Shown: positions 1 through 39,245 of the stretch, one piece after another | Layout of the letters: the number at the start of each line of letters is the position of its first letter | Numbering within the stretch: the first letter of the stretch is position 1 | Virus record (IMG/VR): IMGVR_UViG_3300002835_000449 | Location: 1-39,245 of that record | Reading direction: 5' to 3' (one strand) | Origin: a virus | DNA length: 39,245 nucleotides | Made by a program: the position numbers and the translations under genes | The notes under the pieces: model-generated | What the model was told of the DNA's origin: nothing | The model's input: only the letters and a program-made list of their open reading frames with translations | The model's database searches: none

Positions 1-929
1 CAAGCTCCGCGATGTCGTGAGCGTCAAGGACTTTGGAAATGATATTGCAACAGCAGTCAATGCTATTGGTGCAACAGTGGCTGAACTTGTTATTGATGCG
101 CCTGTGACGGTGGCAGCAAATCTGACTATTCCAACCACGCTGTCTGTTCGTGTGATTCGCGGTGGTGGCATTACCATCAACAACGGAATTACTCTAACCG
201 TCAATGGCTTGTTCGATGCGCCAATCGCATCTGTATTTACATTGGTTGGTACTGGATCAGTTGTATTTGGTACTAGCGCAATTGAAGCGGCGTTTCCACA
301 ATGGTGGGGCGCAATTGGAGATGGAACAACAAATTGCACGACAAGTATTCAGGCCGCAATGGATGCGTATAAAGTGGTGCAGTTGATTCCTGGAACGTAT
401 GCCACCACGGCAGCGTTGCAATTCAAGGGCGATGGCATTCAGATCAACGGTTCTGGTATGGGCGGCGCAACAACCATTTCCAGATCGGGATCTGGAAGTG
501 TGTTTGAGAACAGCGCCAAAGCAACCGTAACGCGACTGTTCTGCGGCATTGCCAACATGCGAATCATTTCCAGTGCTGCGGGGGCAAACGCTGTTGTTGA
601 TTGGCGCTCAATGCAGTTTGGACGTATTACTAATGTGTGGATCACTGGTGAAAGCACAGCAGGATGCTCATGCATTCGCATGGATGTGGCAACCTTTGGC
701 GTTACCGAAGCCACCTACAACATTGTGTCTGGTTGCTATTTCGGATTATGTGCGTACGGCATCTATATCGGTGATGGCGGCAATAGCAACCTAATCATCG
801 GCAACCGAATGCAAACCAGTTTTGCGGGCGGATATGGAGTGTTTTTGGAAGGCACAACGGCTGGTGCAGTTTCAAACAACTCGATTATCTCAAACGGGTT
901 TGAATATCCCGGAGCAATTAATACTGGAA
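1..929. repeat. Terminal direct repeat, left copy
   Basis: This stretch is identical to 38317-39245, so the contig ends overlap by 929 bases and the unique genome is 38,316 bp. The repeat lies wholly inside the tail fibre coding sequence. A physical packaging repeat inside a gene is unusual, so an overlap from assembling a circular or circularly permuted molecule is the likelier reading. Sequence alone cannot separate the two. Confidence 0.95.
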
Positions 930-1408
930 TTCTGGTGTCTCAAAATACCGATGGCACGTTGATTTCCGGAAATAGGTTTGAATCGTTGTCAAACGGCATT
1001 TCTGTCGGTGCAACTAGCAACAAGAATGTCAACGCAGCCTTTTCGGCCAACTATTTCAGCAGTTGCACAAACAACATCAATCTGACCAGCACGCCAACCG
1101 CAAGTGGTAATACGTATTCGATTCGTGCATCTGCATCCATTTCCGGAACAGGAGCGGTTGGCCCGTTGGTGTTCAATGATGTTCAATTCAATATGGGCGG
1201 CTCAAAGTCTGCGACTGGTACATACGCAATTACATTTACGGATGGAAATTTGCCATCGACGGGATATGTAATCAACGCAACTTCTGACCAGCCCAACATT
1301 GTAGTGACGGCAAAGTCAACTTCTGGATTTACGATGGAAACACGAAATTCAACATATGTGTTGACTGATGCAACAAGACTTGATGTTGTTGTATCACACA
1401 ATAGGTGA
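1..1408 (+). CDS. Tail fibre / tailspike, C-terminal part (5' end at the other contig end)
   Basis: This is the 3' part of the gene that begins at 37706; joining the ends gives a 672-residue protein. The motif RDVVSVKDFG spans the junction. It is the typical short element that opens a pectate-lyase-like beta-helix in phage tailspikes and fibres. What follows is rich in Gly, Asn, Ser and Thr with repeating turns such as SNNSIISNGFEY and ISGNRFESL, as in right-handed beta-helices. The role is receptor binding, possibly with glycan cleavage. No catalytic residues could be assigned. The DNA is clearly more A+T-rich than the morphogenesis genes, suggesting exchange of the receptor-binding part. 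Stop is TGA; the next gene starts 3 bases later. Confidence 0.85.
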   Translation, partial: KLRDVVSVKDFGNDIATAVNAIGATVAELVIDAPVTVAANLTIPTTLSVRVIRGGGITINNGITLTVNGLFDAPIASVFTLVGTGSVVFGTSAIEAAFPQWWGAIGDGTTNCTTSIQAAMDAYKVVQLIPGTYATTAALQFKGDGIQINGSGMGGATTISRSGSGSVFENSAKATVTRLFCGIANMRIISSAAGANAVVDWRSMQFGRITNVWITGESTAGCSCIRMDVATFGVTEATYNIVSGCYFGLCAYGIYIGDGGNSNLIIGNRMQTSFAGGYGVFLEGTTAGAVSNNSIISNGFEYPGAINTGILVSQNTDGTLISGNRFESLSNGISVGATSNKNVNAAFSANYFSSCTNNINLTSTPTASGNTYSIRASASISGTGAVGPLVFNDVQFNMGGSKSATGTYAITFTDGNLPSTGYVINATSDQPNIVVTAKSTSGFTMETRNSTYVLTDATRLDVVVSHNR

Positions 1409-1411
1409 TCC

Positions 1412-1636
1412 ATGACCTCCACCCACCACGAAGAACTGTTCCTCGCCATCGGCCGCCTGGAAGGCAAGGTAGATTCCCTGATTGCCATGCAGAGCCACCA
1501 GCAGGATCAGCTCAAGGAGCATGACTCGCGCATCCGTTCGCTCGAGCATTCACGTGGCTACATGCTTGGAACCGCAGCCGCCATCGGCGCGAGCATGAGC
1601 CTTGTATCCAACTACCTCATCCGCGCATTCACCTAA
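1412..1636 (+). CDS. Small protein with coiled coil and C-terminal membrane segment (holin-like candidate)
   Basis: A 74-residue protein beginning 3 bases after the tail fibre stop. Residues 5-48 are charged and heptad-like (LEGKVDSLIAMQSHQQDQLKE), then residues 50-70 form one hydrophobic segment with small residues. This resembles small phage proteins of the XhlA/holin-accessory type that sit in the inner membrane with a cytoplasmic coiled coil. Its place near other small membrane proteins (3856-4448) fits a lysis role, but no family is recognised with certainty. It could also be a virion or tail-associated membrane protein. Confidence 0.7.
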   Translation: MTSTHHEELFLAIGRLEGKVDSLIAMQSHQQDQLKEHDSRIRSLEHSRGYMLGTAAAIGASMSLVSNYLIRAFT

Positions 1637-1644
1637 GGAACCAC

Positions 1645-2187
1645 ATGCCTACCGACATCGTTGTTGCTACTGACAAGCCGAACTACCTGACGACTGGCCT
1701 CGTCACCGCTAGTAGCGGCACCTACGACACCTCCGTCCCGACTGCCACGATTCCGTCCACGACCGGGCAGACGTTCCTGGTTCCGACGAACCTTGGCGAC
1801 AAGCCGAGCCTGCTGCGCCTGATTCCGTTCCACAGCGCGAACAACGCAACGACTCCTGGTTTCCGCGTGATCGGCTGGTCCACGTACACGCAGACGGTCG
1901 GCACCCCGGTGTACATCCCGACGCTGCTCGCCGACTGCGCCTGCTCGTACAACGCCACGGCGGGCAGCATCCCGAGCCTATCGGTGAACAGCACGACGCA
2001 GTATTTCTTCCATGCGGTCACGGTTGGCGCTGGCGTCCCGACCGTGAATATCTACAGCCCTGGCACGGCAGCTGCTGCCGGCACCCCGCCCGCCGGCGTG
2101 GTCATCGACACCATCGGCATGCAGTACATCACGATCCAGGTTGAGTCCTCGACCGGCACGATGGGTTGCTTCTACGCCTTCATCTGA
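1645..2187 (+). CDS. Hypothetical structural protein
   Basis: A 180-residue protein with a ribosome site (AAGGAA) 7 bases before its ATG. It is rich in Thr, Ser, Val, Pro and Gly, has no membrane segment, and looks like an all-beta virion protein. The position between the tail fibre and another fibre-like gene suggests a decoration or fibre-associated protein. I do not recognise the family; function is inferred from composition and place only. Confidence 0.75.
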   Translation: MPTDIVVATDKPNYLTTGLVTASSGTYDTSVPTATIPSTTGQTFLVPTNLGDKPSLLRLIPFHSANNATTPGFRVIGWSTYTQTVGTPVYIPTLLADCACSYNATAGSIPSLSVNSTTQYFFHAVTVGAGVPTVNIYSPGTAAAAGTPPAGVVIDTIGMQYITIQVESSTGTMGCFYAFI

Positions 2188-2199
2188 TCGGAGCCAGCG

Positions 2200-3555
2200 A
2201 TGCGAAGCCTCCTAGGTCGGTTCCACCGTCCGAACGCCCGTTCGCAGAGCGAGCGGTTGTTCATGCTGAACAACCTCGGCGACGGCTCCACGCTGTCGCT
2301 TGACTTCACCACGGGTGTCCTTGATCCGCGGATCACCTTCACGCGTGCGACCGGATCTGGAATCCAGACTGGCCCAACGTATGTTGGTTCCAATCAATTG
2401 ATTCAATATGCGACCACGAATCAACCGCGTTTCGATTATGACCTCACCACGGGTGTTGCCAAAGGATTGCTGATTGAAACAACGGCAACAAACTTGGTTG
2501 TTCAAGGTCAAGACTGCTGGGGTAATGGTACATGGGGGCGTAATGCTGGCGTTAATATAAACGCGGTATCTGGAAGCGTAGGTACTACCGTGCCGAGAAT
2601 CAACGGTCCAGACGGTGGAACCCTTACAGGTACAAGTATTTCAAAAGATTCTGGTTTGGGGAGTCCCTTTGTTCGACTTTTCGATAGTCGAGCAGTAAGT
2701 GGAAATCAGCAATACACCTACAGTATGTACGTCCGCGCAGGAACTGGTGGAACGACATATTTCCGTCTTGCTCCTTTCAACGGTGGAACTGCGCTAACTA
2801 CTGTTGGCGCTTGCAGCGATCCAGCCGTTGGAATCGACAACGTATCAAGTTTCGGAACTCGATTCTCTAACTTGCCAACAGATCGCTGGGTGCGAGTGTG
2901 GGTGACGTTCACGACTGCGTTAAGTCAAAGTTCGTTGACTTATACCGTTTACCCGAACCTTGATACGTCAGCAGCATCAATTAATTACATCTGGGGCGCG
3001 CAAATAGAAACTGGACCTATTCCTAGTTCTGTAATTCTGACGGCTGCATCAAGTGCTACTCGCGCTACTGACACCGCCATCATCGCTGCTGGTTCAAACT
3101 TCAGTTCTTGGTACACGGGCGGAACGACGGGTACGTTTGTGGCTAACTGGTACGGAAACGCGGCAAGTTCAACCGCTCGCACGGTGATTGCGACAGACGA
3201 CGTATTAGCCAAACATCTGCATCTGTATCAAACACCTTCCGCGCTCACGCTGCGGTTGGCAGACCGCCTTGCAGCGGCAACTGTCACCACGGGCAACAGC
3301 CTGACCGCCGGCGCGGTGGCGAAAGGCGCATTCAGTTACAACGGCACGGCTGCAAATCTGTGCCTGAACGGCGGCACGGTTGCCAGCGGAACGCTGGCAT
3401 TCAGCTCCGAACCAACATGGTTGAGTATTGGCGGCCCGTCCACAAATGGAACGAGTATCACTAGCACAGACGTCATGCTCAACAACAGCATTCGCTCACT
3501 CAAGTATTGGCCGTCCGTACTTCCCAACACCACGCTGCAAGCCCTGACCACCTGA
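2200..3555 (+). CDS. Fibre or appendage protein with lectin-like C-terminal region
   Basis: A 451-residue protein. Residues 27-50 (SLDFTTGVLDPRITFTRA) resemble the opening of phage head-spike/fibre proteins with carbohydrate-binding-like domains. Residues 150-270 look like a beta-sandwich (TYSMYVRAGTGGTTYFRL, WVRVWVTFT). The last 130 residues look like a concanavalin/LamG-type domain ending SLKYWPSVLPN. Likely an accessory receptor-binding or surface protein. The first 170 bases are G+C-rich, but about 2375-3230 is much more A+T-rich, as in the tail fibre, so the middle was probably exchanged. A GGAG site precedes the ATG. Confidence 0.75.
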   Translation: MRSLLGRFHRPNARSQSERLFMLNNLGDGSTLSLDFTTGVLDPRITFTRATGSGIQTGPTYVGSNQLIQYATTNQPRFDYDLTTGVAKGLLIETTATNLVVQGQDCWGNGTWGRNAGVNINAVSGSVGTTVPRINGPDGGTLTGTSISKDSGLGSPFVRLFDSRAVSGNQQYTYSMYVRAGTGGTTYFRLAPFNGGTALTTVGACSDPAVGIDNVSSFGTRFSNLPTDRWVRVWVTFTTALSQSSLTYTVYPNLDTSAASINYIWGAQIETGPIPSSVILTAASSATRATDTAIIAAGSNFSSWYTGGTTGTFVANWYGNAASSTARTVIATDDVLAKHLHLYQTPSALTLRLADRLAAATVTTGNSLTAGAVAKGAFSYNGTAANLCLNGGTVASGTLAFSSEPTWLSIGGPSTNGTSITSTDVMLNNSIRSLKYWPSVLPNTTLQALTT

Positions 3556-3556
3556 C

Positions 3557-3859
3557 ATGGACTACCTACTCCGCTCAAATACAGAGTCCGATCTTGATGA
3601 TGCGCTCATTGCCGCTGGCGTTGCTCAGGAAGTGACCGATGTGAATGGCGAGGTCACCGTCCAGCCCGTTGCGGGCATTACCCTTGACCGCATTGGACCG
3701 ATCCCGCCAAGACTTAACTCCGAGGGCGAGGTAATTGGCCCTGGCGACAACCGCTACCACGCAAACCTCCGCGCCACCATTGAGCTGACCGAGGCCCAGG
3801 TGGAGGCTCTGCCGACCTTTACGCCCGAGCCGTCCGTCCCGTACCGGGTGTTCATTTGA
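3557..3859 (+). CDS. Hypothetical protein
   Basis: A 100-residue acidic protein starting one base after the previous stop. It has no membrane segment and no motif I can name. A region rich in Pro and Gly (IGPIPPRLNSEGEVIGPGDNRYHANLR) precedes a short helix. Small proteins of this kind often sit beside fibre genes in related phages, so a tail-associated or chaperone role is possible but unproven. Its TGA overlaps the TTG start of the next gene. Confidence 0.7.
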   Translation: MDYLLRSNTESDLDDALIAAGVAQEVTDVNGEVTVQPVAGITLDRIGPIPPRLNSEGEVIGPGDNRYHANLRATIELTEAQVEALPTFTPEPSVPYRVFI

Positions 3860-4341
3860 GGATCGCCATACTGCTCGTCCTCGCGCTCGCCGCCTGCAAC
3901 CCGGTCGCTCGCATCTCCGCAAACGCGACGGCGATCCGCAACGAGGCCGGCGCGCTCATCGACCACGGGAACGCCACGGGCGACCAGGTGGTGGTGCACG
4001 GCGCGACCCGCATCGACGCCGCCGCTGCGGCCATCCACGGCGACATCCCGTCCGTACAGGCGGTCACGCCGGCGTGGCTATCCACCCTCCAGTGGTGGGG
4101 CATCGCGGTGGCGGTCGCTGGCGTGGCATTCGTCCTGTGGCAGTCTGGCATTGGCACGGCCGTCCGCATCGCCATCGGCTGGCTTCCTCGGCGAAAGGTG
4201 GCTGCCGCCGAGCTTGCAGTCGATACACTTGATGAATCCCGTCCCGAGGGGGACAGGGAACTCGTCACGCTGCTCCGGGCGGACCCGGAGTTTGACGCGG
4301 CGTTCAAACGCGCCAAGGGGCGCAGAAAGAAACAGACATGA
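3856..4341 (+). CDS. Lipoprotein with transmembrane segment (unimolecular spanin candidate)
   Basis: A 161-residue protein with a TTG start overlapping the preceding stop (TTGA). Residues 1-14 are a lipoprotein signal with lipobox LAAC (lipid-anchored Cys14). Residues 15-78 would be periplasmic, 79-100 form a transmembrane segment (GIAVAVAGVAFVLW), and 101-161 a basic, charged cytoplasmic tail. One polypeptide anchored in both membranes is the layout of u-spanins such as phage T1 gp11, which fuse outer and inner membranes in the last step of lysis. T1 gp11 has almost no tail after its membrane segment, so the 60-residue tail here is unusual. The spanin role is inferred. Confidence 0.75.
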   Translation: MRIAILLVLALAACNPVARISANATAIRNEAGALIDHGNATGDQVVVHGATRIDAAAAAIHGDIPSVQAVTPAWLSTLQWWGIAVAVAGVAFVLWQSGIGTAVRIAIGWLPRRKVAAAELAVDTLDESRPEGDRELVTLLRADPEFDAAFKRAKGRRKKQT

Positions 4342-4448
4342 TTCTCGCCGACTTTTTGGGTACGACCTGGTTCATCGCTCTCGTGGCCGTGATCGGCATC
4401 CTTGCCGGCGCTTGGCTGTACAAGAAGTTCGGGCATAAGCTCCACTGA
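4338..4448 (+). CDS. 36-residue membrane protein (holin or antiholin candidate)
   Basis: A small gene of 36 residues, MILADFLGTTWFIALVAVIG and onward, ending in a basic tail (YKKFGHKLH). Its ATG overlaps the stop of the spanin-like gene (ATGA), indicating translational coupling. It has one membrane segment (about 8-28) with positive charges after it. Size, topology and neighbour suggest a holin-type or other lysis role; no family can be assigned. It is the last rightward gene before the convergent early operon. Confidence 0.65.
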   Translation: MILADFLGTTWFIALVAVIGILAGAWLYKKFGHKLH

Positions 4449-4482
4449 CCAGCCCGGAAGCGTTCGCGCTTACGGCACTGCG

Positions 4483-4512
4483 AGCGGGCGTGGCCTACGG
4501 GCTGCGCCCGCT
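4483..4512 (+). terminator. Hairpin after the rightward lysis genes (weak terminator candidate)
   Basis: AGCGGGCG (4483-4490) pairs perfectly with CGCCCGCT (4505-4512) across a 14-base loop, 35 bases after the last rightward stop. Only GTTCC follows, with no U-run, so if it stops transcription it is weak or needs help. Its place between convergent operons supports a terminator. Confidence 0.35.
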
Positions 4513-4522
4513 GTTCCAAATG

Positions 4523-4565
4523 AAAACCCCCGCCCTTGGCTCCGTCGTGGGGCCGCAGGCGGGGG
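4523..4565 (-). terminator. Intrinsic terminator of the leftward early operon
   Basis: Perfect 8-bp arms, CCCCCGCC (4527-4534) and GGCGGGGG (4558-4565), enclose an inner stem (GGCTCC at 4538-4543 with GGGGCC at 4549-4554, one wobble pair). Read on the minus strand the hairpin is followed by TTTT (4526-4523). It lies just after the stop of the Gp157-like gene at 4584, exactly where the leftward transcript should end. Confidence 0.75.
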
Positions 4566-4583
4566 GAGGAGAGGATGGCAGGG

Positions 4584-5090
4584 TTAGCGGATTCGCAGGC
4601 TCGTGCCGCGTGGCAGGAGTGCTACGCCAGGGATCGTAGCACCCGCTGCCAGCGCCTCGCGCAGCGCGGCCTTGTCGGCCTCGACGCGCACGGCCTGGTA
4701 CTGCGTGGGAAGCTGCTCAGGCGGCACGGTGACCTCGAGCGGCTGCGCGCCGCCGTTGGCCTGGACCGACAGCCGGAACCGGGCCGTCTCAATCTTGCCC
4801 TTCCCGGTGGCCTCCATCGCTTCCTTCAGGCGCTGCTTCAGGCGCTCAGCGAGAGCGTCGTCGGCAGCAGCAAGCTCGCGCAGACGCTTGGCCTCCTCGG
4901 TGCGTGCGTCTGCTCGGCTCCGCAGGTGCTGGATCAGGGCCGCGTAGTCATCGGCCTTGGACTCGAGCACCCCGGCGAGGCCGGCGAGGTGCTCGTCGAG
5001 CGCCGCCTGCGCTTCGACGGTGTCGCCAGCCCCGTCGAGGATGGCCTCAATCAAGGTGGCGATTTCGGTTTGAATGGCGTACAGGTTCAT
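4584..5090 (-). CDS. Siphovirus Gp157-like protein
   Basis: A 168-residue protein of the Sipho_Gp157 family, often found beside RecT-type annealing proteins. Residues 1-100 form a long charged helical region (LESKADDYAALIQHLRSRADARTEEAKRL is typical), then a basic GKGKIETARFRLSVQ segment and a C-terminal part starting at the VTVPPEQLP stretch. The family's biochemical role is unclear; links to phage resistance and recombination modules have been suggested. It is the last gene of the early operon, 19 bases after RecT, with an AGGAGA ribosome site, and precedes the terminator at 4523-4565. Confidence 0.85.
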   Translation of the reverse strand: MNLYAIQTEIATLIEAILDGAGDTVEAQAALDEHLAGLAGVLESKADDYAALIQHLRSRADARTEEAKRLRELAAADDALAERLKQRLKEAMEATGKGKIETARFRLSVQANGGAQPLEVTVPPEQLPTQYQAVRVEADKAALREALAAGATIPGVALLPRGTSLRIR

Positions 5091-5109
5091 GGTGTATCTC
5101 CTCGTATGT

Positions 5110-6123
5110 TCAGAAGGGCAGTTCGTCAGCGTCGGTGGTGGTGGGGACAGGTGCGGATGCGGCTGCGGTGCGGATCACGCGCATGATGGTGAGCGAGTTC
5201 CCGACGCGTGCGATGTCAAGGCGCAGCTCGCTGTCGATGGCCTGCTCGCACAGGTCTGCGTACTCGGGGACGGTGGCGGCGATCCAGGCGGTGCCGTGCT
5301 CGCCGGCGGCCTGCACGGCAACGGGCTTGCCGGGACGGCGCACCACGTGGCGGATCAGGAACAGCCCCTCGTACTCGTCGGGGTACGAATCCGCAGGCGC
5401 GGGAGCGGCGGGTGCCGCCGACGCCACGGGGGCAGGCGCAGTCGCCTCCTGCGCGGCCTTGCGCTTGCGAACGGGCTTCGGGGCGTCGGCAACGGCTGGC
5501 GCGTCCTGGGGCAACGTAGCGGCCTCCACGGGTGCCGGCAGCGCCTGCACCACGATGGGCGGTGCGGCAGGGGGATTGTCCTGCTGCCCCATCTCCTCGG
5601 CGGTATAGAGGCCCGACAGCTCGGCCGGGAACGCCTTGCGGAGGGCGAGCGCCTCGGCGCACTTGGCGATCATCACGGATGGCATCTTGGGCCACATGCC
5701 CGAGAGGCTGCCGTCCTTCTTGCGCTGGGCGTACTCGCGGAACAGGGCGACGCCAGTGACCGCCTCGACGAAACCTTTGCGGTAGACGCCCACACGGGCG
5801 GCGGCGGGCGGCTCGTCGTGGAGCCACACGTCGGTCCACTGCCCGTCCGTCCCGCAGAACGCAACCGAGGTCTGCCCTGCGTATTCCCCGCTGCGCTGGG
5901 CAACCAAGCGGAAGCCGTCGATGCTAACCTGGGTCTGCATGACCTCGCGGCCAGCGCGGCTATCCCACCGCTTCACGGCGTAAATCTGACGGGCGAACGG
6001 ATCAAGCCCGGTGCGGTCGCACACACTAAAGAACAGCTCCATCTCGTCGCGGCTCGCGCCCGAGCAAAGGGTGCGTGCGAGCAGCTCGCGCTTCTCATCG
6101 TCAAGTCGTGCCAATGCAGTCAT
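5110..6123 (-). CDS. bet: RecT/Bet-family single-strand annealing protein
   Basis: A 337-residue protein of the phage Bet/RecT group, which anneals complementary single-stranded DNA in phage recombination. Residues 1-190 carry the family pattern: LDPFARQIYAVKRWDSRAGR, then TQVSIDGFRLVAQRSGEYAG, PPAAARVGVYRKGF, and the conserved end PSVMIAKCAEALALRKAFP followed by LSGLYTAEEM. From about 205 on, a Pro/Ala-rich linker leads to a variable C-terminal domain. The start has a strong GAGGAG site 7 bases upstream. It is the first gene after the promoter at 6180-6208. No partner exonuclease was recognised. Confidence 0.9.
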   Translation of the reverse strand: MTALARLDDEKRELLARTLCSGASRDEMELFFSVCDRTGLDPFARQIYAVKRWDSRAGREVMQTQVSIDGFRLVAQRSGEYAGQTSVAFCGTDGQWTDVWLHDEPPAAARVGVYRKGFVEAVTGVALFREYAQRKKDGSLSGMWPKMPSVMIAKCAEALALRKAFPAELSGLYTAEEMGQQDNPPAAPPIVVQALPAPVEAATLPQDAPAVADAPKPVRKRKAAQEATAPAPVASAAPAAPAPADSYPDEYEGLFLIRHVVRRPGKPVAVQAAGEHGTAWIAATVPEYADLCEQAIDSELRLDIARVGNSLTIMRVIRTAAASAPVPTTTDADELPF

Positions 6124-6179
6124 CGTGTTCTCCTCTCGTGACTCGTCGCCTCGGGCACGCGCCCGATCACGACATGCAC

Positions 6180-6208
6180 ACTATACGGGAGCGTATTGGG
6201 TTTGTCAA
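6180..6208 (-). promoter_or_regulatory. Near-consensus sigma70 promoter for recT and gp157
   Basis: On the minus strand, TTGACA (6208-6203) and TATAGT (6185-6180) are separated by exactly 17 bases. The -35 is consensus and the -10 is 5 of 6. The start should fall near 6173, giving a leader of about 50 bases before the recT ATG. The -35 box overlaps the stop codon of the upstream RusA gene. Confidence 0.8.
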
Positions 6209-6216
6209 CCCCATAC
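6183..6216. promoter_or_regulatory. Overlapping dyads at the recT promoter (operator candidates)
   Basis: Two inverted repeats cover the promoter. ATAC-N6-GTAT (6183-6196) overlaps the -10 and spacer. GTATTGGGTT (6193-6202) pairs with AACCCCATAC (6207-6216) with one mismatch and a 4-base centre, covering the -35. Both places would block polymerase. A dyad of the first form recurs at 13810-13823. No bound protein is known. Confidence 0.45.
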
Positions 6217-6615
6217 TTTCACGATTGTTTCGGCGCGTTCCCCGTACTCTTTGCACGCCGACAGGATGGCGACCTGGGAATCATCGACGTAAACAACCCC
6301 AGTCATGGCGTCCAAGGCAGCTCTGCACGCCTTGTCTAGGTCAGGCCGGCGGGGTGACATTGGTGCCGTGGCCTTGAGGATGCCCTTCGAGGTGTAGTGG
6401 CTGGCAGGGCGCACGAAACTGAACAGCAGTTCAACGGCCACGACACCCGTCGCCGGCGGTTCCGTCCACGCCTGCCGCGCCGCCAGCGCGAACACGGCGC
6501 GGTACGGCTTGACCTTGGCCGACGACTCGAGCAGCAGGATGCGCCCGCTCCTCAAGCGCACGGCACGCTTCGATCCTTGGGGGGCCGCTTCTCCGGGTAC
6601 GCTAAAGGTAATCAA
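6205..6615 (-). CDS. rusA: RusA-family Holliday junction resolvase
   Basis: A 136-residue endonuclease that cuts four-way DNA junctions during phage recombination. The RusA signature is clear: residues 90-102 read RPDLDKACRAALD and 107-114 VVYVDDSQ. Asp92, Asp94 and Asp111/112 match the metal-binding acidic residues of the family, and the N-terminal VPGEAAPQGSKR is typical. The start is TTG, overlapping the preceding stop (TTGA), with AGGAG 7 bases upstream. It belongs to the early recombination set with RecT and Gp157. Confidence 0.92.
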   Translation of the reverse strand: MITFSVPGEAAPQGSKRAVRLRSGRILLLESSAKVKPYRAVFALAARQAWTEPPATGVVAVELLFSFVRPASHYTSKGILKATAPMSPRRPDLDKACRAALDAMTGVVYVDDSQVAILSACKEYGERAETIVKVWG

Positions 6616-6797
6616 TCACGTCTCCTGTGGTTCGTTTCGCGCAGCACGTAGGCGTTGACCTGGCGCATCGCTTTGGAAAGTTCAGTCCGCAGGTACACGA
6701 CTTCCTGCATCAATTCGATGGTGAGTGGATCGTTCGTCCCGCTGTTTCGCACGCGGTCCACCACGTCCTCGTCGTATTCCCCTTTCCCCGGTTGCAT
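6612..6797 (-). CDS. Hypothetical small protein
   Basis: A 61-residue charged protein, probably helical (TIELMQEVVYLRTELSKAMRQ). It starts one base after the stop of the preceding gene and its stop overlaps the TTG start of rusA, so it is translated in the coupled early operon. A GGGG-type ribosome site precedes the ATG. No family is recognised. Confidence 0.65.
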   Translation of the reverse strand: MQPGKGEYDEDVVDRVRNSGTNDPLTIELMQEVVYLRTELSKAMRQVNAYVLRETNHRRRD

Positions 6798-6798
6798 C

Positions 6799-6972
6799 TC
6801 ACCCCTCGCCTTCGTAGAGGATGCGACTGATGTGCGCTGGCATCACCGCCCGCAGCCGGCGTACTTCCTCGCGCAAACGTTCAATCTCATCGGCGGCACG
6901 GTGCATCACGAAGTCTGCGCCAGCATTCCCCCATGATCGCAGTTCAGTAACGATGTCTTGCTTGTCGCTCAT
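6799..6972 (-). CDS. Hypothetical small coiled-coil protein
   Basis: A 57-residue gene fitting exactly between its neighbours. Its ATG overlaps the upstream TAA (TAATG) and its TGA is one base before the next ATG. The central part (AADEIERLREEVRRLR) is strongly heptad-like, so it probably dimerises. The similar element AADAIERLIAERDEARR occurs in the gene at 7238, suggesting that the two share a domain. Confidence 0.6.
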   Translation of the reverse strand: MSDKQDIVTELRSWGNAGADFVMHRAADEIERLREEVRRLRAVMPAHISRILYEGEG

Positions 6973-7241
6973 TAGCCGTGACCCTTTGAGAATTGGACCA
7001 TCTCATTCGTCAAGTCATCGAACCATTCAACGTCAGGCAGTCCGTTGCAACGGTGTTCCATGTACTGGCCGTTCTTCTGATGTACGACGCAGACATGGGT
7101 TCGGCCGGGCGAGACGGTGAAGATGACGCCATCGTCATCGACGGCGACGAACCCACGTTCGGTCTGCCCAACGGTGAAGCCTTGATCACGAAGGTGATCA
7201 ATGACAACGAACATCTTTCCAGTGAGATCAGATACGCTCAC
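6972..7241 (-). CDS. Hypothetical protein (GTG start)
   Basis: An 89-residue protein starting MSVSDLTGKMFVVIDHLRDQ. GTG at 7241 is chosen over the upstream ATG at 7265 because AGGAGG lies 7 bases before it and the GTG overlaps the preceding stop (GTGA), the coupling used throughout this operon. Strand-like segments with several Asp (FVAVDDDGVIFTV) suggest a small beta-rich domain. No family is recognised. Its TAA overlaps the next ATG. Confidence 0.65.
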   Translation of the reverse strand: MSVSDLTGKMFVVIDHLRDQGFTVGQTERGFVAVDDDGVIFTVSPGRTHVCVVHQKNGQYMEHRCNGLPDVEWFDDLTNEMVQFSKGHG

Positions 7242-7456
7242 TTGCCGTCCTCCTGTGGAAAGCAATCCCAGCCGTGGTCTTTCGCAATATCAAACGCATC
7301 AGGTTGCACATCGCGGGAGACTCGCCCGCAATACATCCGCCTCGCCTCGTCGCGCTCGGCGATCAGGCGTTCGATGGCATCGGCAGCCTCGAGCATGATC
7401 GACGGCGCAAGGCACTCGCTGTTCTTCCTCAGTCGGTTTACGATTTCGGATGTCAT
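7238..7456 (-). CDS. Hypothetical small protein
   Basis: A 72-residue protein with a helical centre (MLEAADAIERLIAERDEARR) and a C-terminal part with conserved-looking DAFDIAKDHGWDCFPQ. Both ends overlap neighbours by 4 bases (ATGA before, GTGA after). Such short ead-like proteins are common in early regions of phages; the function is unknown. Confidence 0.65.
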   Translation of the reverse strand: MTSEIVNRLRKNSECLAPSIMLEAADAIERLIAERDEARRMYCGRVSRDVQPDAFDIAKDHGWDCFPQEDGK

Positions 7457-7710
7457 CGCATTCCTTTCAGGATGGCTGGCATGGGTCGGGGAGCGCGCTC
7501 CGCTCCGTCTTTCGTCAGCTCGCGCTTCTTGCGTTCCTCAATCACTTCCTTCTGCAGCTGCTCAATGCACTCCGCGATGGCGTCAAAGAACCGCGCTTCG
7601 GTGCGGCAGTATTTGACGAACTCGCGTTGACCGGGTGGCGTCTTCGCGGCGGCAGCCAAGCGCTCGTCGGCGCGCTTGTTGAGCAGGTGGATGGCGTGAT
7701 CGACGTTCAT
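7453..7710 (-). CDS. Hypothetical small protein
   Basis: An 85-residue helical, charged protein (AIAECIEQLQKEVIEERKKREL) directly after the methyltransferase reading frame. Its ATG overlaps that gene's TGA, with GGAGAA upstream, so it is translationally coupled. No membrane segment or known motif is visible. Confidence 0.65.
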   Translation of the reverse strand: MNVDHAIHLLNKRADERLAAAAKTPPGQREFVKYCRTEARFFDAIAECIEQLQKEVIEERKKRELTKDGAERAPRPMPAILKGMR

Positions 7711-9149
7711 CGGTTGTTCTCCAGTGCAGCAATTCTCTCACCGATCCATGCCATGCAATTGACGGCCATGCTGTTTCCGAGCGCCTTGTAGCGAGGCCCG
7801 TCCGGGCAGTCCTCAGCTTGCTTCTTGCGCCACGGGATGAGCGTGTAATCATCCGGAAATGCCTGGAGTCTTTCGCATTCTCTGGCTGTTAATCGGCGCA
7901 CGGTCATGGCTGTTCCAACCATTGAATGCCCATTTCCATCGGAGGGGTCGGGATATCCGCGTTCTCCGCTGCCACCCTTGAGCGTTGCAGAAGTGTCGCT
8001 GAACGCCACCGCCGCGTGCGCCACCATCGGAGTGTTCCGTCCGCTTGCGTTGCTATTGGTGTTGACTGTTCCAGCGATGTTGTTACATCGAACTTCTCCA
8101 ATTTGGTTTTGCTGAAATGCCACCGCCGGCGGCGATGGAATGCCAAGTCCGCTACCAACCTTGATTGTTGGCGTACTTCCATCTATTTGCCAATCAGGTT
8201 CGCTCATGTTGGAACTAAACGCCACCGCGTGGCTGTGTCCCTTCGTCACGGTGAACGACGGATCTCCGGACTGCCCGTATCCGAGTCCGCCGGATGAATG
8301 ACCTTCGGTCATGTTCTGCGTGTCAATCGGGAAAGCCACCGCGACCGTTGTTGCCCGCGTGTCACCCTGATCGAACAGCGAGAGCGTGGGATTCACCTGC
8401 CCATCCACCCGGGTCTCGTCATCGGTCACGGACTGGGCGCGCTTGGACTTGGTGAACGGGACGGGCTGTCCGACCAAATGCGCATCTTCGTTTACGGGTG
8501 CCCAACCGCTGCTTCCTTGCATTCGACTAGTGAGCGTTGGAGAAACGTCACGAAATGGGACGGGTTGAACCACCACCGGATGGTTTATTTCATGAAAGCC
8601 AAAACTCCCGGTTGAAGCCCGCATGGCAGCAACGGCATCGTCCTGCTGTAAACCATCACGGTCATTCTGCCAGCGGTAGCCGATGGACTGCAACACCGCA
8701 CCGAGGTTGTCCTTGTCCGGCATCCGCTGACCGCCGCCTGCATTCTGCTTCGTCAGCGTCCCGGCGCAGTCGCTTCCGTCCCACCAGCAACCGCCTCGAG
8801 CGCCGCCTTCAACATCGGAGGCAACGCCTTGCCCCTTCGCTCGGCGCGACGAAGAATCCCGCTGCACGCTTTCGCGCTCAAAGAGAACCTGGGCGGCACG
8901 CTCCCAGTCTCCAAGACATCCGACAACGAACACACGTCGCCGGCGCTGCGGGACGGCACGGGGATGCCCGTGTGTTCGCACCCATTGAGCGTCCAAGACC
9001 CTGTAGGCCCACCCATACCCCAGTTCCCCCAGCGCCCCGAGGAAGGAACCAAAATCCCGTCCTCCGTTGCTGGACAAAACACCGGGGACGTTTTCCCACA
9101 CAACCCATTGAGGCCGTAGACGTGCAGCGATTGCAAGGTAGGTAAGCAT
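7707..9149 (-). CDS. C5 cytosine DNA methyltransferase, C-terminal fragment after an in-frame amber codon
   Basis: This 480-residue frame holds the second part of a C5 cytosine methyltransferase: WVVWENVPGVLSS (motif VI, with its Glu-Asn-Val), VPQRRRRVFVVG (motif VIII), a long variable region of about 270 residues for target recognition, then RRLTARECERLQAFPDDY (motif IX) and RYKALGNSMAV (motif X). It is in the same frame as 9204-9425 and separated only by a TAG at 9206-9204. The residues between the TAG and this first ATG (SFSVAGLRQGLKDPRGNL) are conserved methyltransferase sequence, so 9149 is not the natural start. Without suppression this part lacks the cofactor motif and catalytic Cys and should be inactive. 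Confidence 0.8.
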   Translation of the reverse strand: MLTYLAIAARLRPQWVVWENVPGVLSSNGGRDFGSFLGALGELGYGWAYRVLDAQWVRTHGHPRAVPQRRRRVFVVGCLGDWERAAQVLFERESVQRDSSSRRAKGQGVASDVEGGARGGCWWDGSDCAGTLTKQNAGGGQRMPDKDNLGAVLQSIGYRWQNDRDGLQQDDAVAAMRASTGSFGFHEINHPVVVQPVPFRDVSPTLTSRMQGSSGWAPVNEDAHLVGQPVPFTKSKRAQSVTDDETRVDGQVNPTLSLFDQGDTRATTVAVAFPIDTQNMTEGHSSGGLGYGQSGDPSFTVTKGHSHAVAFSSNMSEPDWQIDGSTPTIKVGSGLGIPSPPAVAFQQNQIGEVRCNNIAGTVNTNSNASGRNTPMVAHAAVAFSDTSATLKGGSGERGYPDPSDGNGHSMVGTAMTVRRLTARECERLQAFPDDYTLIPWRKKQAEDCPDGPRYKALGNSMAVNCMAWIGERIAALENNR

Positions 9150-9203
9150 GAGGTTTCCGCGTGGGTCTTTAAGTCCTTGCCGGAGTCCCGCAACACTAAA
9201 TGA

Positions 9204-9425
9204 CTAGCATGGGGTTCCAGCCACGAGAAGGTCAACTGCTCCGGGTTGAAGGGGCCATTGCTCATGCTTCGTCATATCTCCGAAATTGGGGACGTTGGGA
9301 TAGTGGTGCGCGAGTACCGCGCTTGGGAATGGTTCGATCTCGCTGAAGCCAACCGGGGTCCAACCCAGGCCATGCCACGCAACGGTGGCCGCTTCGATGC
9401 CGCTGCATACTGACAGGTATCTCAT
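9204..9425 (-). pseudogene. C5 cytosine DNA methyltransferase, N-terminal fragment ending at amber codon
   Basis: These 73 residues are the start of the methyltransferase continued at 7707-9149. LSVCSGIEAATVAWHGLGW is the S-adenosylmethionine-binding motif I, and the fragment ends ...VAGTPC, the motif IV Pro-Cys with catalytic Cys73. The following codon is TAG where the family nearly always has Gln (PCQ), and the frame then continues as SFSVAGLR. One C-to-T change (CAG to TAG) explains this. The full frame would encode 572 residues. TAG appears to end other genes here (terL, the gene at 13822), so general recoding is unlikely. Confidence 0.75.
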
Positions 9426-9742
9426 CGTGTGCCTCGCTCAAGTTCGGTGCGAAACGCATCGCTTGCGGCAAGTTCCACAATCGCGGCAACTGGGAAGTCT
9501 GCCGGCGTATTGCTGCTAACGAGCATTGTGCCGTTCAATTTGATTGCCACCAGTTCCCACGAAATCAGACGCTGGAACGTGCTTGTGGTGCTGCCGTGCG
9601 GATGGAAGTATTCACGCGTGTCTTCCTCCCACTTCGCAGATACAACCGCTTCCACCAGGTTGTTGCCAAGGTATTCGTGCATATCGTCATTGCCTGGGAA
9701 GTAGTCCGACGTAACGTCTACGGTCATTTCGCGGTAGTTCAC
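9422..9742 (-). CDS. Hypothetical protein (GTG start)
   Basis: A 106-residue protein starting MNYREMTVDVTSDYF. GTG at 9742 is chosen because GGAGG lies 5 bases upstream and it overlaps the preceding stop (GTGA). The longer open frame upstream only shadows the neighbouring gene. The sequence is acidic and soluble, with alternating strands (LISWELVAIKLNGTMLV). No known family. Its stop overlaps the methyltransferase ATG. Confidence 0.65.
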   Translation of the reverse strand: MNYREMTVDVTSDYFPGNDDMHEYLGNNLVEAVVSAKWEEDTREYFHPHGSTTSTFQRLISWELVAIKLNGTMLVSSNTPADFPVAAIVELAASDAFRTELERGTR

Positions 9743-10044
9743 TTGAGCCTCCAGACGCGAATGAGGCGACCGTGCGACGCTGGCCGCCGCGAAGGAACGA
9801 CCGTGCCAGTCCACACAAATTTCTCGTCGAACACGCTGCCGGCTGCATTGCCAAGTTCGCTGTAGTCCAAGCCGCTGAAAGCCATGAGACTTGCGACATC
9901 GTCGCTCGTGACGGTGCTGCCGTTGGATGCAATGAACGCGGCAAAGCCACGTGCTGCCGTAAGCAGTTCGCTGCGGCGGTCGGCCGCGAGCGCCTTGCCG
10001 ACAGCCTTGCGACGCTCGGCCTCGATGGGGTCGAACAGGGTCAT
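9739..10044 (-). CDS. Hypothetical protein
   Basis: A 101-residue protein with a very strong GGAGGAGG ribosome site. The N-terminal part is helical and basic (IEAERRKAVGKALAADRRSELLTAA) and the C-terminal 35 residues are strand-like (KFVWTGTVVPSRRPASHGRL). A repeated pattern VTSDDVASLMAFSGLDYSEL suggests a small helical domain. It overlaps neighbours by 4 bases on both sides. Function unknown. Confidence 0.7.
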   Translation of the reverse strand: MTLFDPIEAERRKAVGKALAADRRSELLTAARGFAAFIASNGSTVTSDDVASLMAFSGLDYSELGNAAGSVFDEKFVWTGTVVPSRRPASHGRLIRVWRLK

Positions 10045-10292
10045 CGTTCCTCCTCCCTGCGCCGGAGCGCACTCAGGCTGAACACGCCGGGATCACGCAG
10101 CTCGTAGCCAATGTTCTGGATGTGCTCAATGCGAACGCCGAATGCGTCGCGTGCGGTATCGATGAGATAACTCACCGCCCGAGGGGTCACCTCCCATTTC
10201 ATCGCAAGTTCGTTGCGCGTCATGGGCCGGCGGTGAAGCGTCTCCACCATCCACATGATGCGGTGCACGTACTGTGTTTGGCTGACCCTCAC
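10041..10292 (-). CDS. Small helix-turn-helix protein
   Basis: An 83-residue protein with a likely winged helix-turn-helix: residues 22-48 read RPMTRNELAMKWEVTPRAVSYLIDTA, the pattern of HTH_11/DeoR-like DNA-binding domains, then a wing-like strand (VRIEHIQNIGYEL). The GTG start has GGAGG 7 bases upstream and overlaps the preceding stop. It probably binds DNA and may regulate the early operon or the divergent promoter region at 10538-10698. Confidence 0.65.
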   Translation of the reverse strand: MRVSQTQYVHRIMWMVETLHRRPMTRNELAMKWEVTPRAVSYLIDTARDAFGVRIEHIQNIGYELRDPGVFSLSALRRREEER

Positions 10293-10537
10293 AGTGCGAC
10301 CTCCGTGTTCGCGTGGACGGCGAGGAATCGCCGCTCGGCGATGTCCATGTCGATGACGGCAGCGTCGAACTCATGTTCGCTGTCTACGGGCGTTTCGCCC
10401 AGGCGCTTGTGTGCGCTCACGACTTCCATGCTGAACGAATCGCCCAGCTCGATCGCGCATGCAAGAAGCACGTCGTTGTGACGCTTGCGAAGGTCGTTGC
10501 GCTCAAGCAGGTTGGTAACGGTGTCTCGAATCTTCAT
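10289..10537 (-). CDS. Hypothetical protein, first gene of the leftward early operon
   Basis: An 82-residue charged helical protein starting MKIRDTVTNLLERNDLRK. ATG at 10537 is chosen over upstream frame extensions because AGGAG sits just before it (AGGAGAGAACG-ATG). The C-terminal half (HEFDAAVIDMDIAERRFLAVH) looks like a short coiled coil. No clear -35/-10 pair for the operon was found in the 160 bases upstream. Confidence 0.65.
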   Translation of the reverse strand: MKIRDTVTNLLERNDLRKRHNDVLLACAIELGDSFSMEVVSAHKRLGETPVDSEHEFDAAVIDMDIAERRFLAVHANTEVAL

Positions 10538-10641
10538 CGTTCTCTCCTCGATGACGTGCGTGTTTCGGCAACGTGCCGCAACCCGCTCGCGTAGTGTGTC
10601 CATGCGTATATCGTCAGTCAAGAGGGAAGCCGTGAGAAATT

Positions 10642-10672
10642 CTGACAATTTTTTCTTACAACGTGAAATACT
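10642..10672 (+). promoter_or_regulatory. Possible rightward promoter for the phosphoesterase gene
   Basis: CTGACA (10642-10647, 5 of 6 to the -35 consensus) and AATACT (10667-10672, 4 of 6) are separated by 19 bases in an A+T-rich patch unusual for this genome. The spacing is long, so this is weak. TATGGT at 10685-10690, 8 bases before the ATG, is an alternative -10. Confidence 0.3.
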
Positions 10673-10698
10673 GGCATCGGCCGCTATGGTGCGGCAGC

Positions 10699-11601
10699 AT
10701 GAGCGCAACGATCACGCAGCATCAGCCTGGATCGTTTACGGTCGAAATGGACTTCGACGGGGCCGTGCCGTCCGCCAACTGGTCGCAGGAATTCCTGCTG
10801 ATTTCCGACGCCCATATCGACAACGCGCACGCCGACCGCCAGATGTTTGACCGCCACATGCGCCAGTGCCGCGAGCGCGGGGCGCAGTGGATTTCCAACG
10901 GCGATTTCCTGTGCTGCATGCAGGGCAAATGGGACCCGCGCAGTGACACTTCGGCCTGTCGGCCGGAACACCGCGAGGGCCGCTACCTCGACTCGGTCGT
11001 CACCACGACCGCCGACTACATTGCGCCGCACGCCGACATGGCGCTCCTGTTTGCCCCCGGCAACCACGAGACAGCCATCAAGCGCCGGCACGAAACGGAC
11101 ATGAACGAGCGCCTGGTTGAAGCTGCCAAGGCCCGCAACACGGCGTGCCATGCATATGCAGGAAGTTATGCAAACTGGGTGCGGTTCCTGGTGCGCGGCA
11201 AGGTACGCCGGCAAATCTTCGGGAACAGCATCGTGATGTACATGCATCACGGCTACGGCGGCGGCGGCCCGGTCACCCGTGGCACGATCCAGACTTCGCG
11301 CATGGCGGTCTACCTGCCCGATGCCGACATCATTTGGACGGGCCACACGCACGATGAGTGGATCATGCCGATCCAGCGGGCGCGGCTCTCCCTGCACGGT
11401 CGCCCCTACCTGGACCGCGTCCTGCACGTACGGTCGCCCGGATACAAGGACGAGTTCAGCGAACAGAACGGCTGGGCCGTCGAGAAGGGCATGCCGCCCA
11501 AGCCGAAGGGCGCGCTGTGGTTGCGGTTTTGGATGGAGTGTGCGCGGCGAAACGGCGTTTCAGGGCGTACCCTGCGCTTTGAAGTTCGTGAGGCGCAGTA
11601 A
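10699..11601 (+). CDS. Calcineurin-like metallophosphoesterase
   Basis: A 300-residue two-metal phosphoesterase. The motifs appear in order: SDAHID (Asp37, His39), NGDF (67-70), GNHE (121-124), HHGYGGGG (from 183) and GHTHD (215-219). These are the metal ligands and catalytic His of the calcineurin-like fold. Substrates in this superfamily include nucleic acids, cyclic nucleotides and nucleotides; the sequence does not tell which. ATG at 10699 is preferred to GTG at 10663, which has no ribosome site, though the site at 10699 is also weak. It opens a short rightward operon divergent from the early leftward genes. Confidence 0.88.
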   Translation: MSATITQHQPGSFTVEMDFDGAVPSANWSQEFLLISDAHIDNAHADRQMFDRHMRQCRERGAQWISNGDFLCCMQGKWDPRSDTSACRPEHREGRYLDSVVTTTADYIAPHADMALLFAPGNHETAIKRRHETDMNERLVEAAKARNTACHAYAGSYANWVRFLVRGKVRRQIFGNSIVMYMHHGYGGGGPVTRGTIQTSRMAVYLPDADIIWTGHTHDEWIMPIQRARLSLHGRPYLDRVLHVRSPGYKDEFSEQNGWAVEKGMPPKPKGALWLRFWMECARRNGVSGRTLRFEVREAQ

Positions 11602-11626
11602 CTAATTCCCAGATTCAGGAGCAAAC

Positions 11627-11893
11627 ATGCCAACGCCAGCCAAGGGCAAGAGATTCGTCAAGGTCGTCCGCAACGCCGAAACCGGGCGCACCCGCAAGGT
11701 GTCTTATGGTCAGGCCGGCAAGGCCAAGAGCGGCGGCGACCGCATCAAGCCGGGAACCGCCAAGGGCGACGCCTACTGCGCCCGCAGCTTCGCGCAGATG
11801 AAGGCGCACCCTGCGGCGGCACGCGATCCGAACAGCCCGCTGCGGCTTTCGCGTGCGAAGTGGAAGTGCAGCGGCAAGAACTCGAGAGGATAA
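11627..11893 (+). CDS. Small basic conserved phage protein
   Basis: An 88-residue, very basic protein (MPTPAKGKRFVKVVRNAETG, then KAKSGGDRIKPGTAKGDAYC). Proteins of this type, with a Lys/Gly-rich N-terminus and a C-terminal PNSPLRLSRAKWKC motif, recur in podoviruses and other phages. Two or three Cys could bind metal. AGGAG lies 6 bases before the ATG. Function unknown; nucleic-acid or virion DNA binding is possible from charge. Confidence 0.75.
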   Translation: MPTPAKGKRFVKVVRNAETGRTRKVSYGQAGKAKSGGDRIKPGTAKGDAYCARSFAQMKAHPAAARDPNSPLRLSRAKWKCSGKNSRG

Positions 11894-11898
11894 ACATC

Positions 11899-12033
11899 AT
11901 GGCAAAGAAGACAGCAAAGCGCGGCCTGTACGCAAACATCAACGCACGACGTGCGGCCGGCACCAGCCGACCGAAGTCGAAGTCCACCGTCAGTCCCTCG
12001 GCATACAAGGCGATGAAGCGCGGATTCAAGTGA
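11899..12033 (+). CDS. Small basic protein (44 residues)
   Basis: A 44-residue protein, MAKKTAKRGLYANINARRAA and onward, ending AYKAMKRGFK. About a third of the residues are Lys or Arg. The MAKK-KRGLYANI start is a recurring small phage protein. It begins 5 bases after the previous stop with GAGAGG upstream. Probably a nucleic-acid-binding protein; the role is unknown. Confidence 0.7.
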   Translation: MAKKTAKRGLYANINARRAAGTSRPKSKSTVSPSAYKAMKRGFK

Positions 12034-12040
12034 GGCCACC

Positions 12041-12304
12041 ATGCGCGTCCGACTCGGCGGCAAGTATTGGACGCTGCGATTTGTCCCGAACATGCGGGAC
12101 TACGGTGACATGCAAGACCCAGGCCACGTCGATGGTCGCATTATTCGCGTGGCAACCTGGCCGTCCGAGAAGGACCGATTGGATACCACCATCCATGAAG
12201 CCCTCCACTGCATCCGGCCCGAGCTTGACGAGCAAGCCATAGCAGATACGGCGACCGACATCGCACGGCTGCTGTGGCGTTTGGGCTACAGGCGCGAGCA
12301 GTAA
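12041..12304 (+). CDS. Small HExxH metallopeptidase-like protein
   Basis: An 87-residue protein with the zinc motif HEALH (52-56), preceded by strand-like residues and followed by the helix ELDEQAIADTATDIARLLWRL, where Glu61 or Glu64 could be a third ligand. This resembles tiny phage ImmA/SprT-like metallopeptidase domains. If active it might cleave a host or phage regulator. The gene starts 7 bases after the previous stop with GAGG upstream and ends the rightward operon. Confidence 0.7.
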   Translation: MRVRLGGKYWTLRFVPNMRDYGDMQDPGHVDGRIIRVATWPSEKDRLDTTIHEALHCIRPELDEQAIADTATDIARLLWRLGYRREQ

Positions 12305-12326
12305 AGTTCAAGAAAGTGGAAGTTGC

Positions 12327-12349
12327 GTACACGTTATTGAGACGTGTAC
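12327..12349. terminator. Inverted repeat between convergent genes
   Basis: GTACACGT (12327-12334) and ACGTGTAC (12342-12349) form a perfect 8-bp dyad with a 7-base loop, placed between the converging stops at 12304 and 12359. No U-run follows on either strand, so it may be a factor-dependent bidirectional terminator or a protein site. Confidence 0.4.
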
Positions 12350-12358
12350 ACGCGATCA

Positions 12359-12928
12359 TCAATCGAGCCAGTACACGTCCTCGCCGCGTCGGTACTTGGC
12401 GAGGTCGGCATCGCGCTTGTGCGACGTGAAGTGGAAATCCATGAATCGGCAGTAGTTGTTGGGGAACAGGAGATATCTGCCGTCCGACCGCTCAATGAGG
12501 TTGAGCGGCTTGTGCTCTTGGGGGTACCTGCTGAACCCATCCGCCCAGTCGATCACGATCCCGGTGTGCCGGCCGCAGAACCCGCGTTCCGGGCTGACGC
12601 CCATCATCGCTAGTCCCTCGAGATACTCCATGTGGACAACCTCGGCGTGGTCGCCCATTGCTCCCCACGGCTGGAGGTCGTGCGGTTCGCAGAAGCCAGG
12701 GAGCGCCTTGCGCTCGAATGCCTCCGCTCGAGCTGCGAGCTTGTGGAGCGGGACGCCGCACCATTCCGCGCCCGTCTCAAGCAGCACGTGTCCCGTCACG
12801 ACTTGACCAGGCCTCGCGTAGATGGCGTGCCAAATCCCGCGTGTCGTGCCGGCTGGCATGTTGGGGCCGAGCGCCGTGTTGCAGACGTGCACGTACAGGT
12901 GAAACGGCAGATTTGCATGGCGAGGCAT
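12359..12928 (-). CDS. Hypothetical protein
   Basis: A 189-residue protein starting MPRHANLPFHLYVHVCNTAL. It is rich in His, Cys and aromatic residues (RYLLFPNNYCRFMDFHFTSHKRD is notable), with no membrane segment. The start at 12928 has no ribosome site but a -10-like TATCAT 7 bases upstream, fitting a leaderless message. An upstream ATG at 13042 would add 38 low-quality residues. No family is recognised. As the only clear leftward gene in its area, with its own promoter, it may be an independently expressed accessory gene. Confidence 0.6.
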   Translation of the reverse strand: MPRHANLPFHLYVHVCNTALGPNMPAGTTRGIWHAIYARPGQVVTGHVLLETGAEWCGVPLHKLAARAEAFERKALPGFCEPHDLQPWGAMGDHAEVVHMEYLEGLAMMGVSPERGFCGRHTGIVIDWADGFSRYPQEHKPLNLIERSDGRYLLFPNNYCRFMDFHFTSHKRDADLAKYRRGEDVYWLD

Positions 12929-12935
12929 ATGCGTG

Positions 12936-12941
12936 ATGATA
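12936..12941 (-). promoter_or_regulatory. -10-like box for the gene at 12928
   Basis: TATCAT on the minus strand (12941-12936, 5 of 6) lies 7 bases before the ATG at 12928, with no Shine-Dalgarno between. It overlaps the rightward extended -10 at 12937-12945, so the two transcripts would compete. No -35 is seen. Confidence 0.35.
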
Positions 12942-12945
12942 TACT
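12937..12945 (+). promoter_or_regulatory. Extended -10 promoter for the structured RNA region
   Basis: TGATATACT matches the extended -10 form TGnTATAAT in 8 of the 9 positions. Start expected near 12952. The same ten bases, TGATATACTT, recur at 14570-14579 before another gene. No -35 is apparent, as is usual for extended -10 promoters. Confidence 0.45.
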
Positions 12946-12951
12946 TCAATT

Positions 12952-13711
12952 GCGGAGACGTGGGTCTGCGGCTGTCGGAGGCCAACCACCCACATGCGCC
13001 GGCGCAGAAGGCCGCGAGGTACGACCGTCGGCAGCGCAGCATTGGGGTAGCAACAACCTTCCGCCGGGACAGGGCGCGACGCTGAAAGCACGCGCTGCTG
13101 TCTCATGCATGTGTCGATTCCATGTACGCGGCAATTTCCGGTACCGGAAAGAACACGGCCTGGGACTTGCGTCAACCAGGCCGCGCTTCCGGGGGCTAAA
13201 TTGTCGGGCATAGCCTGCACGCGCAGACTATCGCAAAAACGAACGCCCGACAAGCGAATGGTACAGGGAAGTATCACCCTGTCAAATGAAATCGGCGTGA
13301 GTCGAAACCCACGCCGTTTCATGCGCTTGCATGTTGGCACCGAGGTGCTATCATGCGGGCGTCTAATTCCTGCGCGGTTGCATTGTACCGTACCTGGCCT
13401 CAGGGTCAACAATGCCGCAACACGTTCCCGGCGCGGTAGGGGAGCATGGATGTAGTCGCAGGGGTTTGACCCTACCCTGCGCCACCGAAAGGTGCGCTCC
13501 CCCACGAAGGTAGCGGCTGGCAATCCTCCAGCGAAATGGTGAAATTCGTGGCTTCGACCGATGCGCGGCTCCGCGTGGGCTGGTTGAACGTGGCCCCCTT
13601 TGGGGGTCATGCTTCCCTCGCGCTCACCGTGTGAACTGATATCAACCTGAACGTCCCCTGCGATGAGCCGCCGCGGAGCGAAGCACCTGCGGAGCGCAGC
13701 AGAGCGGCGGC
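12952..13711 (+). ncRNA. Candidate large structured non-coding RNA
   Basis: About 760 bases with no convincing gene but consecutive perfect helices. Examples: GTGGGT/ACCCAC (12960, 12988); a nested pair from 13066-13104; TTTCCG/CGGAAA (13135-13150); CGGCCTGG/CCAGGCCG (13156, 13176); TTGTCGGGC/GCCCGACAA (13201, 13245) stacked on 13210-13231; ACAGGG/CCCTGT (13263, 13277); a 13-bp helix with one bulge (13286-13322); GCATTGT/ACAATGC (13380, 13409); GGGGAGC/GCTCCCC (13439, 13496) enclosing CGCAGGG/CCCTGCG and CACC-GAAA-GGTG; CCACGAA/TTCGTGG (13502, 13545); TGGCCCCC/GGGGGTCA (13591-13609); GCCGCCGC/GCGGCGGC (13667, 13704). The GAAA tetraloop forms only on the plus strand, and an extended -10 lies just upstream. 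Size and phage setting recall GOLLD and ROOL RNAs, but I do not recognise a family consensus. The ends are approximate. Confidence 0.6.
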
Positions 13712-13756
13712 GCGAAAGGCCGGATCGGATTCACTTCCTTGCGGATACATCCGCAT
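13607..13756 (-). CDS. Possible small leftward protein (49 residues)
   Basis: The frame MRMYPQGSESDPAFRAAALL and onward has an excellent ribosome site; the 14 bases AGGAGAGAACGATG are identical to those starting the early gene at 10537. It has no homology I recognise and overlaps the 3' part of the structured RNA candidate on the other strand, where helices constrain the sequence. It may be a real early gene, a remnant that kept its start site, or chance. Confidence 0.35.
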   Translation of the reverse strand: MRMYPQGSESDPAFRAAALLRSAGASLRGGSSQGTFRLISVHTVSAREA

Positions 13757-13808
13757 CGTTCTCTCCTGAACGTCATTCCCCACGCTAGCAGCCGGGAGTG
13801 CCTGTCTG

Positions 13809-13823
13809 TATACTCCCGCGTAT
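13809..13823 (+). promoter_or_regulatory. -10 box and overlapping ATAC-N6-GTAT dyad before the gene at 13822
   Basis: TATACT (13809-13814) lies 7 bases before ATG 13822, so transcription would start at about the ATG. The dyad ATAC-N6-GTAT (13810-13823) covers the -10 and start. A larger repeat, CGGGAGT/ACTCCCG (13793-13799, 13812-13818), overlaps as well. The same dyad form occurs at the recT promoter (6183-6196), hinting at one regulator. Confidence 0.45.
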
Positions 13824-14271
13824 GCAAACGATCACATGGATGGACAATCGGAATCTGATGGGGGAACTGTGGCCGAAGTGGATGCTCGAGCCTGAATTGT
13901 CGCGGCTCTTGAACGAGCGATGGGGGTCGCTGCACCAGGACAAGCTGCGCGAATGCATTCGCCAGCACCGCCTCGAGCGCGACACGAAGCCGGACATCGC
14001 TGCGATTCACAAGGCGTACTGCGCGATTGTGCCACAGGCCGATGTCCTTGCGCGTGGCGAAGTCGTGCAGACTCGGCGCGATGCGACCTCCTTGCAAGGC
14101 CCGTCGCCGGCGGAGTACGCGGATTGGGACGCGTGGGCGAAGGAGGTGCTAAAGACCGCAACTGCCGCGGAGATTGATGCAGCGAAGGAGCGCCTCGGGA
14201 TCAGCCCCGACACGCACCGCGTGCTGGCCGTCGCCATCGAATACTGCCGCAAGAACCCACAGAGAACGTAG
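13822..14271 (+). CDS. Hypothetical protein, possible replication or loader role
   Basis: A 149-residue protein starting MQTITWMDNRNLMGELWPKW. The N-terminal half (EPELSRLLNERWGSLHQDKL then IRQHRLERDTKPDIAAIHKA) is helical and resembles small phage proteins found near replication genes, but I cannot name a family. The C-terminal part (AAEIDAAKERLGISPDTHRVLAVAIEYCRK) is also helical. ATG 13822 is preferred to GTG 13798 because the -10 box lies between them. There is no Shine-Dalgarno. The stop is TAG, one of the few in this genome. Confidence 0.65.
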   Translation: MQTITWMDNRNLMGELWPKWMLEPELSRLLNERWGSLHQDKLRECIRQHRLERDTKPDIAAIHKAYCAIVPQADVLARGEVVQTRRDATSLQGPSPAEYADWDAWAKEVLKTATAAEIDAAKERLGISPDTHRVLAVAIEYCRKNPQRT

Positions 14272-14293
14272 CACGGCACGGTAAACTGCCGCC

Positions 14294-14572
14294 ATGCGAC
14301 GGCGGCGACATCCCATTCTGCTCGCCAACATGGAAGATTGTTTACTTGGGATCATGTACCCAAAGTCCACTGAACGGTCAGGAATACCCGTCGCCGTATA
14401 TTCCGCAGACATGATCGCGGCACGCCTGCGCGACGAGCACGAAATGTCCATCGGCGAAGCCCGCACGTTCGTCACCGACAACATCGAAACCAACGAACTC
14501 GGCCCAGGCACGCCGCGTCTCATCTGGGCGGCAACCTCCGAAGATTTCGGCGAGCCCCTGTGCAAACCCTGA
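14294..14572 (+). CDS. Hypothetical protein
   Basis: A 92-residue protein with a basic N-terminus (MRRRRHPILLANMEDCLLG). The sequence IPVAVYSADMIAARLRDEHEMSIGEARTFV looks like a mixed strand-helix domain typical of small uncharacterised phage proteins. It has no ribosome site; TAAACT (14282-14287) sits 6 bases before the ATG. Function unknown. Confidence 0.65.
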   Translation: MRRRRHPILLANMEDCLLGIMYPKSTERSGIPVAVYSADMIAARLRDEHEMSIGEARTFVTDNIETNELGPGTPRLIWAATSEDFGEPLCKP

Positions 14573-14578
14573 TATACT
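14570..14578 (+). promoter_or_regulatory. Extended -10 promoter before the gene at 14586
   Basis: TGATATACT, identical to the promoter at 12937-12945, ends 7 bases before ATG 14586. The transcript would begin at or near the start codon. It overlaps the last codon and stop of the upstream gene. Confidence 0.5.
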
Positions 14579-14585
14579 TTGGGAA

Positions 14586-14831
14586 ATGGATATTAGTTCG
14601 TATGACGATTTCAAGGCAGCCGTGACCACGGCTGTCGTCGCACAGGGCCGAACCCGCAGCCAGGTCGCACGCGACCTCGAGCAGCAGGGCAAGCTTCGAG
14701 CGCATACCGTGATGTGCTTGCTGTCCACCGCGCCCGTCATCGGGAAGCGCACCGCCACCTTCGATTCCGCTATCACGCTTGCAGATGCAGCAGGACTACG
14801 GATCACCCTTACCGCCAAGGAAGCCACGTAA
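14586..14831 (+). CDS. Putative helix-turn-helix regulator
   Basis: An 81-residue protein. Residues 20-50 (QGRTRSQVARDLEQQGKLRAHTVMCLLS) have the spacing of an HTH, and the tail TFDSAITLADAAGLRITLTAK strongly resembles the last helices of Cro/CI-like (XRE) domains. It could be the phage's small transcriptional regulator. It has its own extended -10 promoter and a start with little or no leader, as repressor genes often do. The next gene overlaps its stop (TAATG). Confidence 0.65.
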   Translation: MDISSYDDFKAAVTTAVVAQGRTRSQVARDLEQQGKLRAHTVMCLLSTAPVIGKRTATFDSAITLADAAGLRITLTAKEAT

Positions 14832-14977
14832 TGCCAAGCAAGTCGCCGGCCCAGCGCCGTCTGATGCAAGCAGCCGCCCACTCCCAAAGCTTCGCAAAGA
14901 AGGTGGGAGTCCCCATGTCAGTCGCAAAGAAGTTCAACCGCGCAGACGTGAAGGCAAAGGGCAAGAAGCGCAAGTGA
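14831..14977 (+). CDS. Small basic protein (48 residues)
   Basis: The sequence starts MPSKSPAQRRLMQAAAHSQS and continues FAKKVGVPMSVAKKFNRAD. This is a common small phage protein with the pattern MPSxSxAQxRLMxAAAH and a K-rich end. It overlaps its neighbours at both ends (TAATG, GTGA). Function unknown; it often lies near terminase genes. Confidence 0.75.
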   Translation: MPSKSPAQRRLMQAAAHSQSFAKKVGVPMSVAKKFNRADVKAKGKKRK

Positions 14978-15228
14978 GAAAGCTCGCGGCCTACGGCGAG
15001 AACGGCCGCCGCGTGGGGGAAACACACCACAATGCCACGATCCCAGAGGCCATCGTCCAAGAGATCCGCGAACTCCACGAAGAACACCGCTGGGGATATC
15101 GTCGTATCGCCAAGCACCTCGGACTCCGCTGGACCACTGTCAGCAAAATCTGCCGATACCAGCGTCGCGCCTGTCTCCCAGCCGACTGGAAACGCCCTCG
15201 TCAAGCGAAAGATAGGCCGGCCGCCTGA
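14974..15228 (+). CDS. HTH DNA-binding protein next to terminase
   Basis: An 84-residue protein starting with GTG that overlaps the preceding stop. The segment IVQEIRELHEEHRWGYRRIA, then KHLGLRWTTVSKIC, is a clear helix-turn-helix of the resolvase/homing-endonuclease-associated type. The rest is basic. It may recognise a packaging or control site. Its last 197 bases overlap the annotated N-terminus of the small terminase in another frame, so one of the two N-termini may be shorter than drawn. Confidence 0.65.
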   Translation: MRKLAAYGENGRRVGETHHNATIPEAIVQEIRELHEEHRWGYRRIAKHLGLRWTTVSKICRYQRRACLPADWKRPRQAKDRPAA

Positions 15229-15601
15229 GGCCGTGCCGGAACACCACGCCGACGCCCTCGTCGCGTGGCTGTCAAACGGCAAGCCCCTGCGCGAATGGTG
15301 CAGGCAGCCGGGGAACCCGGAATGGCGCACCGTGTACCACTGGATGGACAAGGATGAAGACTTTGTGGCACGCATCGCACGCGCACGCGAGGACGGCCAC
15401 GACGTGATTGCCGACCAGTGCGTGACTCTTGCCGATACGCAGCCCCTTGACCAGACCGAGGTTGCGTGGCGCAGGCTCCAGGTCGAGACGCGCCTGAAGC
15501 TCCTTGCCAAGTGGAACCCCAAGAAGTACGGCGATAGGCAGCAGCTCGAGCATGGCGGTGGCATCAGCCTGAACGTCATCACGGGCGTCCCCGATGCGTA
15601 A
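15032..15601 (+). CDS. terS: Terminase small subunit
   Basis: A 189-residue protein. Residues 60-189 fit phage small terminases: IGRPPEAVPEHHADALVAWL, LREWCRQPGNPEWRTVYHWM (HTH), then FVARIARAREDGHDVIADQC and the end KLLAKWNPKKYGDR, typical of the family. It recognises phage DNA and recruits the large subunit. The first 55 residues are low-complexity and overlap the preceding HTH gene; no ATG, GTG or TTG at a better place was found, so the start at 15032 is uncertain. Confidence 0.85.
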   Translation: MPRSQRPSSKRSANSTKNTAGDIVVSPSTSDSAGPLSAKSADTSVAPVSQPTGNALVKRKIGRPPEAVPEHHADALVAWLSNGKPLREWCRQPGNPEWRTVYHWMDKDEDFVARIARAREDGHDVIADQCVTLADTQPLDQTEVAWRRLQVETRLKLLAKWNPKKYGDRQQLEHGGGISLNVITGVPDA

Positions 15602-16937
15602 GACCATCCGCCTCGGCTACGACCCGCGTGAATGGCAGCGGCGGTGCCACCTCGAGCGCCGGCGGTTCACCGTCCTCGCCCTGCACCGACGCGCTGGCAA
15701 GACCGAACTCGCACTCATGGAGCTGCTCCACCGGGCAGTCAAGTGCACGTCGGATCTCGGGTTCTTCGTATACGTCGCGCCATTCCTGAAGCAGGCCAAG
15801 GCCATCGCCTGGGCGCGATTGAAGCAGAGGATTGACCCGTTCATTCGCACCGGGACCGTGGATGTGAACGAGGCCGACCTCGCCGTCACGTTCAAGCACA
15901 ACAAAGCCACGATCCGCCTGTTCGGTGGCGACAACCCCGACGCCCTGCGTGGCGTGCGCCTCGACGGCTGCGTCATCGACGAGGTCGCGCAGATCAAGCC
16001 CGAGGTATGGGAAGCCATCATCCAGCCAGCGCTCTCCGACCGCCGCGGCTGGGCGCTGTTCATCGGCACACCCGCCGGAATCAACATGTTCAGCGAGCTG
16101 TACTACCGCGCCGCGAGCGGCTCCCTCGATGATTGGTATGCGGCGAAGTACACGGTATACGACACTGACGCGCTCGCGCCCGACGAAGTGAAGCGCCTGG
16201 AGCGCGACATGCCCGAGGCGGCGTTCGCACGCGAGTACCTGTGCGACTTCAGCGCGGCCGGCGACGATCAGCTCATCAGCCTCTCCGACGCCGAGAACGC
16301 GTCGCAGCGCGAGTACCAGGACGGCGACATCATCGACCAGCCGCTCATTGTCGGCGTTGACCCGGCCCGATTCGGGGACGACCGCAGCGTGATTGTCTTG
16401 CGCCAGGGGCTACGCATGGAGAAGCCCATCGTTCACCACGGCATCGACAACATGGCGCTGGCGGCGGCCGTTGCCAACGTCATCGAGGACCGCGACCCGG
16501 ACGCCGTGTTCATCGACGCCGGGGCAGGCGCGGGCGTAATCGACCGCCTGCGGCAACTCGGATACGACGTAACTGAGGTGCCGTTCGGCGGCAAGGCCAC
16601 CTACGCCAACCTGTTCTTCAACAAGCGCACCGAGATGTGGTGGGCCATACGCGAATGGATACAGGCGGGTGGTTCGATCCCGAACGACATCACGCTCAAG
16701 CAGGAAATCAGCACGCCGATCTACTGGTACGACGCTGCCGGCAAGCGCGTGCTCGAGTCGAAGGACGAAATCAAGAAGCGGCTCCAGGGCGGCGGAAGCC
16801 CGGACATGGCCGACGCGCTGTGCCTGACGTTCGCGTACCCGGTATCGAAGATGCTGCCACGCGAGGTGCGCGAGCGCATCGACACGCGGCCGACAGACTA
16901 CGACCCGTATGAGCAGGTGAGTACCCGTAACCGTTAG
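15594..16937 (+). CDS. terL: Terminase large subunit
   Basis: A 447-residue packaging motor ATPase and nuclease. The Walker A-like HRRAGKTE is at 31-38 and the Walker B VIDE at 127-130, followed by coupling motif residues (IGTPAG, 158-162). The nuclease domain has GVDPARFGDD (Asp256), FIDAGAGAG (Asp308) and DMADAL (Asp404, Asp407). It overlaps terS by 8 bases. It ends with TAG. The repeat GTACCCGTAA lies across its last codons, so the repeat is also coding here. Confidence 0.95.
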   Translation: MRKTIRLGYDPREWQRRCHLERRRFTVLALHRRAGKTELALMELLHRAVKCTSDLGFFVYVAPFLKQAKAIAWARLKQRIDPFIRTGTVDVNEADLAVTFKHNKATIRLFGGDNPDALRGVRLDGCVIDEVAQIKPEVWEAIIQPALSDRRGWALFIGTPAGINMFSELYYRAASGSLDDWYAAKYTVYDTDALAPDEVKRLERDMPEAAFAREYLCDFSAAGDDQLISLSDAENASQREYQDGDIIDQPLIVGVDPARFGDDRSVIVLRQGLRMEKPIVHHGIDNMALAAAVANVIEDRDPDAVFIDAGAGAGVIDRLRQLGYDVTEVPFGGKATYANLFFNKRTEMWWAIREWIQAGGSIPNDITLKQEISTPIYWYDAAGKRVLESKDEIKKRLQGGGSPDMADALCLTFAYPVSKMLPREVRERIDTRPTDYDPYEQVSTRNR

Positions 16938-16953
16938 ACGGAGGTCTACAGTC
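16920..16953 (+). repeat. GTACCCGTAA element, copy 1
   Basis: This 34-base element matches the one at 19567-19600 in 27 positions, starting AGTACCCGTAA and ending TACAGTC. It runs from the last terL codons to the base before the ATG of the acetyltransferase and includes its GGAGG site. A shorter related copy is at 37649-37667. Confidence 0.6.
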
Positions 16954-17475
16954 ATGGTCAGGCAAGCGAACGAGCAGGACATCGAGGCCATTGTTGACAT
17001 GGGCATGGAGTTCATGTCAGGCACGAAGTATGCGAACGTGCTGCCCATGTATAGCGATGACGCACGCGCAGCCATCATCCAGCTTGCTTCGGTGGGCCGC
17101 GTCTGGGTGGCAGAGATTGATGGCCGCATTCGCGGGTTTATGGCTGCGTCCATCGTCCCGTGCTGGTTCAACCCCAGCTCGCGCATCGCGCTCGAACACG
17201 TCTGGTGGATGCAACCCGACTTCCGCAACCGCCCGGAAGGCATCCGCATGCTGCTCGAGTTTGAACGGTGGGCGAAAGAACAAGGGGCGCAAGTCGCCTG
17301 CATGTCCGACATCGTCCTCGAAGCCGGCAGTCCGGCAGGGTCGATCCTCCAAAGGCTCGGCTACGAGGTGAGCGAACGCACTTTTATGAAGGTCATCCAA
17401 TGTTCAACCGCAGCATCCGACGAATCCACGACCTCTCCTCACGCCGCGAGCGACATTTCGTTGTCAGCGGACTGA
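16954..17475 (+). CDS. GNAT-family N-acetyltransferase
   Basis: A 173-residue protein with the GNAT fold: RQANEQDIEAIVDMGMEFM (N-terminal helix), RVWVAEIDGRIRGFMAAS (strands 2-4), HVWWMQPDFRNRPEGIRMLL (motif A, acetyl-CoA-binding turn), and GSILQRLGYEVSERTFMKVI (motif B). Such genes are frequent between terL and portal in podoviruses. The target is unknown: a capsid protein or a host protein are options. The last 25 residues overlap the next gene in another frame. Confidence 0.85.
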   Translation: MVRQANEQDIEAIVDMGMEFMSGTKYANVLPMYSDDARAAIIQLASVGRVWVAEIDGRIRGFMAASIVPCWFNPSSRIALEHVWWMQPDFRNRPEGIRMLLEFERWAKEQGAQVACMSDIVLEAGSPAGSILQRLGYEVSERTFMKVIQCSTAASDESTTSPHAASDISLSAD

Positions 17476-17852
17476 CCGCGCTCGGCACCGCACTCGGCGC
17501 AGGCGCAACGAACGCACTCGCGGCTGGCCTGGCAGCCACTGCCGCCGGCACAGCAGCGGCAGGAACGGGCTACAGCATCGCTGCCGGCGAGCGTGGCGCG
17601 TCCATGCAGCGGCAGGCGATGAGCCAGCAGAAGAAGGCGCAGGACGCCGCCGCGGCCGCAGCGCGCACCCAGCAGCGCCGCAGTCAGCAGTCGATGGCCG
17701 CCGCCAACCGCGCCGAACCAGCCGTTGCCGACATCATGGGCCGCGCCGCCGCCGAGATGGGTGGCGGTCCCTCGAGCACCATGCTCACCGGGCCGATGGG
17801 CGTCAACACGCAGGAACTTCAGCTGGGGCGCACGTCGCTCCTCGGGGGCTAA
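17400..17852 (+). CDS. Ala/Gln-rich small virion protein candidate
   Basis: A 150-residue protein starting at ATG 17400 with GAAGG 7 bases upstream; a longer frame from 17268 is a shadow of the acetyltransferase gene. Residues 22-60 are Gly/Ala-rich and hydrophobic (ALGTALGAGATNALAAGLAA); 65-110 are Gln/Arg/Ala-rich helix (QAMSQQKKAQDAAAAAARTQ). This looks like small internal virion or ejection proteins placed just before podovirus portals. The function is inferred. Confidence 0.65.
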   Translation: MFNRSIRRIHDLSSRRERHFVVSGLTALGTALGAGATNALAAGLAATAAGTAAAGTGYSIAAGERGASMQRQAMSQQKKAQDAAAAAARTQQRRSQQSMAAANRAEPAVADIMGRAAAEMGGGPSSTMLTGPMGVNTQELQLGRTSLLGG

Positions 17853-19565
17853 ATGAGCGAGTACACCGGAGACAACTCGTCGTATCCTGGCGCTCCCACG
17901 CGGGATCGACTGTTCACCCGGTGGGGCCAGCTCAAGAGCGAGCGTGCGTCGTGGTTTGCGCACTGGCAGGAACTCACGTCCTACATCCTGCCGCGCAACG
18001 GACGCTACTTCCGCCAGGATCGTGACCGCGGATACCGCCGTCACAACAACATCTACGACTCCACGGGTACCCGCGCACTGCGCATCCTTGGTGCTGGCAT
18101 GATGTCAGGCGCAACGTCGCCGGCGCGCCAGTGGTTCCGCCTCGCCACGCCGGACCCGGAACTCAACTCCTACGAGCCTGTCAAGTTGTGGCTCGATGAC
18201 GTGACGAAGCGCATGCAGCGCGTGTTCCAGAAGTCGAACACCTACAACGCGCTGCACCAGATGTACGAGGAACTCGGCACGTTCGGCACCGCAGCCACCA
18301 TTCTGCTTCCCGACTACCAGACGGTCATCCACCACTACCCGCTGACCTGCGGCGAATACTGCATTTCGACCGACGCGAAAGGCCGCGTTTGCACGCTGTA
18401 TCGAGAGTTCGAGATGACCGTCTCGCAGGTCGTGAAGGAGTTCGGCCTCGAGAAGTGCAGCGTGTCGGTGCAGAACATGTACCGCACCGGAAACCTCGAC
18501 CAGTGGGTGCCAGTGATTCACTGCATCGAACCGCGTGCAGACCGCGACATGGGCAAGCGCGACGCCAAGAACATGCCCTGGGGTTCGTATTACTTCGAGG
18601 TCGGCGGCGAGGAAGGCGTGTTCCTGCGCGAGAGCGGGTTCCAGTATTTCCCGGCGCTCTGCCCGCGTTGGTCCGTGGTTGGTGGCGACATCTACGGCAA
18701 CAGCCCTGGCATGGAGGCGCTCGGAGACATCAAGCAGCTCCAGCACGAGCAGCTCCGCAAGGCGCAGGCCATCGACTACCAGACGAAGCCGCCCCTCCAG
18801 GTGCCGGCGTCCATGAAGAACCGCGACGTGGAAACGCTCCCGGGCGGCGTGTCGTACTACGACGGCCAATCCAACGGGATCAAGACCGCGTTCGAGGTGA
18901 ACCTGAACCTTCAGTACCTGCTGAATGACATCGTGGACTGCCGCGAGCGCGTGCGTGGTTCGTTCTACGCGGACCTGTTCCTGATGCTCGCTAACACCCC
19001 GAACACCCGCATGACGGCCACCGAGGTCGCCGAGCGCCACGAGGAGAAGCTCCTCATGCTCGGGCCTGTCCTCGAGCGCCTGCACAACGAGCTGCTGTCT
19101 CCGCTGGTTGACATCACGTTCACGCGCATGGTTGCTGCTGGCGCACTGCCGCCCGCCCCGCAGGAATTGCAGGGAATGGACCTGAACGTCGAGTTCGTGT
19201 CCATGCTGGCGCAGGCTCAGCGTGCCATCGGCACCAATGCCGTGGACCGTTTCGTCGGCAACCTCGGTGCTATCGCCCGCATGAAGCCGGACATCCTGGA
19301 CAAGTTCGACCAAGACCAGTGGGCCGACGTATACGCCGACATGCTCGGCGTGGACCCGTCGCTCATCATCGCCGACAAGGAAGTCGCGGTCCTGCGCGAT
19401 GCGCGCAATCAGGCGATGGCTGCGAAGGAACAGGCTGCCGCGATGCAGCAGACCTCGCAGAGCGTCAAGAACATGGCGCAGGCACCGACCGGGCAGCAGA
19501 ACGCGCTGACCGACGTGATGAACATGTTCTCGGGGTACGGCTCGCCCTCTGGTGTTGAGGTCTAA
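17853..19565 (+). CDS. Portal (head-tail connector) protein, podovirus type
   Basis: A 570-residue portal of the podovirus head-tail connecting family. Typical motifs are RASWFAHWQELTSYILPRNG, then NNIYDSTGTRALRILGAGMM followed by SGATSPARQWFRL, and GNSPGMEALGDIKQLQHEQL, then ARMTAT-like NTRMTATEVAERHEEKL. It forms the dodecameric ring through which DNA is packed and ejected. The C-terminal 70 residues are Ala/Gln-rich. It starts directly after the preceding stop. Confidence 0.95.
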   Translation: MSEYTGDNSSYPGAPTRDRLFTRWGQLKSERASWFAHWQELTSYILPRNGRYFRQDRDRGYRRHNNIYDSTGTRALRILGAGMMSGATSPARQWFRLATPDPELNSYEPVKLWLDDVTKRMQRVFQKSNTYNALHQMYEELGTFGTAATILLPDYQTVIHHYPLTCGEYCISTDAKGRVCTLYREFEMTVSQVVKEFGLEKCSVSVQNMYRTGNLDQWVPVIHCIEPRADRDMGKRDAKNMPWGSYYFEVGGEEGVFLRESGFQYFPALCPRWSVVGGDIYGNSPGMEALGDIKQLQHEQLRKAQAIDYQTKPPLQVPASMKNRDVETLPGGVSYYDGQSNGIKTAFEVNLNLQYLLNDIVDCRERVRGSFYADLFLMLANTPNTRMTATEVAERHEEKLLMLGPVLERLHNELLSPLVDITFTRMVAAGALPPAPQELQGMDLNVEFVSMLAQAQRAIGTNAVDRFVGNLGAIARMKPDILDKFDQDQWADVYADMLGVDPSLIIADKEVAVLRDARNQAMAAKEQAAAMQQTSQSVKNMAQAPTGQQNALTDVMNMFSGYGSPSGVEV

Positions 19566-19566
19566 C

Positions 19567-19600
19567 AGTACCCGTAAGCATTAGCCACAGGGATACAGTC
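19567..19600 (+). repeat. GTACCCGTAA element, copy 2
   Basis: This element lies in the 40-base gap between the portal stop and the GTG of the Bbp19-like gene, and matches 16920-16953 in 27 of 34 positions. Being non-coding here, its conservation points to a DNA or RNA signal rather than a peptide. Confidence 0.6.
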
Positions 19601-19605
19601 CCGCC

Positions 19606-19944
19606 GTGAGCAACTACGACCCCCTCGACTTGCGGGGCCAAGAGCGTGACCGAGCCAACAAAGAGCTTCGTGATCGCCTTGACCGACAGAACGAGGAGGC
19701 CGACGTGAAGTGGCTCATGTCTAGCAAGCGCGGCCGACGCATTGTGTGGCGGCTGCTGGACCAGGCGGGCGTGTTCCGCAGTTCCTTCAACACCAACGCG
19801 ATGTCGATGGCATTTGCGGAGGGTGGCAGGAACTACGGGCTACGGATGCTCGGCATGGTCCACGCGCTTTGCCCGGACCAGTATCCGGCAATGATGAAGG
19901 AACAGGCACACGATGAACGAACCAACGATGATGGAAACGGCTGA
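19606..19944 (+). CDS. Bbp19-like protein
   Basis: A 112-residue protein with GTG start. ADVKWLMSSKRGRRIVWRLL then DQAGVFRSSFN and the later FAEGGRNYGLRMLGMVH match the Bbp19 family of BPP-1-like phages, always found between portal and scaffold. Its function is unknown; a capsid-assembly role is likely from place. The 3' end overlaps the scaffold gene by 32 bases. Confidence 0.85.
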   Translation: MSNYDPLDLRGQERDRANKELRDRLDRQNEEADVKWLMSSKRGRRIVWRLLDQAGVFRSSFNTNAMSMAFAEGGRNYGLRMLGMVHALCPDQYPAMMKEQAHDERTNDDGNG

Positions 19945-20608
19945 AACCAACACTACAGCCGCTCCCGCATCCGATGCTGCCGCAGTTGTCTCGGCGACGG
20001 CCGAGAAGCTGTACGGTGGCGAGCAGAAGGCGACCACGACCCAGGGCCAGCAAGCCGCAGATGCGGCCGCTGCCGGCAAGGTTCCTGAAGCCAACGACGC
20101 CAAGGCCGCCGAGGCACCCGCCGACGCCAAGCCGACCGCGCCGGAAACCTACGAGTTCAAGGCACCGGAGGGTCAATCATTCGACTCCGAGGTCATTGCT
20201 GAATACTCAAAGGTGGCGAAGGAACTGAACCTGTCGCAGGAAGCCGCGCAGCGCGTCCTTGACGCAGTCGGCCCCAAGCTGGCTGAACGTCAGGCGGCGC
20301 AGATCGAGGCAGTTCGCAACGGATGGTCCGACAGCAGCAAGGCCGACAAGGAGTTTGGCGGCGAGCGTCTGTCGGAGAACCTGTCCGTGGCGAAGAAGGC
20401 GCTCGATGCGTTCGGCACCACCGAACTCCGCAGCCTGCTCAACGAGTCCGGCCTCGGGAACCACCCGGAAGTGATCCGGTTCATGTTCCGCGCCGGGAAG
20501 GCGATCAGCGAGGACAGCATGGTCACGGGCACCAAGGGCGAGGCCAAGTCGGCCGGACCCCGCTCGTTCAATGACCTCGCCGACGCCATGTACTCCTCCA
20601 GCACCTAA
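19913..20608 (+). CDS. Scaffold / capsid assembly protein
   Basis: A 231-residue protein directly before the major capsid gene. Residues 1-75 are Ala/Thr/Glu-rich and disordered. From 76, PETYEFKAPEGQSFDSEVIA and KVAKELNLSQEAAQRVLDAV are characteristic of phage scaffolds. A helical C-terminal part contains LLNESGLGNHPEVIRFMFRA. It should guide procapsid assembly and leave or be degraded before packaging. Confidence 0.85.
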   Translation: MNEPTMMETAETNTTAAPASDAAAVVSATAEKLYGGEQKATTTQGQQAADAAAAGKVPEANDAKAAEAPADAKPTAPETYEFKAPEGQSFDSEVIAEYSKVAKELNLSQEAAQRVLDAVGPKLAERQAAQIEAVRNGWSDSSKADKEFGGERLSENLSVAKKALDAFGTTELRSLLNESGLGNHPEVIRFMFRAGKAISEDSMVTGTKGEAKSAGPRSFNDLADAMYSSST

Positions 20609-20629
20609 ACCCACGAAAGGGAAACCACA

Positions 20630-21652
20630 ATGGCAGTTCTTTCCAGCACTAACCTGACGCTCGCCGACTGGGCGAAGCGCACTGATCCCGAGGGCCGCGT
20701 TCCGGTCGTCGCGGAACTCCTCTCGCAGTCGAACGAGATCCTCGAGGACTGCGTGTTCAAGGAGGGCAACCTGCCCACCGGCGAGCGCGTCGTCATCCGC
20801 ACCGGCCTGCCGGCCGTGTACTGGCGCGCCCTCAACCAGGGCATCCCGAACAGCAAGTCGCAGACTGCCCAGGTTGATGAAGCCTGCGGCATCCTCGAGG
20901 CTCGCAGCGAGGTCGATAAGGATCTCGCCATGCTGAACGGCAACACCGCGCAGTTCCGCCTGTCCGAAGACGTGGCCTTCCTTGAGGCCATGAACCAGAC
21001 GCAGGCGGTCACGATGTTCTATGGCAACCCCGCCATCGAGCCGAAGTCGTTCCTCGGCCTCGCGGCCCGTTACTCGGCGGCCCCTGGCTCGTCGGGCGTC
21101 GGCCAGAACATCATCGAAGGCGGCGGCACCAGCACCGACAACACCTCGGTGTACCTCGTTGTCTGGGGCGACAACACCGTCTACTGCCCGTTCCCGAAGG
21201 GTTCGACCGCTGGCCTCATGCACGAGGATCTTGGCGAGCAGACCGTGTATGACGGCAACAACCGTCTCCAGGCTTACGCCACCCGTTACCAGTGGAAGAA
21301 CGGCCTGGTCGTGAAGGACTGGCGCTACGTTGTCCGCATCGCCAACATCGACGTGAGCGATCTCGTTGGTGCGACCGGAACGCAGGCCAATACCGCTGCT
21401 ACCGATCTCATCAAGCTCATGGCACGCGCCATGTACCGCATCCCGAACATGTCGATGGGTCGCGCTGCGTTCTACATGAACCGCACTGTCCACAGCGGAC
21501 TTGCCGTGAAGGCAATGGATCGCAGCCAGAACGTTCTGGCCGTGAACCAGGGTCTGTCGCAGTTCGGTACCCCCTATTCGTGGCTGTCGTTCCTCGGCGT
21601 TCCGTGCCGCCGTGTCGATGCCCTCATCAACGCAGAAGCCCGCCTTACCTAA
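20630..21652 (+). CDS. Major capsid protein (BPP-1 type)
   Basis: A 340-residue protein. The start (LTLADWAKRTDPEGRVPVVA, then ELLSQSNEILED) and the body (GNPAIEPKSFLGLAARY, then YQWKNGLVVKDWRYVVRIAN) match the HK97-fold capsid proteins of BPP-1-like podoviruses. Place after scaffold and before the cement protein agrees. A GAAAGGGAA ribosome site precedes the ATG. Confidence 0.93.
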   Translation: MAVLSSTNLTLADWAKRTDPEGRVPVVAELLSQSNEILEDCVFKEGNLPTGERVVIRTGLPAVYWRALNQGIPNSKSQTAQVDEACGILEARSEVDKDLAMLNGNTAQFRLSEDVAFLEAMNQTQAVTMFYGNPAIEPKSFLGLAARYSAAPGSSGVGQNIIEGGGTSTDNTSVYLVVWGDNTVYCPFPKGSTAGLMHEDLGEQTVYDGNNRLQAYATRYQWKNGLVVKDWRYVVRIANIDVSDLVGATGTQANTAATDLIKLMARAMYRIPNMSMGRAAFYMNRTVHSGLAVKAMDRSQNVLAVNQGLSQFGTPYSWLSFLGVPCRRVDALINAEARLT

Positions 21653-21676
21653 TAGGTAAAGCAGAAAGGACACACA

Positions 21677-22171
21677 ATGATTCTTGATAACAACCTTCGC
21701 CTCGGCAGCGTCACGCTGACCGCAACCGGAACCTACGACTTCCCCGATGTCGTGGATCTCCGCAACAACACCGCGTACACCGCAACCGCAAGCGGTTCGC
21801 TGTACACCGTCGCACAGGGAAACCAGAACGTGGAACTCTCGGAAGGCACGACGCTGTACGTCGTGTTCACTGTGACCACGGCTCTCGCCGCTAGCACCGA
21901 CCCGATCTATCAGGTCGTTCTGGCGGATGACACTGGCCTTGACACCAACGTCGTGGTGATTGGCGAATACAGCCCTTCAACGGCTATCGCGGTTGGCACG
22001 CAGGTCGTGATCCCGATTGGCTCGCAGCTGCTGACCACCGCGCAGAAGCGTTACCTCGGCGCGAACGTGGTGACCTCTGCCGGCAGCGGCTCTGGCGTCA
22101 TCTCCGCCGACATCGTCCTGAACTACCAGGACGGCAAGAAGTTCTACGCTTCTGGCTTCACGGTTGCCTGA
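21677..22171 (+). CDS. Capsid cement protein, Bbp16 family
   Basis: A 164-residue all-beta protein beginning MILDNNLRLGSVTLTATGTY. The pattern and place right after the major capsid gene match the Bbp16-type cement protein, a jelly-roll that sits on the capsid surface and stabilises it. The ribosome site is AAAGGA. Confidence 0.85.
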   Translation: MILDNNLRLGSVTLTATGTYDFPDVVDLRNNTAYTATASGSLYTVAQGNQNVELSEGTTLYVVFTVTTALAASTDPIYQVVLADDTGLDTNVVVIGEYSPSTAIAVGTQVVIPIGSQLLTTAQKRYLGANVVTSAGSGSGVISADIVLNYQDGKKFYASGFTVA

Positions 22172-22183
22172 TAGGAGCTATCC

Positions 22184-22387
22184 ATGCCGAAGGTCAAGGC
22201 CAAGATTCTCTGCTTCGTGGACAACGGGCTGCGCCAGCCCGGAGACGTGTTCGAGTACAACGGACCGCGCAACCACCACCTCGAGTACATCGAAGAGGTG
22301 GGCGCGGAAACCGAACCGACTGTTTCCGATGCACCGCAGCGCCGTCTCCGCAAGGGCAAGATGGCTGAGTCCGCAGGCACGGAGTGA
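22184..22387 (+). CDS. Hypothetical small protein
   Basis: A 67-residue protein starting MPKVKAKILCFVDNGLRQPG. The first half (FVDNGLRQPGDVFEYNGPRN) resembles short beta domains found next to capsid genes in many phages; the end is charged and disordered. Possibly a capsid or head-completion accessory. The site AGGAG is 7 bases upstream. A strong hairpin follows. Confidence 0.7.
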   Translation: MPKVKAKILCFVDNGLRQPGDVFEYNGPRNHHLEYIEEVGAETEPTVSDAPQRRLRKGKMAESAGTE

Positions 22388-22409
22388 GCTTGTAACGAGT
22401 TAGTGAACA

Positions 22410-22446
22410 GGGAGGGGCGTCGGCGGGAAACCACGGCGCCCCTCCC
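22410..22446 (+). terminator. Strong hairpin after the capsid genes
   Basis: GGGAGGGGCG (22410-22419) pairs perfectly with CGCCCCTCCC (22437-22446) over a 17-base loop, followed only by TTCCT. It lies in the longest late intergenic gap and may trim expression of the tail genes after the highly expressed capsid genes, as terminators after capsid genes do in T7-like phages. Confidence 0.6.
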
Positions 22447-22469
22447 TTCCTACGGGAGGAGCGAATAAT

Positions 22470-23150
22470 TTGCCATCGGTCGTTGAAATTTGCAACCTCG
22501 CCCTCGCGCACCTCGGCGATGACGCCACCGTCGCAAGCATTGATCCGCCGGAGGGATCAGCACAGGCAGAGCACTGCGCCCGGTTCTACCCGGTCGCACG
22601 TGACATGCTTCTCCAGATGCATACGTGGTCGTTCGCATCGCGGCGCGTCAGCCTCGCGCAGGTGACGATGCCGTACACCATGTGGAAATACGCATACGCA
22701 TGCCCTGGCGACATGATGACCGCCGTGGCCGTGCTGCCGCCCGAGGCAGAGAACGATTACACGGTGCGTGCGTATCCCGCCGACCGCTACGGTTTCGGAT
22801 GGACGAACCCGCCCATCACGACCGCCGGCGTGTACGTGCCGCAGGAATACGTGATCGAGACGGACACGCTCGGGAACAAGATCATCTACACGAACCAGGA
22901 AACCGCGCTCCTGCGCTATCAGGCGCTGGTGAGCGACCCGACCAAGTTCGACCCGCTGTTCACCATTGCATTGTCATGGCAGCTCGCGTCGTTCCTTGCC
23001 GGCCCGGTCGTCAAGGGTGAAGAAGGCGCACGGCAGGGGCAGCGATGCCTGCAGATGGTCGCCATCTACCTCGGACAGGCACGCGCATCCGACGCAAGCC
23101 AGCGCGACGTGAAGCCCGGTCACATCACCTCCTGGATCTCTGGACGCTGA
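22470..23150 (+). CDS. Tail adaptor protein (tail tubular protein A-like)
   Basis: A 226-residue protein with TTG start and a GGAGGAG site. SVVEICNLALAHLGDDATVA, then EHCARFYPVARDMLLQMHTW and FASRR are characteristic of the podovirus tail tubular A / gp11-like adaptor family. It forms the ring between portal and nozzle. It ends one base before the nozzle gene. Confidence 0.85.
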   Translation: MPSVVEICNLALAHLGDDATVASIDPPEGSAQAEHCARFYPVARDMLLQMHTWSFASRRVSLAQVTMPYTMWKYAYACPGDMMTAVAVLPPEAENDYTVRAYPADRYGFGWTNPPITTAGVYVPQEYVIETDTLGNKIIYTNQETALLRYQALVSDPTKFDPLFTIALSWQLASFLAGPVVKGEEGARQGQRCLQMVAIYLGQARASDASQRDVKPGHITSWISGR

Positions 23151-23151
23151 C

Positions 23152-26085
23152 ATGGCGCTTACCCGAACCTACACGCGGTCATTTGCCGGCGGCGAAGTGT
23201 CGCCGGAAATGTGGGGCCGGATTGATGACGTGAAGTTCCAGACAGGCGCAGCGAAGTTGCTCAACTTCATCGCGCTTCCGCAGGGTCCGGCAGAGAACCG
23301 ACCAGGCACGGCATTCGTGCGCGAGGTGAAGGACAGCACGAAGCGCACGCGTCTGATCCCGTTCACGTTCAGCACCACGCAAACGCTGGTGCTCGAGCTT
23401 GGCGCGGGGTACTTCCGGTTCCACACGCAGGGCGCGACGCTTGGTCCTGGTACGCCAGCGGCTTATTCAACGACAAAGACCATCACTGCCGTCAATACCG
23501 GGACGGAGACGTTTACAAGCAACGCGCACGGATACGCAAACGGAACGCCAGTGCAGGTGTCGGCGACAACCACGTTGCCCGCACCGCTTGTAGCCGCTAC
23601 CACGTACTACGTTATCAATGCTGCGGCAAATACTTACCAGTTGTCCCTGACCGCGACCGGGTCTGCAATCGACATCACGACTGCTGGCAGCGGAACGATC
23701 ACGTCCAACCAGGTCTACGCGGTCGGAGATCTCGTCTCGTCTGGAGGCGTGAACTACTACTGCATTCTTCAGGCAGTCAATCAGACGCCTCCGAACGCGA
23801 CGTACTGGTATCCGCTGCCGGCGGGGATCTACGAGATCCCGAATCCCTACGCCGAGGCCGACCTGTTCGACATTCACTACGTGCAGTCTGCCGACGTGCT
23901 GACGCTCGTACACCCGAACTATGCACCGCGTGAGTTGCGCCGGCTGGGTGCAACCACGTGGACGCTGACTACGATATCGTTTGCTTCGACCGTCACTTCG
24001 CCGTCGAGCGTGACAGCGACTGCAAACCGCGGCGAGGCTCTTGACCTCATCGGATTCACGTCCGCTTCCCCTGGCGTCGCGCATACGACCGCGCCGCATG
24101 GATTGTCAGTTGGAGATCCGGTGTACCTTGACGGCGGAACGTGGACGAATCCGTTCCCTGATGACTACTACATCGTTTCTCACATAAGTGCCGGAGACAA
24201 GTTCCGCGTCCGCACATACAGCAGCGGAATCGAACTTGATACGACATCCTATGGAACGTGGTCGAGCGGCGGATACGTGCAGTTTGGCGACAAGTCGCTG
24301 GACTTCACCAGTTACTACGTCGTCACCACAATTGCTCCGAACGGAATCGACGAGAGTGCGCCGAGCGCGGCTGCAACCGCGAACAACAACCTCAACGCGC
24401 AGGGATCGAGCAACACGATCTCGTGGTCGGCCGTGTCTGGCGCTGCTCGCTACAACATCTACAAGCGTCAGAATGGGCTGTATGGCCTGATCGGACAGAC
24501 CGACCTGACGACGTTCACTGACAACAACATCGGTCCCGATCTCGGAATCACGCCGCCAATCGTCGATACCGTATTTGCGTCAAGCGGGAACTACCCTGGC
24601 GCAGTCAGTTACTTCGAGCAGCGCCGCGTGTTCGCAGGCACGACCAATGCGCCGCAGACGCTGTGGATGACGCGCACCGGAACCGAGAGTGACATCTCCT
24701 ACCACATCCCGCTTCTTGACACCGACCGCATTGCATTTCGTGTCGCCGCACGCGAGGCCAACACGATCCGTCACCTCGTCCCGCTGACGCAGCTTCTCGC
24801 GCTGACGAGCGCCGCCGAGTGGCGCGTCAGCCCGGTGAACAGCGATGTGATCTCGCCGACCACCATTTCGGTGCGTCCGCAGTCATACGTTGGTGCAAAC
24901 AACGTGCAGCCATCCATCGTGAACAACACGGTGGTGTACTGTTCTGCGCGTGACGGCCACGTGCGCGAGCTTGGCTATTCCTGGCAGGCAAGCGGGTTCG
25001 TGACTGGCGACCTGTCGATCAGGTCAACGCACCTGTTCGACAACTTCGACATCACGGACATGTGCTACAGCAAGGCTCCGCAGCCGCTGCTGTGGTTCAT
25101 CTCAAGCACGGGCAGCATGCTCGGGCTGACGTACATCCCAGAGCAGCAGATCGGCGCATGGCACCAGCACGAAACGGACGGCGACTTCGAGACGTGCGCT
25201 GCCGTTGCCGAGGGTGCCGAGGACCGTCTGTACGTCATCGTCAAGAGGACCATCGGCGGGGTGACTAAGCGGTACGTCGAACGGTTCGCTAGCCGGCAGA
25301 TCGGCGACATCGAAGATTGCTTCTTCGTGGACAGCGGCCTGACCTACGACGGCACGAACACGACTGCGACCACGGTGACGGTGACTGGCGGCACGACCTG
25401 GGGTCCGGCCGACGTGCTGACGATCACGGCGAGCAGCGCACTGTTCCAGTTCCCTGCAACCACGGACGTTGGCGACGCCATCGTCCTGACCGATGCGAAC
25501 GGGAACACGTACCGCCTGACGATCCTGTCCACGACCTCCACCACGGTGGCGACGGCACGGACTGATCTCGTGCTGCCCGTAGCCCTGCGTGGCGTGGCGA
25601 CGGCAGTATGGTCGTTCGCACGTGACACGGTGGCCGGCCTGACGCACCTCGAAGGCAAGACCGTCAGCATCCTTGCGGACGGTGCCGTGATGCCGCAGGT
25701 GACGGTTACGGGCGGGGTGGCCGTATTGCAGCGTGCAAGCACGGTCGTCCATGTGGGCCTTCCCTACGTCAGCGATCTCGAGACGCTCCCGATGGCGCTC
25801 CAAATGGAGGCGTTCGGCCAGGGGCGTGCCAAGAACGTCAACGAGGCATTCCTGCGCGTTTACCGCTCGAGCGGAATCTTCGTCGGCCCAAACGCTGACA
25901 ACCTCGTTGAGGCCAAGCAGCGAACCACGGAGCCATACGGTTCGCCGCCCGCGCTCAAGACGGACGAAATCAGTGTCAAGCTCACGCCGACGTGGCAGCA
26001 GGCGGGGCGCATCTATGTGCGCCAGTCTGACCCACTTCCTCTCACCATCGTCGGATTGACCCTTGAAGTGAGCATCGGAGGCTGA
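23152..26085 (+). CDS. Tail nozzle / stabilisation protein with FnIII and FCCH-like insertions
   Basis: A 977-residue protein. Residues 1-95 (TRSFAGGEVSPEMWGRIDDV, then ALPQGPAENRPGTAFV) are typical of podovirus tail nozzle proteins (T7 gp12 / BPP-1 type). Residues 105-185 and about 296-380 look like E1-FCCH-like beta domains (FTSNAHGYANGTPVQV; HTTAPHGLSVGDPVYL). Residues 403-460 are a fibronectin-III-like domain (NTISWSAVSGAARYNIYKRQ). Residues 480-700 return to nozzle sequence (NYPGAVSYFEQRRVFAGTTN). It forms the tube at the tail tip. The inserted domains may contact the host surface. Confidence 0.85.
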   Translation: MALTRTYTRSFAGGEVSPEMWGRIDDVKFQTGAAKLLNFIALPQGPAENRPGTAFVREVKDSTKRTRLIPFTFSTTQTLVLELGAGYFRFHTQGATLGPGTPAAYSTTKTITAVNTGTETFTSNAHGYANGTPVQVSATTTLPAPLVAATTYYVINAAANTYQLSLTATGSAIDITTAGSGTITSNQVYAVGDLVSSGGVNYYCILQAVNQTPPNATYWYPLPAGIYEIPNPYAEADLFDIHYVQSADVLTLVHPNYAPRELRRLGATTWTLTTISFASTVTSPSSVTATANRGEALDLIGFTSASPGVAHTTAPHGLSVGDPVYLDGGTWTNPFPDDYYIVSHISAGDKFRVRTYSSGIELDTTSYGTWSSGGYVQFGDKSLDFTSYYVVTTIAPNGIDESAPSAAATANNNLNAQGSSNTISWSAVSGAARYNIYKRQNGLYGLIGQTDLTTFTDNNIGPDLGITPPIVDTVFASSGNYPGAVSYFEQRRVFAGTTNAPQTLWMTRTGTESDISYHIPLLDTDRIAFRVAAREANTIRHLVPLTQLLALTSAAEWRVSPVNSDVISPTTISVRPQSYVGANNVQPSIVNNTVVYCSARDGHVRELGYSWQASGFVTGDLSIRSTHLFDNFDITDMCYSKAPQPLLWFISSTGSMLGLTYIPEQQIGAWHQHETDGDFETCAAVAEGAEDRLYVIVKRTIGGVTKRYVERFASRQIGDIEDCFFVDSGLTYDGTNTTATTVTVTGGTTWGPADVLTITASSALFQFPATTDVGDAIVLTDANGNTYRLTILSTTSTTVATARTDLVLPVALRGVATAVWSFARDTVAGLTHLEGKTVSILADGAVMPQVTVTGGVAVLQRASTVVHVGLPYVSDLETLPMALQMEAFGQGRAKNVNEAFLRVYRSSGIFVGPNADNLVEAKQRTTEPYGSPPALKTDEISVKLTPTWQQAGRIYVRQSDPLPLTIVGLTLEVSIGG

Positions 26086-26086
26086 C

Positions 26087-26791
26087 ATGGCAGTCGTACA
26101 GGTTCCATTCTCCACCAGTCCAATCGGACCGACCCTGCTGACCGGGCAGTCGTATGCGGTCGGCGCTGGAACAACGTCCCCGTCATTCACCTCGCAGTTT
26201 GCCCAAGCCATGACGGTTGCTGGTCCCATCGCGGGGGTCTTTGGTTCGATCACTGGCGCCATTGGCGCGTTCTACGCGGCACAGAGCCAGCAGAACCAGC
26301 TCAAGATGCAGGCGCAGAACCAGCGGTTTGCGGCCGAGATGGGCCGAATCAACCAGCGATCTGCCGAGTTCACGGCAGGGCAGATTGGCCGCGAGGGCGC
26401 GGCTCGGTTCGGGCAGTATTCCATGCGTGCTGGGCAGGCGCGTGCGAGCGCGCAGGCAGCACTTGCTTCACGCGGTGCCGTCCTGGGCGTGGGCAGCGCC
26501 AAGGAAATCATCGGCAGCATGGACCTCGTCAAGGAAATCGACCGCCTGAACATCAACGCGTCCACGGTGCGCGAGCAGGAGGCCGCAAGGTTGCGGGCCT
26601 TCAACATCGGAGTCGGTGCCACGATGGCCGACATTTCCGCGCAGAACCTCCAGTCCACCGCCAACACGATCTATCCGGGCCTCGCTGCCGGCACGAGCCT
26701 GCTTGGCAGTGCGACCGAAATCGCCACTACCTGGGCGCGCAACCGCCGCATCGAGGAGTTGCTCGAGGGCGTCTCCACGCAGAGGATCTGA
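26087..26791 (+). CDS. Internal virion protein / DNA-ejection protein candidate
   Basis: A 234-residue protein with a Gly/Ala-rich hydrophobic stretch (AGVFGSITGAIGAFYAAQSQ, about 46-65) followed by a long Gln-rich helix (QQNQLKMQAQNQRFAAEMGR). LASRGAVLGVGSAKEI is a recurring motif in podovirus virion core proteins resembling T7 gp14, which inserts in the outer membrane during ejection. It precedes two large internal proteins, as in T7. Confidence 0.8.
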   Translation: MAVVQVPFSTSPIGPTLLTGQSYAVGAGTTSPSFTSQFAQAMTVAGPIAGVFGSITGAIGAFYAAQSQQNQLKMQAQNQRFAAEMGRINQRSAEFTAGQIGREGAARFGQYSMRAGQARASAQAALASRGAVLGVGSAKEIIGSMDLVKEIDRLNINASTVREQEAARLRAFNIGVGATMADISAQNLQSTANTIYPGLAAGTSLLGSATEIATTWARNRRIEELLEGVSTQRI

Positions 26792-26794
26792 CCC

Positions 26795-28573
26795 ATGCCG
26801 ACCGTACCCACCAGCTTCATCCCGCAGGTCGCTCCGCAGGGGGCCGGCGACATCGGCGACTTCGCCGCCCCCGGCATCGTTCCCGCTGAAAACCTGGCAG
26901 CGCCGCAGGTCGCACGGTTTGGTCAGCAGCTCACGCAGACGGGCATGGCGGCGTTCCGGCTCGGCTCGGCGATCCAAGACGGTATCGACGAGGCGAAGAC
27001 CAAGGAAGCCGACGTAGCGGCCGGCAGGGGCATGCAGGCGGTGGCCGATAAGTATTCGTCCATGATCGGCAAGGATGCCGAGGTGAACTACGACGCCATG
27101 CAGGCCGAACTCTCCCAGGCGGGGCAGTCGGCGATGGGCATGCTTGACAACGACGTGCAGCGTCGGATGCTTTCCCCGATCCTTGCGCGCAACATGGGCA
27201 TCTTCCAGAGCCGCATGGGCCAGCACCGCGTGCAGCAGCTTCGCGTCTACCAGACGAATGAGGCCACGGCCCGCGCCGAATTGAGCGCCGACTACGCCAT
27301 CCAGGCGTACTCGCAGCGCGGGCTGACGGATGCAGAGGGTCGCCCGGTCGGCCTGATTCAGTATGCGGCCAACGCCGATACCGCCGTCGATGAGATCCGC
27401 AAGGCCGGCCAACTGATGGGCTACGCGCCTGACTCGGCGCAGATGAAGCAGCTCGAGCAGAAGGTATACGACCGGATGGCGGTCGGGATCGTAAATGGTC
27501 TGATGGCCGAGAAGAACTACGCGGGTGCCAGCGAGTTCCTGTCCGACTCCGCGACCGTGGATAGCCTCGACGGCAAGACTCGCCAGGCGCTCGCGGATTC
27601 CGTTGATGCAAACCGTCAGCGGTCGGTGGTTGGCGAACTGGCAGCGAGCATCAAGGACACCGGGCTTCTGATGTCCAAGAGCGACCCGGATACCTACTGG
27701 CAGCAGAAGGACGGCCCGGTCGAGCCGCCGACGACGTTGCGCGAAGCGTTGGTCCTAACCGATCAGATTGCGGACGACCAGACTCGCAAGTTTGTCCAGG
27801 CTGAATTGCGGACGCAGTTCGCGCAGGATGATGCCCTGATTGAGCAGGAATACCGCACGCTGATTGACAACACGGAGCAGTTCCTCGCCGTGCCTGGGAA
27901 CAGCCTCGCCGATATGCCGGCAGATCAGTTCGGCCGGCTCCGGCCCGTTGACCGAGCAAAGTACATGGCAGGCCAGCGGCAGCAGGACGAGATGACGGTG
28001 ATGGAGCAGGTCGCACGTAACCCGGCGCTTGTCGCTGAGGGCGACTGGCTTGAGCGCAACCGCAACAAGATGACGCATTCGACTTTCGTCAAGCTGATGT
28101 CGGAGCGCACCAAGCCGGATCGCATCGTCGCCGCGACCATCGACGCAGATCAGCTCGAGTCCACGCTGCTTCGGAACGGATTCAACAAGATCGCCAATCC
28201 TCCACGTGGTGATGATGCAGCGGCTGCACAGTCGCTCTACATGCGCGACAACGTCAAGACGCTCATCAACGCCGAGCAGGAGCGCGTCGGCCGCCAGCTC
28301 TCACGCGACGAGAAGCAGCGCATCATTGACCGCACCGTTCTTGACAAGGTGTTCGTCAGCCGATGGGGTCGTGATCCCGAAGTGCCGTTTGCGTCGATAG
28401 CACCTGGTGAACTCGCACAGGCATATGTGACCGTGGACAAGCAGGACATCATGCTCCGCGATATCCCGCCGGCACGCATGACGCAGATCCGCACCGCGCT
28501 TGAGCGTTCTGGACTCCCGACTGACATCCGCAACATTGCGGAGGCTTGGCTCCGCGCAGGCAAGCCTCAATGA
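26795..28573 (+). CDS. Internal virion protein
   Basis: A 592-residue, mostly helical protein. The start (FIPQVAPQGAGDIGDFAAPG) and long helical body rich in Ala, Gln and Asp (TARAELSADYAIQAYSQRGL) look like gp15-type core proteins of podoviruses that leave the particle with the DNA. No enzymatic motif is visible. It sits between the gp14-like and giant genes, and its TGA overlaps the giant gene's ATG. Confidence 0.8.
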   Translation: MPTVPTSFIPQVAPQGAGDIGDFAAPGIVPAENLAAPQVARFGQQLTQTGMAAFRLGSAIQDGIDEAKTKEADVAAGRGMQAVADKYSSMIGKDAEVNYDAMQAELSQAGQSAMGMLDNDVQRRMLSPILARNMGIFQSRMGQHRVQQLRVYQTNEATARAELSADYAIQAYSQRGLTDAEGRPVGLIQYAANADTAVDEIRKAGQLMGYAPDSAQMKQLEQKVYDRMAVGIVNGLMAEKNYAGASEFLSDSATVDSLDGKTRQALADSVDANRQRSVVGELAASIKDTGLLMSKSDPDTYWQQKDGPVEPPTTLREALVLTDQIADDQTRKFVQAELRTQFAQDDALIEQEYRTLIDNTEQFLAVPGNSLADMPADQFGRLRPVDRAKYMAGQRQQDEMTVMEQVARNPALVAEGDWLERNRNKMTHSTFVKLMSERTKPDRIVAATIDADQLESTLLRNGFNKIANPPRGDDAAAAQSLYMRDNVKTLINAEQERVGRQLSRDEKQRIIDRTVLDKVFVSRWGRDPEVPFASIAPGELAQAYVTVDKQDIMLRDIPPARMTQIRTALERSGLPTDIRNIAEAWLRAGKPQ

Positions 28574-31500
28574 TCGAACCCGATATCAACCAGCAGATGG
28601 CGCGTTTCGCGCCTTCCCAGAATCCCACGGACCCCGGTTTCGACGCCATTGAGAAGGCGGTCGCTGGCATGTCTGGCGTCCCGATGCCAGCGCCAGAACC
28701 TGTGGACATGGACATTGATCGCGCCGTGCAGGACATTGCCGCGCAGCGGAAGCAGGACATGGCATCCTCGCTCATGGCTGCATCCGAAGTGAACCCAGAC
28801 GAAGCAGCGCAGGCCGATGTTCTTGGCAAGCGGTTCGGCGTGGGGCAGGACATCGCGCTGCGGAACATGGCAGAAATGCGCCGGCAGGCGATGGTCCAAG
28901 ACACGGAGCGCATGGATCTCCTGCGGAAAGACCCGGTCCTCGCCAGATACATCGCCGACCGTGAGTTTGCCGCGCAGGCGAGCGACGATGTCGGTGTCCT
29001 GTCCATGCTTCGACCGCTGGTGCTCGAGGCCGCGATGCTTCAGACCCAGGGCGGATTGTTCCGTGTGGTCGGCGCGGGTTACGAGCGCGGGGCAATTGTG
29101 TCCGAGCGCGGAGATATCGGTGCGAAGGCGATGGCCGGGTTCGCTGAACCTGGCGATTTCGACCGTGCCAAAGAACTCACGCAGCGCATGCAGGCGCTCG
29201 GACAGCAGGGACTGGTTGGTTCAGCGGCAGAGATGATCGCGCAGAACGTCAGCCAGCTCCGCACTATCGGCACGGCGGCCGTTGGCGGCGCTGCTCTTGG
29301 CAGCTTGGCAGGTCCGGCGGGCACCGTGGCTGGTGGCGCACTCGGCGCAACGGCAGGTGTTATGGCTGGCACAGGGACGATGGAGGCCGGAAACCTGTAC
29401 CTCGACATGCGCGAGCAGGGAGTGTCCGATGACGCGGCTATCCCGGCTGCTGTCGCCGGCGGTTTCCTGAACGGCCTGATCGAAGTGGTCGGCATGAAGA
29501 TCGCGTCCGCTCCGTTCAAGGCGCTCGCGTCCAAGGTGATCCGCGAAGAAGTGTCCAAGGCCATCGCGCAGCCAACCATGCGCTCGGCGCTCGTCGCGGC
29601 CGGCAAGGCATATGGACTCCAGGTCGGTGGCGAAGCGGCCGAGGAAGGATTGCAGGAAATTGTCGCCATCGCATCCGAGGAGATCGCCAAGGCAGCGGAT
29701 GGGATCGACAGCGAAACGAGCCTGCGCGATGCCACGGGCCGCGTCATTGAGGCGTTTGCCTATGGCGGCATGGCGTCTGCTCTGCTCGGCGGCATCGGCC
29801 CAGGCGCGAACCTTGTCGTGGACTTGCGCCGCGCCAGCGCCACGCAGCGGCAGCAGGAGTTCTTCAACGGCCTCGCCGAGAACCGCAAGGAAAGCAAACT
29901 TGCCCAGCGCAACCCGCAGGGATACGAGCGTTTCCTTGCCGCACAGGCCCAGGACACGCCGGCAGAAACAATCTACGTAGACGCGGCCACCGCCCGTGAC
30001 GTGCTCGCGCAGAGCGGCACCACGACGGCGCAGCTCGAGGAACTACTCCCCGGCATCCGCGAACGTCTGGAACAGGCCGTGGAAACGGGCGGCGACGTGA
30101 CCATCCCGACCTCGCAGTTCGGCGCTCGGCTCGCCAACACGGAACTCGGGAACGCGCTGCTACCGCACATGCGCTTGTCGCCGGACGCCATGAGCGCCAC
30201 CGAGGCGCAGGCGTTCGAGGCTGAGCGGCAGGCGGTTGTGGAGGAGGCGCGCACGATCCTTGCAGCGAAGCAGGAAGCCGACGCGGCGTTCGTCGCCGAG
30301 GCGCAGCAGGTCGAGGACGAGGCGTTTGAGCAGGTCCGTGCGGTCGGCCAGTTCACCGACATCGAGGCGCGGACGATTGCCAAGCTGCGTCAGGCGATGG
30401 TGGTCGTGGACGCGGCCGAGGCCGGGATGACGCCGGCGCAGTACCAGCGCGAGCGCGGCGTGCCGTTGCAGGTGCGCGGCGTGCAGGGCGAGATTGCGCC
30501 TGTAGCGACGTTCGAGCAGGCCGCTGCCGTTGATAAGTTTGGCGTCGCTACGCCGCAGTACCGAAGGGCTTGGCACAAGGCAACCACAGGAAGTCCAATT
30601 ACGGTAACTGCGTGGCATGCTCCTGGTGGATCAAACGCTGCGAAACTGACGGAGTTTGCTCGCGAGCGGATGGGTCGCGAAACGACCCTCGGAGGAGGAT
30701 GGTACGGAGCGAGAGATAAGGATGTCGCGCAGACATATGGCGCTCCGAAGGAGTTTCAGGTCACGCTTCAGAACCCATACGTCTTCAGCGAGGCAAGCAA
30801 GTCGTTCGTTCTGAAGATTACTAACGAGGAACTACAGCGACTGCGAGATGCTGGTCACGATGGAATCATCGTGAAAGGAGTGAATTCAACCCTGCAAGGC
30901 CAAGACCGCTCGCACCTTGAAGTGATTGCGTTCAACCCGGAAGCCGCAGTTCAAGAAGTCACCGCGCCATTCGACCAGGCCGCCACGCTCGACGCAGACT
31001 ATCTCGCTGCGGTCGAGCGCGGCGACATGGAAGCGGCGCAGCGCATGGTGGACGAGGCGGCAAGTGCCAGCGGGTACACGATTGAAGCGTTTCACGGAAC
31101 CCCGAAGGGTGGGTTCACAGAGTTCAATGATTCGCCGCGTGGCTTGTTCTTCACGAGCAAGCCGTCAATCGCACAGGGTTACACGTACTTCCGAAACCCG
31201 TGGTTGAGTCCGAGCAATAACGCTGCCGTGTATCGCACGAGGCTGCGAATGCAGAACCCGCTCGTCATTGATGCCGGCGGTGCGCGAAACAACAACATTC
31301 CATTTCCTGGGCGCGAGTACCAGCGGACGGTGTTTGGCCGGCTTCCTGAGGGCGCGGTATCGGTTGAAGAAGCCGCACGACTTGCGTTTGAGTCTGGCTA
31401 CGACGGCATCATCATCAACAACGTGATGGACAGCGTTTCAGTTGAGGACAAGACTCGCAGCACGGTCTATGTTGTCCCAGCAAAGGAGCAGGCAAAACTC

Positions 31501-34500
31501 GCCGACCCCGTCACCTACGACGAGCAAGGCAACATCGTCCCGCTGTCGCGCCGCTTCGACATCACCAGCCCGAAGCTGTTCGAGCAGGCGGCAATGTCCA
31601 CTCGCGTTCCTACCGCAGTCAAGCCGCTCGAAGATGCGTTGAATGACATCTTGCTTGCGGACTATCCGACCTTCCTTCAGGATGCCAAGTTCGTCGCAAA
31701 GAACCTCGCGAAGTTCAAAGAACTTGGCGCGCCAATTCGCATCGACGAAACTGCAACAGAGCAGCAGCAGCTCGAGCAAATCATCGACCACATGTCTGGC
31801 AACCTATTGTGGCTACACGACACGATGGATGCCTCGATTCGCGAGCGTGCGAAGATGTGGTATGTCGGTGGAAGGCGGCTCGTTGACTGGCTGTCGGAGC
31901 GTCATGGGTTGTCGCCGATGCAGGCTGCAACCGTGTTTGCGGTTTTGTCTCCGCAGAAAAACTGGTATGAGAATGTCGGTCTTGGAATTCGGATTATCGA
32001 CATCGTTGCCACGCAAGGCGGCACGAAGATGGATGCGGATATGCAAGATGCATATCTCTCATCGCTCCGCAAGGAAGTGACCAAGAAGCAGGGGCAGCTC
32101 GACAAGCTTGATGAGAAGAAGCCGAAGCGCGGCAAGGCAGACATTGCCAAGTGGCAAGAGCAGCGCGACGAAATTTCGAGCGCGCTAAATGCGGCAACGT
32201 CCAAGGTAGAAGAGGCGCAAGGAAACATCGACGATATCGGTGATCGCACGCTCGACGAGTTGTTGACCGAACGCGAGTTCTTCCTTGCCGCCATCATGGT
32301 TCGATGGTTTGACCAGACGAAGAATGACAGGACATATCCGGTCATCAGCCCAGAAGGCGGCGTCGGCAGTCCGATGGTCACTGAAACCGGCACGCCGGCG
32401 AGCATTCGTTATGGAAGTTACAACGAGGTCGCAAAAGCAATTGCCGCATACGTGGACGGCCGTGCAGAGAACGTTCACCTGTTGATCGGCGGCGAGCACA
32501 AGGTCAGAAACTTCTACAACAACTTGTTCAATCCGGCCGACCCGAGATTTGCAACGATTGATACACACGCAATCGCTGCCGCATATCTCATGCCGTTGGC
32601 TGGAACTGACAAGCTTGTGGCACATGGACTCGGCGGTGGCGTTGGCAATGCGATGTTCGGACTTGGCGGCGGATATGCGGTGTTCTATGAGGCGTACCGT
32701 CGAGCTGCCGAAGCCAGGGGAATTGATCCTCGCGAGATGCAGTCCATCACGTGGGAGGCAATTCGCGGCATGTTCGAGGCCGCAATGAAGGGCGGCCTCA
32801 AAGCTCCGGTCGCGGCAATTTGGCAGCGATACGTCAATGGTGAAATCGACATTGACACGGCTCGGGCCGAGGTAATGCAGCGCGCCGGCGGGATCACGAC
32901 TCCTTCGTGGGTCCAGCTTCCCGTAGACATGCAGCCGAATGCCGGGTATTCGGGCGTGTCACGAACGGCAGCGGATGAGCAGGCGAAGAATATTGCTGCT
33001 GATCCGTCGGCTGCTGCGATTATGTTTGAGGTTGCGCCTGATCCGGCAAACAAGGAACTGACGGCAAATTGGAATGCGCTGTCGCCGTTGCGGCGGCAGG
33101 AGATTAGCGTTCGCGTCGCGGAAACTATTGTGCCACGTGTGCTTCGCGAATACGGAGTCGCAGCCGACATGGTGCTGCAGGTCGGTGGTTGGAAGGGCGA
33201 TACAAATGTCGGGTTCGCGTTGCGGATGCCGCCAAGCCCGCTGGTTCGCCAGATCGCTCGAACAATTGGCGAATCACTTTCTCAGGAGGCAATGTTCGCA
33301 ATCTCTGCGACTGAGTTTAAGGGATCTTCCAAGACGGGCGTCATCAGGTTGCAATTGCAGCCAGGCTTGACCACGGAACAGATCGGCGATTTGTACGCAA
33401 ACACGCTGTATCCGCTTGGCATTCAGGGGCACGCAACGTTCGATGATTCGATGGTTATTGCCATCGATTCAAGCCTTGACGCCGATGTACTGTCTCGTAC
33501 AATTGCAGATGCGGTGTCTAGTGACGACCGTGTCGTTGGGATCACGCAATATGAAGGATGGACCTCTTACGATGAAACAAGAATCACCACGCCGGCTCCA
33601 AGTGCAGAAGGGGACAAGCGAGGAGCTGAAGGCGCTGCTGGGCGACGGCGTATTGATGTTTACCGCCTCGAGGCCACGCGACTCCTCGAGCAATACCTCA
33701 GAGAATCGGAACGATTCGAGCAGGCCGCTCCCGGTCCCGCCCGCGGCGGATTCGACCCGCGAACTCTGAACGTCCTCGTCGGCAAGGGCGGTGACGTATC
33801 GACTCTCTCGCACGAGTTGATCCACCTCCGCATCGCCGAGTACCTCCGCATGGCGCGAAGCGCCACGCCGCCGGCGCGTGTGATGGACGATCTTGACACG
33901 TTGTTCGTGTTCATGGGCGTGGAAGGGGCCACGCCCCAGGAGCGCCTGGACAACTACGAGACGATGATGATCGACCAGCGCAGGCCGCTGGAGGAGAAGG
34001 TCACCTACAACTTCGAGATCTACCTGTACGAAGGCAAGGCTCCGAGCGTGGAGTTGCGCGGCGTTTTTGACCGTCTCGCCGCGTGGATGCGCCGCGTGTA
34101 CAAGTCAATTCGTGACGACCTGAACGCGATCTACCGCCGCGAGTTCGGCACCGATCTCCCGATTCTGACGCCCGAGGTGCGCTCCGTGTTCGACCGCATG
34201 CTCGCGTCCGAGGAGCAGATCAAGCGGCAGGAAGCCATCAGTGGCATGAAGGGTCTGTTCCAAACCCAGGCCGAAAGCGGCATGGCAGACGCCGAATGGG
34301 CCGCGTACCAGGCCATGCAGCAGGAGGCTACGGACGCTGCCGTCACCGACCTGAACACCGCCAGCATGCGGCAGCTTCAGTGGCTCGGGAACGCACGCGC
34401 CCGCATCCTGCGCGACCTTCAGAAGAAGCACGAAGCCAAGCGCAAGGAAGTCACCGCCGAGGTGGCCGCTACCGTTAAGGTGGAACCTGTGTACCGGGCC

Positions 34501-37500
34501 ATGACCTACCTGCGCTACGGTCGGTTCGTGGACACGGACGGGGCCGAGGTAGAGGTTGAAGGCACGCACCGCCTGGATATCGAGAAAGTCCGCGCCATGT
34601 ACGCCGGCATGCCGTCGGCTGAAAGCGTCGAGCCGATCCGCGCCACGGGGATGGCCGTGCCGGCGAACGTGCGCCCGGACATCACCCCGCTCGGGACGGG
34701 CAAGTACGGGATGCTCGGCCGCGACGGGCTGGACCCGGACGTGGTGGCTGAGACATTCGGCTACGGCAGCGGCGACGAGATGGTCCGCGCCCTGCTGGCA
34801 GCAAAGCCCATGAAGGAAGCAGTTGCCGAGCGCACGGACGCCGAGATGCTTCGACGGTTTGGTGAAATGAACACTCCCGCGGCGCTCGAGGCCGAGGTGC
34901 AGAAGGCGCTTCACAACGAGGCCCGCGCTCGGTTTGTGGCCGTGGAGCTGCGGCACATTGCCAAGGCGACGCAGCCCGTGCGCGTCATGCTCGAGGCAGC
35001 CAAGCAAATTGCCGCCGACATGATCTCGGACATGACCATCCGCGAAGTGCGTCCGGGTGAGTTTGTTGCTGCCGAGTCCAGGGCTGCACGCGACGCAGAT
35101 CGCATCCAGCGCACCTACGGAATCACTGAGCCAGTGGAAGAACTGGTGCAGCGATACGGTGCTGACCGCCAGCAGGCGCTGATCCGCGCCAAGCGTGCTC
35201 AGCTCTACCAGAACCAGCTCGCCGCCGAGGCGCTGCGTGTCAAGGAGTACGTGGACAAGCAGGTCAAGTACCTGCGCGGCGTGCTGCGAGACAGCAACGT
35301 CAAGCGCATGGGCGCTGCCGCGGCTGACCAGATTGCCGGCCTGCTTGAGCGGTTCGAGGTGGCTCAGGTCAGCCTGAAGCGTCTCGACGAGCGCCGCACG
35401 ATGGCGAAGTACCTCACCGACCTCGAGGCTGCCGGCGTGGTGCCGGACATCGCCGAGGAGATCACCGACGAGGCGCGCCGCGTCAACTACAAGGAACTGA
35501 AGGTCAGCGAGTTCCGCGACCTGGTGGACGCCGTCCGTCAGATTGAGCACATCGGCAAGAACGAGCAGAAGATGCGTCTGGCTGAGGAGCGTGCTGCGTT
35601 CGAGGAAGTGCGCGACGAGATCGTCACCCGCATCCGTGCAGTTGGCAAGGTGCGCGAACTACAGATCGACCCTCGCACGCCCCTGACCGGGATCGGCCGC
35701 ACGGCGGCGTTCCTGCGCGGGTTCGCTGCTCAGCATCTGAAGGCAGCGTCCATCGCCCGCATCCTTGACGGCGGAAAGGAGGATGGACCGCTCTGGAACA
35801 CCATCATTCGCACGGCGAACGACGCCTCCGACATGGAAACGCGCATGCGGGCCGAGGCTTCCCTGAAGCTCGGCGAGATCCTGAAGCCGGTGTTCGCGCT
35901 CGGCAACATGGGTGGCAAGGGAATGTTCTTCCCGTCCATCGGTCGCAGCCTGAACCGCGAAGCGCGGATTTCCATTGCCCTGAATCTCGGCAACGACGGC
36001 AACCGCCAGCGTCTCCTTGACGGCGAAGGCTGGACGATGGAGAAGCTGCAGCCCGTCCTCGAGAGCCTGACCGAGGCCGAATGGATGGCGGTGCAGCAGG
36101 TGTGGGACTTTATCGACGGATACCGCCCGGAGATCGCCGCCAAGGAACGCCGGCTGTATGGCAAGGAGCCGACCTGGGTGACGCCCGTGCCGTTCACCGT
36201 CCGCACGTCGGACGGCAAGGAGGTCGCCCTCCAGGGCGGCTACTACCCGGTCAAGTACGACCCGGTGGCATCCGACCGGGTGGCGACCGTGGACGCAGCC
36301 GAAGACGCCAAGCGCGAACTACAGGGCGCTTATACGGCGGCCACCACTCGGCGGTCGTTCGTCAAGGCACGTGCCAAGGAAGTCCGTGACAGGCCGATCC
36401 TGTACACGCTCGACGCCGCGTTCAGCGGCGTGAACGACGTGATCCACGATCTGTCGTGGCACGAGTGGCTTATCTCCACGAACCGTCTGCTGAGGGACAC
36501 GCAGTTCGCCAACGCCGTCCGCGAGACTCGTGGGCCGGAGTTCCTAAAGCAGCTCCGCGACTGGACGAAGGACAACGCGACTGGGGCGCGGGGCCAGCAG
36601 GTTGCCGGCGAGTCGGTTCTGTCCTGGCTGCGGCAAGGCATCAGCGCCTCGGGCCTCGGGTTCAACGTGGTTAGTGCTGCCATGCAGGTCACTGGCTTCA
36701 ACCAGAGCATCGTCCGCATCGGTGCCAAGTACGTTGGGCAGGGCATCGTGCAGTTCTCGACGAGTCCGTTCGAGTCGTCCAAGATGGTCGCCGAGAAGAG
36801 TTCGTTCATGGCTGAGCGCGGTCGCACGCAGTTCCGCGAGATCAACGAGATCAAGAACCGTGTACGCGGGCAGACAGAGGTGGCCCGTCGGGTAACGGCT
36901 GGCACCTACTTCCTGATGATGAACATGCAGCGGTCGGTGGATGTCCCGACCTGGCTCGGCGCGTACCAGAAGGCGCTTGACGCCGGGAAGGACGATGCCA
37001 GGGCTGTGGCGCTCGCCGACCAGGCGGTGCGCGACTCGCAGGGCAGCGGCCTTGTCTCGGACCTGGCAGCCGTGGAGCGCGGCGGCCCGGCCATGAAGTT
37101 GTTCACGGTGTTCTATTCGTACATGAATACCGTCTACAACATGACCGCCGTGCAGACGATGACGGCCCGCAGCAAGGGCAAGCTGGCCGCCGACTATGCC
37201 ATGCTGCTGGTGGTCCCGGTCGTGCTCGGCTACGCCATCAAGAGCGTAATCCAGCCCGACGCCGGCGAGGACGAACTTGATCCCGAGGCGCTCGCCCGCA
37301 AGCTTGCCGCCGAGGAACTGTCGTACCTCATGGGCACGATGGTCATCGTCCGCGAGTTTGGTGGGGCCGCGCAGCTTATGACGGGCGCCGAGGGCGCTCG
37401 CATGGGCTACGGTGGTCCTGCCGGCCTGCGGGCCGTCGGCGAGGTCTACGGGCTTGCCACGCAGGCGGGCCAGCTCGAGTTCGACCGCGCCTTCCGCAGG

Positions 37501-37644
37501 GCGGCCATTAACACGCTCGGCGCGTTCACGGGCTTGCCGAGCGCCCAGGTCAACCGCACCATCGACGGCATCGAGGCGCTGGTGGAGGGTGAAGTCACTG
37601 GACCTACCGCCGTGCTCGCGCCGCTGACTGGCGTGCAGCGTTGA
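28570..37644 (+). CDS. Giant polyvalent internal virion protein (3024 residues)
   Basis: ATG 28570 overlaps the upstream stop (ATGA). Order of regions: 1-235 helical; 236-272 Gly/Ala-rich hydrophobic; 648 first FEQAA; 678-795 ART-like module (AWHAPGG with His683, GGGWYGA, DVAQTYG, SHLEVIAF); 801 FDQAA; 838-990 second ART-like module (AFHGTP with His842, GLFFTSK, TRSTVYVV); 1004 FEQAA; about 1020-1400 module with SPMQAATVFAVLSPQKNWYE and TIDTHAIAAA (1329), DNA-glycosylase-like; 1500-1690 a mixed domain; 1716 FEQAA; 1748-1752 HELIH zinc protease motif; 1800-2400 coiled coils; 2400-3024 a C-terminal region with a hydrophobic segment at 2877-2895. This is the layout of phage polyvalent proteins, which enter the host with DNA and act on host targets. 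Targets are unknown. Confidence 0.85.
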   Translation: MIEPDINQQMARFAPSQNPTDPGFDAIEKAVAGMSGVPMPAPEPVDMDIDRAVQDIAAQRKQDMASSLMAASEVNPDEAAQADVLGKRFGVGQDIALRNMAEMRRQAMVQDTERMDLLRKDPVLARYIADREFAAQASDDVGVLSMLRPLVLEAAMLQTQGGLFRVVGAGYERGAIVSERGDIGAKAMAGFAEPGDFDRAKELTQRMQALGQQGLVGSAAEMIAQNVSQLRTIGTAAVGGAALGSLAGPAGTVAGGALGATAGVMAGTGTMEAGNLYLDMREQGVSDDAAIPAAVAGGFLNGLIEVVGMKIASAPFKALASKVIREEVSKAIAQPTMRSALVAAGKAYGLQVGGEAAEEGLQEIVAIASEEIAKAADGIDSETSLRDATGRVIEAFAYGGMASALLGGIGPGANLVVDLRRASATQRQQEFFNGLAENRKESKLAQRNPQGYERFLAAQAQDTPAETIYVDAATARDVLAQSGTTTAQLEELLPGIRERLEQAVETGGDVTIPTSQFGARLANTELGNALLPHMRLSPDAMSATEAQAFEAERQAVVEEARTILAAKQEADAAFVAEAQQVEDEAFEQVRAVGQFTDIEARTIAKLRQAMVVVDAAEAGMTPAQYQRERGVPLQVRGVQGEIAPVATFEQAAAVDKFGVATPQYRRAWHKATTGSPITVTAWHAPGGSNAAKLTEFARERMGRETTLGGGWYGARDKDVAQTYGAPKEFQVTLQNPYVFSEASKSFVLKITNEELQRLRDAGHDGIIVKGVNSTLQGQDRSHLEVIAFNPEAAVQEVTAPFDQAATLDADYLAAVERGDMEAAQRMVDEAASASGYTIEAFHGTPKGGFTEFNDSPRGLFFTSKPSIAQGYTYFRNPWLSPSNNAAVYRTRLRMQNPLVIDAGGARNNNIPFPGREYQRTVFGRLPEGAVSVEEAARLAFESGYDGIIINNVMDSVSVEDKTRSTVYVVPAKEQAKLADPVTYDEQGNIVPLSRRFDITSPKLFEQAAMSTRVPTAVKPLEDALNDILLADYPTFLQDAKFVAKNLAKFKELGAPIRIDETATEQQQLEQIIDHMSGNLLWLHDTMDASIRERAKMWYVGGRRLVDWLSERHGLSPMQAATVFAVLSPQKNWYENVGLGIRIIDIVATQGGTKMDADMQDAYLSSLRKEVTKKQGQLDKLDEKKPKRGKADIAKWQEQRDEISSALNAATSKVEEAQGNIDDIGDRTLDELLTEREFFLAAIMVRWFDQTKNDRTYPVISPEGGVGSPMVTETGTPASIRYGSYNEVAKAIAAYVDGRAENVHLLIGGEHKVRNFYNNLFNPADPRFATIDTHAIAAAYLMPLAGTDKLVAHGLGGGVGNAMFGLGGGYAVFYEAYRRAAEARGIDPREMQSITWEAIRGMFEAAMKGGLKAPVAAIWQRYVNGEIDIDTARAEVMQRAGGITTPSWVQLPVDMQPNAGYSGVSRTAADEQAKNIAADPSAAAIMFEVAPDPANKELTANWNALSPLRRQEISVRVAETIVPRVLREYGVAADMVLQVGGWKGDTNVGFALRMPPSPLVRQIARTIGESLSQEAMFAISATEFKGSSKTGVIRLQLQPGLTTEQIGDLYANTLYPLGIQGHATFDDSMVIAIDSSLDADVLSRTIADAVSSDDRVVGITQYEGWTSYDETRITTPAPSAEGDKRGAEGAAGRRRIDVYRLEATRLLEQYLRESERFEQAAPGPARGGFDPRTLNVLVGKGGDVSTLSHELIHLRIAEYLRMARSATPPARVMDDLDTLFVFMGVEGATPQERLDNYETMMIDQRRPLEEKVTYNFEIYLYEGKAPSVELRGVFDRLAAWMRRVYKSIRDDLNAIYRREFGTDLPILTPEVRSVFDRMLASEEQIKRQEAISGMKGLFQTQAESGMADAEWAAYQAMQQEATDAAVTDLNTASMRQLQWLGNARARILRDLQKKHEAKRKEVTAEVAATVKVEPVYRAMTYLRYGRFVDTDGAEVEVEGTHRLDIEKVRAMYAGMPSAESVEPIRATGMAVPANVRPDITPLGTGKYGMLGRDGLDPDVVAETFGYGSGDEMVRALLAAKPMKEAVAERTDAEMLRRFGEMNTPAALEAEVQKALHNEARARFVAVELRHIAKATQPVRVMLEAAKQIAADMISDMTIREVRPGEFVAAESRAARDADRIQRTYGITEPVEELVQRYGADRQQALIRAKRAQLYQNQLAAEALRVKEYVDKQVKYLRGVLRDSNVKRMGAAAADQIAGLLERFEVAQVSLKRLDERRTMAKYLTDLEAAGVVPDIAEEITDEARRVNYKELKVSEFRDLVDAVRQIEHIGKNEQKMRLAEERAAFEEVRDEIVTRIRAVGKVRELQIDPRTPLTGIGRTAAFLRGFAAQHLKAASIARILDGGKEDGPLWNTIIRTANDASDMETRMRAEASLKLGEILKPVFALGNMGGKGMFFPSIGRSLNREARISIALNLGNDGNRQRLLDGEGWTMEKLQPVLESLTEAEWMAVQQVWDFIDGYRPEIAAKERRLYGKEPTWVTPVPFTVRTSDGKEVALQGGYYPVKYDPVASDRVATVDAAEDAKRELQGAYTAATTRRSFVKARAKEVRDRPILYTLDAAFSGVNDVIHDLSWHEWLISTNRLLRDTQFANAVRETRGPEFLKQLRDWTKDNATGARGQQVAGESVLSWLRQGISASGLGFNVVSAAMQVTGFNQSIVRIGAKYVGQGIVQFSTSPFESSKMVAEKSSFMAERGRTQFREINEIKNRVRGQTEVARRVTAGTYFLMMNMQRSVDVPTWLGAYQKALDAGKDDARAVALADQAVRDSQGSGLVSDLAAVERGGPAMKLFTVFYSYMNTVYNMTAVQTMTARSKGKLAADYAMLLVVPVVLGYAIKSVIQPDAGEDELDPEALARKLAAEELSYLMGTMVIVREFGGAAQLMTGAEGARMGYGGPAGLRAVGEVYGLATQAGQLEFDRAFRRAAINTLGAFTGLPSAQVNRTIDGIEALVEGEVTGPTAVLAPLTGVQR

Positions 37645-37648
37645 TTAC

Positions 37649-37667
37649 CGTACCCGTAACCGTACCC
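37649..37667 (+). repeat. GTACCCGTAA element, copy 3 (tandem CGTACCC)
   Basis: The stretch holds GTACCCGTAACCGT, identical over 14 bases to the copy at 16921, followed by a second CGTACCC. It lies in the 61-base gap between the giant gene and the tail fibre gene, whose own GAGGA site is further downstream. Confidence 0.55.
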
Positions 37668-37705
37668 ATGATCCGTAGCCTCCGATACGCCGAGGAACAC
37701 CAAAG

Positions 37706-39245
37706 ATGACGATTAGCAGCACTACACGCATCGCCGGCCCGTTCTTGAGCGGCACGGCACTCCCCTACACCTTCAAGGTGTTTGCGGCCGCCGACCTCAA
37801 TGTCGTGCGCCTGAACACTTCAACGGGCGTTGAAACGTCGCTCGTCCTCGGCAGCGACTATACGGTCGCGTTGAACGGTAATCAGAACACGAACCCTGGC
37901 GGCACGGTGAACCTGACGGTGGCTGCCTCGGCGACGAGCACGGTCACGATCACGTCGGACATCGCCAACCTTCAGCCGACCGACCTGACGAACCAGGGCG
38001 GGTTCTACCCCGAGGTCATCACGGACGCGCTGGACCGGGCCACGATCCAGATCCAGCAGATGTCCGAAGACGTGGGCCGCAGCCTGAAGGGGCCGATCTC
38101 GGACGGCAACCTGAACATGGAGCTGCCGACGGCGGCGGTCCGTGCTAGCAAATACTTGGTTTTCGATGCCAACGGGTTGCCGATTCCATCAGCAGGTAGC
38201 GGGACTGATAGTGCGCTCCGTACTGACTTGGCAAATACTGGAGTCACGACAGCAGGTGCCGGACTTGTCGGATTCCGAACTGCCGATGCAACATCGGTTG
38301 GACGGACGGTCTTGTCCAAGCTCCGCGATGTCGTGAGCGTCAAGGACTTTGGAAATGATATTGCAACAGCAGTCAATGCTATTGGTGCAACAGTGGCTGA
38401 ACTTGTTATTGATGCGCCTGTGACGGTGGCAGCAAATCTGACTATTCCAACCACGCTGTCTGTTCGTGTGATTCGCGGTGGTGGCATTACCATCAACAAC
38501 GGAATTACTCTAACCGTCAATGGCTTGTTCGATGCGCCAATCGCATCTGTATTTACATTGGTTGGTACTGGATCAGTTGTATTTGGTACTAGCGCAATTG
38601 AAGCGGCGTTTCCACAATGGTGGGGCGCAATTGGAGATGGAACAACAAATTGCACGACAAGTATTCAGGCCGCAATGGATGCGTATAAAGTGGTGCAGTT
38701 GATTCCTGGAACGTATGCCACCACGGCAGCGTTGCAATTCAAGGGCGATGGCATTCAGATCAACGGTTCTGGTATGGGCGGCGCAACAACCATTTCCAGA
38801 TCGGGATCTGGAAGTGTGTTTGAGAACAGCGCCAAAGCAACCGTAACGCGACTGTTCTGCGGCATTGCCAACATGCGAATCATTTCCAGTGCTGCGGGGG
38901 CAAACGCTGTTGTTGATTGGCGCTCAATGCAGTTTGGACGTATTACTAATGTGTGGATCACTGGTGAAAGCACAGCAGGATGCTCATGCATTCGCATGGA
39001 TGTGGCAACCTTTGGCGTTACCGAAGCCACCTACAACATTGTGTCTGGTTGCTATTTCGGATTATGTGCGTACGGCATCTATATCGGTGATGGCGGCAAT
39101 AGCAACCTAATCATCGGCAACCGAATGCAAACCAGTTTTGCGGGCGGATATGGAGTGTTTTTGGAAGGCACAACGGCTGGTGCAGTTTCAAACAACTCGA
39201 TTATCTCAAACGGGTTTGAATATCCCGGAGCAATTAATACTGGAA
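37706..39245 (+). CDS. Tail fibre / tailspike, N-terminal part (3' end at the other contig end)
   Basis: Begins MTISSTTRIAGPFLSGTALP, then TFKVFAAADLNVVRLNTSTG, a virion-anchor domain of the T7 tail fibre N-terminal type, through FYPEVITDALDRATIQIQQM to about residue 130. The beta-helix opening motif RDVVSVKDFG is at about 205-214. The open frame runs to the contig end and continues at base 1 to stop at 1408, 672 residues in all. Residues 1-145 are G+C-rich like neighbouring genes; from about 38140 the DNA becomes A+T-rich, a sharp junction typical of swapped receptor-binding parts. GAGGA lies 9 bases before the ATG. Confidence 0.88.
   Translation, partial: MTISSTTRIAGPFLSGTALPYTFKVFAAADLNVVRLNTSTGVETSLVLGSDYTVALNGNQNTNPGGTVNLTVAASATSTVTITSDIANLQPTDLTNQGGFYPEVITDALDRATIQIQQMSEDVGRSLKGPISDGNLNMELPTAAVRASKYLVFDANGLPIPSAGSGTDSALRTDLANTGVTTAGAGLVGFRTADATSVGRTVLSKLRDVVSVKDFGNDIATAVNAIGATVAELVIDAPVTVAANLTIPTTLSVRVIRGGGITINNGITLTVNGLFDAPIASVFTLVGTGSVVFGTSAIEAAFPQWWGAIGDGTTNCTTSIQAAMDAYKVVQLIPGTYATTAALQFKGDGIQINGSGMGGATTISRSGSGSVFENSAKATVTRLFCGIANMRIISSAAGANAVVDWRSMQFGRITNVWITGESTAGCSCIRMDVATFGVTEATYNIVSGCYFGLCAYGIYIGDGGNSNLIIGNRMQTSFAGGYGVFLEGTTAGAVSNNSIISNGFEYPGAINTG
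38317..39245. repeat. Terminal direct repeat, right copy
   Basis: Exact copy of 1-929. The open tail fibre frame is continuous across the join, confirming that the two ends belong together. One copy should be removed to obtain the unique 38,316-bp genome. Confidence 0.95.

Follow-up and report, generated by a model that had tools for sequence, protein, structure and literature searches.

Is the dense run of helices upstream of the terminase genes of a freshwater phage one large RNA, or does it hold several smaller ones? The first-pass annotation had proposed a single plus-strand RNA of ~760 bases, either a divergent relative of the GOLLD and ROOL RNAs or a new large RNA. The question was addressed computationally in IMG/VR record IMGVR_UViG_3300002835_000449, a virus contig of a podo-like phage whose 39,245 bases, the whole stretch of DNA analysed, are referred to here as the window.

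The locus and its relatives

The window encodes a head-tail connector, a major head protein, an Sf6-type TerS, TerL, and a polyvalent protein of 3,032 residues. The non-coding region lies 1.4 kb upstream of the TerS gene, between two genes that point away from it:

12359-12928, minus strand: left neighbour gene, start at 12928
from ~13822, plus strand: right neighbour gene, 3' of the RNA region

No credible gene was found between 12929 and 13821, which agrees with the gap that had been noted at 12929-13606 and extends it. Long frames occur on both strands, at 12777-13610 (minus), 12632-13213 (plus) and 13105-13455 (plus), but none matched a Pfam or PHROG family, and relatives vary by helix replacement; a protein-coding reading was rejected on these grounds. 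ARAGORN found no tRNA or tmRNA in the window. Folding the whole region as a single sequence gave a z-score of -2.7 against shuffles for the plus strand and -5.3 for the minus strand. The plus-strand fold thus stood just moderately above shuffles and the minus strand did better, which was a first sign against one plus-strand RNA; the middle unit described below, which folds on the minus strand, helps to explain the difference.

A DNA search for relatives in named phages came back empty. Protein-based searches with TerL and the downstream gene product yielded ~45 distinct versions of the intergenic region, most of them 0.8-1.8 kb long, and pattern scans for two conserved cores enlarged the set, so that the non-coding stretch upstream of the terminase genes is now represented in more than 100 related virus contigs. 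Wherever a contig with the RNA cores is long enough for synteny to be judged, it belongs to the same phage lineage, and R1, the leftmost unit, was found throughout this lineage. The nearest TerL relatives, the sister phages MW202722 and MW202640 (TerL ~69% identical), gave no match to the RNA profiles. Only one of 75 pattern matches in bacterial genomes was convincing, and it is a phage contig within a Nocardiaceae metagenome-assembled genome (MAG): this 3.4 kb contig (L289) belongs to the same phage lineage, and its binning may be a hint at the host or an error. The RNAs are kept in several lineages in which gene 12359-12928 is missing or relocated, and reading R1 as a leader of that minus-strand gene was rejected because R1 persists without it. 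A literature search returned GOLLD and ROOL papers, none describing RNAs that match this region.

Three structured units and their signals

The leftmost unit, R1, has the following parts, given as paired strands for the helices:

12937..12945, plus: predicted R1 promoter, extended -10 TGATATACT, hexamer 12940-12945, predicted +1 at 12952
12952..13105, plus: R1 RNA, ~155 nt, branched fold with a GNRA-capped arm
12952-56/13060-64, plus: P1
12960-64/12989-93, plus: P2
12994-97/13039-42, plus: P3'
12998-13004/13026-32, plus: P3
13011-13/13018-20, plus: P4, with GNRA loop
13045-48/13056-59, plus: P5
13068-78/13091-13102, plus: P6

In a 25-sequence alignment (A1), 95.6% of cells at the 30 pairs of R1 were paired, with a covariation of 0.446 against at most 0.109 in slid controls. 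P3 varies on both sides at all seven pairs in A1 (e.g. GCCGGCG/CGUCGGC becomes GGAUCGC/GCGAUCC), a few of its positions in loci L112-L132 having fallen inside the core pattern used to find them, while P6 was 96.3% paired with a covariation of 0.556 (controls at most 0.206). The P4 loop was GNRA in every one of the 25 rows (GCGA, GAGA, GUAA, GUGA, GCAA); the claim is confined to A1 because the loop count of the wider strand-energy run was partly forced by the search pattern. Folding energy favoured the plus strand in 74 of 100 cases. The extended -10 that had been noted just upstream of the region held up: the spacing between P1 and a -10-like hexamer (TATACT, TACACT, TATAGT, TATGCT and others) is constant in most of 80 distinct relatives, which places the predicted +1 on the first base of P1. 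No clear terminator belonging to R1 was found.

The middle unit, M, is read from right to left, and a further hairpin, H1, lies beyond its promoter:

13258..13285, minus: predicted M promoter, -35 TTGACA at 13285-13280, 16-nt spacer, -10 TACCAT at 13263-13258
13146..13251 (read 13251-13146), minus: M RNA, ~106 nt, promoter-body-terminator order
13245-51/13203-09, minus: closing helix, beginning at the predicted +1
within 13146..13251, minus: conserved element CCCCCGGAAGC
13156-63/13176-83, minus: terminator hairpin, inner GAC/GUC, GCAA loop
13287..13320, minus: H1, a hairpin resembling a terminator, with a minus-side U-rich tail; it separates the divergent promoters of M and A

The sequence of M varies across relatives while the order of promoter, body and terminator is retained. 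At the promoter site, relatives carry TTGACA-16-TATCAT, TTGACA-16-TATCCT or TTGCGG-16/17-TATAGT, and the closing helix starts 7 nt after boxes of the TTGACA-16-TATCAT kind. An invariant C-rich stretch immediately precedes the terminator, whose GC hairpin runs into a U-rich tail that reads GUUUGUUU or UGUUCUUU across versions and UGUUCUUU in the window. The hairpin was more stable on the minus strand in 29 of 31 distinct versions, and its minus-strand loops mostly read GCAA (12), GAAA (6), UUCG (4) or GAGA (1), where the plus strand would read UUGC, UUUC or CGAA. Support for M thus comes from strand energy and loop swaps, the covariation controls having been run on R1 and A. On its sequence, M looks like an entire small RNA gene on the minus strand, with an intrinsic terminator. 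H1 was likewise more stable on the minus strand (39 of 46), and in other lineages its sequence is wholly replaced with the pairing retained.

The rightmost and largest unit, A, returns to the plus strand:

13327..13354, plus: candidate A promoter, TTGCAT at 13327-32, 16 nt, TATCAT at 13349-54
13337-41/13344-48: inverted repeat GCACC/GGTGC, in the spacer of the candidate promoter
13361..13640, plus: A RNA, ~280 nt, two H-type pseudoknots
13375-78/13387-90 with 13380-86/13409-15, plus: pseudoknot 1, loop hairpin 13395-99/13404-08
13416-18/13431-33, 13424-29/13440-45 and 13457-62/13476-81, plus: helices
13483-86/13491-94, plus: GAAA hairpin, cap at 13487-13490
13496-500/13509-14, plus: pseudoknot 2, its loop 13502-07 pairing with 13546-51
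13516-20/13528-32, plus: helix
13536-42/13624-30, plus: outer helix

Both pseudoknots were found by a covarying-stack search of a 22-sequence alignment and follow a common plan: the loop of a short stem pairs with a strand further downstream, and the third loop contains a hairpin. With the outer helix excluded, the 51 pairs of A were 99.6% paired, with a covariation of 0.255 against at most 0.053 in slid controls, and 17 of them showed changes on both sides. G-U pairs outnumbered A-C mismatches 22 to 0, which fixes the plus strand for A; folding energy also favoured the plus strand (39 of 44). The GAAA tetraloop that had been seen in the sequence is present at 13487-13490, and GCAA and UACG-type caps replace it in relatives.

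The TAnnnT of the candidate A promoter is kept in 42 distinct versions, with the arms of the inverted repeat varying in concert; the -35 box is weak in some lineages. The inverted repeat itself (13337-13348) showed no strand preference in folding energy (12 versus 17), so it was read as a DNA operator and not as an RNA hairpin, although a few G-U pairs on the plus strand leave room for doubt. It is possibly the operator of a lineage-specific repressor.

To the right of A, two further features were noted:

13664..13712, strand not assigned: optional long hairpin with GGAGCGnAGC-type repeats, outside the conserved RNA
13809..13814, plus: -10 TATACT of the downstream gene, 7 nt before the ATG, the gene being apparently leaderless

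The long hairpin is absent from seven relatives (L015, L023, L047, L017, L018, L005, L013) and looks like a small mobile repeat; its presence differs even among near-identical phages. A second gene start led by TATACT, again 7 nt on, occurs at 14573-14588 as at 13809-13824; both genes look as if they had no leader, a possible clue to the host group.

One RNA or three

The dense helices of the first-pass annotation were confirmed by the alignments of relatives, which gave compensatory change far above chance. Its proposed homologue search and covariation check also bore fruit, as homologues were found and compensatory changes exceeded shuffled and slid controls for both R1 and A, the mark of a conserved structured RNA of any family. 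What did not survive is the single plus-strand RNA of ~760 bases, given that 13146-13285 carries minus-strand signals and 13664-13712 is optional. The notion of a divergent GOLLD/ROOL-like or new large RNA therefore stands as far as a conserved structured RNA of unknown class is concerned, and falls on size and unity: the segments differ in strand signal, have promoter- or terminator-like signals of their own, and are separated by genes in some phages.

The spacing of the units was compared in 98 distinct loci. Seventeen were compact, with the units adjacent and without a large insert, and these are spread over deep branches; a gap above 150 nt separated R1 from M in 28, and M from A in 14. 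Among the larger inserts are a minus-strand PAPS-reductase-like gene between R1 and M (L148, L239, L139, L225) and HNH endonuclease genes between M and A (L031, L087), and in other phages a DUF1376 gene takes the place of A behind a pseudoknotted leader (L028, L062). The same two joints between RNA units have received cargo genes again and again, in the manner of an integration hot spot. A 'type II/III' 3' domain, considered as an RNA, was rejected when alignment showed it to be the DUF1376 gene behind its short leader. That leader represents a further pseudoknotted element, B-head (L028 at ~1258-1390 and relatives), which lies immediately 5' of HNH or DUF1376 genes and so is common to two unrelated genes; in it GAGCGGCUGCA/UGCAGCCGCUC crosses GGUGGGGCGGG/CCCGCCCCACC, with a TGGTATACT box just upstream.

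Taken on homologues, covariation, strand, modularity and insertions, the region is probably a cluster of three independent, new small phage RNA genes, R1 (plus), M (minus) and A (plus), with R1 and A acting in trans. Three separate genes with cargo-accepting joints fit better than one RNA because covariation between R1 and A does not exceed that of a row-shuffled control, the strands are split, and whole genes sit at the joints. Several points count against the cluster: a clear terminator is missing from R1, some lineages have a weak -35 box before A, and the promoters were called from short motifs, TATACT being expected ~3 times per strand in the genome by base composition and observed 3 times on the plus strand.

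The 17 compact loci, on several deep branches, are also what a single RNA would predict. Together with a good promoter at the left end, and with pseudoknots in A like those of large ornate RNAs, they speak for one continuous plus-strand RNA of 0.7-0.8 kb, of the GOLLD/ROOL type, into which cargo genes were inserted in some phages. This reading is nevertheless unlikely, as M folds and terminates on the minus strand, covariation does not join R1 to A, and a minus-strand gene interrupts the region in several lineages; the Rfam models of GOLLD, ROOL and OLE also found nothing, and the window has no tRNA.

Rfam gave no family at gathering threshold anywhere in the window and nothing sensible at E<=10 for 12850-13900, and the GOLLD, ROOL, OLE, HEARO and group I/II intron covariance models suggested earlier found no match (window and 12 relatives at gathering threshold; 12850-13900 at E<=10). 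GOLLD is a phage-encoded, lake-associated RNA of unknown function with an elaborate, pseudoknotted fold, and ROOL, from phages and prophages, contains multiple pseudoknots; what they have in common with R1, M and A is limited to an ornate fold, a phage origin and the lack of a known function (PMC12286853). GOLLD is a single RNA with many members above 800 nt and often lies near tRNAs, whereas the units here measure ~106-280 nt, strand signals split the region, and the window holds no tRNA. ROOL, too, is one RNA, of 659 nt in the example whose structure was solved, and often lies close to tRNA islands; its model found no match here. Both form homo-oligomeric RNA-only cages.

That the units are 5' leaders of neighbouring genes, riboswitch-like or controlling translation, is quite improbable. 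In relatives, B-head with its box does stand directly before HNH or DUF1376 genes, and the gene at 13822 begins ~180 nt after A, but a separate -10 lies seven nt before the ATG of this gene, with TTGACA 18 nt upstream in several relatives, so that the gene need not be read from the RNAs; among lineages that retain the RNAs it varies or is missing, and R1 and M converge, leading into no gene. An element acting as DNA, be it a replication origin, a packaging site or an array of operators, with palindromes that only look RNA-like would suit the inverted repeat without strand preference, which may be an operator, and the location near the terminase genes, but is very improbable, since elsewhere G-U is kept and A-C is not (22:0), GNRA and UUCG caps appear on one strand, and H-type pseudoknots with compensatory changes are unexpected of DNA palindromes.

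Proposed roles and significance

Under the three-gene arrangement, R1 and M would converge and M and A diverge, each unit having its own promoter-like signal, and R1 and M would start at the first base of their closing helices if the predicted promoters are used and the transcripts end as drawn. R1 and A, with their compact folds, are most likely structured non-coding RNAs that would act in trans, probably bound to protein, as suggested by their fixed place before the packaging genes, their separate promoters and the compact pseudoknotted folds. M most likely acts by base pairing, a role suggested by its invariant C-rich segment. It resembles bacterial and phage small RNAs with intrinsic terminators in having a promoter, a short structured body, a C-rich segment, a GC hairpin and a U-rich tail, but matches no known family.

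The pRNA of phi29 is a small structured phage packaging RNA that binds portal and terminase and forms a ring. The RNA genes described here resemble it in position only, just upstream of the terminase genes, and have no Rfam match. As a tentative and rather doubtful extension, the trio may be a dedicated, fixed module before the packaging genes, with A and R1 in a phage ribonucleoprotein (e.g. for packaging or host takeover) and M as an antisense regulator.

The locus also cautions that helices packed closely in one stretch can belong to several RNAs, encoded on both strands. R1, M and A are not in Rfam, yet R1 is lineage-wide and persists while neighbour genes come and go. The covariation-supported models, with two pseudoknots, are ready targets for metatranscriptomes, in vitro probing and cryo-EM, and the three RNAs lengthen the short list of structured RNAs in tailed phages.
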